Positions 1-64,000 of a DNA stretch of 64,000 nt are shown in pieces. Position 1 is the stretch's first letter, and every line of letters begins with the position of its first letter. The stretch covers positions 308,352 through 372,351 of the forward strand of contig NZ_JYNX01000060.1 in assembly GCF_001044255.1 (NCBI RefSeq), given 5' to 3'. Under the pieces are notes generated by a model. That model ran no database searches and was not told the origin of the DNA. It saw nothing but the letters and a program-made list of their open reading frames with translations. This stretch comes from Mycolicibacterium chubuense. Its GTDB lineage: Bacteria > Actinomycetota > Actinomycetes > Mycobacteriales > Mycobacteriaceae. The translations under genes and the position numbers were made by a program.

Positions 1-400
1 TGCTCGGCGTTGATCAACCCCAGCTGTTGGGCGACCGCGGTGGCATGCAAGACCGGCGAGGGGGGCGCTTTGGCAAGGTTGTCGATGTGTGGCGCTGATC
101 GCAGGAAGTCGAGGATGATCGCGGCGTTTCGAATGACCATCGCGTCGTAGGCGGTCGCGACACCGACCAGATTGCGCTCGACGTCTCCGGAGAACTGCGG
201 CGCGGCTTCACCGAGAGCTTGTGCCTCCCGGCGAGTGCGGCCGCGAACAGGCTCGCTTTATCTCCGAAACGCCGGTACAGCGTGATCTCTCCGACGTTGG
301 CGCGCCGTGCGATTTTGACCGTCGTGGCGGCGTAACCGTGTTCCCGCCACACCGCGAGCACCGCATCCAAAATGCGGTCCGTGGGAATTGGGGCGGGCAA
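1..400 (-). pseudogene. TetR-family transcriptional regulator, frameshifted and cut by the window edge
   Basis: The first ~50 codons from a TTG start at 400 (AGGAGGA sits just upstream) encode a clear TetR DNA-binding domain: ILDAVLAVWREHGY, then a helix-turn-helix ending ITLYRRFGDKASLFAAALA. Around 226-234 the frame breaks. The downstream frame continues as a normal TetR C-terminal domain (EAQALGEAAPQFSGDVERN, later AAIILDFLRSAPHIDNLAK) and is still open at base 1. One missing base in the GCCGGGAGG region would restore the protein. TetR proteins are ligand-responsive repressors that usually control a divergent neighbour, and the divergent operator region is present. This is either a real frameshift mutation or a single-base sequence error. 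The family call is secure; the target is unknown. Confidence 0.8.
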
Positions 401-474
401 TCATTCCTCCTAGATCACTCGGGACGAATCGCACGAGAAGCCGGCGATACCGACTGTCGCACGTTAACGCCACC

Positions 475-518
475 TTGACAGCCAGGCCCATCAATACTGT
501 TGATAGTGATTACTAACA
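475..518 (+). promoter_or_regulatory. Rightward promoter with TetR-type operator
   Basis: A perfect TTGACA -35 hexamer lies at 475-480. About 18 bases downstream there is an imperfect dyad, GTTGATAGT-G-ATTACTAAC (499-517, six of nine positions symmetric). It falls where a -10 element would be, which is the normal position of a TetR operator between divergent genes. The binding protein is inferred to be the regulator encoded at 1-400. Confidence 0.45.
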
Positions 519-535
519 ATCGCCTGGAGGGCAGC

Positions 536-559
536 GTGGGATCAAACACTTACTGTTGA
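536..559 (+). other. Orphan gene start (seven codons, then stop)
   Basis: CTGGAGG at 524-530 is a good ribosome binding site for a GTG at 536, but the frame reads only seven codons before TGA at 557. The site sits exactly where the gene controlled by the adjacent TetR operator should begin. I infer that the original target gene was replaced, and that the junction with the accessory island lies at about 540-560. Confidence 0.4.
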
Positions 560-937
560 CGTACGCAACGGTTGGTCGGCTACGTAGCAGTCTCTTCGGG
601 AGAGTGGCGCTGAAAATGTCAGTGCCACATCGTATTTAAAGACGTTTTCTCGTCAGCTTTTCTCGGGTACCGCTAGCGCTGATCCTGCGAGGATCTAGTG
701 GCACACGTCCCGCACCATCAACGACACGCCCCTCAGTGCCGAAATCATCCAGTGCAAACGTCTCCGCCAAGGCCGGCATTGAAAGACTGCCTAACCAACG
801 ACGCTGGCCCGATGGCACCGATTGCGCGACGACGTTCTGACTGGCACGCCGAAAGCAGTGTCCGAAGTTCAGCGACCTCACGCGGCGCCGAAGAATCGGC
901 GTGCGCGACCGCCTCAACGACCTGATGCTTGCATCCA
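560..937. other. Stretch without a recognisable gene
   Basis: No frame here gives a protein-like product on either strand; the short open frames have unnatural compositions. I see no tRNA, integrase fragment or insertion-sequence end. It may be the upstream regulatory region of the toxin operon plus remnant DNA at the island border. Confidence 0.4.
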
Positions 938-957
938 ACTTTAGTATTTACTAAAGT
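938..957 (+). promoter_or_regulatory. Perfect palindrome, likely operator of the TA-chaperone operon
   Basis: ACTTTAGTA-TT-TACTAAAGT is a perfect 9-bp inverted repeat with a 2-bp spacer, ending 10 bases before the first ATG of the toxin. The left arm contains a -10-like TAGTAT. HTH antitoxins commonly repress their own operon by binding such a dyad over the promoter, so the antitoxin at 1461 is the natural candidate. Confidence 0.6.
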
Positions 958-967
958 CTTGGACAAG

Positions 968-1492
968 ATGATGCAGCGGCGGATGATAGTGAGGGGACAG
1001 TTCCATGAAGTCGGTTGCGCAGTGCGCGAGGACGGGGTTATACCCGCCGGCATGTTCTTGGACGCGCTGAAGAAGGGTGCTTGGAGCGCCCCAGATGAGT
1101 CCGTTCCGTTGGATGAGCAGATCAGCGATTACCACTGGTTTCTCCATGCGATCCGCCACTGGGCGAACACGGGTGAGCCGGTCTACCGAAGTGCGGTCAA
1201 TGCGCTTGACGACGGCGTGTGGGAGTTTCGCCATGGTGATAAACGGCTGACGTTTTTCGACACAGACGGCAACGGTGCATACGCCCCGAAGCTTCCGATC
1301 CGTTCTCACGCTGACAGCGAAGCACCCAACAGCCAGTATTGGCATATCCCCTATTTCGACCAACAGATCCGGCTCGGACACGCGTTCACCAAAGTCAGCC
1401 AGCGGACACTCGCGCAGGATCTTCTCGAGTCCCGTGACACGCGGAAGGAGGATCTCGCCCATGACCAACCGATCCGACCAGACCTTGATTGA
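968..1492 (+). CDS. HigB/RelE-like toxin of a toxin-antitoxin-chaperone module
   Basis: Predicted mRNA-cleaving toxin of the HigB/RelE (phage Gp49-like) superfamily. The C-terminal half carries the family pattern: LDDGVWEFRHGDKRLTFFDT resembles the beta-strand core, and IRLGHAFTKVSQRTLAQDL resembles the HGFxKKSQxTPxxEI segment. About 80 residues precede the core, so the protein (about 174 aa) is longer than typical HigB (~100-125 aa). The first ATG in frame (968) is chosen because it follows the operator; ATG at 971 and 983 and a TTG at 929 are alternatives, and none has a strong ribosome binding site. It overlaps the antitoxin gene by 32 bases. Toxin-first order, as here, is typical of higBA. 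Function is inferred from motifs and context. Confidence 0.65.
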   Translation: MMQRRMIVRGQFHEVGCAVREDGVIPAGMFLDALKKGAWSAPDESVPLDEQISDYHWFLHAIRHWANTGEPVYRSAVNALDDGVWEFRHGDKRLTFFDTDGNGAYAPKLPIRSHADSEAPNSQYWHIPYFDQQIRLGHAFTKVSQRTLAQDLLESRDTRKEDLAHDQPIRPDLD

Positions 1493-1874
1493 TGAGGAAA
1501 ACGCCACAGATGAAGGCGCCCAAGGGCTCGCCGCGGCCGACCTGGCTGGTCAAGTGATGCGTCTACTACAACAAGCACTCGACGCTTCCGAGATGGACCA
1601 GAAGGCCCTCGCCGACAAACTCGGCGTCACGCAGGGGCGCGTCTCACAGGTGATCAACGGCGACGGCAACATGAAGATCGCGGCAGTCGGTCGCTACTTG
1701 CGCGCCCTCGGCTACGAAACGCATCTCGTTGCCTCACCCCTCATCTCAGGCCTTCCGGCACTTCCCCTTGAGTCACGTCACCCGCCTGCCACTTCCTCCC
1801 AGTCAACAGTGACCGAGCAGCGCTATGTTGCACGTCTGCCGAAGCGTCGCCGAGTAGAGGCCAAGAATGCCTGA
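1461..1874 (+). CDS. HTH (XRE/HigA-type) antitoxin with chaperone-addiction-like tail
   Basis: 137 aa, ATG preceded by AAGGAGG. Residues ~30-85 form a lambda-repressor-type helix-turn-helix (MDQKALADKLGVTQGRVSQV, then VGRYLRALGYET). It should neutralise the upstream toxin and repress the operon. After the HTH there is a ~45-residue tail that is proline-rich and then basic, ending RYVARLPKRRRVEAKNA. In TAC systems such as M. tuberculosis HigB1-HigA1-Rv1957, a C-terminal chaperone-addiction segment makes the antitoxin unstable unless a SecB-like chaperone binds it. The next gene is SecB-like and overlaps this one by 8 bases, so the tail is the likely chaperone target. Confidence 0.75.
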   Translation: MTNRSDQTLIDEENATDEGAQGLAAADLAGQVMRLLQQALDASEMDQKALADKLGVTQGRVSQVINGDGNMKIAAVGRYLRALGYETHLVASPLISGLPALPLESRHPPATSSQSTVTEQRYVARLPKRRRVEAKNA

Positions 1875-2853
1875 AGAAATCGAAACGGCAGAACAGCTCG
1901 TCGCCCTCGCAGTCCTCGGCGAGATTGTTATTCACGAGATGTCCGCCATCCGGATGACTAGACCGGACCCGGCTGGGATCAACCTGCCGCCGGAGGAGCT
2001 ACACGCGCCAGACTCAGCCGACGACGATGCGGCGCTGAGCTTCTCTGCTCGCTTGGACGACACCCAACTCGCGGTGCGATCCCGAGTGGAAACCAGTAAT
2101 GCCTACGGGAGTTTCATGGTCGACGGTGAAGCAGTTTTCGACCTGCCGGTGCCGGTCTCTAAACGGCACTCAGACATCGTGTTTCAGTTCGTTGAACAGG
2201 TCGGCGCCCCGGTCGTGTTCCCGTACATCAGATCGACAGTGGCCGCACTCGCCGCTCAGCTGTCGGTGCCCGCGTCGCCGCTCCCCATACTTCGCGCTGG
2301 CGACGTCATCCTCACGCATGACGACGAACCGGCGATCGAGGATGAGCCCTCCGAGTTCTTCATGCATGGCACCCTGCTAGGAACCACGGGAGACGGCGGC
2401 CAAGAGCAAATTGGCGAGTTCTTCCTCGATAAGGAAACCGGGATGCTCGCCCGCATCGGCGGAGAAGGACAGACCCCCGACGCCGACGAACTCCTCGATC
2501 TCATTGCCGGGTTTCCGCGCCCGGAGGAGGTGACCGCGGAGTGGATCGTGCGCAACCACGGCGATGCGGGTATCCGCCAATCCCTCGAGGCTCTACGCCA
2601 AGCCAACGGAGACGCCGTCACGGACCAGATGCTGGCCGAGGTAGACGAGGCAGTCGCGCACATTGAGGCAGAGGAGGCCTTCGCGTCACTGCAGATCGCG
2701 ATCGCGAATCTCGATGCCGTCATCGCATCAGTGCGAAGCAATTACACCGCTGCGGAAGCTGTCGAGGGCGAAGCCGACAGTTCGTCATTGCTCGATGCCG
2801 CCAAACATGTACGCGACAGCTGGGTTCGTGTGCAAAACGCGTTGTCCGATTAG
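1867..2853 (+). CDS. SecB-like chaperone (TAC component) with long C-terminal extension
   Basis: 328 aa. Residues ~10-148 look SecB-like: an N-terminal helix/strand (VLGEIVIHEMSAIRM), the core strands LAVRSRVETSNAYGSF and GEAVFDLPVPV, and the SecB hallmark FPYIRSTVAALAAQLSVP (SecB consensus LFPYAREXI...GFPPLXL). This matches the chaperone of TAC modules, which protects the antitoxin from proteolysis and lets toxin activity be coupled to protein export or infection. Ordinary SecB is ~150-180 aa. Here residues ~150-328 are an extra region: a short domain around MHGTLLGTTGD...GEFFLDKETGMLARIG, then a helical, acidic C-terminus. I do not recognise that extension. It overlaps the antitoxin gene by 8 bases, indicating a coupled operon. 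Confidence 0.72.
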   Translation: MPEEIETAEQLVALAVLGEIVIHEMSAIRMTRPDPAGINLPPEELHAPDSADDDAALSFSARLDDTQLAVRSRVETSNAYGSFMVDGEAVFDLPVPVSKRHSDIVFQFVEQVGAPVVFPYIRSTVAALAAQLSVPASPLPILRAGDVILTHDDEPAIEDEPSEFFMHGTLLGTTGDGGQEQIGEFFLDKETGMLARIGGEGQTPDADELLDLIAGFPRPEEVTAEWIVRNHGDAGIRQSLEALRQANGDAVTDQMLAEVDEAVAHIEAEEAFASLQIAIANLDAVIASVRSNYTAAEAVEGEADSSSLLDAAKHVRDSWVRVQNALSD

Positions 2854-2894
2854 CCGAGCTGCGCAACCAGATACCAATTCCAAAGAGGACTACC

Positions 2895-3317
2895 TTGAAC
2901 AATACTGACTCGCTATCGACCTCGCTCACAGCGGCCTTGTCCGCCGTCGGCGTTCCGGTCGCCAATCATGACTTCATTCGTGAGTTCACCACCGCCGTCG
3001 GCATCGCCGAGTATCTCTACATAAACCAGCCTGGCAAGCCGTACGTCATCGCAACAAGACGGGACGGTGGGCTGCCGCTCCACATCTACTACGGAGCAAC
3101 GAACGGCTTCTCTTCGGAAGAAGAAGTTATCCGGATGGCGGGACCCGCCGCTGATCGCCGAGAAAGCGGATCCCGCAGGGGAACTTGGTGCGTCGAACAC
3201 CCAGTAAATCGAAGCCGTCCCCCCGGCCCGCGTTCCAAGGATGTACGACGCGAGGGAGCCTTTTGCGCATGCGGCATTCAGCGATCAGTGACCGGAGTGT
3301 GCCCGAGCTGCGACTAA
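2895..3317 (+). CDS. Small zinc-ribbon protein of unknown function
   Basis: 140 aa, TTG start behind AAGAGGA. The N-terminal half (HDFIREFTTAVGIAEYLYIN, then IYYGATNGFSSEEEV) looks like a compact folded domain. The C-terminus, FCACGIQRSVTGVCPSCD, has two CxC/CxxC-type cysteine pairs, a pattern seen in small actinobacterial zinc-ribbon proteins. The middle section is arginine- and glycine-rich and less convincing, but the terminal cysteine motif in the same frame argues that the gene is intact. It lies 41 bases after the SecB-like gene and before the EEP enzyme, so it probably belongs to the same island operon. I do not know its function; nucleic-acid or partner binding is a guess. Confidence 0.55.
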   Translation: MNNTDSLSTSLTAALSAVGVPVANHDFIREFTTAVGIAEYLYINQPGKPYVIATRRDGGLPLHIYYGATNGFSSEEEVIRMAGPAADRRESGSRRGTWCVEHPVNRSRPPGPRSKDVRREGAFCACGIQRSVTGVCPSCD

Positions 3318-3381
3318 CCCCTGGGCATCACGCTGACCATCAGCTTGCTGGAGCACTGGACCAGGCGATAGGAGAAACGTA

Positions 3382-4083
3382 ATCAACAACCGGATAGCGA
3401 CTCTCAACATTCGCCATGGCGGAACCCGATCCGCGGAAGCTCTCGCGACTCGACTTCTCGGGTACGACGCCGACCTCCTTGTGATCACCGAGTTCCGCAC
3501 CAGCGACGCCGGCATGCGGCTGATCGGCCGTCTAAAGGCTGAGGGCTATATCACCACACATCCGAGCACCGAGCCCAATCAGAATACCGTCCTCATCGCA
3601 TCTCTACACGCCATCAACCAGCCGAATTCCCCTCTTGGAGAAGGGATCGACACGCGACATCTGTTGTGCGCAGACGTCAACGGGCTGCTGGTGTGCGGTG
3701 TCTACATGCCTCAGAAGACCGCCAAGCTCCCCTACTGGGAAACGCTGATCGCTCAGGCCCGCATCAGCGGGATCGACCTGTTGATTGGTGACTTCAACAC
3801 TGGCAACAACGATCTCGATAAGGACTTGAAGGGATCCAAGTTCATCGGTCCGGAAATGCCTGGGCGACTCATAGACTCGGGGTACACCGACCTGTGGAGA
3901 TCGCTACATCCTGGACAACGTGAGTACTCGTGGTACAGCTGCCCCGGCAACAATGGCTTTCGTCTGGACTACATCTTTGCCGCCCCCGAGCTCACGCGGC
4001 AGGCGATCACGTGCGAGTTCGACCACGCTCCAAGGCTCGCTGGAGAGACCGATCACTCCGCGCTGGTGGCGTCACTGGGCTGA
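3382..4083 (+). CDS. Endonuclease/exonuclease/phosphatase (EEP) family enzyme, non-canonical start
   Basis: About 233 aa with all EEP superfamily motifs in order: RIATLNIRHGG (metal-binding Asn), LLVITEFR (catalytic Glu), VCGVYMP, LLIGDFNTG (Asp and Asn), RLDYIFA, and TDHSALVA (general-base His). Such enzymes are Mg-dependent nucleases or phosphodiesterases; the substrate is unknown. The conserved N-terminus has no ATG, GTG or TTG in frame after the stop at 3334. AGGAG at 3370-3374 is correctly spaced for an ATC codon at 3382 (reading INNRIATLNI). The first canonical start, GTG at 3481, would delete motif I. Either ATC is used, the start codon has mutated, or the gene is inactive. Confidence 0.7.
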   Translation: MNNRIATLNIRHGGTRSAEALATRLLGYDADLLVITEFRTSDAGMRLIGRLKAEGYITTHPSTEPNQNTVLIASLHAINQPNSPLGEGIDTRHLLCADVNGLLVCGVYMPQKTAKLPYWETLIAQARISGIDLLIGDFNTGNNDLDKDLKGSKFIGPEMPGRLIDSGYTDLWRSLHPGQREYSWYSCPGNNGFRLDYIFAAPELTRQAITCEFDHAPRLAGETDHSALVASLG

Positions 4084-4222
4084 CCCTGAACTAGGGCGGA
4101 CCAAGACTACGGACAGGATCGTCGGACATCCCGAATCTGTCTCAGACTTCGTGACCAATTGGGCATTCGGTGGTCGTTTCAGATGGGATTTGGTCATGAA
4201 GTATGAGAAGTCACAACGGCTT

Positions 4223-6436
4223 CTACTGCTTGGCCATGTTGGCGAACCGCGACAGATGCAGCTGATGCGCCACGGTCACCGTGCGCGTCGGGCCGGCACG
4301 GTGCTTCGCGACGATCAGGTCCGCCTCCCCGCCACGCGGGTCGTCGCTTTCGAAGGCGTCCGGGCGGTGCAGCAGCACCACCATGTCGGCGTCCTGCTCG
4401 ATCGATCCCGACTCGCGAAGGTCCGACAGCTGCGGCTTCTTGTCGGTGCGCTGCTCGGGCCCACGGTTCAGCTGGCTCATCGCCACCACCGGGACCTCGA
4501 GCTCTTTCGCCAAAAGCTTGATCTGACGCGAGAATTCGGACACTTCCTGCTGACGTGACTCCACCTTCTTGCCCGATGTCATCAGCTGCAGGTAGTCGAT
4601 CACGACGAGACGCAGGTCCGCCTTCTGCTTCAGCCGCCTCGCCTTGGCCCGGATCTCCATCATCGTCAGGTTCGGTGAGTCGTCGATGTAGAGCGGCGCC
4701 TCGCTGATCTCACTCATCCGCCGCGCCAGCCGCGTCCAGTCGTCGTCGCTCATCCGGCCCGACCGCATGTCGGCGAGCTTGATCCTCGCCTCGGCCGAGA
4801 GCAGGCGCATGACGATCTCGGTCTTACTCATCTCCAGCGAGAACACGATGCTCGGCAGGTGGTGCTTGATCGAGCACGACCGCATGAAATCGAGTCCCAG
4901 AGTCGAGTTGTGCGTGGGGATCATCGATCGGCTGGCCAGGTACATGTGGCTGGCGTTGTCGACCTCGACGCATCGGACCGGAACACTCGGGATGGGTCGG
5001 ACGTCGACGATGAACCGGGACGCGGAGCCGACCGAGCGACGCTCCTTGTGCAGCAGGTCTTTTCGATGCAGCCGGAATACGCTGTCGGCCGCGATGAACG
5101 CGATGCCGCCGGTCGCCTCGGCCTCGCACCGGTAACCGAGCGACACCACGAGTTCTGCAACGTCCTCAGTGAACCCCTCGTCGGCGACACCGAGCAGCAC
5201 CGATCCGTCCTCCGCCACGGTCCCGCGGGCGTCGAGGAGGCCGGCGAGCAGGGAGCGTCGCTGCGCCTCCGAGGCACGCAGGTACTCGACCGGGATGCGC
5301 GTGCCGGCGCGCGCGTCGGACGTACTGGACCCCTCCCCCTCGATCCGCATCAGGATCTCCGGGTCGGTGGTCGCCGGGTCGCCCAACAAGGCACCCAACG
5401 TGTACGGCGGTACCGGAAGTTCGGCGTCCGCAGTCTGCACCGCGGCCGCATTCGTCACCGAGTGGACGAACCCGGTCGACAACGTCTCGGCGATCTCCCG
5501 AGTGGTGCGGATCGCGCCGGAAGCAAGCCACTGGTGCTCGGCGTCGGCGACGATCACTGTGCCGTCGGAGAACTCGACCTCGAAGCAGGGTCGCCCCTCC
5601 ATCACGGCCGTCGCGGCGACGACCCGCGTCGGTAACCCGTCGGGCCCGATCAGCTCGTCACCGACGGCGACCTGGGCCATCGTCGTCCACCCGGTCGGCG
5701 TCGGCAGCGGCGTGTCCAGCGACAGCGCCTTCCCCATACCGGGACGCGCCGCCACGACGATCATCTGACCCGGGTGCAGACCGTTGGTCAGCTCGTCGAG
5801 TTCGGTGAAGCCGGTCGGCACACCCTTCGAGATGCCGCCCTGCGACGCGATCGCATCGATCTCGTCCATCGTCGGCTGCAGCAGCTCTTCGAGCGGCACG
5901 AAGTCCTCGGTGGCCCGTCGCTCGGTGACGTCGTAGATCTCGGCCTGCGCCCGGTCCACGATCTCGTTGACGTCCGCGCCCTCGGCGCCGGCGTAGCCGT
6001 ACTGCACCACCCGGGTGCCCGCCTCCACCAGACGGCGCAGCAGCGCCTTCTCCGAGACGATCTCGGCGTAGAACCCGGCATTGGCGGCCGTCGGTACCGT
6101 CGAGATCAGCGTGTGCAGATACGGCGCCCCACCGACCCGGCGCAACAACCCCTTGCGGTCGAGCTCCGCGGCCACCGTGACCGCGTCAGCGGGCTCTCCG
6201 CGGCCGTACAGATCCAGTACCGCGTCGTAGACGAGTTGGTTGGCGGGCTTGTAGAAATCCCCGGGGCGCAGCCGCTCCAGCACGTCGGCGATGGCGTCCT
6301 TGCTGAGCAGCATGCCGCCCAGCACCGCCTGCTCGGCCGCGAGATCCTGGGGTGGCTGCCGGCCGAACTCCTCGTTGGGAGGAGGCTCCATGGACGTGTG
6401 GTCTCCGGACCGGCCCAAGTCATCGACGACAGCCAC
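4223..6436 (-). CDS. dnaB: Replicative DNA helicase DnaB with intein
   Basis: Hexameric 5'-3' fork helicase. The exteins match mycobacterial DnaB closely: the N-terminal domain (QDLAAEQAVLGGMLLSKDAI), then the RecA-like motor whose Walker A, GMGK-S, is split by an intein. Motor motifs after the intein include SLEMSKTEIVMRLLSAEA, LRLVVIDYLQLM and SQLNRGPEQR. I chose GTG at 6436 (reading AVVDDLG, like the M. tuberculosis protein), with GAGGAGG about 10 bases upstream; GTG 6448 is too close to that site. A second known mycobacterial insertion point, after RESG, is empty. Rv0058 orthologue. A cluster of TGTGGAT motifs lies upstream. Confidence 0.96.
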   Translation of the reverse strand: MAVVDDLGRSGDHTSMEPPPNEEFGRQPPQDLAAEQAVLGGMLLSKDAIADVLERLRPGDFYKPANQLVYDAVLDLYGRGEPADAVTVAAELDRKGLLRRVGGAPYLHTLISTVPTAANAGFYAEIVSEKALLRRLVEAGTRVVQYGYAGAEGADVNEIVDRAQAEIYDVTERRATEDFVPLEELLQPTMDEIDAIASQGGISKGVPTGFTELDELTNGLHPGQMIVVAARPGMGKALSLDTPLPTPTGWTTMAQVAVGDELIGPDGLPTRVVAATAVMEGRPCFEVEFSDGTVIVADAEHQWLASGAIRTTREIAETLSTGFVHSVTNAAAVQTADAELPVPPYTLGALLGDPATTDPEILMRIEGEGSSTSDARAGTRIPVEYLRASEAQRRSLLAGLLDARGTVAEDGSVLLGVADEGFTEDVAELVVSLGYRCEAEATGGIAFIAADSVFRLHRKDLLHKERRSVGSASRFIVDVRPIPSVPVRCVEVDNASHMYLASRSMIPTHNSTLGLDFMRSCSIKHHLPSIVFSLEMSKTEIVMRLLSAEARIKLADMRSGRMSDDDWTRLARRMSEISEAPLYIDDSPNLTMMEIRAKARRLKQKADLRLVVIDYLQLMTSGKKVESRQQEVSEFSRQIKLLAKELEVPVVAMSQLNRGPEQRTDKKPQLSDLRESGSIEQDADMVVLLHRPDAFESDDPRGGEADLIVAKHRAGPTRTVTVAHQLHLSRFANMAKQ
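4907..5728 (-). other. DnaB intein (Ala1, WCT class-3 type, endonuclease remnant)
   Basis: A 274-residue in-frame insertion between GMGK and STLGLDFMR, residues 241-514 counted from GTG 6448. It starts with Ala instead of Cys/Ser and ends MIPTHN before Ser+1. It has the class 3 signature: Trp in block B (AEHQW), Cys in block F (VPVRCVEV) and Thr in block G (IPTHN). In class 3 inteins the block F Cys makes the first attack. The endonuclease blocks are reduced: LGALLGDP, and LAGLLDARG, where Arg replaces the catalytic Asp of LAGLIDADG. Splicing therefore looks possible while homing activity is probably lost. The same site carries the M. smegmatis DnaB intein. Confidence 0.9.
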
Positions 6437-6605
6437 GCGGTGCCTCACCCCTCCTCAATCGACCTCGAACGCACGTTCGACATGCGTCCTGCTGCGACTG
6501 TAAGTCCGGGATCCGACAAACCCCCGTCGGCACCCGCAACTGCGTCCGCGACGGCCAACGCTAGACGTTGCTGAGCCGGACGCAACCACCGCTTGTTGAC
6601 AGACC

Positions 6606-6734
6606 TGTGGATGGCGTGTGGATAGGTCTGGTGAGCCATGTTGAGGGGTTGGGGAGAACCTGTGGATCAACACTGTCATCCGCCCTGTTTCCGCAGATGG
6701 ACGCACGATAGACCGAGGTGAGATCTGTGGATGG
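6606..6734. promoter_or_regulatory. Cluster of DnaA-box-like TGTGGAT motifs upstream of dnaB
   Basis: In the gap between dnaB and rplI (6449-6919) the 7-mer TGTGGAT occurs four times in one orientation: 6606, 6617, 6661 and 6726. Its complement ATCCACA is the core of the DnaA box (TTATCCACA). The ninth-base positions deviate from consensus, so these would be moderate or weak sites. Otherwise the gap holds the dnaB promoter region and the rplI terminator. Confidence 0.45.
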
Positions 6735-6867
6735 GAAATTCGTCGGCGTGTCGTCGCCGGTTTCCTTCTCGGGCGTGTTGTGTTTCGCTTCGGGGCCGGG
6801 CAGGTTAACACCCGGTTATGTTCGCTGGGAAGGATTCGCCCCAAAGAGTTCGCCATACGTACAGCAA

Positions 6868-6903
6868 CGGCCGGGTGAAGACCTCGCGGTCTCCACCCGG
6901 CCG
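6868..6903 (-). terminator. Hairpin downstream of rplI
   Basis: CGGCCGGGTGAAGACC, loop TCGC, GGTCTCCACCCGGCCG: a 16-bp stem with one mismatch, starting 17 bases after the rplI stop codon. No T-tract follows, as is common for mycobacterial intrinsic terminators. It could also serve convergent transcription. Confidence 0.7.
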
Positions 6904-6919
6904 TGAATGCCGTGGGCGG

Positions 6920-7375
6920 CTAGCCGGCGACGACGCTCAGCGACACCGTGGCGGCCACGTCGTGGTGCAGACGCACCGTGACGGGGTGGGTGCCGACGGT
7001 CTTGATGTGCGTCTTGGGCAGCTGCACCGTCCTCTTGTCGAGGTTCGGTCCACCGGCCTTCTTGATCGCGGCGACGACGTCGGCCGCGGTCACCGAGCCG
7101 AACAGCTTGCCCGAATCACCGGCGGTCTTGACCGCCAGCTCGACGCCCTCGAGACCCTCGAGCGCCGTCTTCAGCTCGTTGGCGTGCTCCAGGCTCTTGA
7201 CGCCCTTGAGCTCCTGGGCGCGCCGGATGTCCTCGGCCTGGCGCTGCGCGCCACGGGTGGCCACGATGGCCAGGCCGCGCGGCAGCAGATAGTTGCGGCC
7301 GTAGCCGTCCTTCACCTCGACCGCGTCGCCGGCCGTTCCGAGGTGCTCGACCTCGGCAGTCAGAATCAGTTTCAT
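6920..7375 (-). CDS. rplI: 50S ribosomal protein L9
   Basis: 151 aa, full length. It binds 23S rRNA at the base of the L1 stalk. The N-terminal L9 domain starts [17 protein letters not shown] and carries the signature [16 protein letters not shown], followed by the connecting helix and C-terminal RNA-binding domain. It is the last gene of rpsF-ssb-rpsR-rplI, starting 11 bases after rpsR, with a strong hairpin behind it. Confidence 0.98.
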
Positions 7376-7386
7376 CTCATTCGTCC

Positions 7387-7644
7387 TTATCGCGTCGACG
7401 AGCTGAACGGCAGCAACGCGACCTCACGGGCGTTCTTCACCGCGATCGCGATATCCCGCTGGTGCTGAACGCAATTGCCGGTCACCCGGCGGGCACGGAT
7501 CTTGCCGCGCTCGCTGATGTAGGTGCGCAGCAGCGCGGTGTCCTTGTAATCGATGTTCTGCCCCTTCTTCGAGCAGAACACGCACTTGCGTGTCTTGACC
7601 GGCTTTTCCGGAGCCGGACGCCTCTTCGTGGAGGACTTGGCCAT
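7387..7644 (-). CDS. rpsR: 30S ribosomal protein S18
   Basis: 85 aa beginning [20 protein letters not shown] at ATG 7644. CVFCSKK provides two of the cysteines of the zinc-binding (C+) S18 form, and [19 protein letters not shown] is the S18 signature. S18 pairs with S6 in the platform of the small subunit, and rpsF lies in the same operon. An annotator extending the frame upstream would run into ssb; the ATG is the conserved start. Confidence 0.97.
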
Positions 7645-7693
7645 GGTTTGACTCTTTCTTGAAATGACTCGGATGTTTCCGAATGTTGTTGTC

Positions 7694-8200
7694 TCAGAAG
7701 GGCGGTTCTTCGTCGGCGCCGCCGAAGGATCCCGACGCGGGCGCGCTGCCCCACGGATCGTCCTTGGGCTGCTCCGAGCCGCGGGACGAGTTACCGCCTC
7801 CGCCTCCGCCGAACCCGCCACCGCCGCCACCACTGCGGCTGGCCTTGTTGACCTTCGCGGTCGCGTAGCGCAGCGAGGGCCCGATCTCGTCGACCTCAAC
7901 CTCGACCACCGTGCGCTTCTCACCCTCGCGGGTCTCGAAGGAGCGCTGCTTGAGCCGGCCCGTGACGATCACGCGCGACCCGCGGGTCAAGCTCTCGGCC
8001 ACGTTCTCGGCGGCCTCGCGCCAGATGTTGCACCGCAGGAACAGCGCTTCGCCGTCCTTCCACTCCCCGCTCTGCCGGTCGTAGATGCGCGGGGTGGACG
8101 CAACGGTGAAGTTGGCCACCGCGGCACCGGACGGCGTGAAACGCAGTTCCGGATCGGCGGTCAGGTTTCCGACGACGGTGATGGTGGTGTCACCAGCCAC
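7694..8200 (-). CDS. ssb: Single-stranded DNA-binding protein
   Basis: 168 aa, GTG at 8200 preceded by AGGAGG. The N-terminal OB fold ([20 protein letters not shown] to ~residue 115) is followed by a glycine-rich flexible linker. The protein ends in the acidic tail ADEEPPF, which recruits replication and repair partners. It binds exposed single strands at forks as a tetramer. It sits between rpsF and rpsR, the conserved arrangement (Rv0054). Confidence 0.97.
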
Positions 8201-8266
8201 GAGTTCCTCCTAGGTGAGCGGACGTTGGGCGCGAGCCTACGCAGCGGCTCCGACGATCGGCACCCT

Positions 8267-8557
8267 TTAGTGCTTGTCGGTCCGCATCACCTTGGTCCGC
8301 AGCACGGACTCGTTCAGGTTGAGCTGACGGTCGAGCTCGGACACCGTCGCGGGCTCGGCCTTGACGTCGACGATCGCGTAGATGCCCTCGGCATGCTTGG
8401 CGATCTCGTAGGCCAGCCGGCGCCGGCCCCAGATGTCGACCTTGTCGACACTGCCGCCGTCCTTGCGGATGACGTTCAGGAACGTCTCCAACGACGGAGC
8501 AACGGTGCGCTCGTCGAGTGTGGGGTCGAGAATGACCATGATTTCGTATGGACGCAT
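8267..8557 (-). CDS. rpsF: 30S ribosomal protein S6
   Basis: 96 aa, [19 protein letters not shown] through [12 protein letters not shown], full length. First gene of the rpsF-ssb-rpsR-rplI operon, ATG at 8557 with GAGGAGG upstream. S6 forms a heterodimer with S18 in the 30S platform. A small GC hairpin precedes the ribosome binding site. Confidence 0.98.
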
Positions 8558-8587
8558 AGGAACCCATCACCTCCTCTGGTCTGATCG

Positions 8588-8606
8588 GCCGCGGCGTGTC
8601 CGCGGC
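8588..8606 (-). promoter_or_regulatory. Hairpin in the rpsF leader
   Basis: GCCGCGG-CGTGT-CCGCGGC, a perfect 7-bp stem about 30 bases before the rpsF start codon. On the mRNA strand it is followed by CCGA. Many bacteria carry an S6:S18-binding autoregulatory structure here. This could be a version of it, but I cannot confirm the known consensus by eye. Confidence 0.3.
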
Positions 8607-8673
8607 AGGAGGGTCGCCTGCGTCGGCAACCGGCCCAGGCTACAGGAACGGGCTTTGATCTGGGAAATCGCGA

Positions 8674-9150
8674 TCAGGGATGCCCGGGAACCGGCCAGTT
8701 CCACACGGACATGTCGCCCTTGGGGTAGTTCATGCAGACGTCGGTCGCGTGCGCGACCACACCCTTGTTGTTGAAGAACAGCTTGGCCCAGTTGCCCCAC
8801 CGCGTCGCGGTCTGCTCGTAGAACACGTTGGTGGCGGTGTCCTCGGAGTACTGCCGGCGCGCGACCGGGTCGAGGGAGAAGAACCAGTGGATGCGATCGA
8901 AGGCCATCTGCTGGACGTCGGCCGGCCGGTTGCTCCGGTCGATCATGTAGCGCTCGAAGTACACCGGGCTGGTGTCGCGAGCCGCGGCCATGTACTGCTC
9001 GACGTCGCAGGTGGTGACGATGATGCGGTGCGGGATCGGGTAGTCGTCGGTGGAGTCGGCGTTGGCCGGACCCGCTGCTCCCAGGAACGCCGTCGCCGCG
9101 GCCGCTGCCGCCAGCGCCATCTGCGTCGTGCGCCTGATCAGTCCGCTCAT
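8674..9150 (-). CDS. Secreted DUF5078-type protein
   Basis: 158 aa from ATG 9150, behind GGGAG. The N-terminus ([20 protein letters not shown]) with cleavage near GPANADS is a Sec signal peptide. The mature part ([54 protein letters not shown]) resembles the mycobacterial DUF5078 secreted family. Two cysteines (TTCD, DVCM) may form a disulfide. Molecular function unknown. It reads in the same direction as rpsF but after a gap with its own leader. Confidence 0.7.
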
Positions 9151-9239
9151 CGTCACTCCCACCTCATGGCACGCAGAGAGCTGCCAGTCGTCTGCCAACT
9201 ATATAGCGCATCTAGGCAGATGGACATCCCCGTCAGATG

Positions 9240-9542
9240 TCAGCCGCCGTTGGTCACCGGGTTCGACGACAGCGTGATGAAGCTGCCGTGTTTCCACACA
9301 CCCCAGCGCCCGCCCCACATCGACGTCCACACCACCGGCTCGCCGTTCCACATCTCAGCGGGCTTGCGCGGCGCCCAGTTCGGCACCGGCTCACCCGGCG
9401 GGTTCGGAGGGAACTCGGCGGGCCCCGGCGGGGGCGGCGGAGCCGGCTGCGCGAACGCGGGTGCGGCGCCGAAGCCGAGGGCGCCCGCGACGAGACCACC
9501 GAGGATCACTGCGGCGGGCAGGGCCCGGTCGAGAAAGGTCAT
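9240..9542 (-). CDS. Small secreted proline-rich protein
   Basis: 100 aa from ATG 9542 (CTGGAG upstream). Signal peptide MTFLDRALPAAVILGGLVAG with a cleavage site near AFAQ, then a proline-rich stretch PAPPPPPGPAEFPPNPPGEP, then a tryptophan-rich end (PVVWTSMWGGRWGVWKHG). This is typical of small mycobacterial cell-envelope proteins. No assigned function. Upstream in-frame codons (to 9734) lie in the DUF1206 gene on the other strand and are not needed. Confidence 0.65.
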   Translation of the reverse strand: MTFLDRALPAAVILGGLVAGALGFGAAPAFAQPAPPPPPGPAEFPPNPPGEPVPNWAPRKPAEMWNGEPVVWTSMWGGRWGVWKHGSFITLSSNPVTNGG

Positions 9543-9660
9543 GAGACGACTCCAGCCTGAGATGCAGCGGTTGCTTAGCAAATATAACCACCCGCGGGGA
9601 GCGGCAAACAGTCGACGCCGTCCCGGTTTCGCCCACAGCGCCCGAGGGTAGAGCGCAGCC

Positions 9661-10467
9661 ATGGTCCGGCCGCCGCTCGTCGACCGGATCGTGGCCCACG
9701 ACGGGGTGCGCCGGGCGGCTCGGGCCGGCTTCATCGCCAGTGGCTCGCTGCACTTCCTGATCGCCTATGTCATCGCGCGGATCGCGATCGGGCGCGGCGG
9801 GCACGCCGACCCCTCCGGAGCGATGGCGACGCTGGCCGCGGCGACCGACGGGGTGCTCATCCTGTGGGCCATCGCCGCCGCGCTCATCCCGTTGGCGGCC
9901 TGGCGCCTCACCGAGGCGCTGCTCGGTCTGCATCCGGCCGAAGGCGGGCGAGACCCCCGCGACGCGAGCATCGGCAACCGGCTCAAAGCCCTGGGTCTGC
10001 TGGCCGTCTACTGCAGCGTGGGCTACACCTGCGCGCGGTTCGCCATCGGCAGCCGCGAGACCAGCAGTGAGCAGAACACCGGCCTGAGTGCCCAACTGAT
10101 GCAATCGTTTTCGGGTCGCGCCGCGCTGATCGCGGTCGGCGCGGTGGTCGCCGTCATCGGTGGCTACTACGCCTACAAGGGCGCCTCACGACGATTCGTC
10201 GACGACCTGACCATCTCGGGCGGGCGACTCGTGGTCGTGCTCGGGGTGTACGGCTACGTCGCCGAGGGTGTCGTCTACTCGCTGGCCGGCATCCTGGTGA
10301 TCGTCGCCGCCGTCCGGGCCGATCCGGCCAAGGCCGCCGGATTGGACGCTGCCGTGCAGACCCTCGGCGCCGCGAATTCCGGGGACGCGCTGCTGATGTT
10401 CGCCGCGCTGGGCTTCGCGGCCTACGGCCTCTACAGTTTCGCGCTGGCGCGCTGGGCCCGGATGTGA
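9661..10467 (+). CDS. DUF1206 family membrane protein
   Basis: 268 aa. Three repeats of paired transmembrane helices are visible (SLHFLIAYVIARIAIG / TDGVLILWAIAAALIPLAAW; GLLAVYCSVGYTCARFAIG / AALIAVGAVVAVIGGYYAY; GVYGYVAEGVVYSLAGILVI / ALLMFAALGFAAYGLYSFA). This triplicated layout is characteristic of DUF1206. Function is unknown. The GT87 gene on the opposite strand runs under its last 282 bases, an unusually long convergent overlap. Confidence 0.75.
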   Translation: MVRPPLVDRIVAHDGVRRAARAGFIASGSLHFLIAYVIARIAIGRGGHADPSGAMATLAAATDGVLILWAIAAALIPLAAWRLTEALLGLHPAEGGRDPRDASIGNRLKALGLLAVYCSVGYTCARFAIGSRETSSEQNTGLSAQLMQSFSGRAALIAVGAVVAVIGGYYAYKGASRRFVDDLTISGGRLVVVLGVYGYVAEGVVYSLAGILVIVAAVRADPAKAAGLDAAVQTLGAANSGDALLMFAALGFAAYGLYSFALARWARM

Positions 10468-12024
10468 TGCGCGGGGCCGCAGCCAGTCCGGTAGCCACAC
10501 GGGATAGGCATCGGGTGCCCGGTCGAACACTCCGCCCGCCGGATCGTCGACGCCGCCCCGGCGCACCACATCCAGCTCCGGCCGGTAGATCTGTCGAATC
10601 ACCAACGCGCACAACACGACCACCGCGACGTCACGCAGCAGCACGGTCGCGGTGAACCACTGCTCGGGCAGACCCTTGTTCTGCTCACCGAACAGATACA
10701 GCATCCGCGGCACCCACACCAGCATGTCGATCGTCATCCACGCCAACAGAACTCGCCGGTGCGGCAGGGCCAGCACCGCCAGCGGCACCAGCCACAACGA
10801 GAACTGCGGGCTCCACACCTTGTTGGTGAGCAGGAACGCCGCCACCACTAGAAACGCCAGCTGAGCGATCCGCGGCCGGCGCGCTGCGGTCAGCGCGATG
10901 TAGCCGATCGCGATGCAGCACGCCGCGAACAACGCCGCGGTGATCGAGTTGAGCACCACCGGCGGTTCCCAGAACCCGAGGTCGGGATCGAAGCCCTGCC
11001 ACCCGGTGAACGACTTCACCACGTTGTAGATCGAGTCCATGTCGTCCCCACGGCGGGTGTTTAGCCGGAAGAACTCCGACCAGCCGCGGGGAAACAGCAC
11101 CATGATCGGCAGGTTGACCACCAGCCACGTGATCGCGGCCGTCAGCGCGGTCTTACCGACCTCGCGCAGGCGCCCGGTTCGAATCGCCAACAGCGTCAAC
11201 GGGATCAGCAGCAGCAGCGGATAGAGCTTGGCCGCCACGCCGAGCCCGATCAGCACCCCGGCCAGTACCGGACGGCGGCGGGCCCAGGCCAGCAAGGCTC
11301 CCGCCGCCAACCCGGTCGCCAGCGCGTCGAAGTTCGTGAAGATCTGGAAGACCACGATCGGGGAGGCTGCCACCAGCGCGGCGTCCCAGATGCGCCGCGC
11401 ACCGGCCAGCAGGGCGGTCGCCCACACCGTCGTCAGCCACGCCAGCGCCAGACCGAACGCGGAGATGTTGAAGAACATCACCACCTCGGCGATGATCGGC
11501 ACCGACGTCAGCTTCGTCAGCGTCGTGTACGTCTTCGCCAGGGACATCGACAGGTACTGGTAGATGCCCGTCAGCACCGGATACTCCATGTACCGCACCG
11601 CGGGGGTGCCGTCGTACTGCAGCCGCGGCTTGCCCTTCTCGTCGGTCTCCAGCCAACTCGACTTGTACGGGAACTTGCCGAGATTCAACAGTTCCGCGGT
11701 GTAGAGCGGCACGGTGTCGGAGTAGCAGAGCTCGTAGTAGGCGCGGTTGTTCGCCCAGTTGCCGACCCGCTGATCGGCGGTGCCCGTGCCCGTCGTCTGC
11801 AGGCAGGCCGCCTTCGTCGAGTAGCCGAGCGCCAGGAACACCAGCGCGATGACGAGCATCACCCGCAGCGGGGTCATGAACCGGGTGCGGCCGATCAGCG
11901 CGTGCCTGCCGACGGGTCCGCCGATGGTGCCGGCCAGCGCGGCACCGAGAGTGTCGGTGCGGCTGGGGAAATCGCGATCGTCGAGGCTCCGCAGATCGTC
12001 TGCGAGAGGGCCCGGCGAGGTCAC
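10186..12024 (-). CDS. GT87-type polyprenyl-phosphate-dependent glycosyltransferase
   Basis: 612 aa multipass membrane protein, GTG 12024 overlapping the ponA1 stop by 4 bases (GTGA). It has many hydrophobic helices (e.g. VMLVIALVFLALGYSTKAA) and GT-C features of the DUF2029/GT87 family that use polyprenyl-linked sugars to build envelope glycans (Rv0051-like). The recognisable protein ends around WLPDWLRPRA. The frame then stays open for a further ~92 residues made of the antisense of the DUF1206 gene, with no domain character. The tail may reflect loss of the normal stop codon. Coupling to ponA1 suggests an envelope-assembly role; the exact acceptor is unknown. Confidence 0.75.
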   Translation of the reverse strand: MTSPGPLADDLRSLDDRDFPSRTDTLGAALAGTIGGPVGRHALIGRTRFMTPLRVMLVIALVFLALGYSTKAACLQTTGTGTADQRVGNWANNRAYYELCYSDTVPLYTAELLNLGKFPYKSSWLETDEKGKPRLQYDGTPAVRYMEYPVLTGIYQYLSMSLAKTYTTLTKLTSVPIIAEVVMFFNISAFGLALAWLTTVWATALLAGARRIWDAALVAASPIVVFQIFTNFDALATGLAAGALLAWARRRPVLAGVLIGLGVAAKLYPLLLLIPLTLLAIRTGRLREVGKTALTAAITWLVVNLPIMVLFPRGWSEFFRLNTRRGDDMDSIYNVVKSFTGWQGFDPDLGFWEPPVVLNSITAALFAACCIAIGYIALTAARRPRIAQLAFLVVAAFLLTNKVWSPQFSLWLVPLAVLALPHRRVLLAWMTIDMLVWVPRMLYLFGEQNKGLPEQWFTATVLLRDVAVVVLCALVIRQIYRPELDVVRRGGVDDPAGGVFDRAPDAYPVWLPDWLRPRASHPGPARQRETVEAVGREAQRGEHQQRVPGIRGAEGLHGSVQSGGLGRIGPDGGDDHQDAGQRVDDTLGDVAVHPEHDHESPARDGQVVDESS

Positions 12025-14534
12025 GGAGGCGGCGGGGGAGCGCCGGGCGCGACCGGGACCGGGGCACCGGGAGGCGGCGGCGCCCCCGGTACGACCTCCG
12101 GGCCGGGCGGGGCCCCGACGGGGGCCGGCGCCGGCGTGGCCGGCACGGTGGTCGGCGGGCCCCACGGAATCGTGATGCCGGGCGCGATCTCCAGCGTCGG
12201 CTGGATCACCGTCTCCGACGGGGGCGGCGCGACCGTGGTCGACGGCGGCGGAGGCGGCGCCTGCGGCACACCCGCGTAACCGCCGATCTCCTCGGGCTTG
12301 GGGAACGACTCGTTGTCGGTGCCGTCGAGGGCGCCGTCCATCGTGGCCTTCCAGATCTGCCCCGGCAGGCCCGACCCGTACACGGCCCCGCCGGACTCGT
12401 TCACCAGCGGCTTGGTGCCGTCGACGGTGCCCACCCACACCGCCGTCGACAGCGACGGCGTGTAGCCGACCATCCACGCGTCCCGGTTGTCGCCGGTGTC
12501 ACCGAGTTGGTTGGTGCCGGTCTTGGCTCCCGACGGGCGCCCACCCGCCAGCGCCCTGCCTGAGTACCCGGCGATGGGCTGCATCGCCGCGATCACGTTG
12601 TCGGCCACCGCCTTGTCGATGCGCTGCTCGCCCGAGTTGTCCTCCTGGCCGGCATCGAAGAGGACCGTGCCCTCGGCGTTGACGACCTTCTGCACGAAGT
12701 GCGGCTTGTGGTAGACGCCCGACGCGGCGATCGTCGCGTACGCCGAGGCCATGTCGATGACCCGGGACTGGTACTGGCCGAGCACGACGCCGTTGTTCGG
12801 TGGGCCGCCCTTACCGTCCTCGGACAGCGTGTGCTCCACACCGGGGAAGCTCTCGGCGATGCCGGCCTGGTGCGCGGCGTCGGCGACGTCCTGCGGTCCG
12901 TTCTTGAGCTTCAGCATCAACCGGTAGTAGCTGGTGTTCAGCGACCGCTTCAGCGCCTCGGCGATGTTGCAGGTGCCGCAGCTGCTGCCCTCGACGTTGG
13001 TGATCTTGATGCCGTCGACGGTCACCGGCGAGCTGTCGACCTGATAGCCCAGCCCCATGCCCTGCTGCAGCGCCGCGACGAGTGCGAACACCTTGAACGA
13101 CGATCCGGTGGGCAGCCCGGCCTGGGCGAAGTCGAACCCGTTGGCATCGGAGCCACCGTAGTAGGCCTTGACGCCGCCGGTCTTCGGGTCGATCGACACC
13201 ACCGCGGTGCGCATGTCCGGGTCCTGGCCGTCCATGTACTCCGAGACCGCGTCGACCGCGGCGGACTGCGCCTTCGGGTCGATCGTCGTGGTGACCTGGA
13301 GGCCTTCGGTGTTCAGCTGCTGCTCGCTGATGTTGAAGATGTCCATCAGCTCGTTGGTCACCTGGCGCTCGATCAGCCCGTTCGGCCCGGTGGTCTGGTT
13401 CTGGGTGCTCGCCGCGTCCTTCGGGATCGTCGGCGGGAACACCTGCGCCGCGCGGTCCTGTGCCGACAGCGCGCCGATCTGCACCATGCCGTCGAGCACC
13501 CAGTTCCACCGCTCGTTCGCGGCCTCCGGGTCGACGGCCGGGTCGAGTGCCGACGGCCGCTGGATCAGCGCCGCCAGCAGAGCGCCCTCGGCGACGGTGA
13601 GCTGCTCGACGGGCTTGTTGAAGTACGCCTTCGACGCGGCGGCCACCCCGTAGGCGCCCCGGCCGAAATAGATGATGTTCAGATACGACTGCATCACCTG
13701 GTCTTTGGACCACTCGCTGGACATCTTGGTGGAGATGACCAGCTCCTTGGCTTTTCGGATCAGCCCGCCCACGCCGGAGCGCGCATCGCCCACCAACGCG
13801 TTCTTGACGTACTGCTGCGTGATCGTCGACCCGCCCTGCAGGTCGCCGCCGAAGATGTTGTTCTTGAAAGCGCGCAGGAAGCCGGTGAACGAGAAGCCCG
13901 GATTGGAATAGAAGTCCCGATCCTCGGCGGCCATCACCGCGTCGCGCACGTGCACCGGGATCTGGTCGATGTTGACGTCGACCCGGTTGCCCTCCGGCGG
14001 AACGATCTTCGCGATCTCCGAACCGTCGCTGGCCAGGATCGTCGACACCTGCGCGGTGCGGATGTCGCCCGGCTTGGGCACGTCGACGATCAGATACGCC
14101 ATCCCGAACGTCAGCAGCGGCAGCACGATCAGCACCGCAGCCATCGCGATGAGGCTGCGGCGCACCCATTTACCGCTGATCTGCTCGCGCAGGGTGGGCT
14201 TGCGTCCCGGCGGACCGCCACCGCCCGGAGGGCCTCCGCCGCCGGGCGGCCGGCCCGGGGGCGGCGGTTGCTTCGGCGGGCCGCCGTCGAGCGCGCGCTT
14301 GACGGCGTCGATCGGGTCCTGCAGATGGCGGGGACGTTCGTCGCGCACCGGGGGCAGCACGGTGGTCAGCCGGTCGTCGGGGGCGGGCCGGGGCGGACGC
14401 GGCGCATCCGGGCCGGGCGGCCGACGCCGAGGGGCGTCGGCACGGTGCTGGGGTCGCGCGTTCACACCGTCAGCCGCCCTGCGCCCATCGCGGGCACTGT
14501 CGGCTGATCGGTCGTGACGCCCGTCGCTATTCAC
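12021..14534 (-). CDS. ponA1: Bifunctional penicillin-binding protein PonA1
   Basis: 837 aa class A PBP that polymerises and cross-links peptidoglycan. In order: a proline/glycine-rich cytoplasmic N-terminus, one transmembrane helix (~150-175), a GT51 transglycosylase (AAEDRDFYSNPGFSF with catalytic Glu near 203; GGSTITQQYVKN), and a transpeptidase with SxxK in GSSFKVFAL (~477), SLN and KTGT. A long proline-rich tail ends in PPPPP. Residues match M. tuberculosis PonA1 (Rv0050) throughout. Start GTG 14534, overlapping the DUF5318 gene by 8 bases. It is co-transcribed with the GT87 gene. Confidence 0.95.
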   Translation of the reverse strand: MNSDGRHDRSADSARDGRRAADGVNARPQHRADAPRRRPPGPDAPRPPRPAPDDRLTTVLPPVRDERPRHLQDPIDAVKRALDGGPPKQPPPPGRPPGGGGPPGGGGPPGRKPTLREQISGKWVRRSLIAMAAVLIVLPLLTFGMAYLIVDVPKPGDIRTAQVSTILASDGSEIAKIVPPEGNRVDVNIDQIPVHVRDAVMAAEDRDFYSNPGFSFTGFLRAFKNNIFGGDLQGGSTITQQYVKNALVGDARSGVGGLIRKAKELVISTKMSSEWSKDQVMQSYLNIIYFGRGAYGVAAASKAYFNKPVEQLTVAEGALLAALIQRPSALDPAVDPEAANERWNWVLDGMVQIGALSAQDRAAQVFPPTIPKDAASTQNQTTGPNGLIERQVTNELMDIFNISEQQLNTEGLQVTTTIDPKAQSAAVDAVSEYMDGQDPDMRTAVVSIDPKTGGVKAYYGGSDANGFDFAQAGLPTGSSFKVFALVAALQQGMGLGYQVDSSPVTVDGIKITNVEGSSCGTCNIAEALKRSLNTSYYRLMLKLKNGPQDVADAAHQAGIAESFPGVEHTLSEDGKGGPPNNGVVLGQYQSRVIDMASAYATIAASGVYHKPHFVQKVVNAEGTVLFDAGQEDNSGEQRIDKAVADNVIAAMQPIAGYSGRALAGGRPSGAKTGTNQLGDTGDNRDAWMVGYTPSLSTAVWVGTVDGTKPLVNESGGAVYGSGLPGQIWKATMDGALDGTDNESFPKPEEIGGYAGVPQAPPPPPSTTVAPPPSETVIQPTLEIAPGITIPWGPPTTVPATPAPAPVGAPPGPEVVPGAPPPPGAPVPVAPGAPPPPP

Positions 14535-14952
14535 TGGCCGTCCGCGCGTTGCTGCGCGCGGTCTGGGTGCGGCGCGAACCCTTGGGGGGCGGCACCGCGC
14601 CGAGCACGTAGGACTTCACCAGATGGTTCCAGCTGCAGGTCCGACACACCTCCACCACATGAACCGAGAACTCGTCGTAACGGGTTGCCAGCAGAACCAG
14701 CTCCTCTGCCGTGCGGGCGGATCCGGACACCGCACCGAGATGGTCACCGAACACCCACGACACCAGGGTCAGCTGCTCCTTGCGGCAGATCGGGCACATC
14801 ACCGAACTGGGCTTGCCGTGGAACTTCGCCGCGCGCAACAGGTAGGGGTTGGCGTCGCAGACCTCCGTGACGCCGGTGCGTCCCGAGTAGACCTCCGCCA
14901 GCAGGGACCGCCGCCTCAGGGCGTAGTCCACCACCTGTCGCTGCAATCGCAC
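14527..14952 (-). CDS. DUF5318 zinc-ribbon-like protein
   Basis: 141 aa, Rv0049-like. Cysteine pairs CPIC (~52) and CRTC (~103) could bind zinc. Other conserved stretches are LAEVYSGRTGVTEVCDANPY and SVHVVEVCRTCSWNHL. Function unknown. It lies directly upstream of ponA1 and overlaps it by 8 bases in all mycobacteria I recall, which suggests a shared envelope role. GTG at 14952 is the likely start. Confidence 0.75.
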   Translation of the reverse strand: MRLQRQVVDYALRRRSLLAEVYSGRTGVTEVCDANPYLLRAAKFHGKPSSVMCPICRKEQLTLVSWVFGDHLGAVSGSARTAEELVLLATRYDEFSVHVVEVCRTCSWNHLVKSYVLGAVPPPKGSRRTQTARSNARTASE

Positions 14953-15076
14953 GCAGACCAGAGTACGTCGGCACCCGGGCCGCGGACGCGTGACATGGCT
15001 CCCGGGTCGGCCCCGAACCCGCCGTGATCCGCGCTGGCCTGCGGGATCACGGACTCAACTCCTACGATCATCTCTC

Positions 15077-15946
15077 GTGGCTTCTGGCAGCTCGGCCCGT
15101 GGGGCAACGTGGACGCGGGCAAAGGACAGCGACCGCACCGACACGTGCCAGATCCTCGACACCGCGCTGGCCGAGGGCCAGCTGTCGATGACCGAGCACG
15201 GCGAGCGGGTGAAGGCCGCCACCAACGCCGCCACGCTGGGTCAACTGCAAGAGCTGGTCTCCGACCTGCAGACCGCCAACGCGCCCACCCAGCTGCGCAA
15301 ACCGCCCCGGCAGCTGCCCAAACTGCCCGGCGGCTGGGGCATCCGGATCGCGATGGCGTCGGTGCTGGTGCTCCTCGGCGTGGCCATCGGGTGGGGCCTC
15401 TACGGCAACACGCCTTCACCGCTGAACTTCACCTCCGACCCGGGCGCCAAGGCCGACGGCATCCCCGCCACGGTGCTCACCCCGCCCCGGCAGCTGCACT
15501 CCGTCGGCGGGCTCACCGGGCTGTTCACCCAGATGAAGCAGAAGTTCGGCGACACCAAGGGCTACAGCCTCACGATCTACTCCGACTACGCCTCGCTGGA
15601 ACGTCCCGACCCCACCGAACCCCGGCGGGTGCTGCGCTACTCCTACCGCGGCGGCTGGGACGACCCGACAGAGACGAGCACGGGGTCGGACGCCCGTCTG
15701 GTGGACCTGGCCGCGTTCGACGTGCCGAAGCTCGTCGGCATTCTCCGGGGCGCTCCGGAGACGCTCGGGATCGACCCGGCCGAGGTGAAGACCACTTACC
15801 TCAGCATCGACCCGAACAGCGACATGACCGCGCCGCCGGAGAGCATCGAGCTCAGCATCTACGTCTCGCCGACGTTCGGGAACAGCGGATACATCGAGCT
15901 CAACGGCGACATGACGGTCAAGCGGATCAGCTACCCCAGCTCCTGA
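15077..15946 (+). CDS. DUF1707-domain single-pass membrane protein
   Basis: 289 aa from GTG 15077 (Rv0048c-like). Residues ~14-60 are a DUF1707 domain (RTDTCQILDTALAEGQLSM, then ERVKAATNAATLGQL). A helix at ~95-118 (IRIAMASVLVLLGVAIGWGLY) follows, then a ~170-residue extracytoplasmic domain. In-frame codons upstream to 14990 are poorly protein-like. No clear ribosome binding site precedes the GTG. Function unknown. Confidence 0.7.
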   Translation: MASGSSARGATWTRAKDSDRTDTCQILDTALAEGQLSMTEHGERVKAATNAATLGQLQELVSDLQTANAPTQLRKPPRQLPKLPGGWGIRIAMASVLVLLGVAIGWGLYGNTPSPLNFTSDPGAKADGIPATVLTPPRQLHSVGGLTGLFTQMKQKFGDTKGYSLTIYSDYASLERPDPTEPRRVLRYSYRGGWDDPTETSTGSDARLVDLAAFDVPKLVGILRGAPETLGIDPAEVKTTYLSIDPNSDMTAPPESIELSIYVSPTFGNSGYIELNGDMTVKRISYPSS

Positions 15947-15993
15947 GCGACGCCTGACGGCCGTCGCGCGGCGCACCCGTGTGGCGCTCAATA

Positions 15994-16006
15994 TATCGGC
16001 GCGATA
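15994..16006 (+). promoter_or_regulatory. Candidate PadR operator
   Basis: TATCG-GCG-CGATA, a perfect 5-bp inverted repeat in an AT-rich patch (AATATATCGG...GATACTAT) 58 bases upstream of the PadR gene. PadR repressors typically bind such ATAC/GTAT-like dyads in their own promoter. Autoregulation is inferred. Confidence 0.4.
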
Positions 16007-16063
16007 CTATTGCGCGACGTGTCGGATCGTCCTAGCGGCGAATCATGAGAAGGGGGTGCCCGG

Positions 16064-16609
16064 ATGCTCGAGCTCGCCATCCTGGGGTTGCTCCTGGAAG
16101 CGCCGATGCACGGCTACGAGTTGCGTAAGCGGCTCACCGGTCTGCTCGGTGCGTTCCGCGCCTTCTCCTATGGTTCGCTCTACCCGGCGCTGCGGCGCAT
16201 GCAGGCCGACGGCCTGATCGTCGAGGACGCCGCGCCGGAAGGCACGGTCAAGGTGCGCCGTGCGCGCCGCGTGTACCAGCTCACCGATGCCGGCAAGCAG
16301 CGGTTCACCGAGTTGGTCGCCGACACCGGACCCCAGAATTTCTCCGACGACGGCTTCGGAGTGCATCTCGCCTTCTTCAACCGCACCCCCGCCGAGGCCC
16401 GGATGCGGATTCTGGAAGGTCGCCGCCGTCAGGTGGAAGAGCGTCGGGAAGGTCTGCGTGAAGCCATCGCGCGGGCGAGCAACTCGTTCGACCGGTACAC
16501 CAGACAGCTGCACCAGCTGGGGCTGGAGTCCAGTGAGCGCGAAGTGAAATGGCTCAACGAGTTGATCGCGGCGGAGAAGTCGGCGCAGGGACGTGCCGAA
16601 CAGATTTGA
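16064..16609 (+). CDS. PadR-family transcriptional regulator
   Basis: 181 aa. The N-terminal winged helix is typical of PadR (MLELAILGLLLEAPMHGYEL, SLYPALRRMQADGLI, RVYQLTDAGKQRF). A C-terminal helical dimerisation domain (ARMRILEGRRRQVEERREGL) follows. It lies 52 bases upstream of ino1 and in the same direction (Rv0047c-Rv0046c order), so it probably controls inositol synthesis and itself. GGGGG precedes the ATG. Confidence 0.9.
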   Translation: MLELAILGLLLEAPMHGYELRKRLTGLLGAFRAFSYGSLYPALRRMQADGLIVEDAAPEGTVKVRRARRVYQLTDAGKQRFTELVADTGPQNFSDDGFGVHLAFFNRTPAEARMRILEGRRRQVEERREGLREAIARASNSFDRYTRQLHQLGLESSEREVKWLNELIAAEKSAQGRAEQI

Positions 16610-16661
16610 GCTCGAGTACCACCCATACCAGCAGTGACGTAGGACAAGAGGAGAAGTCGTC

Positions 16662-17777
16662 ATGACCGCAAGCAATGACGTTCGGGTTGCGATCGTCGGC
16701 GTGGGCAACTGCGCGTCCTCGCTCGTGCAGGGCGTGCAGTACTACAAGGACGCCGACGAGAACGCCAGCGTTCCCGGCCTGATGCACGTCAAGCTCGGCC
16801 AGTACCACGTGCGCGACGTGAAGTTCGTCGCCGCCTTCGACGTGGACGCCAAGAAGGTCGGCTTCGACCTGTCCGAGGCGATCTTCGCCTCCGAGAACAA
16901 CACCATCAAGATCGCCGACGTGCCGCCGACCGACATCGTCGTGCAGCGCGGCCCGACGCTCGACGGCATCGGCAAGTACTACGCCGACACCATCGAGGTG
17001 TCCGACGCCGAGCCCGTCGACGTGGTCAAGGTGCTCAAGGACGCCAAGGTCGACGTGCTGGTGTCCTACCTGCCGGTGGGCTCCGAGGAGGCCGACAAGT
17101 TCTACGCCCAGTGCGCGATCGACGCCGGCGTGGCGTTCGTCAACGCGCTGCCGGTGTTCATCGCCTCGGATCCGGTGTGGGCGAAGAAGTTCGAAGACGC
17201 CGGCGTGCCGATCGTCGGCGACGACATCAAGAGCCAGGTCGGCGCCACCATCACCCACCGCGTGATGGCCAAGCTGTTCGAGGACCGCGGCGTCACGCTG
17301 GACCGCACCTACCAGCTCAACGTCGGCGGCAACATGGACTTCCTCAACATGCTCGAGCGCTCGCGGCTGGAGTCGAAGAAGGTGTCCAAGACCCAGGCCG
17401 TCACCTCCAACCTGTCCGGCTCGCTGGCCGGCAAGATCGAGGACAAGAACGTCCACATCGGTCCGTCCGACCACGTCGCGTGGCTCGACGACCGCAAGTG
17501 GGCCTACGTCCGCCTCGAGGGCCGTGCCTTCGGCGACGTGCCGCTGAACCTGGAGTACAAGCTCGAGGTGTGGGACTCCCCCAACTCGGCCGGCGTGATC
17601 ATCGACGCGGTGCGCGCGGCGAAGATCGCCAAGGACCGCGGCATCGGCGGCCCCATCGAGGCCGCCTCGGCGTACCTGATGAAGAGCCCGCCCAAGCAGC
17701 TGGCCGACGACATCGCCCGCGATCAGCTCGAGAAGTTCATCGCCGGTGGGCAGGAGCGTAGCGACTCGGGGATCTAA
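16662..17777 (+). CDS. ino1: myo-Inositol-1-phosphate synthase
   Basis: 371 aa. Converts glucose 6-phosphate to myo-inositol 1-phosphate with NAD, the first step toward phosphatidylinositol, LAM and mycothiol. The Rossmann NAD site is [16 protein letters not shown]; catalytic-core motifs include [33 protein letters not shown] and [17 protein letters not shown]. Length and sequence match Rv0046c. AGGAG precedes the ATG. It is followed 22 bases on by a strong hairpin. Confidence 0.97.
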
Positions 17778-17799
17778 CCGGGCTGAGTCTCCTCTTCGC

Positions 17800-17855
17800 C
17801 GAAACTGCGGGGAGATCGCGTTCCGTCACGGAATGCCGATCTCCCCGCAGTTTCG
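17800..17855. terminator. Near-perfect long hairpin between convergent ino1 and acetyltransferase
   Basis: CGAAACTGCGGGGAGATCG (17800-17818) and its exact complement at 17837-17855 form a 19-bp perfect stem. The intervening bases contain a second small stem, TTCCGT-C-ACGGAA. It lies 22 bases after the ino1 stop and 8 bases from the stop of the opposing gene, so it probably ends transcription from both sides. Confidence 0.75.
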
Positions 17856-17863
17856 CGTTGGGG

Positions 17864-19066
17864 CTAGAAGCCGTAACCCAGCTCGGCCGGGACGTCGACG
17901 GCGAACGCCGCGTCCAGCGCGGCTAGTACCTGAGAGTCGTTGCAGCGCAAGCGGTGTGCGGTCGCGAACGACGAGGCGCGGTGCGTCCCGAGATAGAGGC
18001 TGCCCAGCACCGACACGTCGGTGTGCACGTCGGCGTCGGCGGTGGTGGGTGCACAGTGCGCATGGCCGTCGCGCACCTGCAGTGCGAACCGGCCGCCGCG
18101 ACCAAGGAACTCATCGGAGATCTCCAGCACCACAGACAGATCCGCCGCGTAGGTGCGCGCCTGCAGCACGGCCGGGATGTCGAGCATCCGCAGCCAGAGC
18201 CCGTCCTCGACACTGGTGGTGCGTACCCGGCGGGGATCGGTGAGCAGGTAGGGCAGCAACGCGCCGGGATGGGTGTGGATGCCGATCGTGTCCTTGAGAT
18301 CCAGCCCCAGCAGCACCCGCCACAGCGCGATCTCCGCCTCCGCGGTCGCCGCCGCCAGCTTCGTCACCTCGACGGTGGTCTTCTCGTCACTGCCGTGCAG
18401 CCGGTAGAACGCGAAGCCGTCCGGATGCAGCAGGCAGTAATGCGGCGTACCACCGCTTCTCGACCCCTCGCGGTCGGCCAGGATCTCGTCCCACAGCCGG
18501 GCCGGGGTGTGCAGGCCGCCGGGAGTCCGGCGCCGCCATCGCTCGTCGATGTCCTCGAGCTGCGCGCGATGCTCGGCGGGCCGCACGATGCGGACACCGC
18601 CCGGATCGGGCACCGCGGGATGGAAGCGTGCGCCGCGGCGGTGCACCTCGAGCCGTTCCCACACCGTCGCGGCGCCATAGCCGAAGCGGCCGTAGATCTC
18701 CGCCTCACTGGCCTCCAACCCGGCGATCGGGTAGGCGTCCATCCGCCGGTGCAGTTCGTCGAACATGCCGCTCAGCGCCCCCCGCCGCCGGTGGGTCGGT
18801 GCGACGGCGACCATCGACACCCCCGCCATCGGCAGCACCGCTCCCCCGGGCACGGTCAGCTCGAGATCGAGGAACAACGCCGTACCGACCACGTCGTCCC
18901 CGTCGCAGGCGACCACGGCGCTGTCCGCCGGCATCATCGACCGCCACACCGCGGCGGTCTCCTCGGACCGCCAGACCCCGAACCCCGTCGCGGTGATCAA
19001 GGCCATCGCCGCCCAGTCGGCCTCCTCGGCGCTACGGAACGTCAGGCTCTTCGGATCGGTGTGCAC
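17864..19066 (-). CDS. Eis-like N-acetyltransferase (GNAT)
   Basis: 400 aa from GTG 19066, close to the ~402 aa of Eis. Eis-type tripartite layout: N-terminal GNAT with the acetyl-CoA loop VAVAPTHRRRGALSGMFDEL, then ASEAEIYGRFGYGAATVWE, a second GNAT-like region, and a sterol-carrier-like C-terminus ending in an aromatic residue (DVPAELGYGF, the C-terminal carboxylate being catalytic in Eis). Also Eis-like are LGSLYLGTHRASSFATAHRL and CNDSQVLAALDAAFA. The family acetylates amines such as aminoglycosides and peptides; the substrate here is unknown. The start is uncertain (the frame is open to 19108). Confidence 0.82.
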   Translation of the reverse strand: MHTDPKSLTFRSAEEADWAAMALITATGFGVWRSEETAAVWRSMMPADSAVVACDGDDVVGTALFLDLELTVPGGAVLPMAGVSMVAVAPTHRRRGALSGMFDELHRRMDAYPIAGLEASEAEIYGRFGYGAATVWERLEVHRRGARFHPAVPDPGGVRIVRPAEHRAQLEDIDERWRRRTPGGLHTPARLWDEILADREGSRSGGTPHYCLLHPDGFAFYRLHGSDEKTTVEVTKLAAATAEAEIALWRVLLGLDLKDTIGIHTHPGALLPYLLTDPRRVRTTSVEDGLWLRMLDIPAVLQARTYAADLSVVLEISDEFLGRGGRFALQVRDGHAHCAPTTADADVHTDVSVLGSLYLGTHRASSFATAHRLRCNDSQVLAALDAAFAVDVPAELGYGF

Positions 19067-19122
19067 GGCCTCGACGGTGGCACACCCGGCACGGCGCACG
19101 CATCCCAATATCGGCCGGTGCG

Positions 19123-19128
19123 TACTGT
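19123..19128 (+). promoter_or_regulatory. -10 element of a probably leaderless transcript
   Basis: TACTGT ends 6 bases before the ATG at 19135, and no ribosome binding site is present. This spacing is typical of leaderless mycobacterial mRNAs. It serves the hydrolase gene, divergent from the acetyltransferase. Confidence 0.45.
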
Positions 19129-19134
19129 TTGCCC

Positions 19135-20031
19135 ATGGACGACAGCGACGACGAGCTGGCCAGCCTGTCGGAATTCATCTTCCTCAAAGAGAACGCCACC
19201 CAGGCCGGGGTGACGGGGCCGCTGCCGGCGGCGACCCGCGTCGACCACGGACCGATCAGCGCACTGCGGTACGGCGACGACGCGCCGCGCGTGGTGTTCC
19301 TGCACGGCGGCGGGCAGAACGCCCACACCTGGGACACCGTGATACTCGGGCTCGGCCTGCCCGCGCTGGCCATCGACCTTCCCGGCCATGGCCGTTCGGC
19401 GTGGCGCGAGGACGGTGACTACGGGCCGAAGAACAACGCGGTCGCGGTCGAACCGGTGGTGCGGGAGCTGGCCGGCGACGCCGACCTCGTCGTCGGCATG
19501 TCGCTCGGCGGTCTGACCGCACTGCGGTTGGCGGTGACCGCGCCGGACCTGGTGCGCAAGCTCGTCCTGGTCGACGTGACACCGTCGGCACCCGAACGGC
19601 ACACCCAGATGACCGACGCGCAGAAGGGCACGGTCGCTCTCGTGCAGGGGGAGCGGAGCTTCCCGTCGTTCGACGCGATGCTCGAGGTGACCGTGGCGGC
19701 GGCACCGCACCGTGATCGGGAATCGTTGCGGCGCGGCGTGTTCCACAATGCCAAGCGGCTCGACGACGGCACCTGGACGTGGCGCTACGACTCCATCCGG
19801 AAAGCGGAGGGATTCGAGGGCCTGTGGGACGACGTGCCGCGGCTCTCCACGCCGACGACCCTGGTCCGCGGCGCGAAGTCGTTCTTCGTCAACGACGACG
19901 ACGCTGCCGAATTCGCCCGCACCGCGCCGGGATTCCAGCGCGTCCACATCGTCGAGGACTCCGGGCACTCGGTGCAGAGCGACCAGCCGCGGGTCCTCGT
20001 CGAGTTGCTACGCGGCGTCTTGGCCGACTGA
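19135..20031 (+). CDS. Alpha/beta hydrolase
   Basis: 298 aa. Oxyanion-hole motif FLHGGGQNAHTW, nucleophile elbow VVGMSLGG (Ser), and catalytic His in DSGHSVQSDQP form a complete alpha/beta-hydrolase set. It resembles Rv0045c, which follows ino1 in M. tuberculosis and acts as an esterase; the physiological substrate is unknown. Start ATG 19135 with a -10 directly upstream. Its last 24 bases overlap the opposing metallopeptidase gene. Confidence 0.88.
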   Translation: MDDSDDELASLSEFIFLKENATQAGVTGPLPAATRVDHGPISALRYGDDAPRVVFLHGGGQNAHTWDTVILGLGLPALAIDLPGHGRSAWREDGDYGPKNNAVAVEPVVRELAGDADLVVGMSLGGLTALRLAVTAPDLVRKLVLVDVTPSAPERHTQMTDAQKGTVALVQGERSFPSFDAMLEVTVAAAPHRDRESLRRGVFHNAKRLDDGTWTWRYDSIRKAEGFEGLWDDVPRLSTPTTLVRGAKSFFVNDDDAAEFARTAPGFQRVHIVEDSGHSVQSDQPRVLVELLRGVLAD

Positions 20032-21615
20032 ACTCCCCGCCCTGCGGCGCCGCCGGACCAGCACGAGCAGCCCGGCGAACGCCAGCGCCGAGTTCTGCGG
20101 CGTGACCACCTGATAGCCGAGATCCTTCAGGATGCCCACCTCGACCGCGCTCAGCGCCCGCACACCGGGGCCTTTTCCGGCCTTGGCGTTCATCAGCTGA
20201 TCGTCGGCGCCGACGAACGTGGTGTCGTCGAGGTGGCTCATGGAACTGCCGCTCTCCCAAGGGTTCGGCGTGTACAGCGGGACCGGGCCGCCGTACGCCG
20301 CGACCGCGTTCGCGCCCCCGAAGAACAAGCCCCCACTGGCGCCGGTGAGCCGCGCATTGTCGGCGGTGTTCCAGGTGTAGAACGCACTGATCGGTTTGTG
20401 ACCGTCGGCGGCCACGACGAACCGGTCGAACGATGTCCAGGAGCGACCCGTATTGCTTCCGGCCTTGTTGATCTGGGACAGGAAGCCGAGCGTGTGCAGC
20501 AGTTCGTGCAGTGCGGTCGACGTGAAGTCGTACTCGTCGGCGGCGATGCTGTCGTCCAATCCCCAGGCGTAGCTGAAGTTCCAGTCGATCTGGCCGTCGG
20601 CGGCCGACCCGTTGGAGTCGACCCCGGTGATCAGCTTGTTCTGCACGACGGTGCGCCAGAAGCCGGCGTATCCGGAGGTGAGCGCGCTGCCGGCCGAAGC
20701 GAGGCTGCCCGCATCGGTCTCCACACCCACGTCGTAGGTGAGCGTGACCGGCTTGGTCACCATGACGTATCCGGTGAGTCGTCTGGCCACGTCCTGCAGT
20801 GCCTGCTGCCGCTCGGGAGTCCAGGCGGTGCCGCCGTCGGTGTAGCGGAACTGAAAGGTGATGGCGCCCTGGTTGATCAGTGACGTGGCGCTGGTCCCGA
20901 ACGGCCGGAACGGGCTGCCGTCGAGGACGGCGACGCGGAAGGTGTCGACGCCGTCGAACTTCTCGTTGGGCGTGTAGGTGTAGGTCCCGTCGTCGGCGAG
21001 TTGCACCAAGCCCTCGCGTGGTGACCGCCGGATCCGGTAGGTGAGCGGGTCGCCGTCGGAGTCGCTCGCACCGATCGTTCCGGTGATCGGACCGTCGACC
21101 TGACCGGTGAGCTGGATCGGGGTCACGGTCGGTGCCTTGTTGAAGAGGGTGCTTCGGGTCGAGGTGGCGACGGTTTCGGTGGCGACGGTGCTGGTGTCGA
21201 CGGTGCTGGTGTCGACGGCCCGCGCGGCGGATGCGGGTTCGGCGTCGGCCACGCGGTCCGCCCGCCGCGCCTGACGTGTCTCGGCCCGGGCCGCGCGGCG
21301 CTCGGCTCGTCGCTGCGCCCCGGTGGTGCGGGCCGTGTCGGCCCGGTGCGCTGTCGACGGACCGGCAGACGCCGAGGTCTCGCTGGTGCCGTCCGCCGCG
21401 GCGACGCCGGTCTGCGGCCCGAGCAGCGAGAATCCCAGCAACGCCGCTCCGACACCGGCCGATGCCGCCCCGAGCGCTAGCCAGTGCGCGCGCGGCCGGC
21501 TTCGAGCTGCACTTTCGTAGCTGTATCCGTCACTATTTGACCCTCTCGTCAACAGTGCTGGACAGGCTATACCGGGAACGGCAGCAACACCAGCAAATGC
21601 GGTTTTCCTGAACAC
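20008..21615 (-). CDS. Secreted zinc metallopeptidase-like protein with Ig-like/VCBS domain
   Basis: Up to 535 aa. An N-terminal hydrophobic export segment (WLALGAASAGVGAALLGFSL) is followed by an Ala/Arg/Thr-rich linker. Next comes a cadherin/VCBS-like repeat (VDGPITGTIGASDSDGDPLTYRI, DGTYTYTPNEKFDGVDTF), then a catalytic-type region with HELLHTLGF, an HExxHxxGF metzincin-like zinc site. The end is a hydrophobic helix and RRRRR, like a wall or membrane anchor (ALAFAGLLVLVRRRRRAG). The GTG at 21615 is one possible start; a TTG near 21550 is another. Substrate unknown. It could be a surface protein whose protease activity is lost, but the zinc ligands look intact. Confidence 0.7.
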   Translation of the reverse strand: MFRKTAFAGVAAVPGIACPALLTRGSNSDGYSYESAARSRPRAHWLALGAASAGVGAALLGFSLLGPQTGVAAADGTSETSASAGPSTAHRADTARTTGAQRRAERRAARAETRQARRADRVADAEPASAARAVDTSTVDTSTVATETVATSTRSTLFNKAPTVTPIQLTGQVDGPITGTIGASDSDGDPLTYRIRRSPREGLVQLADDGTYTYTPNEKFDGVDTFRVAVLDGSPFRPFGTSATSLINQGAITFQFRYTDGGTAWTPERQQALQDVARRLTGYVMVTKPVTLTYDVGVETDAGSLASAGSALTSGYAGFWRTVVQNKLITGVDSNGSAADGQIDWNFSYAWGLDDSIAADEYDFTSTALHELLHTLGFLSQINKAGSNTGRSWTSFDRFVVAADGHKPISAFYTWNTADNARLTGASGGLFFGGANAVAAYGGPVPLYTPNPWESGSSMSHLDDTTFVGADDQLMNAKAGKGPGVRALSAVEVGILKDLGYQVVTPQNSALAFAGLLVLVRRRRRAGSSVGQDAA

Positions 21616-21726
21616 TCGCTGTTAACCCGCTGGTCGCCTGCTGCTCGTCGGAGTGTCGTACGGTGCGGGCGGTCCGGCCGGCAGCCCCCGGCCGGAGGTC
21701 CGCGTGGGAAGGAACCGGAAGATCTC

Positions 21727-23796
21727 ATGGCGCTCGTGCCGCTGAACCTGTTCGTCAGCCACGACGGGAAGTCCCGTCGGCAACACATCACGTGCGTCTT
21801 TAAGTGCGGCGACGCGTGCTCCAAGCCGGTGCCCAACCGGAGCGACAACGAGTACTTCGGCGACATCGCCAAGGTCGTGTCCCGCCGTTCGATCCTGCAG
21901 GCCGGCAGCGTCGCGGTGCTCGCCGTCGGCGCCGGATCCGCGCTCGCGGCATGCTCATCGCCGACCCAGCCCGCGCCGACGTCGTCGTCGGCGCCCGCCC
22001 CGGCCTCTCCCCCACCGGGCATGAACTTCGCGTCGGTGGCCCCCAACAGTGAGGACGCGGTCGTCGTCGCCGACGGCTACCGGCAGGCCGTCGTCATCAG
22101 CTGGGGCGACCCGATCCTTCCCGGCGCGCCCGCCTTCGACGTCGCCAAGCAGACCGGCGCGGCCCAGCGCGGCCAGTTCGGGTTCAACAACGACTTCGCC
22201 GGGTTGCTGCCGATCCCCGGCCGGCAGAACCGCTTCCTGCTGGTCACCAACTTCGAGTACGTCACCCCGCAGTTCATGTTCCCCGGCTTCGACGCCGACG
22301 CCCCCACCCGCGAGCAGTTCGAGGTCGAGCAGGCCGCGGTCGGGATGGGCGTGGTCGAGGTGGAGCGCACCCCCGACGGTCTGAAACCGGTGATGGGCTC
22401 CTACAACCGGCGCGTCACCGCCGACACCCCGTTCACCCTGACCGGTCCCGCAGCGGGCAGCGATTTCGTCAAGACCGCCGCCGACCCCGCCGGACGCACC
22501 GTGGCGGGCACGTTCGCCAACTGCTCGGGCGGCGTGACGCCGTGGGGCACCGTGCTGTCCGGGGAGGAGAACTTCCACGAGTACTTCGGCGCCGCCGACG
22601 GTGCGCCGGCGCCGGGCCCGGTCGACGCCGACCGCAGGGACCGCTACGGCGTCGCGGCCGAACCCACCGCCCTCAAGTGGGAGACGTTCGACCCGCGCTT
22701 CGACCTGACGAAGACGCCCAACGAGGTCAACCGGTTCGGCTACGTCGTCGAGCTCAACCCGTGGGACCCCGCGTCGACCCCGGTGAAGCACTCCGCGATG
22801 GGGCGCCTCAAGCACGAAGGCGCCACCATCTACGTCACCGACGACGGCACCGTGGTCGCCTACACCGGCGACGACCAGCGCTTCGACTACATGTACAAAT
22901 TCGTCTCCGCCAAGAAGGTGCAGCCCGGCACCGATCCGGCCGCGATGGCGCACAACATGACGATCCTCGACGAGGGCACGCTCTACGTCGCCAAGCTCTC
23001 CAGCGACATCCCGCCCTCGGAGATCGACGGCTCCGGCACTCTGCCGGCGAAGGGCTCGTTCAGCGGCACCGGCACCTGGCTTCCGCTGCTGCGCAGCGGG
23101 CCCGGTGGGCAGGCGCAGTCACTGGTCGACGGCGTCACCGCACAGGAAGCCGCGGTGTTCACCCGGATGGCCGCCGACAAAGCCGGCGCCACGAAGATGG
23201 ACCGCCCCGAGGACTTCGAGGCCAACCCCAAGACCGGCAAGGTCTACGTGGCGCTGACCAACAACGACGAACGCGGGGCGCCCGGCGAGGCCGCTCCCGA
23301 CGCCGCCAACCCGCGCAACGACAACAAGAGCGGACAGGTCCTCGAGATCACCGATGACCACGCGGGCACCGACTTCACCTGGGAGCTGCTGCTGGTGTGC
23401 GGTGACCCGAAAGCGGCCGACACCTATTTCGCGGGATTCGACAAGAGCAAGGTCAGCCCGATCTCCTGCCCGGACAACCTGGCCTTCGACAGCCACGGCA
23501 ACCTATGGATCTCCACCGACGGCAACGCACTCGACTCGAACGACGGACTGTTCGCGGTCGCGCTCGACGGCCCCAATCGCGGTGAGGTGAAACAATTCCT
23601 GACCGTTCCCCTGGGCGCGGAGACCTGCGGACCGATCGTGACCGACACGCTGGTGACGGTGTGCGTGCAGCACCCCGGGGAGAACGACGACAACAGCATC
23701 GACAACCCGCAGTCGCGCTGGCCCGAGGGCGGCAACGGCACGGCGCGGCCGTCGGTGGTGGCAGTGTGGAAGGACAACGGGCAGATCGGTCTCTGA
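21727..23796 (+). CDS. PhoX-family phosphatase (Tat-exported lipoprotein)
   Basis: 689 aa. DUF839/PhoX phosphatases are Ca/Fe-dependent periplasmic enzymes releasing phosphate from organic esters. A long pre-segment leads to a twin-arginine signal, SRRSILQAGSVAVLAVGAG (Arg53-54), with a lipobox ALAAC at Cys76. Family motifs include NCSGGVTPWGTVLSGEENF, GRLKHEGATIYVTDDGTVVAY, MDRPEDFEANPKTGKVYVAL and CPDNLAFDSHGNLWISTDG. Phosphate starvation control is expected from the family but I could not identify a convincing operator. Confidence 0.92.
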   Translation: MALVPLNLFVSHDGKSRRQHITCVFKCGDACSKPVPNRSDNEYFGDIAKVVSRRSILQAGSVAVLAVGAGSALAACSSPTQPAPTSSSAPAPASPPPGMNFASVAPNSEDAVVVADGYRQAVVISWGDPILPGAPAFDVAKQTGAAQRGQFGFNNDFAGLLPIPGRQNRFLLVTNFEYVTPQFMFPGFDADAPTREQFEVEQAAVGMGVVEVERTPDGLKPVMGSYNRRVTADTPFTLTGPAAGSDFVKTAADPAGRTVAGTFANCSGGVTPWGTVLSGEENFHEYFGAADGAPAPGPVDADRRDRYGVAAEPTALKWETFDPRFDLTKTPNEVNRFGYVVELNPWDPASTPVKHSAMGRLKHEGATIYVTDDGTVVAYTGDDQRFDYMYKFVSAKKVQPGTDPAAMAHNMTILDEGTLYVAKLSSDIPPSEIDGSGTLPAKGSFSGTGTWLPLLRSGPGGQAQSLVDGVTAQEAAVFTRMAADKAGATKMDRPEDFEANPKTGKVYVALTNNDERGAPGEAAPDAANPRNDNKSGQVLEITDDHAGTDFTWELLLVCGDPKAADTYFAGFDKSKVSPISCPDNLAFDSHGNLWISTDGNALDSNDGLFAVALDGPNRGEVKQFLTVPLGAETCGPIVTDTLVTVCVQHPGENDDNSIDNPQSRWPEGGNGTARPSVVAVWKDNGQIGL

Positions 23797-23842
23797 ACGG
23801 TTGCGCGCGTTTGCGTCTGCTCGCGAGAGGCTATCTTGAGGC

Positions 23843-24634
23843 ATGACCCGACCCGTGCGTATCGGCGTGCAACTGCAGCCACAACACTCCACCGAATACC
23901 GCCACATCCGGGACGCGGTGCGCCGCTGTGAGGACATCGGCGTCGACGTCGCGTTCAACTGGGACCACTTCTTCCCGCTGTACGGCGACCCCGACGGCGC
24001 ACACTACGAATGCTGGACGATGCTCGCCGCGTGGGCCGAGCAGACCTCCCGCATCGAAATCGGCGCCCTGGTGACGTGTAACTCCTACCGCAACCCCGAG
24101 CTGCTCGCCGACATGGCCCGCACCGTCGATCACATCTCCGACGGCCGGCTCATCCTCGGTATCGGATCCGGTTGGAAGCAGAAGGATTACGACGAATACG
24201 GCTACGAATTCGGCACCGCGGGCAGCCGACTCGACGACCTCGCCGCGGCGCTGCCGCGCATCGAATCCCGGCTGGGCAAGCTGAATCCCGCTCCGCTGCG
24301 CGACATTCCGATTCTGATCGGTGGGCAGGGCGAGAAGAAGACCCTGCGCCTGGTCGCCGAACACGCCGACATCTGGCACGGCTTCACCGACCGCTCCACC
24401 TACCCCGGCAAGGCCGAGGTGCTCGACCGCCACTGCGCGGACGTCGGGCGCGACCCCTCGGCGATCGAGCGCTCATCGGGCGTGCCCGAGGGCAGCGAGG
24501 ACGCCATGCTCGCCGGAGCCGAGGCCCTGGTCGGCCTCGGTGTCACGCTGCTGACGATCGGCGTCAACGGTCCCGACTACGACCTCACCAAGGCCGAGGC
24601 GCTGTGTCGGTGGCGGGACCGCCAGGCGGGCTGA
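23843..24634 (+). CDS. LLM-class F420-dependent oxidoreductase
   Basis: 263 aa luciferase-like TIM barrel. VAFNWDHFFPLYGDPDGAHYE, AEQTSRIEIGALVTCNSYRN, GRLILGIGSGWKQKDYDEYG and IPILIGGQGEKKTLRLVAEH are typical F420-dependent LLM motifs. Similar to Rv0044c. Substrate unknown. It starts 46 bases after the phosphatase gene. Confidence 0.88.
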   Translation: MTRPVRIGVQLQPQHSTEYRHIRDAVRRCEDIGVDVAFNWDHFFPLYGDPDGAHYECWTMLAAWAEQTSRIEIGALVTCNSYRNPELLADMARTVDHISDGRLILGIGSGWKQKDYDEYGYEFGTAGSRLDDLAAALPRIESRLGKLNPAPLRDIPILIGGQGEKKTLRLVAEHADIWHGFTDRSTYPGKAEVLDRHCADVGRDPSAIERSSGVPEGSEDAMLAGAEALVGLGVTLLTIGVNGPDYDLTKAEALCRWRDRQAG

Positions 24635-24705
24635 CCGGCGCGGCATTGCACTCCGATTGAGCCGAACCTTCCGGCCCTGGCGCGCGGCCCACTACGTTGC
24701 TTGAG

Positions 24706-26502
24706 ATGAGCAGCAAGCGGGTACCGCGCCTGACCGTGAAAAGTTTCGTTCTGGTCCTGGTGGCGGCGATGATCGCGGCGATGGGGTTCGCCGCCCCGGC
24801 GGGCGCGCAGGTGGATCAATGCGCCCCGCCCGGGGTGCAGAGCGCCAGTGCGCTGCCGACCAATCTGGCGGCCGCGGCCACCGGCCCCGCCGAAGACAAG
24901 TACACGACCGCCGGCGTGCGTCCGCTGCAGGACATCGACATCAACGCGCTGGGCTTGTCCAGCCCGGGCACGCTGACGGTCGGCACCCTGTCCGATGCGC
25001 CGCCCAGCATCTGCATCAACTCAGCCGGCCAGTTCACCGGGTTCGACAACGAGCTGCTGCGGGCGGTCGCCGACAAGCTGGGCCTGAAGATCAACTTCGT
25101 CGGCACCGAGTTCTCCGGCCTGCTGGCACAGGTCGCGTCCCGCCGCTTCGACGTCGGCTCCTCGTCGATCACCACCACCGACGCCCGGCGGCAGACCGTC
25201 GGCTTCACCAACGGATACGACTTCGGTTACTTCTCGCTCGTGGTTCCTCAGGGCTCGCCGATCACCGGGTTCGACAAACTCGCCGCGGGTCAGCGCATCG
25301 GCGTCGTGCAGGGCACGGTGCAGGAGGCCTACGTCATCGACACCCTCAAGCTGCAGCCCGTGAAGTTCCCCGACTACAGCACGCTCTACGCAAGCCTCAA
25401 GACCCGCCAGCTCGACGCCTGGGTCGCGCCGTCGCAGCAGGCGCAGGGCACCGTGCAGCCGGGTGACCCCGCCGAGATCGTCGAAAACACCTTCAGCCTG
25501 GACAATTTCGTCGCGTGGGCGGTCGCGAAGAACAATCAGCCGCTGATCGACGCGCTCAACTCCGGCCTCGACGCGATCATCGCCGACGGCACCTGGTCGC
25601 GGCTGTACTCCGACTGGGTGCCGCGCGCCCTCCCGCCGGGCTGGAAGCCCGGATCCAAGGCCGCACCCGAACCGAAGCTGCCCGACTTCGCCGCGATCGC
25701 CGCGGAGAACCAGTCGAAGGCCACCCCCGCGCAGGCCGCGGCGCCGCCGTCGACACTGTCCCAGCTCGCCGCGTCGTTCCTGGACTGGGACCTCTACAAG
25801 CAGGCCATCCCGGACCTGTTCAAGACCGGTCTACCCAACACCCTGATCCTGACCTTCGCCGCCAGCGTGATCGGACTCGTGCTCGGCATGGCGCTCGCGG
25901 TCGCCGGCATCTCGACCTCGCGGTTACTGCGCTGGCCCGCCCGCATCTACACCGACATCTTCCGAGGCCTGCCCGAAGTGGTGATCATCCTGCTGATCGG
26001 GCTCGGCATCGGACCGGTGGTCGGACAGCTGACCGGCAACAACCCCTACCCGCTGGGGATCGCCGCGCTCGGCTTGATGGCCGCCGCGTACGTCGGCGAG
26101 ATCTTCCGGTCCGGCATCCAGAGCGTGGACCCGGGACAGCTGGAGGCGTCGCGCGCGCTCGGCTTCAGCTACGCGACCTCCATGCGGCTCGTCGTCATCC
26201 CGCAGGGCGTGCGCCGGGTGCTGCCCGCGCTGATGAACCAGTTCATCTCGCTGCTCAAGGCGTCGTCGCTGGTGTACTTCCTCGGCCTGATCGCCAACCA
26301 GCGCGAGCTGTTCCAGGTGGGCCGCGACCTCAACGCCCAGACCGGCAACCTCTCACCGCTGGTCGCCGCCGGACTGTTCTACCTCGCCCTGACCATCCCC
26401 CTCACCCACCTGGTGAACTTCATCGACACCCGGCTGCGCCGCGGCCGCCGGCCCGACGAGGAGGACCCGCTGCTGACCTCGACCTCCCAGGAGATGAACT
26501 GA
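24706..26502 (+). CDS. Polar amino-acid ABC importer: substrate-binding/permease fusion
   Basis: 598 aa. Signal peptide (SFVLVLVAAMIAAMGFAAPAGAQ), then a SBP_bac_3 domain (~80-310: NSAGQFTGFDNELLRAVADKLG, RRFDVGSSSITTTDARRQTVGF), then a His/Glu/Gln-type permease domain (~375-590: PNTLILTFAASVIGLVLGMA, FRGLPEVVIILLIGLG, QLEASRALGFSYATSMRLVV with the EAA loop). Such fusions import glutamine-like or other polar amino acids. The ATPase gene follows with 1-base overlap (TGATG). No ribosome binding site is visible before ATG 24706, so the mRNA may be leaderless. Confidence 0.9.
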   Translation: MSSKRVPRLTVKSFVLVLVAAMIAAMGFAAPAGAQVDQCAPPGVQSASALPTNLAAAATGPAEDKYTTAGVRPLQDIDINALGLSSPGTLTVGTLSDAPPSICINSAGQFTGFDNELLRAVADKLGLKINFVGTEFSGLLAQVASRRFDVGSSSITTTDARRQTVGFTNGYDFGYFSLVVPQGSPITGFDKLAAGQRIGVVQGTVQEAYVIDTLKLQPVKFPDYSTLYASLKTRQLDAWVAPSQQAQGTVQPGDPAEIVENTFSLDNFVAWAVAKNNQPLIDALNSGLDAIIADGTWSRLYSDWVPRALPPGWKPGSKAAPEPKLPDFAAIAAENQSKATPAQAAAPPSTLSQLAASFLDWDLYKQAIPDLFKTGLPNTLILTFAASVIGLVLGMALAVAGISTSRLLRWPARIYTDIFRGLPEVVIILLIGLGIGPVVGQLTGNNPYPLGIAALGLMAAAYVGEIFRSGIQSVDPGQLEASRALGFSYATSMRLVVIPQGVRRVLPALMNQFISLLKASSLVYFLGLIANQRELFQVGRDLNAQTGNLSPLVAAGLFYLALTIPLTHLVNFIDTRLRRGRRPDEEDPLLTSTSQEMN

Positions 26503-27239
26503 TGACGACGACGACCGCGGTCTCGCTGGCCGCCACCGACCTGCACCTGTCCTTCGGCCCGAACGCCGTGCTGCGCGGCGTCGATCTCGACGTCGCCGCC
26601 GGCACCTCGACGGCGGTGATCGGACCGTCCGGGTCGGGCAAGTCCACACTGCTGCGCACTCTCAACCGGCTCTACGAACCCGATCGCGGGGACATCCTGC
26701 TCGACGGGCGGTCGGTGCTGCGCGACGACCCGGACGAACTGCGGCAGCGAATCGGCATGGTATTCCAGCAGTTTCAGCTCTTCCCGCACCGCACCGTGCT
26801 CGACAACGTGACGCTGGCGCCGCGACGGCTCAAGGGCCTGGACGCCGACGCCGCCCGCGAGCTGGGACTCGCGCAGCTGGATCGGGTCGGACTGCGGCAC
26901 AAGGCCGACGTGCGGCCGGCCACGCTGTCCGGTGGGCAGCAGCAACGCGTCGCGATCGCCCGCGCGCTGGCGATGTCCCCACAGGTGATGTTCTTCGACG
27001 AGGCCACCTCGGCGCTCGACCCCGAACTCGTCAAAGGGGTGCTGGCACTGATCGCCGAACTGGGGGCCGACGGCATGACGATGGTGATCGTCACCCACGA
27101 GATGGACTTCGCCCGATCCTTCGCCGACGCGGTCGTGTTCATGGACCGCGGACAGGTCGTCGAGACGGGACCCCCGGAGCAGGTCTTCGAGAAGGCCGAG
27201 ACCGAACGGCTTCAGCGCTTCCTGTCTCAGGTGCTTTGA
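26502..27239 (+). CDS. Polar amino-acid ABC transporter ATP-binding protein
   Basis: 245 aa. Walker A GPSGSGKSTL, Q-loop GMVFQQFQLFPHRTVLDNV, signature LSGGQQQRVAIARALA, Walker B VMFFDEATSALDPE and H-loop THEMDFAR are all present. It powers the preceding permease fusion; the start and stop codons overlap. A Rho-independent terminator begins inside its last codons. Confidence 0.95.
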   Translation: MTTTTAVSLAATDLHLSFGPNAVLRGVDLDVAAGTSTAVIGPSGSGKSTLLRTLNRLYEPDRGDILLDGRSVLRDDPDELRQRIGMVFQQFQLFPHRTVLDNVTLAPRRLKGLDADAARELGLAQLDRVGLRHKADVRPATLSGGQQQRVAIARALAMSPQVMFFDEATSALDPELVKGVLALIAELGADGMTMVIVTHEMDFARSFADAVVFMDRGQVVETGPPEQVFEKAETERLQRFLSQVL

Positions 27240-27260
27240 CGCACCTGTCAAGTTTTTTTC
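27229..27260 (+). terminator. Rho-independent terminator of the ABC importer operon
   Basis: CAGGTGC-TTTGAC-GCACCTG followed by TCAAG and seven T residues. The stem overlaps the stop codon of the ATPase gene. Canonical intrinsic terminators with a T-run are uncommon in mycobacteria, so this one is notable. Confidence 0.85.
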
Positions 27261-27317
27261 TGCAAAGCCGCTGACCGGACGGTCCGCAAGCCCCCGACAG
27301 GTTAGACTGGCGAAATT

Positions 27318-27758
27318 ATGACGGGCACGGAGACGCAGGTCAGCGAGGTCGCGGGCGAACTGCAGCGCGTGCTGGCCAAGGTGATGTCCGTGCTGCGCCA
27401 CACCGGGAAGACGGCCACCGCCGGGGACCTGACGCTCGCTCAACTGTCCATTCTGCTCACGCTCCTGGATCAGGGCCCGATGCGGATGACCGAGTTGGCG
27501 GCCCACGAACGCGTCCGCACGCCGACCACCACGGTGGCCATCCGCCGGCTCGAGAAACTCGGCCTGGTCAAGCGGTCCCGTGACCCGTCGGATCTGCGCG
27601 CGGTCCTGGTCGAGATCACCCCCGAGGGCCTGTCCCAGCACCGGGATGCCCTGGCCTCCCGGCAGGCTCACCTGGCCGAGTTGCTCGCCAAGCTCAGCGA
27701 GGACGAGCTCGCCGCACTGACCAAGGCGCTCGCGCCGCTCGAGCGCATCGCCGAATAG
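27318..27758 (+). CDS. MarR-family transcriptional regulator
   Basis: 146 aa winged-helix repressor: TLAQLSILLTLLDQGPMRMT, ELAAHERVRTPTTTVAIRRLE, LGLVKRSRDPSDLRAVLVEI are the MarR core. A TAGACT -10 hexamer lies ~10 bases before the ATG. Target unknown; it is separated from the importer by a terminator and is convergent with the hydrolase gene. Confidence 0.9.
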   Translation: MTGTETQVSEVAGELQRVLAKVMSVLRHTGKTATAGDLTLAQLSILLTLLDQGPMRMTELAAHERVRTPTTTVAIRRLEKLGLVKRSRDPSDLRAVLVEITPEGLSQHRDALASRQAHLAELLAKLSEDELAALTKALAPLERIAE

Positions 27759-27761
27759 CGC

Positions 27762-29102
27762 TCAGCCCAACCAGTCAAGCACTGCCGCGGCGGTCCACGA
27801 CTGCTGCATACTGCCCAACGGCTCGCCGGTGAACGGCTCGTAGTACTCGGCGAACGTGCCATCGCTGGCTTGTCGCAAGCCTTCCCGCCGCAGCGTCGAG
27901 GACCGTTCGGCCCAACCGCGCCGCGCGAAGCACCACGAGAACAACCACGTCATCACCGGCCACACCGGACCCCGCCAGTACTCCCGCGAGCGGAAGTCAC
28001 GCGACACCGGCGACGTCGACGGGATCAGCGCGTACGCGAGATCGGGATGCCCGCTGAACCGCGGGCCCTCCAGCAGCCGGATCAGCGCCCGCTCCCGGTC
28101 GTGCGGCAGGACGCCGCACAGCAGCGGCGCGAACTGCGCCACCGTCTCGGTCGCGATCCACCTCTCCGCGCGCACGTCGTAATCCCTTGCAGCACCGGTT
28201 CTTTCGTCGCTGGTCGCGACCACGCCCGCGCGGAAACGCTCCGCCCAGGAGTACAGGTCCTTCACGTCGGCGTTCGGGCGCTTGTGGTCCTCGCCGATCT
28301 CGGCCAGCACCTGGCACGCCACCGAGAAGATGGCCGAGACGAACACGTCCTCGACCGCGAAACTCATGGCCTTGGACAGCAATTCATCGTCGAAGCGGAC
28401 GGCCTTCATCTCCTCGACCAGCCAGAGGTAGCGGTCGTACTCCATGTCGCTGGGCCGCTGGCTGGCGTCGGTGTTGATCTTGTTGTCCTCGCGCTGGTAC
28501 TCGGGCACGTCGCCGGGAATCACGTTGGCGTACGGGCTGTCCCAGCGTGGGGAGTTGTCCATGCCGGATTCCCAGCCGTGGTACAGGGTGACGCGGCCGC
28601 GGCCCCTCTGATCGCGGCACTCGGCCAGCCACCGGTGCCAGCGCACCAGATCGCCCCAGCGCCGGTCGAGGAACGCGTCGGCGACAGCACGGGTGGACCG
28701 GCCGCGCCGACGGGCGTGGTCGAGGATGCGCTGCACGGCGATCGCGTGCACCGGCGGCTGGGTGATGCCTGAGGTGTGCCGGCCGCGCGGCGCGTCGGGG
28801 GACAACGCCGAACACGCCCAGCGGGCCGGGCCCGGGAAATACCCGTCCACCCCGTTGGCGAACACGATGTGCGGGATCATGCCGTTGCGCCACTGCGCCG
28901 ACAGCAGCGTGTCCAGTTCGACGACGGCCCGCTCGACCGACAGCGGGGCAAGCCCGATGGCCACGAACGCCGCGTCCCAACTCCACATGTGCGGATAGAG
29001 CAACGGCGCCGCGGTGGTCATCGTGCCCAGGTCGTTGCCGCGCAACAGGTAGGCCGCGCGGGCGGCCAGTTGCGTCGGGGCAAAGCTCGGATCGTGGGGC
29101 AT
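27762..29102 (-). CDS. Glucosylglycerate hydrolase (GH63)
   Basis: 446 aa from ATG 29102, exactly the length of the characterised M. hassiacum enzyme that cleaves glucosylglycerate, a compatible solute built up under nitrogen limitation, into glucose and glycerate. Recognisable stretches are LLRGNDLGTMTTAAPLLYPH and YHGWESGMDNSPRWDSPYAN. The reported catalytic acids fall where expected: Asp182 in GMDNSP and Glu419 in FAEYYEP. The open frame continues upstream to 29861 only as antisense of the SDR gene. GGGAGG precedes the ATG, very close. Confidence 0.9.
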   Translation of the reverse strand: MPHDPSFAPTQLAARAAYLLRGNDLGTMTTAAPLLYPHMWSWDAAFVAIGLAPLSVERAVVELDTLLSAQWRNGMIPHIVFANGVDGYFPGPARWACSALSPDAPRGRHTSGITQPPVHAIAVQRILDHARRRGRSTRAVADAFLDRRWGDLVRWHRWLAECRDQRGRGRVTLYHGWESGMDNSPRWDSPYANVIPGDVPEYQREDNKINTDASQRPSDMEYDRYLWLVEEMKAVRFDDELLSKAMSFAVEDVFVSAIFSVACQVLAEIGEDHKRPNADVKDLYSWAERFRAGVVATSDERTGAARDYDVRAERWIATETVAQFAPLLCGVLPHDRERALIRLLEGPRFSGHPDLAYALIPSTSPVSRDFRSREYWRGPVWPVMTWLFSWCFARRGWAERSSTLRREGLRQASDGTFAEYYEPFTGEPLGSMQQSWTAAAVLDWLG

Positions 29103-29156
29103 CGCCTCCCATGATGCGACCTCTTCGCCCGCCGCGCAGGTCGGTAGTGTCGGCGT

Positions 29157-29822
29157 GTGCCGACTGCCATGATCACCGGAGCGTCCGGAGGCCTCGGAGC
29201 CGCGCTGGCCGACGCGCTGGCTCCGACGCACACCCTGTTCCTCGCGGGGCGTCCCTCGGAGCGGCTGGACGCGGTGGCAGAGCGGCTCGGAGCGACCACC
29301 TGGCCCCTCGACCTCGCCGACCCCGACGCGATCCCCGCCGTCGTCGAACCCATCGTCGAGCTGGACGTGCTGATCCACAACGCCGGCGTCGCCTACCCCG
29401 GGCGGGTGGCCGAGACCACCGTCGACCAGTGGCGCTCCACGATGGCCGTCAACGTGATCGGCGCTGTCGCGCTGACCCTCGAACTCCTGCCGGCGTTGCG
29501 CGCCGCGGGCGGGCACGTCGTGTTCATCAACTCCGGCGCGGGCATCAACGCATCGCCGGGGCTGGCGTCGTATTCGGCAAGCAAGTTCGCGCTGCGCGGT
29601 TTCGCCGACTCGCTGCGCGCCGACGAACCGTCGCTGCGGGTGACCTCCGTGCACCCCGGCCGCATCGCGACGGCGATGCAGGAGGACCTCGTCGCCTATG
29701 AGGGCCGTGAGTACGACCCCGGGCAGTACCTCAGCGTGCAGACCGTCGCCCGCGTCACTGCCGACGCGATCAACGCACCCAGCGACGCGCACGTCCACGA
29801 GGTCATCGTCCGGCCCCGGTAA
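29157..29822 (+). CDS. Short-chain dehydrogenase/reductase
   Basis: 221 aa. Cofactor loop TGASGGLGAALA (classical TGxxxGxG), NAG motif IHNAGVAYPG, and active site with SGAGI plus YSASKFALRG (Tyr-x-x-x-Lys). Lys and Tyr are intact, so it is probably an active NAD(P)-dependent oxidoreductase. TAGTGT lies 7 bases upstream of GTG 29157, suggesting a leaderless mRNA. A 49-bp palindromic element starts 3 bases after its stop. Confidence 0.9.
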   Translation: MPTAMITGASGGLGAALADALAPTHTLFLAGRPSERLDAVAERLGATTWPLDLADPDAIPAVVEPIVELDVLIHNAGVAYPGRVAETTVDQWRSTMAVNVIGAVALTLELLPALRAAGGHVVFINSGAGINASPGLASYSASKFALRGFADSLRADEPSLRVTSVHPGRIATAMQEDLVAYEGREYDPGQYLSVQTVARVTADAINAPSDAHVHEVIVRPR

Positions 29823-29825
29823 TGG

Positions 29826-29874
29826 GATTTCGGCGTAGTTCGTCACCCTCAGCGTGACCAACTACACCCGAATC
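29826..29874 (+). repeat. Left copy of 49-bp palindromic element
   Basis: Starts GATTTCGGCGTAGTT and ends ACTACACCCGAATC; its own arms pair at 17 of 21 positions around a 7-base loop. It is 41/49 identical to the reverse complement of 30761-30809. The last codons and stop of the DUF559 gene lie inside it. It could act as a terminator for the SDR gene and as the end of an inserted cassette. Confidence 0.8.
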
Positions 29875-30716
29875 GCAGCCTTGATGGTCGCAAGGACGCG
29901 CTCCGGATATTCGGTCAGGTCCAACCAGGTGAAGCGCAACACCTGCCAACCCTGCAGAGCGATCACGTTCTGTCGTTCCCGATCGCTCTGGAACGTCGCC
30001 TGATCGCTATGGAACGCCCAGCCGTCCACTTCAATCACCACCTTCGCGCCGCGGAAGGCGACATCGACCATATATCCACCGATACGCACGTTGGCACGCC
30101 AACCGGTGATCCCCGACGACCGCAAAAGTCCGGTCAAGATTCTCTCGGCCGTGGAATGCGTGCCATCCGCGGCCTGTAGCAGGATGCGGGCGGCGGGTGA
30201 ACCGTGGCGGCCCTTGTTCCGCAGGTGCGCGCTCCACAGCTGCTGAAGCGTCGCCTCCCGTTGGAGTGCCCGATCCATCACCGCCCGGTTGCCGGATCCG
30301 CGTACCGCAGCCTCCAGGGCGGTCAACGGTAAGGCTGTGACTTTCAGGCCTCTGCACTCCACGACATCACCCGTCTTCAGATCCCGCCGACGCACGCGCG
30401 CCCCCGGCCGCTTACGTCCGCTGCCATGGCGTGGCGTCGTCATTTCGACATCGACCGGCGCGTACCTGGTGAGGCCGTGCCACCACGCGGCGGCAAGTCC
30501 GCTGGCCACTGCATGCTCGCCGAACGACCACACTGCTGCACGCACCCGGGCAGCGTCGGTGAAGGGGCGGTCTTCGACGAAGTAGACACCCCGGGCGCAC
30601 TGACGCCACTCGCCGGACTGGACCCTCCGGTTCACCGACTGTCTGCTCAACCCCACGGAAAGGGCCTGGCCCGCGGTGATCACTCCGTCGTGCCGGCGGA
30701 GGTAGTCGTTCAGCAC
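29862..30716 (-). CDS. AbiEi-like N-terminal domain fused to DUF559 endonuclease-like domain
   Basis: 284 aa. The N-terminal ~60 residues (HDGVITAGQALSVGLSRQSV, WRQCARGVYFV) form the winged-helix domain found in AbiEi-type antitoxins. The C-terminal ~100 residues are DUF559, a Vsr-like PD-(D/E)xK fold: MVDVAFRGAKVVIEVDGWAF, HSDQATFQSDRERQN, GWQVLRFTW. Acidic residues of the nuclease site (D, ExD) are intact. Such proteins are abundant and variable in mycobacteria; function is unproven. It is bracketed by two inverted copies of a 49-bp palindrome, one overlapping its stop codon, hinting at insertion as a unit. GTG 30716 is the start. Confidence 0.75.
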   Translation of the reverse strand: MLNDYLRRHDGVITAGQALSVGLSRQSVNRRVQSGEWRQCARGVYFVEDRPFTDAARVRAAVWSFGEHAVASGLAAAWWHGLTRYAPVDVEMTTPRHGSGRKRPGARVRRRDLKTGDVVECRGLKVTALPLTALEAAVRGSGNRAVMDRALQREATLQQLWSAHLRNKGRHGSPAARILLQAADGTHSTAERILTGLLRSSGITGWRANVRIGGYMVDVAFRGAKVVIEVDGWAFHSDQATFQSDRERQNVIALQGWQVLRFTWLDLTEYPERVLATIKAAIRV

Positions 30717-30760
30717 ACCTTCATGGACGCACCGGCGGCCGAACCGGTTCCGTGACGCGC

Positions 30761-30809
30761 GATTCGGGTGTCGTTGGTCAACGTCAGCGTGACCAACGAC
30801 GCCGAAATC
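30761..30809 (-). repeat. Right copy of 49-bp palindromic element (inverted)
   Basis: GATTCGGGTGTCGTTGGTCA, nine-base centre, then TGACCAACGACGCCGAAATC: arms pair at 17 of 20 positions. It lies 5 bases from the leuS stop codon and has the same orientation relative to leuS as the left copy has to the SDR gene. It probably forms a terminator hairpin for leuS. Confidence 0.8.
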
Positions 30810-30814
30810 GCGAG

Positions 30815-33670
30815 TTAGACGACGATGTTGACCAGCCGGCCCGCCACCACGATGACCTTCTTCGGCATACGGCCGTCGAGGAAGGCCACGACCTTCTCAT
30901 CGGCCAGTGCAGCCGCCTCCACGGTGTCGGCGACGGCATCCGCAGCGACCGTGACCCGGCTGCGCACCTTGCCGTTGACCTGCACCGGATACTCGACAGT
31001 GTCGTCGACCAGGTACTGCTCGTCGGCGATCGGGAACGGGCCGTGGGCCAGCGAGCCCTCGTGGCCGAGCCGCGACCACAGCTCCTCGGCCAGGTGTGGC
31101 GCAAGCGGCGCCACCATCAACACCAGCGGTTCGAGCGCGGCGCGCGCCGTGACCGACTGCTTGGTCAAATGGTTGGTGTACTCGATCAGCTTGGCCGCGG
31201 CGGTGTTGTTGCGCAGCCCCGCGTAATCGTCCGCGGCGCCGGCGATGGTGCGGTGCAGCAGCCGCAGCGTGGCCTCGTCGAGCGCGTCGTCGGTGGCACG
31301 CACTGCACCGGACTCCTCATCGACCACCAGGCGCCAGATCCGTTGCAGGAAGCGGTATGCACCGACGACGTCCTTGGTGGCCCACGGCCGCGACGCCTCC
31401 AGCGGGCCCATCGACATCTCGTACACCCGCAGCGTGTCGGCGCCGTAGTTGTCGCAGATCTCGTCGGGCGACACTGAGTTCTTGAGGCTCTTGCCGATCT
31501 TGCCGAACTCCTGGCTGACCTCGATCTCACCATCCGGCCCGGTCCAGAAGAACCGTCCGTCGCGCTCGATGACCTCCGCCGCCGGCACGTACGTCCCGCG
31601 CGCGTCGGTGTAGGCGAACGCCTGGATGTAGCCCTGGTTGACCAGGCGCCGATACGGCTCGCGGGAGCTGACATGCCCGAGGTCGTGCAGCACCTTGTGC
31701 CAGAACCGGGAGTAGAGCAGATGAAGCACCGCATGCTCGACGCCGCCAACGTACAGGTCGACGCCACCCGGGTCGTCCGGGCCGTGCTCGGCCGGGCGCG
31801 GCCCCATCCAGTACGCCTCGTTCTCCTTGGCGCACATGGCTTCTGCGTTGTAAGGGTCGGTGTAGCGCAACTCGTACCAGCTGCTGCCGGCCCACTGCGG
31901 CATCACATTGGTGTCCCGGGTGTAGGGCTTGGGCCCGTCGCCGAGGTCGAGTTCGACGTTGACCCAGTCGGTGGCCTTGGCCAGCGGCGGCGACGGCTCG
32001 CTGCCGGCGTCGTCGGGGTCGAACAGCACCGGAGAGTAGTCCGGCACGTCGGGCAGCTCCACCGGCAGCATGTGCTCGGGCAGGCCGTGGGCGCGGCCGT
32101 CGGCGTCGTAGACGATCGGGAACGGCTCGCCCCAGTACCGCTGGCGGGCGAACAGCCAGTCGCGCAGCTTGTATTCGATGCGGGCGCGGCCCCGGCCGTC
32201 GGCGGTGAGTCGCTCGGTCATGGCCGCCTTGGCCGCCGCCACGTCCATGCCGTCGAGGAAACCGGAGTTCACCATCAGGCCCTCACCGGTGTACGCCGCC
32301 TCCGATATGTCCCCGCCAGTAACCACTTCCACGATCGGCAGCCCGAACTCGGTCGCGAAGTCCCAGTCCCGCTGGTCGCCGCCGGGCACCGCCATGATCG
32401 CGCCGGTGCCGTAGCCGGCCAGCACGTAGTCGGCGATGAACACCGGAACCTGTTGTCCATCAGCGGGATTGGTGGCGTACGCGCCGAGGAACACGCCGGT
32501 CTTGGTCTTGTTCTCCTGGCGCTCCAGGTCGGACTTCGCCGCGATCGCGGCCCGGTAGGCGGCCACCGCCTCGCGCGGGGACGACGCACCGTAGGTCCAC
32601 CGCGAGTCCACCCCGTCGGGCCACTCGGCGGCGACCAGGTCGTCCACCAGATCGTGCTCGGGTGCCAACACCAGATACGTCGCACCGAACAGCGTGTCCG
32701 GGCGGGTGGTGAACACCTCGACGTCGCCGGCGGGGGTCCCGAACAGCACGCTGGCGCCCGTCGAGCGGCCGATCCAGTTGCGCTGCATCGTCTTGACCTT
32801 CTCTGGCCAGTCCAGAACCTCGAGGTCGTCGAGCAACCGGTCAGAGTACGCGGTGATGCGCATCATCCACTGCCGCAGACGTTTCCGGAACACCGGGAAG
32901 TTGCCGCGCTCACTGCGGCCGTCAGCGGTGACCTCCTCGTTGGCCAACACTGTGCCCAGACCGGGACACCAGTTGACCACCGAGTCGGCCAGATAGACCA
33001 GCCGGTGCCCGTCGATCACGTCGGCGCGCTCACCGCTGCTCAACGACGACCACGGCCGGCCGTCGCCCGTCGCCCGGGTGCCCGCCTCGAACTCGGCGAC
33101 CAGCTCGGCGATGGGACGGGCCCGGTTGCGCTCCGGGTCGAACCATGCGTTGAAGATCTGCAGGAAGATCCACTGCGTCCACTTGTAGAACTCGACGTCG
33201 GTGGTGGAGAAGCTGCGGCGCGCGTCGTGGCCGAGGCCGAGCCGCCCTAGCTGGCGGCGGAAGTTGACGATGTTGGCCTCGGTGCGGGTGCGCGGGTGCG
33301 TCCCGGTCTGGATGGCGTACTGTTCGGCGGGCAGACCGAACGCGTCGAAACCCAACGCGTGCAACACGTTCCGTCCGGTCATCCGGTAGTAGCGGGCGTA
33401 CACGTCGGTGGCGATGTAGCCGAGCGGATGCCCGACGTGCAGCCCCTCCCCCGATGGGTACGGGAACATGTCCTGGACGAACATCTTGTCGGCCGGCACC
33501 GGTGTGCCGTCGGGCGCGGCCAGCGAGCCGACCGGGTTGGCGACGTCGAAGGTTCCGGCTTCGGTCCACCGCTGCTGCCAGGAGCGCTCGATGTCCCCGG
33601 CGAGCTCCGCGGTGTAGCGGTGCGGCGGGGTGTCGTCGGCGGCATGGTGCGCAGTCGGCGTGTCGGTCAC
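30815..33670 (-). CDS. leuS: Leucyl-tRNA synthetase
   Basis: 951 aa, full-length bacterial LeuRS: HIGH-type motif in [18 protein letters not shown]1 editing domain (residues ~240-430, with [20 protein letters not shown]), and KMSKS-type loop [16 protein letters not shown], where Met is replaced by Ile. It charges tRNA-Leu and edits mischarged products. A -10-like TATACG lies close to GTG 33670, so translation may be leaderless. Rv0041 orthologue, followed by the palindromic element. Confidence 0.97.
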
Positions 33671-33868
33671 GTGATCAGCGTATAAGCCGCTTGGTGGCGG
33701 CCCCGCGGGCCACGGGTTGATCTCGGTTCCGTTGCGGATGCGTCAGGGCTTGGTCCCAGGTCGATTCCAGCCCTGGTGAGCGTGTCGAGCCCGTGGATAC
33801 ATTGCTCGCCTGACCCGGGTGCGCTTGGCCCGGACCGTCGGGAAAAGGGATTGGGAGGACTTCACTCG

Positions 33869-34810
33869 ATGAGCGAAAACGGCCGTCGCTGGCGGGTTCT
33901 GGCGGGAGGGATCGGCGCATGCGCCGGTGTCGCCGTTGTGCTGGGCGTCACGGGCACGGCGTCCGCGCAGCCACTCCCTGTGCAGCCGACGCTGCCGTCG
34001 CCGGCCACGATCGCCCAGCCGGTGCCGGCCGCGCCGAACGTCGTGCCCCTGCAGCCGGGTGTGACACCCGCCACTGCCGGGGTGGCCGCCGTACCCGCCG
34101 GCGTCACGGCCGCGACTCCGCCCGCCGTCCCTGCCGCGCCCGCGCCGACGATCGTGCCGGCGACCTCAGGCACGCTCAGCGACTTCTTCGCCGCGAAGGG
34201 CATCACCCTGGAGCCGCAGTCCAGCCGTGACTTCCGCGCGCTCAACATCGTGCTGCCCATGCCCCGCGGCTGGCAGCACATCCCCGACCCCAACGTGCCG
34301 GACGCGTTCGCGGTCATCGCCGACCGCGTCGGCGGCAACGGCCTGTACTCGTCGAACGCGCAGGTGGTGGTCTACAAGCTGGTCGGTGGGGACTTCGATC
34401 CCAAGGAGGCGATCAGCCACGGCTTCATCGACGCCCAGCAGCTGCCCGCGTGGCGCTCCACCGACGCATCGTTCACCGACTTCGGCGGGATGCCGTCCTC
34501 GCTGATCGAGGGCACCTACCGGGACAACGCGATGACGCTGAACACCTCCCGGCGCCACGTGCTCGCGACGGTCGGCCCGGACCGCTACCTGGTGTCACTG
34601 GCGGTGACCACGAGCGTCGACCAGGTGGTGGCCGCCGCGGACGCCACCGAGGCGATCGTCAAAGGCTTCAAGGTCAGCGTGCCGTCCGCGGCGCCCCCAC
34701 CCGGAGTGCCCCTGGGCGCCCCGCCCGCACCGGCGCCGCCGGCACCCCCAGCTCCCGCTGTCCCCGCTGTGGCGGCCCCCCCGCCGCAGCTGCTGGGACT
34801 GCAGGGATAA
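33869..34810 (+). CDS. Secreted proline-rich antigen, LpqN/Mtc28-like
   Basis: 313 aa, GGGAGGA before ATG 33869. Signal peptide with cleavage near ASAQP, an Ala/Pro/Val-rich stretch (~35-110), then a globular LpqN/LpqT-type domain (~115-280: GTLSDFFAAKGITLEPQS, ALNIVLPMPRGWQHIPDPNV), and a proline/alanine-rich tail. It corresponds in position and sequence to Rv0040c (Mtc28), divergent from leuS. Cell-envelope or secreted; molecular role unknown. Confidence 0.85.
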   Translation: MSENGRRWRVLAGGIGACAGVAVVLGVTGTASAQPLPVQPTLPSPATIAQPVPAAPNVVPLQPGVTPATAGVAAVPAGVTAATPPAVPAAPAPTIVPATSGTLSDFFAAKGITLEPQSSRDFRALNIVLPMPRGWQHIPDPNVPDAFAVIADRVGGNGLYSSNAQVVVYKLVGGDFDPKEAISHGFIDAQQLPAWRSTDASFTDFGGMPSSLIEGTYRDNAMTLNTSRRHVLATVGPDRYLVSLAVTTSVDQVVAAADATEAIVKGFKVSVPSAAPPPGVPLGAPPAPAPPAPPAPAVPAVAAPPPQLLGLQG

Positions 34811-34884
34811 GCGACGTCGTCCCCCGGGCGAAGCCTGGCGCCCGGGGGACGGCGGCCCGCTGCCGACGCCGTATCCTCTGACCC

Positions 34885-35241
34885 ATGATGGTCGCCGCAA
34901 TGCTGTGTCTCGGCGTCGCCGCCGTGACCGCGGCGCTGGGCGTCTGGTCGCTGACCCGGCCGGTGTCCGACGACTTCGTCCGTCAGGTGCTGCGCGGGGT
35001 CGCCCCGACACAGCTGGCCGCGGCGGTGATGCTCGCCGCCGGCGCGGTGGTCGGTTTGTCGGCTCCGCGGCCGACGTCGACGGTGGTGCTGCTGGTGTGC
35101 ATCGGCGGTGCGCTGGCGACCGTGGCCGCAGGATGCTGGCAGAGCGCCAAGGTCGTGGCCCGCGCGAACGCCCGCGTCGCGGCGGGTGCGGACAGCTGCG
35201 CGGGGGCGTGCGCCTCGTGCACGCTGTCCTGCGACCGCTAG
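34885..35241 (+). CDS. Small membrane protein with cysteine-rich tail
   Basis: 118 aa, Rv0039c-like. Three hydrophobic helices (MVAAMLCLGVAAVTAALGVW, TQLAAAVMLAAGAVVGL, TVVLLVCIGGALATVAAGCW) and a C-terminal SCAGACASCTLSCDR cluster with four cysteines that could bind a metal. Function unknown. It overlaps the convergent YqgE gene by 4 bases. Confidence 0.7.
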   Translation: MMVAAMLCLGVAAVTAALGVWSLTRPVSDDFVRQVLRGVAPTQLAAAVMLAAGAVVGLSAPRPTSTVVLLVCIGGALATVAAGCWQSAKVVARANARVAAGADSCAGACASCTLSCDR

Positions 35242-35843
35242 TTGCGGCTGAGATCGATGGGGTGTGTCGCGAGCAGCGACAGCGGCATCGGCTGACGACG
35301 CAGCACCCGCCCCCACAGGTCTACCCGTGGCTCCACCAGCACGTCTGACGGCAACGCGGACAACACGATCCAGTCGTCGCGCTCGATCTCGCCCTCGAGT
35401 TGGCCGATGGTCCAGCCCGAGTACCCGGCGAAGATGCGCACCCCCTCGACCAGCGGGGCGATCGCGTCGGGGTCGGCGTCCAGGTCGACCATCGCGATCC
35501 GGCCCTGCACGTGGCGAAGGCCATTGACGCCGGCCGGGTCCACGCCGACGCGCAGCGTCGCCAGGCACAGCGCCGCGTCGCGTTTGACGGGTCCGCCGAT
35601 GAACATGGTCTTCGGTTTGGTCGCGAGCTTCACCCATTGCGGGAGGACGTTGTACACCGCGGTCTCGCTCGGCCGGTTGAGCACCACGCCCAGGGTGCCG
35701 CCGTCGTTGTGCTCGACGACGTAGATGACGCTGCGCCGGAACGTGGGTTCCAGCAGATCGGTGTTGGCCAGCAACATCGTGCCCGCGCGGACCCGGTAGG
35801 CCGCGGGTGCGACGAAATCCTCCGGATCCTCTGGCTGCGCCAC
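35238..35843 (-). CDS. YqgE/AlgH family protein
   Basis: 201 aa, Rv0038-like. The family motif is visible: RAGTMLLANTDLLEPTFRRS, VIYVVEHNDGGTLGVVLNRP, MFIGGPVKRDAALCLA, GYSGWTIGQLEGEIERDDW. YqgE/AlgH proteins have a conserved fold but no settled biochemical role. GTG at 35843. Confidence 0.9.
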   Translation of the reverse strand: MAQPEDPEDFVAPAAYRVRAGTMLLANTDLLEPTFRRSVIYVVEHNDGGTLGVVLNRPSETAVYNVLPQWVKLATKPKTMFIGGPVKRDAALCLATLRVGVDPAGVNGLRHVQGRIAMVDLDADPDAIAPLVEGVRIFAGYSGWTIGQLEGEIERDDWIVLSALPSDVLVEPRVDLWGRVLRRQPMPLSLLATHPIDLSRN

Positions 35844-35969
35844 CCGACCATTCTGTCATCACCGTCGTCTGCCGGAGGCGAACAAGCGGGGCCCGCCCGG
35901 ATATTTGTACTGTGGCTCCGGTAGCGACATCTCTCGACGCAGCCACCACTCTCCTAGGACGTGAATCCC

Positions 35970-37265
35970 GTGCCCGACGATCGCGCACCTCGCGCAGCGT
36001 GGCGTTCGGTGTGGGCCTCGACCAGGTCCCTGCCCGAGTTCCGTCGCCTGTTGGAACTGCGGGCGGTCAGTCAGTTCGGTGACGGCCTGTTCCAGGCCGG
36101 GCTGGCCGGTGGGCTGATCTTCAGTCCCGAGCGGGCGGCGGGTCCCTGGCAGATCGCCGCGTCGTTCGCGGTGCTGTTTCTGCCGTACTCGCTGCTTGGC
36201 CCGTTCGCCGGCGCGCTGCTGGACCGCTGGGACCGCCGGGTGGTCCTCATCGCCGCCAACCTGGGCCGAATGGCTATGGTCATCGCGGTCGGGCTGCTGC
36301 TGGCCGCGGGCGTGGGTGATGTGCCGATCCTGTTGGGCGCGTTGATCGTCAACGGGCTGACGCGATTCGTGTCGTCCGGGCTGTCGGCCGCGCTACCGCA
36401 TGTGGTGCCCCGCGAACAGGTAATGGCGATGAACTCCATCGCCACGGCCACCGGCGGCGCGGCGGCGTTCTTCGGCGCGAACTTCATGCTGCTGCTGCGC
36501 TGGCTGTTCGGCGCTGGCGACGCCGGCGCCTCGGTGATCATCTTCCTGGTGGCGGTGCCGGTGGCGCTGGCGCTGTGGCTGTCGGTGCGCTTCCCGCCGC
36601 GCATGCTCGGCCCGGACGAAAGCATCCGCGCGGTGCACGGGTCGGTCGCCTACGCGGTGGCCACCGGGTGGGTGCACGGCGCGCGCACCGTGCTCGCGGT
36701 GCCGACCGTCACCGCGACGCTGGCCGGGCTGTCGGCGCACCGGATGGCGTTCGGTCTCAACACACTGCTCGTGCTCGTGCTTGTGCGCCAGAGCGACTCC
36801 GCCTCCGTCGCAGGTCTCGGCACCGCCGCCCTGTTCCTCGCCGCAGCGGGACTCGGCAGCTTCCTGGCCAACGTCGTCACCCCGACGCTGGTGCGGCGAT
36901 GGGGCCGCTACGCCACCCCGATCGGGGCGCTGGCCTTCGCCGCGGCGGTGCAACTCTGTGGCGCCACCCTGCGGCTGCCGGTGATGATCGCGTGCGGCTT
37001 CCTGCTGGGCGGCGCCGGTCAGGTGGTGAAGTTGTGCGCGGACACCGCGATGCAGATCGACGTCGACGACGCGCTGCGCGGCCACGTGTTCACGGTTCAG
37101 GACTCGCTGTTCTGGATGGCGTTCATCCTCGCCATCGCTGCGGCGGCGTTCGTCATCCCGGCCGACGGCCATGCGCCGGGACTGGCGGTCGCGGGCACCG
37201 TCGTCTATCTCGCGGGGCTGGCGGTCTACGCGACGGTCGGTCGCCGGCGCCGACAGCCGGGCTAA
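35970..37265 (+). CDS. Major facilitator superfamily transporter
   Basis: 431 aa with about 12 hydrophobic helices (Rv0037c-like). The intracellular loop after helix 2 reads [20 protein letters not shown], the MFS motif A region. Further helices include [20 protein letters not shown] and [20 protein letters not shown]. Substrate unknown; probably an exporter. GTG 35970 is chosen because CTAGGA sits 11 bases upstream; GTG 35961 is only one base from it. Confidence 0.85.
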
Positions 37266-37275
37266 GGTGACCGGC

Positions 37276-38055
37276 ATGGCCGGAGCTGCCCCGATGGTCG
37301 CGGACCTGCGCGCCGAGAGCGACGACCTGGACGCGTTGGTAGCCGACCTGCCGGCGGACCGGTGGGCGACCGACACTCCCGCCGAGGGCTGGACGATCGC
37401 CCATCAGATCGCCCATCTGCTGTGGACCGACCGCGTGGCGCTGGTCGCCGTCACCGACGAAGCAGCGTTCGCCGCGGACATCGTGTCGGCGGCCGCGCAG
37501 AATCCCACCGGGTTCGTCGACGCCGCGGCGGAGGAACTCGCGGTGACTCCGCCCGCGCAGCTGCTCGCCGACTGGCGACACACGCGCACCGCCCTGCACG
37601 ACGCCCTGCTCACCGTCGAGGACGGCCACAAGCTGCCGTGGTTCGGGCCGCCGATGAGCGCGCCGTCGATGGCCACCGCCCGGCTGATGGAGACCTGGGC
37701 GCACGGCCTGGATGTGGCCGACGCGCTCGGAGTGACGCGGGTCCCGACGGGCCGGCTGCGCTCGATCGCCCATATCGGTGTGCGCACGCGCGACTTCGCC
37801 TACACGGTGCACGGGCTGACGCCGCCGGCCGAACCGTTCCACGTGAAACTTCACGCGCCGGACGGCGCGGAATGGTCCTGGGGCCCCGACGATGCGGCGC
37901 AGCGGGTGAGCGGGTCGGCCGAGCACTTCTGCATGCTCGTCACGCAGCGTCGCGCGCGGTCGGAACTCGACGTCGTCGCCGTCGGACCCGACGCCGAGCA
38001 GTGGCTGACGATCGCGCAGGCGTTCGCCGGCCCACCCGGGCGCGGCCGCGGCTGA
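37276..38055 (+). CDS. Maleylpyruvate isomerase/mycothiol-dependent-type protein (DinB-like)
   Basis: 259 aa, Rv0036c-like (TIGR03084 type). N-terminal DinB/mycothiol-dependent four-helix bundle ([34 protein letters not shown] with metal-binding His, [15 protein letters not shown]), followed by a C-terminal domain ([16 protein letters not shown]). The family uses mycothiol as cofactor; the specific reaction is unknown. AAGGTG precedes the ATG. Confidence 0.82.
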
Positions 38056-38062
38056 TCGGAGG

Positions 38063-38557
38063 TCAGAGGCTGTCGGCGCTGTCGGCGGCGCCGTCGTCGT
38101 CGGTGTCGACCAGGCGGACATCCCAGCGGCCGTCACCGTCGATGTCGACCCACGCCGTCCCCGCCCCGAACGCCCGGTCTGCCAACCCGTCACCGTCACT
38201 GTCGGTCAACCGCTCCGCTGCCTGCCCGTCCCCGTCGAGGTCCACCGTCGCGCTGTCCGCCGGGTGCTCCACCCCGTCGAGCCCGAGCCAGCGCACCGCG
38301 GCTGCCCGGTCTGCGCTCACCGCCCAGGTACCGGTCCCATCGTCGGTGACGTACGCCTCCCCGTCCCCGCCGAAGTCCAGCACCCCGTGGTCGGCCCACC
38401 CGTCGACGTCGAGGTCGGCGAGTGCGTCGTCGAGAAGGCCGTCGCCGTCCAGATCGAGCGTCACGGCGTCGCGCAGCCCGTCACCGTCGACATCGGTGGT
38501 CGGGTCGGCGCTCCATATCGTCGCCGAGCCGTCCGGATCGCCCAGGCAGTACTCCAT
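38063..38557 (-). CDS. DxDxDG-repeat (calcium-binding-like) protein
   Basis: 164 aa made almost entirely of acidic repeats such as DVDGDGLRD, DLDGDGLLDD, DSDGDGLAD, DIDGDGRWD, DTDDDGAAD, resembling thrombospondin type 3 or dockerin calcium loops. No signal peptide is visible. It corresponds in position to Rv3906c beside pcnA. It is probably a Ca-binding structural protein. It is followed by a convergent neighbour only 8 bases away. Confidence 0.7.
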   Translation of the reverse strand: MEYCLGDPDGSATIWSADPTTDVDGDGLRDAVTLDLDGDGLLDDALADLDVDGWADHGVLDFGGDGEAYVTDDGTGTWAVSADRAAAVRWLGLDGVEHPADSATVDLDGDGQAAERLTDSDGDGLADRAFGAGTAWVDIDGDGRWDVRLVDTDDDGAADSADSL

Positions 38558-38562
38558 ACCTG

Positions 38563-40047
38563 TCAGACGCGCGGCTCACCCTTCTCGTTCCACCACGTCA
38601 AGAGTTCCTCGATCGCTTCCTCGCGGCTGAGCGGGCCGCGGTCCAGCCGCAACTCCTTGAGGTGATTCCACGCCTGCCCGACCTGCGGCCCGGGCGGGAT
38701 GTCGAGGATCTGCATGATCTCGTTGCCGTCGATGTCCGGCCGCACCCGCGCCAAGTCCTCCTTGGCCGCCAATTCGGCGATGCGGTGCTCGAGGTCGTCG
38801 TAGTTGGCCTGCAGCCGTGCGGCCCGGCGTTTGTTGCGCGTGGTGCAGTCGGCGCGCACCAGCTTGTGCAACCGGCTCAGCAGCGGGCCGGCGTCGGTGA
38901 CGTACCGGCGCACCGCCGAGTCAGTCCACCGGCCCTCGCCGTACCCGTGGAACCGCAGGTGCAGATAGACCAGTTGCGAAACGTCATCGATCATCTGCTT
39001 GGAGTATTTCAGCGCGCGCATCCGCTTGCGGGCCATCTTCGCGCCGACGACCTCGTGGTGGTGAAAGCTCACGCCGCCGTCGGGTTCGTGCTTGCGGGTG
39101 GCGGGCTTACCGATGTCGTGCAGCAGCGCCGCCCAGCGCAGCACCAGGTCCGGGCCGCCGCCTTCAGAACCGAGGGGTCCCTCGAGGTCGATCGCCTGCC
39201 GCAGCACGGTCAGCGAATGCTGGTAGACGTCCTTGTGCTGGTGGTGTTCGTCGATGGCCATCCGCATCGCCCCGACCTCGGGCAGCACCACCTCCCCCAG
39301 CCCGGTCTGCACCATCAGGTCGATCCCGGCCACCGGATCGGCGCCCAGCAGCAACTTGTCCAGTTCGGCGGCCACCCGCTCGACACTGATCCGGCCCAGC
39401 TGCGGCGCCATCTCCTCCAGCGCGCGGTGCACCCGCGGCGCCACGGTGAAACCCAGCTGCGACACGAACCGGGCCGCGCGCAGCATGCGCAGCGGGTCGT
39501 CGCCGAAAGACACCTCCGGCGCGGCGGGAGTGTCGAGGGTGCGGGCCTGCAGCGCGGTCAGCCCGCCCAGCGGATCGAGGAAGTCACCGATGCCCCCGGG
39601 CCGATCGGGGTCGATGCGGACCGCCATCGCGTTGACGGTGAAATCGCGGCGCACCAGGTCGTCGTCCAGGTTGTCGCCGAAGGACACCTCCGGATGCCGC
39701 GTCACCTGGTCATACGAATCGGCGCGGAACGTGGTCAGTTCCAGCCGGTCACCGTTCTTGCCGACACCGAGCGTGCCGAACTCGATGCCGGTGTCCCACA
39801 GTGCGTCGGCCCACCCGGCCAGCAGCGCCTTCATCTGCTCGGGGCGGGCGTCGGTGGCGAAGTCCAGATCGGTGCCCAGCCGGCCCAGCAGCGCGTCCCG
39901 CACACTGCCGCCGACCAGATAGAGCGCGTGCCCCCGCTCGGCGAACAACCGTCCGAGCCCCTCGAGCACCTCGCGATGCCGGTTCAGCGACACCTGCGCA
40001 GCGGCCAGCAGTTCGGGGACATCTCGTCCGGACGTGGGCTCAGGCAC
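38563..40047 (-). CDS. pcnA: CCA tRNA nucleotidyltransferase / poly(A) polymerase family
   Basis: 494 aa. Class II nucleotidyltransferase: [30 protein letters not shown] is the catalytic GGxxRD...DxD head (given here in two parts: VGGSVRD and DLDFATD). Then comes [14 protein letters not shown], and a C-terminal HD domain ([28 protein letters not shown]). It adds or repairs the 3' CCA of tRNAs. Rv3907c orthologue, GTG 40047. The opposite-strand mutT4 gene starts 85 bases away. Confidence 0.94.
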
Positions 40048-40119
40048 GTCCGGTGAGCCTACTGGTCACAGGCATGTCACCGACCGGCGAGTGCGGCGTG
40101 GGCTGCAGTTCACGGCAGC

Positions 40120-40125
40120 TACTAT
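40120..40125 (+). promoter_or_regulatory. -10 element of mutT4
   Basis: TACTAT ends 7 bases before GTG 40133 and no ribosome binding site is present, so the transcript is probably leaderless. It would drive mutT4 and the coupled downstream genes. Confidence 0.5.
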
Positions 40126-40132
40126 CGCTTGG

Positions 40133-40918
40133 GTGTCGGACGGCGAGCAGCCAAAACCACGACGGCGCCGAGGGCGCCGCCGCGGCCGACGCGCGGCAGG
40201 TCCGCCGGAGCCGGGTGCCGAGAACACCAACGGACACCGCCAGAAGGCGACCTCAAGCGCCGCAGACACCCCGTCGGCCGCGACACCCAAACCTGCGCGC
40301 TCCCGCCCCCGTCGGCCCACAGAACGGCTGCGCACCGTGCACGAGACATCGGCGGGCGGCCTGGTCATCGACGGTCTTGACGGACCCAAGGAAAGCCAGG
40401 TCGCGGCGCTGATCGGCCGCATCGACCGGCGCGGACGGATGCTGTGGTCGCTGCCCAAGGGGCACATCGAGCGGGGCGAGACGGCCGAACAGACCGCTAT
40501 CCGCGAGGTCGCCGAGGAAACGGGCATCCAGGGCAGCGTGCTGGCGGCGCTGGGCAGCATCGACTACTGGTTCGTGACCGAGGGCCGCCGCGTGCACAAG
40601 ACCGTGCACCATTACCTCATGCGATTCGCCGGCGGGGAGCTCTCCGACGAGGACGTCGAGGTGACCGAGGTCGCCTGGGTGCCCCTGCACGAACTGCCGA
40701 AGCGGCTGGCCTACGCCGACGAGCGCCGCCTCGCCGAGGTCGCCGACGAGCTGATCGACAAACTGCACACCGACGGGCCCGCGGCGCTGCCGCCGCTGCC
40801 GCGCAGCACGCCGCGCCGGCGCGGACAGACGCACTCGCACACCCGCAACCACCGGGCCGACTCCACCGCTCAACCACAGCCCGGCGGGCGGACGAACGGC
40901 TGCGGTCAGAGTCCGTGA
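40133..40918 (+). CDS. mutT4: NUDIX hydrolase MutT4
   Basis: 261 aa. A basic, disordered N-terminus (~70 residues, many Arg) and a basic C-terminal tail flank a NUDIX domain. The Nudix box [20 protein letters not shown] (GX5EX7REUXEE pattern) is preceded by MLWSLPK. The family hydrolyses nucleoside diphosphate derivatives, cleansing oxidised nucleotides. Rv3908 orthologue; its stop overlaps the next start by 4 bases (GTGA). Confidence 0.92.
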
Positions 40919-43275
40919 CCCGTCCGCCCGCGCGCCTGCTCGCCGCGGTCGTCGCGCTGCTGTTGGCTGTCGTGCCGATCGTCGCACCGGCCGTCGCGGA
41001 CGCCCAACCCTCCACGCTGCCGTTCCTCACCGTGCAGATCGACGGCATCACCCCTGACGTCGTCACCACGACCAGCGACCCGATGGTCACCGTCACCGGC
41101 ACGATCCGCAACGTCGGCGACCGCGCCGTGCGCGACGTGGTGGTCCGGCTGGAACGGGCCGGCGCGGTGACGTCCTCGACCGCGCTGCGCACCGACCTCG
41201 CCGGAAACGTCGACCAGTATCAACCGGTCGCCGACTTCATCACCATCGCCCCGGAAATGGCTCGGGGACAAGAGGTTCCGTTCCGGCTGGGCTATCCGCT
41301 GCGCTCCCCCGACCACTCGTCGCTCGACATCACCGAACCCGGGGTCTACCCGGTGATGGTGAACGTGAACGGCACCCCGGACTACGGGGAGCCCGCCCGG
41401 CTCGACGACTCGCGGTTCCTGCTTCCCGTACTCGGCGTGCCGCCCGCGCAGTCGTCCGACGCCACCACCGACGCGGTGACCTCCGCGGTCCCCCCGGACA
41501 CCACCCGTCCGGTCGGGCTGACGATGTTCTGGCCGCTGGCCGACCGGCCGCGGCTGGCCGCCGGCGCACCGGGTGGCACCACCCCGGTACGGCTGATCGA
41601 CGACGACCTCGCCACCTCGTTGGCCGCGGGCGGCCGGCTGGACGCCCTGCTCGCCGCGGCCGATTTCGCGACCAGCCCGCAGGTCGATCCCGGCGGCGAG
41701 GTCACCAGTGCGCTGTGTCTGGCCGTCGACCCTGACCTGCTCGTCACCGTGAACGCGATGACCAACGGCTACGTCGTCAACGACGCCGCCGACGCCGGGC
41801 CCCGGACCACCCCGACCCATCCGGGCACCGGCCAGCAGGCCGCGATCGGCTGGCTCAACCGGCTCAAGGCGCTCGCCCAGCGCATGTGCGTGACGCCGAC
41901 CGTCTACGCCCAGGCCGACCTCGACGCGCTGCACCGGGTGGCCGATCCCGGCCTGTCGGCGATCGCGACCAACGGTGCCGGCGACATCGTCGACCAGATC
42001 CTCGGGGTCACCTCGACCCGCGGGGCCAGCATCGTCGGCGACGGGCCGCTGACCGCGCCCGCGGTGGATCTGCTCTCGGCGCAGGGCCCGACCGTGGCCA
42101 TCGCCGCGGCGAACCTGACCGGGCCCAGCGACGCCGACGGCGGGCAACCCGGGACCGCCGACACCGCGCCGGTGCGCTACACCGCCAACGTGGTCACCAC
42201 TCCGTTCGACCCGGCGGTCGGCGCGGCGCTCGCCGGTATGGGCACCGGCCCAGAATCGCCGTCGTACCTGGACCCCTCGTTGGACATCGCGGTCAAGCAG
42301 GACTCCGCGATCGCGCGGCGCCAGGATGCGCTGGGCGCGCTGTTGTGGCGCGGGCTCGACCCCGAGACCGTGCCGCGTGACCAGATCCTGATGCCGCCGA
42401 TGACCTGGAGTGCCACCGCCGACGACGCCGAGGCCGTCCTCACCGCGGTGGCCAGCACCATCCGGTCCGGGCTGGCCGTGCCGCGGCCGCTCACCGCGGT
42501 CATCGATGCGGCGAACGCGGTGCACGGCGGCGTGCCTGCGCCGCCGGAGAACGCGGGCAACCCCCGCGGCCGGTTCGACGACGGTGTGGTGTCGGGCATC
42601 GCCGCGACGACCGCCCGGCTGTGGGGCCTGACCGGCGCACTGACCACCGACGAGCGGACCGGACTGACCGGCACGCAGTACACCGCTCCGCTGCGCGAGG
42701 ATCTACTGCGCGCGCTGAGCTTGTCGGTACCACCCGATGCCCGCAACGGGCTGGCCCAGCAGCGACTGACCACCGTCGGCACCACGGTCGAGGACCTGTT
42801 CAAGGCGGTCACGATCGTCAACCCTGGCGGCTCCTACACCCTGGCCACCGAACGCAGCCCGCTGCCGCTGGCGCTGCGCAACGACCTGCCGGTGCCGATC
42901 CGGGTGCGGCTGGACATCGACGCCCCACCCGGGATGACGGTGACCGATCCCGGCGAGATCGTGCTGCCCCCGGGCTTCCTGCCGCTCAAGGTGCCGATCG
43001 AGGTGCACTTCACCCAGCGCGTCGCCGTCGACGTCGCGCTGCGCACCGCCGACGGTCTGGCCCTCGGCGAGCCGGTGCGGCTCTCGGTGCACTCCAACGC
43101 CTACGGCAAGGTGCTGTTCTTCATCACGCTGACCGGCGGGGCCGTGCTGGTGCTGCTGGTCGGACGACGGTTGTGGCACCGGTTCCGCGGCCAGCCCGAT
43201 CCGGCCGACCTCGACCGGCCCGACCCCATCGAAGTGGCACTGGCGTACCAGGACGACGACGGAGGGCGCCGGTGA
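40915..43275 (+). CDS. Secreted/membrane-anchored protein, Rv3909-like
   Basis: 786 aa. Signal sequence ([20 protein letters not shown], cleavage near ADAQP), a long extracytoplasmic region with an Ig-like fold near the start ([20 protein letters not shown]) and another near the end ([18 protein letters not shown]), then one C-terminal helix ([20 protein letters not shown]) and a short cytoplasmic tail. It is coupled on both sides by 4-bp overlaps, to mutT4 and mviN, which suggests a role in peptidoglycan precursor flipping or its regulation. Biochemical function unknown. Confidence 0.78.
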
Positions 43276-46200
43276 GCACCGCCGGTCCGCGCCGGGCGCC
43301 CGCCCGCTCCGAACTGTCCGACGCCGCCGTCGTGTCCCGATCCTGGGGCATGGCGCTGGCCACCCTGGTCAGCCGGCTCACCGGATTCGCGCGGATCGTG
43401 CTTCTCGCCGCGATCCTGGGTGCGGCCCTGTCCAGCGCGTTCACCGTGGCCAATCAGCTGCCCAACCTGATCGCCGCGCTGGTCCTCGAGGCGACGTTCA
43501 CCGCGATCTTCGTCCCGGTGCTGGCCCGCGCCGAGCGCGACGACGCCGACGGCGGAGCGGCGTTCGTGCGCCGCCTGCTCACGCTGGCGACCACGCTGCT
43601 GCTGGTCGTCACCATCGTCTCCACGCTCGCCGCGCCGCTGCTGGTCGACCTCATGCTCGGCTCCGACCCCCTGGTGAGCCGCCCGCTGACCACCGCGTTC
43701 GCGTTCCTGTTGCTGCCGCAGATCATCTTCTACGGGCTGTCGTCGGTGTTCATGGCGATCCTGAACACCCGCAACGTCTTCGGGCCGCCCGCGTGGGCGC
43801 CGGTGGTCAACAACGTCGTCGCGATCCTCACCCTCGGGCTGTATGTCCTTGTCCCGGGCGAACTCTCGATCGATCCCGTCGAGATGGGCAACGCCAAGCT
43901 GCTGGTCCTGGGCATCGGCACCACGCTCGGCGTGGTGGCGCAGACCGCAGTCCTGCTCGTGGCGATCCGCGCCCAGCGGGTCAGCCTGCGTCCGCTGTGG
44001 GGCATCGACGAGCGGCTCAAGAAGTTCGGCATGATGGCGCTGGCGATGGTGCTCTACGTGCTGATCAGCCAGGTCGGCATGGTGGTCGGCAACCAGATCG
44101 CCAGCGGTGCGGCCGCGTCCGGCCCGGCGATCTACAACTACACCTGGCTGGTGCTGCAGCTGCCGTTCGGCATCATCGGCGTCACGGTGCTCACCGTCGT
44201 GATGCCCCGGCTGTCGCGCAACGCCGCCGCCGACGACGGGCCCGCCGTGCTCGCGGACCTGTCGCTGGCGACGCGGCTGACGATGGTCACCCTGATCCCG
44301 ATCGTGGCGCTGTTCACCGTCGGCGGCCCGGCGATCGGCAGCGCGCTGTTCGCCTACGGCAATTTCGGCTCCGTGGATGCCGGATACCTCGGCATGGCGA
44401 TCACGCTGTCGGCGTTCACGCTGATCCCGTACGCGATGGTGCTGCTGCAGCTGCGGGTGTTCTACGCCCGCGAGGAGCCGTGGACGCCGATCGTGCTGAT
44501 CGTCGTGATCACCACGGTCAAGATCGCGGCGTCGTTGGCGGCGCCGCACCTGACCGCCGATCCCGAAATGGTGGCCGGCTACCTGGGCCTGGCCAACGGG
44601 TTGGGTTTCCTCGCCGGGGCGACGGTCGGTTACCTGCTGCTGCGCTCGCGGCTCGACCCGCCCGGCGGCCGGCTGCTGGGCCTCGACGTCATCCGCACGA
44701 TCCTGGTCACCATCACCGCGTCGCTGGCCGCCGGACTCCTCGCCCACGTGCTGGACCGCCTGCTCGGGCTGGCAACCCTGACCGACCGCTGGGGCGGCGC
44801 CGGCTCACTGCTGCGCTTGGCCGTGCTCAGCCTGGTGATGGCGCCGATGATCGCCGGAATCCTGCTGGCGGCGAAGGTGCCGGAGGCGGTGGCGGCGCTG
44901 GCCGCCGTGCGCGGCCGGCTACGTCGGAGCCGGGCGCCGGCCGGGAGTTCCGTCCCGACCCGGGCGGCCGGTCCGCTCACGTACCCTGATCTCACATCGT
45001 CTCCGCGACGCCCGCGTCAGTTTCCCGGGCCGGCGCGGCGGGGACCCAGGGGCATGGTTGCCGACGACAGGAGAGGGAAAGGAGCTGGTGTGAGCGACAC
45101 CCCCGCCGGCGGTTCCCCTGCGCCCTCCGACTCCTCCGCCACCACCCGGATCAATCGTCCGTCGGCCGACGACTTCCAGCCCGACGTTCCCGAGGTGCCC
45201 GAGGCCGCCCCGCAGCCTGACCGCCCCACCGAGGCGATCGCCACCGCCGGCCCGCCGCGACCGCGTTCGGACTACAGCAACGACCCCACCCGCGAGTCGC
45301 TGGCCTTCGATCCGCCCCGCGAGCCCCCGCTGGAGGCCGCGACAGCCGTCGAGGACGCCGCCCACCTCATCCCGGGCGCGACCGTCGCCGGCGGGCGCTA
45401 CCGCCTCCTGGTGTCCCACGGCGGACCGGCCGGCCTGCAGTTCTGGCAGGCCCTCGACACCGCGCTGGACCGGCAGGTGGCCCTGACCTTCGTCGACCCC
45501 GAGTCCCGGCTCCCCGATCACGAGGTGCAGGAGATCCTCGACCGCACCCAGCGGCTGGGCCGCATCGACATGCCCGGGGTGGCGCGCGTCCTCGACGTGG
45601 TCCGCGTCGGCAAGGGCGGTCTGGTGGTCTCCGAGTGGATCCGCGGTGGATCGCTGGCCGAGGTCGCCGACACCTCGCCGTCCCCGATCGGCGGCGCCCG
45701 CGCGGTCCAGTCGCTGGCAGCCGCCGCCGAAGCCGCACACCGCAGCGGCGTGGCACTCGCCATCGACCACCCCGCCCGGATCCGGGTCAGCATCGAGGGC
45801 GATGTGGCCCTTGCCTTCCCGGCCACGCCGGCCGCCGCGACCCCCGACGACGACATCCGGGGTGTCGGCGCAGCCCTCTACGCACTGCTGATCAACCGCT
45901 GGCCGCTGCCGGAGACCGGTGAGCCCAGCGGACTGGCCGCCGCCGATCTCGACCCAGCGGGCCAAGCCGTGGAGCCACGCACCGTCGACCGGGACATCCC
46001 CTTCCAGATCTCCGCGGCCGCCGTGCGGGCGGTGCAGGAGAACGGCGGCATCCGTAGCGCGTCGACGATGCTCAACCTGCTGCAGCAGGCAACGGCGGTC
46101 GCCGACCGGACCGATCACCTCGCACCTGTGGACGAGACGGTCGAGGAGCCCGGCAGCGCGTGGCAGGCGCAGGCCGATCCCGAGACCGCGAACCGCCGCC

Positions 46201-46829
46201 GCAAGGGACTGATCATCGGCCTCACCGTCGCCGCCGGCGTCGTCATCATCGCGGTGGTGCTCCTGGCCACGGTGCTCAGCCGGATCTTCGGCGACGTCGG
46301 CAACGGACTCGGCGGTGACGAGCTCGGCCTCAACGCCCCGTCGTCGTCCTCTGAGCAGAGCCCCTCCACGGGAGCCGGTGCGGTCGTCAAACCTGTTCGC
46401 GCGACCGTCTTTTCGCCTGAAGGCGAGGCCGACGCACCCGACCTCGCCGGGCTGGCGATCGATGGCGATCCCTCGACGGTGTGGCCCACCGACACCTACA
46501 GCGACCCGGCGCCGTTCCCCGGCTTCAAGAACGGTGTCGGGCTGATGCTCCAACTCCCCGAGCCGACGACCATCGGCTCGGTCACGATCAACGTCAACAG
46601 CACCGGTACCGCCGTGCAGATCCGCTCGGCGACCTCGGCGTCGCCGTCGTCGCTGGACGACACCACCGCACTGACCCAGCCGACCACGCTCAAACCCGGC
46701 GCCAACACCATCCCGGTCGAGGGCGCCGCCCCGACGTCCAATGTGCTGGTGTGGATCTCGACGCTCGGCCAGGTGAACGGGCAGAGCCGCAGCGACGTCT
46801 CGGAGATCACGCTCAAAGCCGCCGGCTGA
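43272..46829 (+). CDS. mviN: MviN/MurJ lipid II flippase fused to pseudokinase and extracellular domain
   Basis: 1185 aa. Residues ~20-560 are the 14-helix MurJ flippase (SRLTGFARIVLLAAILGAAL, ANQLPNLIAALVLEATFTAI, NYTWLVLQLPFGIIGVTVLT). A Pro-rich linker leads to a kinase-like domain (~700-960, GATVAGGRYRLLVSHGGPAG) that lacks a normal DFG/HRD core, i.e. a pseudokinase. A transmembrane helix follows (~980-1003), then an extracytoplasmic carbohydrate-binding-like domain. In M. tuberculosis (Rv3910) PknB phosphorylates this region to recruit FhaA and slow wall synthesis. GTG overlaps the previous stop by 4 bases. Confidence 0.94.
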   Translation: MSTAGPRRAPARSELSDAAVVSRSWGMALATLVSRLTGFARIVLLAAILGAALSSAFTVANQLPNLIAALVLEATFTAIFVPVLARAERDDADGGAAFVRRLLTLATTLLLVVTIVSTLAAPLLVDLMLGSDPLVSRPLTTAFAFLLLPQIIFYGLSSVFMAILNTRNVFGPPAWAPVVNNVVAILTLGLYVLVPGELSIDPVEMGNAKLLVLGIGTTLGVVAQTAVLLVAIRAQRVSLRPLWGIDERLKKFGMMALAMVLYVLISQVGMVVGNQIASGAAASGPAIYNYTWLVLQLPFGIIGVTVLTVVMPRLSRNAAADDGPAVLADLSLATRLTMVTLIPIVALFTVGGPAIGSALFAYGNFGSVDAGYLGMAITLSAFTLIPYAMVLLQLRVFYAREEPWTPIVLIVVITTVKIAASLAAPHLTADPEMVAGYLGLANGLGFLAGATVGYLLLRSRLDPPGGRLLGLDVIRTILVTITASLAAGLLAHVLDRLLGLATLTDRWGGAGSLLRLAVLSLVMAPMIAGILLAAKVPEAVAALAAVRGRLRRSRAPAGSSVPTRAAGPLTYPDLTSSPRRPRQFPGPARRGPRGMVADDRRGKGAGVSDTPAGGSPAPSDSSATTRINRPSADDFQPDVPEVPEAAPQPDRPTEAIATAGPPRPRSDYSNDPTRESLAFDPPREPPLEAATAVEDAAHLIPGATVAGGRYRLLVSHGGPAGLQFWQALDTALDRQVALTFVDPESRLPDHEVQEILDRTQRLGRIDMPGVARVLDVVRVGKGGLVVSEWIRGGSLAEVADTSPSPIGGARAVQSLAAAAEAAHRSGVALAIDHPARIRVSIEGDVALAFPATPAAATPDDDIRGVGAALYALLINRWPLPETGEPSGLAAADLDPAGQAVEPRTVDRDIPFQISAAAVRAVQENGGIRSASTMLNLLQQATAVADRTDHLAPVDETVEEPGSAWQAQADPETANRRRKGLIIGLTVAAGVVIIAVVLLATVLSRIFGDVGNGLGGDELGLNAPSSSSEQSPSTGAGAVVKPVRATVFSPEGEADAPDLAGLAIDGDPSTVWPTDTYSDPAPFPGFKNGVGLMLQLPEPTTIGSVTINVNSTGTAVQIRSATSASPSSLDDTTALTQPTTLKPGANTIPVEGAAPTSNVLVWISTLGQVNGQSRSDVSEITLKAAG

Positions 46830-46841
46830 CGCCGGCCGGTG

Positions 46842-46866
46842 AAAACTGGTGCATCAGAGCACCGTC
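46842..46866 (+). promoter_or_regulatory. ECF-type (SigM-like) promoter of sigM
   Basis: AAAAC at 46842-46846 and CGTC at 46863-46866 are separated by exactly 16 bases, matching the ECF pattern xxAAC-N16-CGTC (known SigM sites read GGAAC...CGTC). It lies 21 bases upstream of the sigM start, consistent with autoregulation. The -35 is imperfect. Confidence 0.45.
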
Positions 46867-46887
46867 GGCTCCGCTTAGTGTTCGGCT

Positions 46888-47454
46888 GTGGGGATTTTCG
46901 GACGACCGCCGGACCGGCCGCGGACCGACGCCGAACTGCTGGCCGCGCATGTCGCGGGCGACCGGTACGCCTTCGAGGAACTGTTCTACCGGCATCACCG
47001 CCAGCTCTACCGGCTGGCGACCCTGACCACCGTCAACCGCGACGACGCCGCCGAGGCCCTGCAGGACGCGCTGCTGGCCGCGCACCGCACGGCCGGCTCG
47101 TTCCGGCACGACTCGGAGGTCCGCAGCTGGCTGCACCGCATCGTCGTCAATGCCTGCCTGGACCGTCTGCGCCGCAACAAGTTCCGGGACTACGCCGAGC
47201 TCGACGACCAGTTCGGCCGGATCCCCGACCCGACCGCGCACGTCGACACCGCGATCGTCGTCGAACGTGCGCTCCTGGGACTGCCGCTGGAACAGCGGGC
47301 GGCCGTCGTCGCGGTCGACATGCAGGGCTTCTCGGTGGCCGAGACCGCGCGGATGCTCGGCGTGCCCGAAGGCACGGTGAAGAGCCGCTGCGCCCGAGCC
47401 CGCGTCAAGCTCGCCGAGTCGCTGAGGAGCTTGGCCGCGCACCGCGCCGAGTGA
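46888..47454 (+). CDS. sigM: ECF RNA polymerase sigma factor SigM
   Basis: 188 aa. Sigma region 2 (YAFEELFYRHHRQLYRLA, DDAAEALQDALLAAHR, WLHRIVVNACLDRLRR) and region 4 (LPLEQRAAVVAVDMQGFSVA, AETARMLGVPEGTVKSRCAR). Rv3911 orthologue, between mviN and the thioredoxin genes as usual. GTG 46888. Its normal regulator, the anti-sigma RsmA encoded just downstream, appears reduced to a stump here. Confidence 0.93.
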   Translation: MGIFGRPPDRPRTDAELLAAHVAGDRYAFEELFYRHHRQLYRLATLTTVNRDDAAEALQDALLAAHRTAGSFRHDSEVRSWLHRIVVNACLDRLRRNKFRDYAELDDQFGRIPDPTAHVDTAIVVERALLGLPLEQRAAVVAVDMQGFSVAETARMLGVPEGTVKSRCARARVKLAESLRSLAAHRAE

Positions 47455-47497
47455 GCGCCGTCGGCTACCCTCGGACGGTCACACACGACCGGCGGGG

Positions 47498-47680
47498 GTG
47501 GACATGGAGGACGATCCCGATCAGACGGAGCTGGACGGGGTGCGGCGGGAGCTGCGCCGCCTCGCTGCCGACGACGCCGCCGCGCCCGAGGTGCCCGCGG
47601 AGGTGACCGCCCGGGTGGGAGCGGCCCTGCGCAACGCCCCGTCGCCCCGACGACGTTTCCGCTTCCCGAGACTTCGCTGA
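47498..47680 (+). pseudogene. Truncated anti-sigma-M factor (RsmA remnant)
   Basis: 60 codons (GTG 47498 or ATG 47504) ending at TGA 47678. RRELRRLAADDAAAPEVPAE and VTARVGAALRNAPS resemble the cytoplasmic segment just before the membrane helix of mycobacterial RsmA, which is normally ~250 aa. The transmembrane and extracytoplasmic parts are missing, and the sigma-binding start looks shortened too. A 34-codon frame begins at ATG 47680 overlapping the stop (TGATG) and ends at 47784, reading LSPDRRQVMAVAVDATCTAA; I do not recognise it. Either the gene decayed, or a minimal peptide remains. Confidence 0.5.
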
Positions 47681-47853
47681 TGCTTTCGCCCGACCGCCGC
47701 CAGGTCATGGCTGTCGCCGTGGACGCCACGTGCACAGCGGCCGCACCCGGGGTACTCGCTGAGCGCACGGTGAAACGCCGCTGAGCCGCCGGTGAGGCCC
47801 CCGGGAACACCCCGGCCTACCCTGGTGTTCAAGGAACAGGCAGAAAGGCACTC

Positions 47854-48849
47854 ATGACCTCCTCGTCCACCGTTCACGACGTCATCATCGTCGGCTCCGG
47901 CCCCGCCGGATACACCGCGGCCGTGTACAGCGCCCGCGCTCAGCTGAAGCCCCTCGTCTTCGAGGGCACGCAGTTCGGCGGTGCGCTGATGACCACGACC
48001 GAGGTCGAGAACTACCCGGGCTTCCGTGACGGCATCACCGGCCCCGAACTCATGGACCAAATGCGCGAGCAGGCGCTGCGCTTCGGCGCCGACCTGCGCA
48101 TGGAAGACGTCGACGCCGTCGACCTCACCGGCCCGATCAAGAAGGTCACCGTCGGCGACGAGACCTACCAGGCCCGCGCGGTCATCCTCGCGATGGGCGC
48201 GGCGGCGCGCCACCTTGGTGTCCCCGGCGAGGAAGAACGAATCGGCATGGGTGTCAGCACCTGCGCCACCTGTGACGGATTCTTCTTCCGCGACCAGGAC
48301 ATCGCCGTCGTCGGCGGCGGTGACTCCGCGATGGAGGAGGCCACCTTCCTCACCCGGTTCGCGCGCAGCGTCACGCTGATCCACCGCCGCGACGAGTTCC
48401 GCGCCTCCAAGATCATGCTGGAGCGCGCCGAGCAGAACGAGAAGATCACCATCCTCACCAACACCGCCGTCACCTCGATCGAGGGCGACCCCAAGGTGAC
48501 CGGAATCAGGTTGCGCAACACCGTGACCGGTGAGGAGTCGGAGCTCGCGGTGACCGGTGTGTTCGTCGCGATCGGCCACGACCCGCGCTCGGATCTGGTG
48601 CGCGGGCAGATCGAGGTGGACGACGAGGGCTACGTGAGCACCGTCGGACGCACCACCTACACCTCGGTCGACGGAGTCTTCGCCGCAGGCGATCTCGTCG
48701 ACCACACGTATCGCCAGGCCATCACCGCGGCCGGAAGCGGTTGTGCCGCAGCGATCGACGCCGAACGCTGGCTGGCCGATCACGCCGAGCCGGGCGAACG
48801 AACCTCCACCACAACCGATGACAGCGATCTGATTGGAGCACAGCAATGA
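47854..48849 (+). CDS. trxB: Thioredoxin reductase
   Basis: 331 aa FAD/NADPH flavoenzyme that reduces thioredoxin. FAD motif [19 protein letters not shown], redox-active CATC at Cys137/Cys140 ([11 protein letters not shown]), NADPH motif [18 protein letters not shown], and C-terminal FAD contact [19 protein letters not shown] 47854 with AAAGG upstream. Its stop overlaps the thioredoxin start by 4 bases (ATGA). Rv3913 orthologue. Confidence 0.97.
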
Positions 48850-49187
48850 GCGATGCCAAGACAGGAAGCTCGACCGTTGCCGTCACCGACGACTCGTTCT
48901 CCCAGGACGTGCTGTCCAGCGGTACGCCCGTGCTGGTGGACTTCTGGGCGACGTGGTGCGGGCCGTGCAAGATGGTCGCTCCCGTCCTGGAGGAGATCGC
49001 CGCCGAGAAGGCCGGCTCGCTGACCGTCGCGAAGCTCGACGTCGACGTGAACCCCGCCACCGCGCGCGACTACTCCGTGGTGTCGATTCCGACGATGATC
49101 CTGTTCAAGGACGGTCAGCCGGTGAAGCGGATCGTCGGCGCGAAAGGCAAGGCAGCGCTGCTGCGCGAGCTCGGCGACGTGCTCTGA
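48846..49187 (+). CDS. trxA: Thioredoxin
   Basis: 113 aa. Active site [14 protein letters not shown] with Cys38 and Cys41; cis-Pro in [14 protein letters not shown]. It is the electron carrier partner of the reductase encoded by the overlapping upstream gene (called trxC, Rv3914, in M. tuberculosis). A small hairpin follows the stop. Confidence 0.97.
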
Positions 49188-49188
49188 C

Positions 49189-49202
49189 GCCGCTTTTGCG
49201 GC
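49189..49202 (+). terminator. Small hairpin after trxA
   Basis: GCCGC-TTTT-GCGGC, a 5-bp stem starting 2 bases after the trxA stop, without a T-tract. It may attenuate transcription into cwlM or simply be structure. Confidence 0.3.
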
Positions 49203-49259
49203 CCGGACACTTCCCTGGGGTTTTCCGGAATCCTCTCCCCTTCTGAGAGAATGCTGCCT

Positions 49260-50447
49260 ATGTCGAGTCTGCGTCGCGGTGACCGTTCAGCGGCGGTCAC
49301 CGAGATCCGGGCCGCGCTGGCCGCGCTCGGCATGATCACCGACCCCGATGAGGATCTGAGCACCGGGCGCCACGTCGCCGCGGACGTCTTCGATGGGGAG
49401 CTCGACCATGCGGTGCGTGCTTTTCAGCAGCACCGCGGGCTACTGGTCGACGGGGTCGTCGGCGAGGCCACGTATCGCGCGCTCAAAGAGGCGTCCTACC
49501 GGCTCGGGGCGCGCACACTCAACCATCAGTTCGGCGCCCCGATGTACGGCGACGACGTGGCGACGCTGCAGGCCCGTCTCCAGGATCTGGGTTTCTACAC
49601 AGGCCTGGTCGACGGGCATTTCGGATTGCAGACCCACAACGCGCTGATGTCCTACCAACGCGAGTACGGGCTGTATCCGGATGGCATCTGCGGCCCGGAG
49701 ACGTTGCGCTCGTTGTACTTTCTCGGCTCCCGCGTCACCGGCGGATCCCCGCACGCCATCCGCGAGGAGGAGCTGGTGCGCAGCTCCGGGCCCCGGCTTT
49801 CGGGGAAGCGGATCATCATCGATCCGGGCCGCGGCGGCGGGGACCACGGGCTGATCACCAACGGTCCCGCGGGGCCGATCAGTGAAGCAGACATCCTGTG
49901 GGACTTGGCGAGTCGCCTCGAAGGCCGGATGACCGCGATCGGCATGGAGACGTTCCTGTCGCGCTCGGCCACCGCCTCGCCGACCGATGCGGAGCGGGCC
50001 GCGACCGCCAACACCGTCGGCGCGGATCTGATGCTCAGTCTGCGGTGCGAGACCCAGACGAGCCCGGCCGCCAACGGCGTGGCCTCGTTCCATTTCGGCA
50101 ATTCGCACGGGTCGGTGTCCACCATCGGGCGCAACCTGGCCGATTTCATCCAGCGGGAAGTGGTGGCGCGGACCGGTTTACGGGACTGCCGCGTGCACGG
50201 CCGGACCTGGGACCTGCTGCGGCTGACCCGGATGCCCACGGTGCAGGTCGACATCGGCTACATCAGCAATCCGGGCGACCGGGCCACGTTGGTCTCCCCT
50301 GCCGCGCGCGATTCGATTGCCGAGGGCATCCTCGCGGCGGTCAAGCGTCTCTACCTTCTGGGCAAGAACGACCGTCCCACAGGCACTTTCACGTTCGCCG
50401 AACTGCTGGCCCACGAGCTGGCAGTCGATCAGGCCCGCCGCGGCTAA
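49260..50447 (+). CDS. cwlM: CwlM, peptidoglycan synthesis regulator (amidase-fold)
   Basis: 395 aa. Two peptidoglycan-binding-1 repeats (~residues 8-75 and 85-150: LDHAVRAFQQHRGLLVDGVV, VATLQARLQDLGFYTGLVDG) and an amidase_3 domain (~180-385: IIIDPGRGGGDHGLI, FHFGNSHGSVSTIGRNLADF). CwlM lacks a signal peptide; in mycobacteria it is cytoplasmic, phosphorylated by PknB and activates MurA. ATG 49260 is chosen (MSSLRRGDRS); ATG 49251 is possible. Its last 4 bases overlap the convergent acetyltransferase gene. Confidence 0.94.
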   Translation: MSSLRRGDRSAAVTEIRAALAALGMITDPDEDLSTGRHVAADVFDGELDHAVRAFQQHRGLLVDGVVGEATYRALKEASYRLGARTLNHQFGAPMYGDDVATLQARLQDLGFYTGLVDGHFGLQTHNALMSYQREYGLYPDGICGPETLRSLYFLGSRVTGGSPHAIREEELVRSSGPRLSGKRIIIDPGRGGGDHGLITNGPAGPISEADILWDLASRLEGRMTAIGMETFLSRSATASPTDAERAATANTVGADLMLSLRCETQTSPAANGVASFHFGNSHGSVSTIGRNLADFIQREVVARTGLRDCRVHGRTWDLLRLTRMPTVQVDIGYISNPGDRATLVSPAARDSIAEGILAAVKRLYLLGKNDRPTGTFTFAELLAHELAVDQARRG

Positions 50448-51175
50448 CTGCAGGGCGACGCGCCCGCACCGACGGGCTGCTGCAGCTGCGCACTCTCCAG
50501 CAGACGTTCCAGCGCGGCCTCCACGCCAGCCTTCCAGCCCAGACCCTGCTCGAGTTCCAGACGCAGGCGCGGGAAGTAGGTGTGGTGGGACACCACCACG
50601 AAGCCGGCATCGAGGAGCAGATCGCTCGGCACCACGCAGGTGGACGTCGCGCAGTCTCCGAGTACTTCGACGACCGGCCGCACATCCGGGGGTACGTCCG
50701 CCACGTCGCCGAGTTCGTCGACCGCGGCCGTGCGACCGAACGCTTCCAGGGCGCGGACACCGCGTCGGACGAGGTCGCCGACGACCGCGGTGATCAACGC
50801 GTGGGAGAGATCCTCATGCCCCGGGCCGGCGTCGACGCCCAGCGACGTCAGGAGCACCGCGTCCGCGCTGACCGGTCCGGTCGGAAACCGGCCCGCCCGC
50901 GGCACGCTGCGCGGCGGCGCGTAGAACGCGTAACCCAGGCAGGGCTCGTCGCCGGTCTCGCCGGGTTGATCGCGGCACTCCAGCGCCAACTGACCGCACG
51001 ATCCCCACTCGAGCATGACCATCGACAGCCATGCTTCCTTCTCGAACTCGGGATCCGAGAGATGATCCTCGGTGCCCAGCGTCGACGGGTCGACTTCCCA
51101 GTAGACGCAGCGACGTGCGTGCTTCGGTAGTTGCTCGAACGCTTCGAGCCGCAGAGGCCTGATCCGTGCGGTCAC
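50444..51175 (-). CDS. GNAT-type acetyltransferase-like protein
   Basis: 243 aa, Rv3916c-like. GNAT-like features: CLGYAFYAPPRSVPRAGRFP, DAVLLTSLGVDAGPGHEDLS where the acetyl-CoA loop would be, LLDAGFVVVSHHTYFPRLRL near the end. Function unknown. It sits between cwlM and parB in all mycobacteria I recall. GTG 51175. It overlaps cwlM by 4 bases tail to tail. Confidence 0.72.
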   Translation of the reverse strand: MTARIRPLRLEAFEQLPKHARRCVYWEVDPSTLGTEDHLSDPEFEKEAWLSMVMLEWGSCGQLALECRDQPGETGDEPCLGYAFYAPPRSVPRAGRFPTGPVSADAVLLTSLGVDAGPGHEDLSHALITAVVGDLVRRGVRALEAFGRTAAVDELGDVADVPPDVRPVVEVLGDCATSTCVVPSDLLLDAGFVVVSHHTYFPRLRLELEQGLGWKAGVEAALERLLESAQLQQPVGAGASPCS

Positions 51176-51392
51176 TACGCTCCCGGGTGTCTCCGCCGCG
51201 AAGGGATCCGCGGCTGCCCCTCCAGGATAGAAGGCGTCGGCGCTGTCGGCCCGCCGCGGCCGCTCTCCGGCGCCCGTCGTCCGTCCGGCGTTGAAATCAT
51301 CAGCCGCACAGCACCTTTCCCTCCCCCACGCCGATCGCCGGACATTCCGGCCAACCCAGTGTCACAGTGACGTAATTCCCGCGTGTGACCGG

Positions 51393-52391
51393 TCACTGGG
51401 TCGACGAGTTCATCAACTCCACAATCCGTTGCAAATCGTCGACCGACCCGAACTCGACGACGATCTTGCCCTTGCGTTTGCCGAGACTGACGGTGACCCG
51501 GGTGTCGAAGGCCGAGGAGAGGCGTTCGGCGACATCCTGCAGCCCGGGCATCTGGATGGGCTTGCGGCGCGGCGCCGGCGGGGTTCCCGTCTCCTCCCGA
51601 TTCGCCAATGTGACGGCTTCCTCGGTGGCGCGCACCGACAGTCCCTCGGCGACGATGCGGGCGGCCAACTCTTCCTGCTGCTCGGGTCCGCCCTCGAGGG
51701 CGAGGAGGGCACGCGCGTGGCCGGCGGACAATACGCCCGCCGCGACCCGGCGCTGCACCGCGATCGGCAGACGCAACAGACGGATCATGTTCGTGATCAC
51801 CGGGCGGGACCGGCCGATCCGCGCGGCGAGTTCATCGTGGGTGACGGCGAACTCCTCGAGCAGCTGCTGGTAGGCGGCCGCCTCTTCCAACGGGTTGAGC
51901 TGGACGCGGTGGATGTTCTCCAGCAGGGCGTCGCGCAGCATGCTGTCGTCGGCGGTCTCGCGGACTATCGCCGGGATCGTCGCGACGCCGGCCTGCTGAG
52001 CCGCCCGCCAGCGCCGCTCCCCCATCACCAGCTGGTAGCGCGGTGCACGATCATCGCCGGGAACGGCCCGCACCACGATCGGCTGCATGAGTCCGAACTC
52101 GCGGATCGAGTGCACGAGCTCGCTGAGGGCTTCTTCGTCGAACACCTGGCGCGGCTGACGCGGGTTCGGATCGATCTGCGACGGCGCGATCTCCCGGTAC
52201 ACCGCACCCACCTCGCTGGCGGGCACTGCGGGCTCGGTACTCGTCGGCGATGCGCCGAACACCGCGTCGGCCGCGGCTGCACCCATCCGCGGACCCGTGG
52301 TGGCCGGCTCGTCGCCTTCGGCGGGACCGGTCGGGATCAGCGAGGCCAGCCCCCGGCCGAGTCCGCTGCGCTTGCGTGCCGGGTTGTTCAT
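51393..52391 (-). CDS. parB: Chromosome partitioning protein ParB
   Basis: 332 aa. N-terminal [16 protein letters not shown] (ParA-interaction peptide), CTPase/ParB box region ([36 protein letters not shown] with GERRxR), helix-turn-helix ([36 protein letters not shown]) and C-terminal dimer domain. It binds the parS sites nearby and spreads as a CTP-dependent clamp, organising the origin with ParA. ATG 52391 with GAAGGA. Confidence 0.97.
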
Positions 52392-52440
52392 GCGTGTCCT
52401 TCTCTGATCGTCGCGCCGGTGCTGCTGGTGTCCGAGGGTG

Positions 52441-54110
<1,670 letters not shown>

Positions 54111-54135
54111 CTACATCGATGTAACTCGCAGTGGG

Positions 54136-54681
54136 TCAGTCGACGAGCACGACCACGCGACGCGACGGCTCCACGCCCTCGCTCTCGCTGTGCACGCCCG
54201 AGACACCGGCCACGGCGTCGTGCACGATCTTGCGCTCGAACGGCGTCATCGGCGACAGCTCCTCGCGCTCACCGGTCTCCAGCACCCGGTGCGCCACCTT
54301 GTTACCCAGGGCGGCCAACTCGTCGCGCCGGCGCTTGCGCCACTGGGCGATGTCCAGCATCAGCCGGCTCCGCTCGCCGGTCTTCTGATGCACCGCCAGC
54401 CGGGTGAGCTCCTGCAGTGCGTCCAGCACCTCACCCTTGCGGCCGACGAGCTTGTTCAGGTCTCCCCCGCCGTCGATGCTCACGACCGCGCGGTCGCCCT
54501 CGACGTCCAGGTCGATATCGCCGTCGAAGTCGAGCAGGTCCAACAGCTCCTCGAGATAGTCGCCGGCGATCTCGCCTTCGGCGACCAGCTTGTCCTCGAG
54601 ATCCGTCGTCGGCTCGGCGGTCTCCTCGACAGCCTCCTCGATGGTCGTCTCGTCCGTGGTCACGGCTTCTGAATTCGTCAT
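54136..54681 (-). CDS. jag: Jag/KhpB-like RNA-binding protein (KH and R3H domains)
   Basis: 181 aa. Acidic N-terminus, then a KH-like domain (GGDLNKLVGRKGEVLDALQE with GxxG) and a C-terminal R3H domain (EREELSPMTPFERKIVHDAV). RNA-binding protein linked to cell envelope homeostasis, encoded with yidC as usual (Rv3920c). ATG 54681 behind GGGAGAGG. Confidence 0.93.
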   Translation of the reverse strand: MTNSEAVTTDETTIEEAVEETAEPTTDLEDKLVAEGEIAGDYLEELLDLLDFDGDIDLDVEGDRAVVSIDGGGDLNKLVGRKGEVLDALQELTRLAVHQKTGERSRLMLDIAQWRKRRRDELAALGNKVAHRVLETGEREELSPMTPFERKIVHDAVAGVSGVHSESEGVEPSRRVVVLVD

Positions 54682-54717
54682 GGATACACCTCTCCCTCGT
54701 TCGCGGTCACCCGCGCG

Positions 54718-55821
54718 TCAACGTTTCCGTTTCTTCGGCCGGGCGCCCGGTCGGGGGGTTCGGTTCACCGACCCGTTCCGTGCCGCGGACTTGCTCACGC
54801 CGTTTCCGTCCGCACCGTCGGCCGACGGCGGCGCCGGTTCCTCGGTCGCTCCGGACTCCGTGATCTCCACCCCGTCGATCGCCGCCGTGTCGGCATCGGT
54901 GCCGGTCTTCTTCTTCCGGCTCGGCTTGGCCCCCGGCGCCGGCGCGTTGGCCGCGCGTCGCTCGAGTGCCTCCTGCTTCTTCTCCTCTTCTTCCTTCTCG
55001 ATCTTGCCGAACACGTAGTGCTGCTGACCGAAGGTCCAGATGTTGTTCGAGAACCAGTACAGGATGATCGCCAGCGGAAGGAAGGGACCGCCGACCACGA
55101 CGCCGAGCGGGAACACGTACAGCGCAAGCTTGTTCATCATCGCGGTCTGCGGATTGGCGGCCGCCTCGGGACTCTGGCGCGCCACCGATGCCCGGCTGTT
55201 GAAGTACGTCGCGATACCGGCCGCGATCATGATCGGCACGCCGACGGCGATCACGGCGGGCCGATGGAATTCGGTGAACGCCTCCAACCCGTGCTTCTGG
55301 ATCATCGTCGCGCCCAACGGCGCTCCGAACAGGTTGGCGTCCAGGAAGTGGCCGACGTCGGTGGCGCTGAAGAAGTAGTTGCCGAGGCTGCGGTTCTCCT
55401 CGACGGACAGCCCGAGACGGCCGATGCCGGTCTGGGTCCGGTTGAACGACATCAGCACGTGGTAGAGACCGAGGAACACCGGGATCTGCGCCAGCATCGG
55501 CAGGCAGCCGAGGATCGGGTTGAATCCGTGCTCGCGCTGCAGCTTCTGCATCTCCAGCGCCATCTTCTGGCGGTCCTTGCCGTACTTCTTCTGCAGCGCC
55601 TTGATCTGTGGCTGCAGTTCCTGCATCTGCCGGGTGGTCCGGATCTGCCGGACGAACGGCTTGTAGAGGATCGCGCGCAGGGTGAATACGAGGAACATCA
55701 CCGACAGCGCCCAGGCGAAGAAATTGGACGGGCCCAGCAGGAAGGCGAACGCCTTGTACCAGACCCACATGATCCCCGACACCGGGTAGTAGATGATGTC
55801 GAGGCTGAAGAAGTTAAACAC
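54718..55821 (-). CDS. yidC: Membrane protein insertase YidC
   Basis: 367 aa YidC/Oxa1 family. Hydrophobic helices include [40 protein letters not shown] (conserved positively charged groove), [20 protein letters not shown] and [21 protein letters not shown] long basic, Ala/Pro/Lys-rich C-terminal tail ends PKKRKR, which in related proteins contacts ribosomes. Start GTG 55821 (VFNFFSLDI) with GGAAGAG upstream; it overlaps yidD by 8 bases. The frame upstream to 56001 is not YidC. Confidence 0.96.
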
Positions 55822-56146
55822 GCGGCAGACTCTTCCCTTGCTGAACCGGCTCACCCCGGTCTTCGGCTGCGCCACCGGACCCTTCGGCTGTGGCGTCACT
55901 GTGACGTTCGCGCTCGATACCGCGATCCGGTATCGGATCCCACCCTCCGTTATGCCATGGACCGCACTTGAGCAGACGCACCAGGGCCAACCAGCCGCCA
56001 CGCAGCAGACCGAATTCGGTCAGAGCCTCGACGGCGTACTGACTGCAGGTCGGCGTGAAGCGGCAGGTCGGCAGACGCAGCGGAGAGATGGTGGTGCGGT
56101 AGAGCTGAATGAGGAACACCGCGGCGCGGACCGGACGAGACGTCAC
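55814..56146 (-). CDS. yidD: Membrane protein insertion efficiency factor YidD
   Basis: 110 aa. The YidD/UPF0161 signature is [35 protein letters not shown] with conserved cysteines, then [19 protein letters not shown]. It assists YidC. GTG 56146 overlaps the rnpA stop by 4 bases, and its end overlaps yidC by 8 bases. The tail after ~residue 75 is poorly conserved, as is usual. Confidence 0.95.
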
Positions 56147-56502
56147 GAAGGGGCTCCGTTGCGGGTGCGGATCCGCTGCAACGCAGTGCGCAGCTCCTGT
56201 TCCAGTCGCGGCGAGATGGCCCGCCGGCTCCCCGGCAGGGCACGGATGACGACACGATCGGCGGGATCGAGTTCGGGCAGAATCGCTCGCGCGACATGCC
56301 GCAACCGGCGCGACACCTGGTGCCGCGCTACGGCGTTGCCCACCGCCTTGGAGACCACCAGGCCGATCCGGGGTCCGGTGTCCTCGGTGTGATCAGAACG
56401 CAGGCAGTAGACGACGAGGTCGGGCTGCCCCGCCCGCGTCCCTCGACTGACTGTGGCACCGAACTCGGTCGACCGCGTCATCCGGTTCTGCGCCGGAAGC
56501 AC
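56143..56502 (-). CDS. rnpA: Ribonuclease P protein component
   Basis: 119 aa. RnpA pattern: [39 protein letters not shown] (RNR-like motif variant [13 protein letters not shown]), [11 protein letters not shown]. It binds RNase P RNA and helps cleave the 5' leader of pre-tRNA. The usual NAVxRNxVKR here reads [10 protein letters not shown], as in other mycobacteria. GTG 56502, 21 bases after rpmH. Confidence 0.95.
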
Positions 56503-56523
56503 CGCGTCAGACCTTGCGCCGTG

Positions 56524-56667
56524 TCACGCAGTCAGAGAACGACGGCCCTTGCGGCGCCGATCGGACACGATCGCGCGACCCGCGCGCGTGCGCATCCGCA
56601 ACCGGAAACCGTGCACCCTGGCCCGGCGGCGGTTGTTGGGCTGGAAGGTCCGCTTGCCCTTGGCCAC
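56524..56667 (-). CDS. rpmH: 50S ribosomal protein L34
   Basis: 47 aa, [20 protein letters not shown] through [10 protein letters not shown], full length. GTG 56667 with GAGGAG about 9 bases upstream. First gene of the leftward rpmH-rnpA-yidD-yidC-jag-gid-parA-parB run, divergent from dnaA. Confidence 0.98.
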
Positions 56668-57283
56668 GGCAGTCACTCCTCGTCGGTCTGGCCCCCACGC
56701 CTTTGCCCGCATGATCTCTCATGACAGGCAGGACGCCGTCGGCCGTTGGTAAGCTCATCGGTCTCGCTGTACTTGCCAGCGCGGTCCCCGGCACATGCCG
56801 GATCGCAGCCGTATCGCCACGTGCGGGCGACTGTTCGAGGGTACTGACGAGAATTCGCCGGGTCAAACCTGCGCTCACCCGCCCCGATACCGCCAGCCGG
56901 CCCGAGCTCACAGAACTCCCGCGCACGTCAGCGGCATCACACGAATCACAGCCGTCACGTTCTTCTGGAACGATTGAGCCAGACCGCATTACGGTTCCTC
57001 GCAATGTTGCAGAACTGTTGGCACTCGGAGAGAAAACTGTTAGCTTCTGGCAATGCCGCATCCACCGCGGGGCGGCGCACGACAACGAAGCGAGGACGAC
57101 CCACTCGGCCGCGAGCCCACTACGTGTACCCACCTGGTGCCGAGCTCCGACCCACGGCGTCCTCGCCGGTAGACAACCTAACGACGACGAACTTTCACTT
57201 TCCACAACCTGTGGATAACTTTGTGGACAGTTCGTCCTCGTTTTTTGGCCGACCGTGTGCCGGCTGCTAGGGGGTTCGAGTCC
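56668..57283. promoter_or_regulatory. rpmH-dnaA intergenic region with DnaA boxes
   Basis: 616 bases without a gene. It must hold the divergent promoters of rpmH and dnaA. Near dnaA are a perfect DnaA box in reverse, TGTGGATAA (57210-57218), and a close one, TGTGGACAG (57222-57230), with TTTCCACAA at 57199 beside them. These could autoregulate dnaA or contribute to oriC. I could not assign the -10/-35 elements with confidence. Confidence 0.7.
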
Positions 57284-58771
57284 TTGACAGCTGACCCCGA
57301 CCCACCCTTCGTCTCCATCTGGAACAACGTCGTCACCGAGCTCAACGGAGACGGCGGTTCCGCCAACGGTTCCCTCACCCCGCAGCAGCGTGCCTGGCTG
57401 AAGATGGTGCAGCCCCTCGTCATCACCGAGGGATTCGCGCTGCTGTCGGTACCCACCCCTTTCGTGCAGAACGAGATCGAACGCCATCTGCGTGAACCGA
57501 TCGTCGCGGCACTGAGCCGTCAACTCGGTCAGCGCGTCGAACTGGGCGTCCGTATCGCCGACCCCGAACCGGCCGACGGCACCGACGCACACAACGGATT
57601 CACCCCGGCGCCCGTCCCCCACCTCGCCGACGACGACGACCTCGTCGATGACGACCTCGCCGCCCGCGCGAGCGCCGAGGAGAACTGGCCGTCGTTCTTC
57701 GCCAACCGTGCGCAGAACACCACCAGCGACGATCCGACCGCGATCAACCTCAACCGCCGCTACACGTTCGACACGTTCGTGATCGGCGCGTCCAACCGAT
57801 TCGCCCACGCCGCGTCGCTGGCCATCGCCGAAGCACCGGCCCGCGCCTACAACCCGCTGTTCATCTGGGGCGAGTCCGGGCTGGGCAAGACCCACCTGCT
57901 GCATGCGGCCGGCAACTACGCACAGCGGCTCTTCCCGGGGATGCGCGTCAAGTACGTGTCCACCGAGGAATTCACCAACGACTTCATCAACTCGTTGCGC
58001 GACGATCGGCGGGCGTCGTTCAAACGCACCTACCGCGACATCGACGTGCTGCTCGTCGACGACATCCAGTTCATCGAGGGCAAAGACGGTATCCAGGAAG
58101 AGTTCTTCCACACGTTCAACACGTTGCACAACGCGAACAAGCAGATCGTCATCTCCTCGGACCGCCCGCCCAAACAGCTCGCCACGCTGGAGGACCGGCT
58201 GCGGACGCGGTTCGAGTGGGGTCTGATCACCGACGTCCAGCCTCCGGAGTTGGAGACCCGCATCGCGATCCTGCGTAAGAAGGCGCAGATGGACCGCCTC
58301 GATGTGCCCGACGACGTCCTCGAGTTGATCGCCAGCCGCATCGAGCGCAACATCCGTGAGCTCGAAGGTGCGCTGATCCGCGTGACGGCGTTCGCGTCGC
58401 TGAACAAGACGTCGATCGACAAGTCGCTGGCCGAGATCGTGCTGCGCGATCTGATCTCCGATTCGTCGACCATGCAGATCAGCACCGCGGCGATCATGGC
58501 CGCCACCGCCGAGTACTTCGAGACCAGCGTCGACGAGTTGCGCGGCCCCGGTAAGACCCGGGCGCTCGCTCAGTCCCGGCAGATCGCGATGTACCTCTGC
58601 CGCGAGCTGACCGACCTGTCACTCCCCAAGATCGGCCAGGCCTTCGGCCGCGACCACACGACGGTCATGTACGCGGAGAAGAAGATTCGCGGTGAGATGG
58701 CCGAGCGCCGTGAGGTGTTCGATCACGTCAAGGAACTCACCACCCGGATCCGGCAGCGCGCCAAGCGCTGA
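57284..58771 (+). CDS. dnaA: Chromosomal replication initiator DnaA
   Basis: 495 aa. Domain I ([10 protein letters not shown]..., [20 protein letters not shown]), acidic linker II, AAA+ domain III with Walker [17 protein letters not shown] (~residues 193-205), Walker [14 protein letters not shown], and domain IV with [19 protein letters not shown], which reads DnaA boxes. TTG 57284 is the start (TADPDPPF), preceded by AGGGGG, as in M. tuberculosis; the frame upstream to 57221 includes the DnaA boxes and is not coding. Confidence 0.97.
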
Positions 58772-58791
58772 CCCTCCTCGCCGGCTACCCA

Positions 58792-58823
58792 CCCTTCACC
58801 GCACAGCGGTGGGGGGTGTTTTT
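58792..58823 (+). terminator. Rho-independent terminator of dnaA
   Basis: CCCTTCACCGC-ACA-GCGGTGGGGGG then TGTTTTT. The 11-bp stem includes two wobble pairs and is followed by five T residues, 20 bases after the dnaA stop. A clear canonical terminator. Confidence 0.85.
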
Positions 58824-59319
58824 CTGTGCCGAGAAACCGAAAAACTTGCATCGCTTTCGCCTCACCCGTCACAGCGCAGAGCTGTGGACGATCTGTGGAC
58901 AAGCTGCGGTCAACTCCGTGTCGTTGCGGACAGTTCGTCCACAGTTCGTGGTTCATCCCCAACGTCTCACCGACCGGGCCGCCGCCATGCACAGTGTGTC
59001 CACACCTGCTCACGGGTGCTGGCCTGCGCGGACGCCGAGCTGTCCCCAGAATGCACAGCACCTAGTACTACTGCTCATTTCTTTCTATCAATTTCTTCTC
59101 GAAGAAGCCGCCTGGGGAAAGCCGAACGTCACGGCCCCGTCGGGGCCGCTTGTCGCCCAGATGTCGGGCCGATCGTTTAGCTTTCAAGTTGGGGCCGAAA
59201 GCTCTACGGTGGTTCATCGACAGCCCTTCCGGTCGTCGCAGCGTGTCACAGCGGCGCGGTGTGTCAGTCCAGGAAACCGCTGCTCATCGCTTCATCGGGG
59301 TGCACATCGAAGGGACGCT
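58824..59319. other. oriC: Origin of replication (oriC)
   Basis: The dnaA-dnaN gap. DnaA boxes near the mycobacterial consensus TTGTCCACA: TGTGGACGA (58883), TGTGGACAA (58894, perfect in reverse), TCGTCCACA (58935) and GTGTCCACA (58996), plus weaker ones such as TTGCGGACA (58924). An AT-rich stretch at ~59063-59105 (CTCATTTCTTTCTATCAATT) is the likely unwinding element. Boxes occur in both orientations left of the AT-rich stretch. The dnaN promoter and ribosome binding site occupy the right end. Confidence 0.92.
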
Positions 59320-60519
59320 ATGAACGTGGCGACGACAACGGCAGGTCTCACGGACTTGAAGTTCCGGTTGAGCCGCGAGGAGTTCGCCGACGCGGTGGCC
59401 TGGGTCGCGCGTAATCTCCCGTCGCGTCCGACGGTGCCCGTGCTCGCCGGTGTGCTGCTGACCGGCTCCGACGAGGGGCTCACGATCTCCGGCTTCGACT
59501 ACGAAGTGTCGGCCGAGGTGCAGATCGCCGCCGAAATCGCTTCTCCGGGAAGTGTTTTGGTGTCCGGTCGGCTGCTGTCCGACATCGTGCGCGCGCTTCC
59601 GGCCAAGCCGGTCGACGTCAGCGTCGAAGGCACCCGCGTCGCCCTGACCTGCGGCAGCGCCCGTTTCTCGCTGCCGACGATGGCCGTCGAGGACTACCCG
59701 ACGCTGCCGACGCTGCCCGACGAGACCGGTGTGGTGTCGGCGGACCTGTTCGCCGAGGCCATCGGCCAGGTCGCCGTGGCCGCCGGCCGGGACGACACGC
59801 TGCCGATGCTGACCGGCATCCGCGTCGAGATCTCCGGCGAGAAGGTGGTTTTGGCCGCGACCGACCGGTTCCGGCTGGCGGTGCGCGAGCTGACATGGTC
59901 GACGTCCACTCCCGGTGTCGAAGCTGCGGTCCTGGTGCCGGCCAAGACGCTGGCCGAGGCCGCGAAGGCGGGAACCGACGGTAACGAGGTGCACCTGTCC
60001 CTCGGATCGGGTCCGTCGGTCGGCAAGGAAGGCCTGCTCGGGATCCGCAGCAAGGGCAAGCGCAGCACCACCCGGCTGCTGGACGCGGAGTTCCCGAAGT
60101 TCCGCCAGCTGCTGCCCACCGAGCACACCGCTGTGGCCACCATCGGGGTCGCCGAATTGACCGAGGCGATCAAGCGTGTGGCACTCGTCGCCGACCGTGG
60201 CGCGCAGGTGCGGATGGAGTTCGCCGACGACGTGCTGCGGTTGTCGGCCGGCGCCGACGACGTCGGCCGGGCCGAGGAGGATCTGCCGGTGGAGTTCTCC
60301 GGGGATCCGCTGACCATCGCGTTCAACCCGACCTATCTGACCGACGGTCTGGGTTCGTTGCACGCCGAGCGGGTGACGTTCGGATTCACCACACCGAGCC
60401 GGCCCGCGGTGCTGCGTCCGGCCGGTCAGGACGACGCGGCTGCCGGTGGCTCCGGGCCGTTCCCGGCCGCGCAGACCGATTATGTGTATCTGCTGATGCC
60501 GGTGCGCCTTCCCGGCTGA
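59320..60519 (+). CDS. dnaN: DNA polymerase III beta sliding clamp
   Basis: 399 aa, three clamp domains: [60 protein letters not shown], and C-terminal [13 protein letters not shown]. It encircles DNA and tethers polymerases. ATG 59320 with GAAGGGA upstream; the open frame further left crosses oriC and is not coding. Confidence 0.97.
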
Positions 60520-60551
60520 CCGGCCGCATCGACTACAGGAGGGGCGCTGAC

Positions 60552-61445
60552 ATGCAGCTGGGTCTCATCGGCCTGGGCAAAATGGGGTTCAACATGCGGG
60601 CCCGCCTGCGCGAGGGTGGGCACGAGGTCGTGGGGTACGACCCGCGACCGGAGGTCTCCGATGTCGCCTCGCTCGCCGACCTGGCCGCCGCGCTGCCGGC
60701 ACCGCGGGTGGTGTGGGTGATGGTCCCGTCCGGCACGATCACCGATCAGACCATCACCGAACTCGCCGGGGTGCTCGGTGAGGGTGATCTGGTGATCGAC
60801 GGGGGCAACTCCCGCTACACCGAGGACGGTCCCCACGCGAAGATGTTGGCGGAGAAGGGAATTGCGTTCATCGATGCCGGCGTGTCCGGCGGCATCTGGG
60901 GGTTGACCGAAGGGTACGGGCTGATGGTGGGCGGCGACGACGCCGACGTCGCGCGCGCCACGCCGATCTTCGAGGCGCTGCGGCCCCCGGGTCCGGTGGA
61001 GGACGGCTTCGTCCACGTCGGCCCGGTCGGCGCGGGTCATTTCGCCAAGATGGTGCACAACGGCGTCGAGTACGCGCTGATGACGGCCTACGCCGAAGGC
61101 TACGAGATGTTGGCGGCCGAGGATCTGGTGCGCGATCCGCAGGCTGTCTACCAGGCGTGGACCAACGGAACCGTCGTGCGGTCCTGGCTGCAGCAGCTGC
61201 TGGCGAAGGCCCTCAAAGAGGACCCGGGCCTCAACGACATCAGCGGCTACACCGAGGATTCCGGTGAAGGCCGGTGGACCGTCGAGGAGGCGATCCGGCT
61301 GCGGGTTCCGGTCCCGAGCATCGCGGCATCGTTGTTCGCGCGGTTCCTGTCGCGCCAGGACGACTCCCCCACCATGAAGGCCGTGGCCGCGTTGCGCAAT
61401 CAGTTCGGTGGCCACGCCGTCAAACGAGTGAGCGAATCCGGGTGA
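60552..61445 (+). CDS. gnd: 6-Phosphogluconate dehydrogenase (decarboxylating), short form
   Basis: 297 aa, the NAD-type short GntZ/YqeC class. NAD(P) motif [20 protein letters not shown], substrate motifs [33 protein letters not shown] and [20 protein letters not shown] (catalytic Lys). It oxidises 6-phosphogluconate to ribulose 5-phosphate. CAGGAGG precedes the ATG. Located between dnaN and recF, as in M. smegmatis but not M. tuberculosis. Confidence 0.95.
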
Positions 61446-61458
61446 CCGGGGCGGACCC

Positions 61459-62619
61459 GTGCACGTACGTCGCCTTGCGCTGACTGACTTTCGATCCTGG
61501 CCGCGGGTCGAACTCGACCTGGAGCCCGGCCGCACCGTCTTCGTCGGACCGAACGGCTTCGGCAAGACGAATCTCATCGAGGCGCTGTGGTATTCGTCGA
61601 CCCTCGGGTCGCACCGGGTCGCGGCCGACGCGCCGCTGATCCGCGCCGGCGCCGACCGCGCGATCATCTCGACGATCGTCGTGAGCGAGGGTCGTGAGCT
61701 CGCGGTCGATCTCGACATCACCTCGGGCCGTGCGAACAAGGCGCGGCTGAACCGCTCCCCTGTGCGCTCGGCGCGCGAGATCCTCGGTGTCCTGCGCGCC
61801 GTGCTGTTCGCGCCGGAGGATCTCGCCCTGGTCCGTGGTGATCCAGGTGATCGCCGGCGCTACCTCGACGAACTGGCCACCACGCGGCGGCCGCGGATCG
61901 CCGGTGTCCGGTCCGATTACGACAAGGTGGTGCGGCAGCGGACCGCACTCCTCAAGACCGCCTCGGGCGCCCGTTTCCGCGGGGACCGCGGTGCGCTGGA
62001 CACCCTCGACGTGTGGGACGGCCATCTGGCTTCCCATGGGGCCCAACTCATTTCGGCGCGAATCGAGCTCGTCAACGAGCTCGCCCCCGAAGTGGAGAAG
62101 GCGTACCAGCTGTTGGCGCCGTCATCGCGCCCGGCGGCGATCCGGTACCGCAGCGGTGTCGAGGTGGTGGAGGCCGAGGCGGCCGCCGGCAACGCCGATG
62201 TGGAGGTGCTGGAGGCGGCGCTGCTGGACGCGTTGAGCCGGCGCCGCGACGCCGAACTCGAGCGGGGCGTGTGTCTTGTCGGACCCCACCGCGATGATCT
62301 GGATCTACGGCTGGGTGACCAGCCGACCAAAGGCTTTGCCAGTCATGGTGAATCGTGGTCGATGGCGTTGGCGTTGCGGCTGGCCGCCTACGAACTGTTG
62401 CGCAAAGAGGGGAGCGATCCGGTGCTGCTGCTCGACGACGTGTTCGCCGAACTCGACACCGCGCGCCGCGAAGCGCTCGCCCAGGTGGCCGCCACCGCCG
62501 AGCAGGTGCTGGTGACCGCGGCCGTGCACGATGACATCCCCGCCGATTGGGATGCGCGACGCGTCGAGATCACCATGCGCGACGACGATGCGGGCCGTAT
62601 CTCCGAGGTGCTGCGATGA
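61459..62619 (+). CDS. recF: DNA replication and repair protein RecF
   Basis: 386 aa SMC-like ATPase. Walker [18 protein letters not shown] (residues ~28-44), ABC-type signature and Walker B near the end ([19 protein letters not shown]). With RecO/RecR it loads RecA at single-strand gaps. GTG 61459, 13 bases after gnd. Its stop overlaps the next start by 4 bases (ATGA). Confidence 0.97.
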
Positions 62620-63176
62620 GCGACGGCGACGAACCGATCGAGCCGCCGGCGCATCTGGCCGGCCTGAAGGGGATGGATCTGGTGCGCCGGGCACTGGAGG
62701 AAGCCCGGGGAGCCGCTCGCGAGCAGGGAAAGAACGTGGGCCGCGGCCGGACGTCCCCGGCGCCGCGCCGCACGGGTCCGGCCGCCAACCGGCGCCGCTG
62801 GTCCGGGCCGGGCCCCGACAGCAGGGATCCCCAACCGTTCGGGGCCGCCAGTAGTGAGGTCGCCCGCAGCCGGGGCTGGTCCGGCCGGGTGGCCGAGGGG
62901 GCGGTGTTCGGGCGCTGGCGCGAGGTCGTCGGCGACCAGATCGCCGACCACGCCGCACCTGCGTCGCTCCATGACGGTGTGCTCACGGTGTCGGCGGAAT
63001 CGACGGCGTGGGCGACACAACTGCGGATGGTGCAGGCTCAGCTGCTGGCCAAGATCGCCGCGGCGGTCGGCGACGGCGTCGTGACCTCGCTGAAGATCGT
63101 CGGACCCGCCGGCCCCTCCTGGCGCAAGGGTCCCTACCGGGTGCCGGGCCGGGGTCCCCGCGACACCTACGGATGA
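62616..63176 (+). CDS. dciA: DciA (DUF721) helicase-loading factor
   Basis: 186 aa, Rv0004 orthologue. A charged, basic N-terminal region ([20 protein letters not shown]) is followed by the DUF721 fold ([40 protein letters not shown]). DciA is the ancestral bacterial loader/partner of DnaB where DnaC is absent, which fits the dnaB in this window. It is translationally coupled to recF. Confidence 0.92.
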
Positions 63177-63325
63177 GCCGGCGGACCGTTGTCTGAGAGC
63201 CGCCAGAACGCGATCACCGAGTTTCCGAAGCGTCAAGACCTATCTTCTGCCGCAAAAATCGGCGCACGGCGCGATTAGGTATGTCAAAACGCGGTTCCTG
63301 AATCGGTCCTGACGGCATGTTTCGG

Positions 63326-63331
63326 TAGACT
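63326..63331 (+). promoter_or_regulatory. Candidate -10 element for gyrB
   Basis: TAGACT in the 235-base gap before gyrB, ~80 bases upstream of its start. No confident -35 was identified. gyrB promoters in mycobacteria respond to DNA supercoiling; I infer nothing more from the sequence. Confidence 0.35.
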
Positions 63332-63411
63332 GTGACGGTGATCCGCGAGGGGGTCGTCGGATCCCCCGTGCAGGCTTTCGCCTGCCCAAGACCCAAGGAG
63401 ACGCGTCCAAC

Positions 63412-64000
63412 GTGGCTGCCCAGAAGAACAATGCCCCGAGTGAGTACGGCGCCGACTCGATCAAGGTCCTCGAAGGTCTGGAAGCGGTCCGCAAGCGCCC
63501 GGGCATGTACATCGGGTCCACCGGCGAGCGTGGCCTGCACCATCTGATCTGGGAGGTGGTCGACAACGCCGTCGACGAGGCGATGGCCGGCTTCGCCACC
63601 AAGGTGGATGTGCGGATCCTCGAGGACGGCGGAGTACAGGTCACCGACGACGGCCGCGGCATCCCTGTCGCGATGCACTCCACCGGCATCCCCACCATCG
63701 ATGTGGTGATGACCGTGCTGCACGCCGGCGGCAAGTTCGAAGAGGGCGCCTACCAGGTGTCCGGGGGTCTGCACGGCGTGGGCGTGTCCGTGGTGAACGC
63801 GTTGTCGACGCGGCTCGAGGCCGATGTCCGCAAGGACGGTTACGAGTGGTTCCAGACGTACGACCGCTCGGTGCCCGGGACGCTCAGGAAGGGCGAGAAG
63901 ACCAAGGGCACCGGCACCACGATCCGGTTCTGGGCCGACCCGGACATCTTCGAGACCACCAACTACGACTTCGAGACGATCGCGCGCCGGCTGCAGGAGA
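63412..64000 (+). CDS. gyrB: DNA gyrase subunit B (5' part; continues past the window)
   Basis: The first 196 codons, in frame to the right edge. GHKL ATPase motifs are visible: [51 protein letters not shown] and [16 protein letters not shown]. Together with GyrA it introduces negative supercoils. GTG 63412 (reading [13 protein letters not shown]), with CAAGGAGA 12 bases upstream, a rather long spacing. Confidence 0.97.

What the first reader, a model, noticed from the sequence alone, without database searches (positions are those of the whole stretch)
938..4083. Toxin-antitoxin-SecB chaperone (TAC) module linked to a zinc-ribbon protein and an EEP nuclease-like enzyme
Seen: five same-strand genes in 3.1 kb next to dnaB, with overlaps (toxin/antitoxin 32 bases, antitoxin/chaperone 8 bases), a perfect palindrome in front, and coding style unlike the housekeeping neighbours (ATG, TTG and no canonical start). 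Known: in TAC systems a SecB-like chaperone guards an unstable HigA-type antitoxin (HigB1-HigA1-Rv1957), and CmdTAC is an anti-phage TAC system. Inference: this is a composite defence island in which the chaperone couples toxin release to infection, and the EEP enzyme is an extra effector or signal hydrolase. I do not know a described system with this five-gene composition.
Basis: partly seen in the sequence, partly recalled or inferred. Interest (0 to 1): 0.88.

Follow-up and report, generated by a model that had tools for sequence, protein, structure and literature searches.

The report
Chaperone-guarded toxin operon with nuclease cargo
A small mobile set of five genes in an environmental mycobacterium pairs a growth-stopping toxin, its antitoxin and a dedicated chaperone with a zinc-binding protein and a nuclease-like enzyme, probably to shut down cells infected by viruses.

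Summary
Window 938-4083 holds five same-strand genes behind a perfect inverted repeat. The third protein has a SecB-like N-terminal domain: its best fold matches are the solved mycobacterial TAC chaperone, then E. coli SecB. An HTH antitoxin and a HigB/Gp49-like toxin (weak sequence evidence) fit a HigBA-type TAC. Relatives of the two-domain SecB occur in 10 of 396 sampled genus genomes, one of them frame-broken. A zinc-ribbon gene follows directly in 7 of 10. The full five-gene order occurs in 3 of 10, at two different chromosomal sites; between window and G830, DNA homology runs from window 920 to 4218, so the five genes look like one transferable unit. The nuclease gene has ATC where 10 of 10 other EEP loci examined have ATG or GTG. 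A ribbon is fused to an EEP elsewhere. Two of ten TAC loci adjoin BREX type 2 or a DrmD-like helicase; the window's own neighbours show no obvious defence genes. Best reading: a chaperone-gated RNase for abortive infection with an appended ribbon and nuclease; a new variant of a known kind (TAC). Phage defence and the roles of ribbon and EEP are inferred, not shown.

The parts
938..957 (.). operator-like inverted repeat ACTTTAGTA-TT-TACTAAAGT in front of the toxin; probable HigA-type autorepression site
   Evidence: sequence; single hit, 0 in 100 shuffles; core TTTAG-N6-CTAAA in 12 of 12 toxin-bearing loci
968..1492 (+). toxin, 174 aa, HigB/Gp49-like with about 30 extra residues in its C-terminal half
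   Evidence: Pfam Gp49 in 6 of 7 family members, best 1.6e-5, window member 0.05 and under the cut-off; PDB HigB 6af3 E=4.7e-4 for the whole, in two collinear pieces that are weak on their own; dN/dS 0.195 vs G830
1461..1874 (+). antitoxin, 137 aa, Xre/HigA-type HTH
   Evidence: HTH_3 4.5e-7, 30.3 bits, cut-off 23
1812..1853 (+). candidate chaperone-addiction tail TEQRYVARLPKRRR at the antitoxin C terminus
   Evidence: E.RY.AR..KR.R kept in 8 of 8 loci with the two-domain SecB aligned and in GF69; truncated in SecB-less relic L094, absent from SecB-less L095, and only loosely similar in L096, which has a single-domain SecB-like gene
1867..2340 (+). SecB-like domain (about residues 1-158) of the chaperone
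   Evidence: four strands then a long helix; Foldseek 5mtw A-D E 1.2e-5 to 2.8e-5, then 1qyn, 1fx3; all 9 hits at E<=0.001 are SecB
2341..2850 (+). C-terminal extension of the chaperone (about residues 159-328), strands then long helices; no recognised family
   Evidence: model partly below pLDDT 60; absent from the shorter SecB-like proteins of Rhodococcus plasmids and Gordonia phages aligned
2895..3317 (+). zinc-ribbon protein (ZnR), 140 aa, C-terminal CxC...CxxC
   Evidence: directly follows SecB in 7 of 10 loci; no Pfam, NCBIfam, PADLOC or PHROG family, no PDB fold match at E<=0.001
3382..4083 (+). EEP (exonuclease III-like) enzyme, 233 aa, from a non-canonical ATC start
   Evidence: Exo_endo_phos 3.5e-11; exonuclease III PDB 2.1e-17 with the family profile; N, E, D/N, D and DH motifs present; ATC in 3 of 3 five-gene loci
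920..4218 (.). extent of DNA shared with G830, where the block is not beside dnaB: the probable transferable unit
   Evidence: blastn 920-2854 at 84.4% and 2886-4218 at 86.7%; no dnaB match in the 19.5 kb of L165

Best explanation
A transferable HigBA-type toxin-antitoxin-chaperone (TAC) operon with two appended genes. Antitoxin, probably with toxin, represses the promoter at 938-957 (inferred). The SecB-like chaperone holds the antitoxin through its basic-aromatic tail and keeps it from proteolysis (inferred from the solved mycobacterial system). When unfolded phage structural protein occupies the chaperone, the antitoxin is lost and the HigB-like toxin cleaves translated mRNA, so the infected cell stops before phage matures (inferred by analogy with CmdTAC and HigBAC). 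The ribbon protein and the EEP enzyme form a nuclease accessory in which the ribbon domain positions the EEP on nucleic acid; the EEP is kept low by its ATC start (inferred from a fusion, from linkage and from the conserved start). Shown here: gene order, overlaps, predicted SecB fold, conserved operator and tail, purifying selection, recurrent ribbon and EEP linkage, the same unit at two chromosomal sites. Not shown: toxicity, chaperone dependence, phage protection, nuclease activity.
For: SecB fold with the TAC chaperone on top. HTH antitoxin whose tail is kept in 8 of 8 aligned loci with the two-domain SecB, cut in a SecB-less relic and missing in a SecB-less relative. HigB-like toxin. Antitoxin and chaperone frames overlap by 8 bases in the window, G140, G049, G434 and G830; ORF coordinates of G810 and G930 give the same; G044 has 1 and GF69 a 4-base gap. 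Operator core in 12 of 12. Five-gene order in window, GF69 and G830 with dN/dS 0.15-0.25 on all five genes. EEP-ribbon fusion in one 438-aa ORF (L064). A different EEP with a C-terminal cysteine motif starts within about 30 bases of the SecB end in G044. TAC-ribbon lies directly before PglW, PglX, BrxC/PglY, PglZ, BrxD, BrxHI in G140. TAC directly before a DrmD-like helicase in G930. In 148 genomes, SecB carriers have ribbon in 5 of 6 against 14 of 142, and EEP in 5 of 6 against 8 of 142 (not corrected for relatedness).
Against: The window's own neighbourhood looks ordinary, and 8 of 10 TAC loci have no clear defence neighbour; a large protein near the G049 locus matched no PADLOC family. Ribbon is missing in G044, G810 (contig ends 1.6 kb beyond SecB) and G930, and the same-family EEP is not adjacent in 7 of 10. 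Ribbon genes also stand alone beside unrelated genes. The toxin is under Pfam's cut-off, and a profile-profile comparison with 9 actinobacterial Gp49 sequences gave 1.1% probability. The chaperone model is of modest confidence (mean pLDDT 63.5, pTM 0.37). The EEP lacks a canonical start, so its expression is unproven. No activity was tested.
Confidence: 0.58

Rival explanations
1. An ordinary stress or addiction TAC that maintains a mobile unit; ribbon and EEP are hitchhiking cargo with their own unrelated roles and there is no anti-phage function.
For: Patchy distribution, 10 of 396. The TA core is more alike between window and GF69 (about 94-96% DNA) than the neighbouring dnaB (71-85%), so it moves. 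Ribbon genes occur without TAC in many places. Toxin frame-broken in GF69 and G123, SecB frame-broken in G020 while the ribbon stays open, as expected of separable parts.
Against: TAC-linked ribbons cluster on the ribbon tree (2 changes against a shuffled mean of 5.3, 1 of 500 shuffles as low, without G830). Five-gene order kept at two sites under purifying selection. BREX type 2 and DrmD-like neighbours in 2 of 10.
Confidence: 0.27
2. The EEP-ribbon pair is the defence device (a nuclease that cuts invading nucleic acid) and TAC is only its addiction guard, which makes loss of the unit costly.
For: EEP and ribbon occur together without TAC: a fusion in L064, about 1.4 kb apart beside an HmaA-like helicase and a PDC-S37 protein in L066, and within 2 kb in L073. 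Genomes with EEP carry ribbon in 7 of 13 against 12 of 135 without EEP (not corrected for relatedness).
Against: Four of seven TAC-ribbon loci have no adjacent EEP (G020, G049, G140, G434); the EEP start is non-canonical, so it is probably low in abundance.
Confidence: 0.13

Closest known systems
Mycobacterial TAC HigBA1-SecB(TA) (Rv1955-Rv1957); PMC5105189 and PMC6377645, passages seen
   Same: Gene order toxin, HTH antitoxin, SecB-like chaperone; SecB fold with 5mtw as the best hit; antitoxin C-terminal extension with aromatic and basic residues
   Different: The chaperone carries an extra part of about 170 residues; ribbon and EEP genes follow; no sequence-level match to 5mtw with the chaperone profile
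CmdTAC (PD-T4-9), PMC11618068, passages seen
   Same: TAC architecture; SecB-like chaperone, which in CmdTAC senses phage capsid; weak PD-T4-9_C hit at residues 102-142, E=0.0042
   Different: CmdT is an mRNA ADP-ribosyltransferase; the toxin here is HigB/Gp49-like
HigBAC of E. coli, activated by the lambda major tail protein; PMC11980606, passages seen
   Same: HigB-type RNase toxin, HigA, SecB-like HigC in an anti-phage TAC
   Different: No ribbon or EEP mentioned in the passages seen; single-domain chaperone (recalled)
Exonuclease III / EEP superfamily (Exo_endo_phos PF03372)
   Same: Catalytic motifs kept
   Different: Below the exonuclease III equivalog cut-off, 45.3 bits against 182.55; tied to a zinc-ribbon partner

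Membership tests
TAC (toxin-antitoxin-chaperone) module | SecB-like chaperone encoded with the TA pair | tested here: met
   Foldseek: all 9 hits at E<=0.001 are SecB proteins, Rv1957 first; gene overlap 8 bases
TAC (toxin-antitoxin-chaperone) module | toxin of a known TA family (HigB, HicA, MqsR or similar) | tested here: inconclusive
   Gp49 in 6 of 7 members, best 1.6e-5; HigB 6af3 4.7e-4; window member under the cut-off; hhalign with 9 Gp49 sequences 1.1%
TAC (toxin-antitoxin-chaperone) module | HTH-type antitoxin | tested here: met
   HTH_3 over the cut-off
TAC (toxin-antitoxin-chaperone) module | C-terminal chaperone-addiction extension on the antitoxin | tested here: inconclusive
   basic-aromatic tail conserved in 8 of 8 aligned loci with the two-domain SecB, lost in 2 of 2 SecB-less relatives, only loosely similar in L096; binding not testable here
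TAC (toxin-antitoxin-chaperone) module | toxin control requires the chaperone | not testable with these tools
   needs growth-rescue assays
CmdTAC | toxin is a diphtheria-type ADP-ribosyltransferase | tested here: not met
   no ADP-ribosyltransferase family among Pfam, NCBIfam, PADLOC or PHROG hits of the window toxin; HigB/Gp49 instead
EEP nuclease (Exo_endo_phos) | family score and catalytic residues | tested here: met
   43.7 bits against cut-off 24.5; N9, E37, D137, N139, D196, D224, H225 invariant in 12 of 12 aligned; that these are the catalytic positions is recalled
Exonuclease III equivalog | curated NCBIfam cut-off | tested here: not met
   TIGR00195 45.3 of 182.55 bits
Defence island | known defence genes next to it | tested here: inconclusive
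   none seen for the window by reading its ORFs (not run against PADLOC); yes for G140 BREX type 2 and G930 DrmD-like; a helicase with weaker hits (best 1.8e-17) in G434

The most novel reading that the evidence does not exclude
A two-stage abortive device run by one chaperone: the SecB domain guards the HigA-type antitoxin while its new C-terminal part holds the ribbon-EEP nuclease. A single phage protein that strips the chaperone would then release an mRNA-cutting toxin and a nucleic-acid-cutting enzyme together, the second one dosed low by a conserved ATC start.
Probability: 0.18. Interest if true: 0.8.

Novelty: new variant of a known kind. Interest (0 to 1): 0.56.

Why it matters
TAC modules are described as three-gene systems in the passages seen. 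Here an enlarged chaperone and a ribbon protein, found only in this genus in the samples searched, recur with the TAC, and a nuclease is added in a conserved five-gene unit that lies at two different chromosomal sites. If the ribbon and EEP act with the chaperone, TAC would be a modular sensor platform rather than a single toxin switch, and it could be tested in ordinary laboratory strains. The ribbon family is itself a marker of variable regions in this genus, some of them defence islands.

Tried and rejected
Toxin against Gp49 by profile-profile: 1.1% probability with small alignments, so the HigB call rests on HMMER only. One member of a first Gp49 alignment (A7) was taken in the wrong frame, so A7 was dropped. 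Gp49 or SecB Pfam matches anywhere in the own genome: none at E<=0.001. ZnR fold search: 284 matches at E<=10, none at E<=0.001. ZnR members against Pfam: only one member each with WYL 0.13 and TA_inhibitor 0.27, taken as noise. ZnR or toxin relatives in IMG/VR: none confirmed; ZnR in phage records: none; toxin in plasmid records: none. RNA families in 1-8000: none at gathering score. Relatives' DNA at the 3' end of dnaB showed only that the site is variable. Weak SecB hits at 7e-4 to 9e-4 in G098 and G007, and G044:C34 at 2.7e-4, were not counted. Of 19 ZnR genomes, four (G028, G030, G090, G107) have only partial matches and were not aligned; a divergent copy (G096) was also left out of the alignment. 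PD-T4-6 hits of neighbouring kinases were disregarded as general Ser/Thr kinase similarity. Fisher tests are not corrected for relatedness. The third gene of L096 reads as SecB-like only in an alignment (23% identity) and was not tested further. One search translated the toxin one base out of frame; later calls use 968.

Full report
Observation. Five + strand genes fill window 968-4083 between a left flank that reads as TetR and metabolic genes and the convergent dnaB gene. Toxin and antitoxin overlap by 32 bases, antitoxin and chaperone by 8; ribbon and EEP follow after 41 and 64 bases. The inverted repeat at 938-957 has 9-base perfect arms and its core is unique in the window. A TTTAG-N6-CTAAA core lies before the toxin in 12 of 12 toxin-bearing loci examined, including two distant relatives; most of the sequence further upstream aligns poorly between loci. 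G+C is 0.603 over 968-4083 and 0.676 over dnaB.

Identity of the parts. Chaperone: 328 residues. An AlphaFold2 model from five sequences (mean pLDDT 63.5, pTM 0.37, better in the N-terminal domain) shows four strands and a long helix. Foldseek puts the Rv1957 TAC chaperone with its bound antitoxin peptide first (5mtw, four chains, E 1.2e-5 to 2.8e-5, TM-score by target length 0.64-0.67), then E. coli and H. influenzae SecB; all nine hits at E<=0.001 are SecB. Sequence searches alone did not find this, apart from a weak CmdC-type PADLOC hit. The C-terminal part of about 170 residues has no recognised family and is absent from the shorter relatives of Rhodococcus plasmids and Gordonia phages. 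Antitoxin: HTH_3. Its tail E.RY.AR..KR.R is kept in 8 of 8 loci with the two-domain SecB in one alignment and in GF69 in another. It is cut short in relic L094 and missing in L095, both without SecB, and only loosely similar in L096, whose third gene looks like a short SecB. This fits the published description of chaperone-binding stretches as short and rich in aromatic and basic residues (PMC5105189, passages seen). Toxin: Gp49 in 6 of 7 family members, best 1.6e-5, but only 0.05 for the window copy; a family profile finds the solved HigB 6af3 at 4.7e-4 through two collinear pieces that are weak on their own; a profile-profile test with nine Gp49 sequences did not support it. EEP: exonuclease III-like, motif positions kept; LINE-1 endonucleases also match. 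Ribbon: no known family and no fold match for a model of pLDDT 82.9.

Relatives. The two-domain SecB is found in 10 of 396 genus genomes at E<=1e-20: G000 (window), G020 (frame-broken), G040 (the named Mycolicibacterium sp. GF69, also L012 and L014), G044, G049, G140, G434, G810, G830, G930. Ribbon follows SecB directly in 7 of 10 (not G044, G930, nor G810, whose contig ends 1.6 kb beyond). The order toxin-antitoxin-SecB-ribbon-EEP occurs in 3 of 10: window, GF69 and G830. G830 turned up after the linkage had been noticed and has all five genes open. There the block is next to a kinase gene, with no dnaB in the 19.5 kb fetched, yet it shares DNA with window 920-2854 and 2886-4218. GF69 shares the dnaB site with the window; there the TA core is about 94-96% identical while dnaB is 71-85%. 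Together these indicate transfer as a unit. In G044 an EEP of another subfamily, with a C-terminal cysteine motif, begins within about 30 bases of the SecB end. In G049 and G020 the same-family EEP lies about 8 and 11 kb away. G140 has its EEP in another place in the genome; none was seen within the fetched stretches of G434, G810 and G930.

Decay. The toxin is frame-broken in GF69 and in G123, where no SecB was found in 15 kb and the antitoxin tail is cut. In G020 no toxin or antitoxin was found and SecB is frame-broken, but the ribbon is open. The parts are thus separable, which counts against a strictly obligate five-part machine. Between window and G830, where all five stand, dN/dS is 0.15-0.25.

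Ribbon and EEP beyond TAC. In 148 genus genomes ribbon occurs in 19 (E<=1e-5; four only in part) and the close EEP family in 13 (E<=1e-25). They share 7 genomes (Fisher p=2e-4, not corrected for relatedness). In order-wide sampling ribbon was found in 8 of 348 genomes, all of this genus, 1 of 79 genera. Ribbon is fused to an EEP in L064. In L066 ribbon and EEP lie about 1.4 kb apart next to an HmaA-like helicase (E 1.2e-254) and a PDC-S37 protein. Other ribbons stand beside helicases, a macro-domain-like gene, kinases and metabolic genes (read from sequence). TAC-linked ribbons cluster on the tree but share a clade with three that have no TAC.

Start codon. In 3 of 3 five-gene loci the EEP has ATC where 10 of 10 other EEP loci examined have ATG or GTG, behind a Shine-Dalgarno-like AGGAG or AGGAC (two further, more distant EEP loci and the fusion were not examined for this). 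In the window an in-frame stop rules out an upstream canonical start, and the first downstream one (GTG 3481) would cut off the first motif. Conserved weak initiation is the simplest reading; failure to express is the alternative.

Mechanism. By analogy with CmdTAC, where capsid protein displaces the antitoxin from the chaperone (PMC11618068, passages seen), and HigBAC, which responds to the lambda tail protein (PMC11980606, passages seen), I expect chaperone titration by phage protein, antitoxin loss and RNase release. For the appended pair, the fusion argues that ribbon and EEP work together, most simply with the ribbon as nucleic-acid guide. Context in relatives supports a defence role in 2 of 10 TAC loci: a complete BREX type 2 set (PglW, PglX, BrxC/PglY, PglZ, BrxD, BrxHI) directly downstream of TAC-ribbon in G140, and a DrmD-like helicase (3.6e-118) directly downstream of the TAC in G930. 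The window itself shows no such neighbours in its ORF list.

Novelty. Searches of the held open-access library for toxin-antitoxin-chaperone with 'SecB-like' (20 papers), with 'zinc ribbon' (none) and with 'BREX' (three), and for CmdTAC (eight) were seen as listings with the start of each abstract; none of these describes a TAC with these two extra genes as far as shown. Five papers were seen in passages: PMC5105189, PMC6377645, PMC11618068, PMC11980606, PMC4257090; a sixth, PMC10440598, likewise. I rate the finding a new variant of a known kind.

Noticed in passing
L024 3465-4270; L025 3192-4285 and 5028-5881: Gordonia temperate phages Suerte and Agueybana carry HTH plus SecB-like gene pairs with no toxin relative recognised, beside immunity repressor, metalloprotease and integrase genes; Agueybana has a possible second pair, its SecB-like reading resting on a 19% alignment. 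SecB-like genes in phages and antitoxin-chaperone pairs are mentioned in PMC4257090 (passages seen).
   Followed up: partly
L022 4375-5426, L023 3273-4288, L026 4228-5279: Rhodococcus plasmids carry a protein that reads as DNA-binding followed, with a 4-base overlap, by a short SecB-like protein.
   Followed up: partly
L015 7894-14777, L097: TAC-ribbon sits immediately before a complete BREX type 2 operon in G140.
   Followed up: yes
L063 4417-8250; L071 5479-8354; L099: Ribbon genes beside large WXG-like, possibly type VII secreted proteins, and beside ESX genes on an M. paragordonae plasmid.
   Followed up: no
L083 9661-10437; L072 7698-8195: A C-terminal CPxC...TGxCxxC motif like that of the ribbon also ends an otherwise different protein in L083 and a divergent ribbon protein in L072.
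   Followed up: no
window 4223-6448 (-): dnaB carries an insert between its helicase domains that looks like an intein (weak Hom_end match); dnaB of GF69 lacks it.
   Followed up: no
window 4139-4222 and L111 2097-2174: Part of the conserved DNA after the EEP matches the dnaB 3' flank of G024, so the G830 copy may have carried away dnaB-side DNA.
   Followed up: partly
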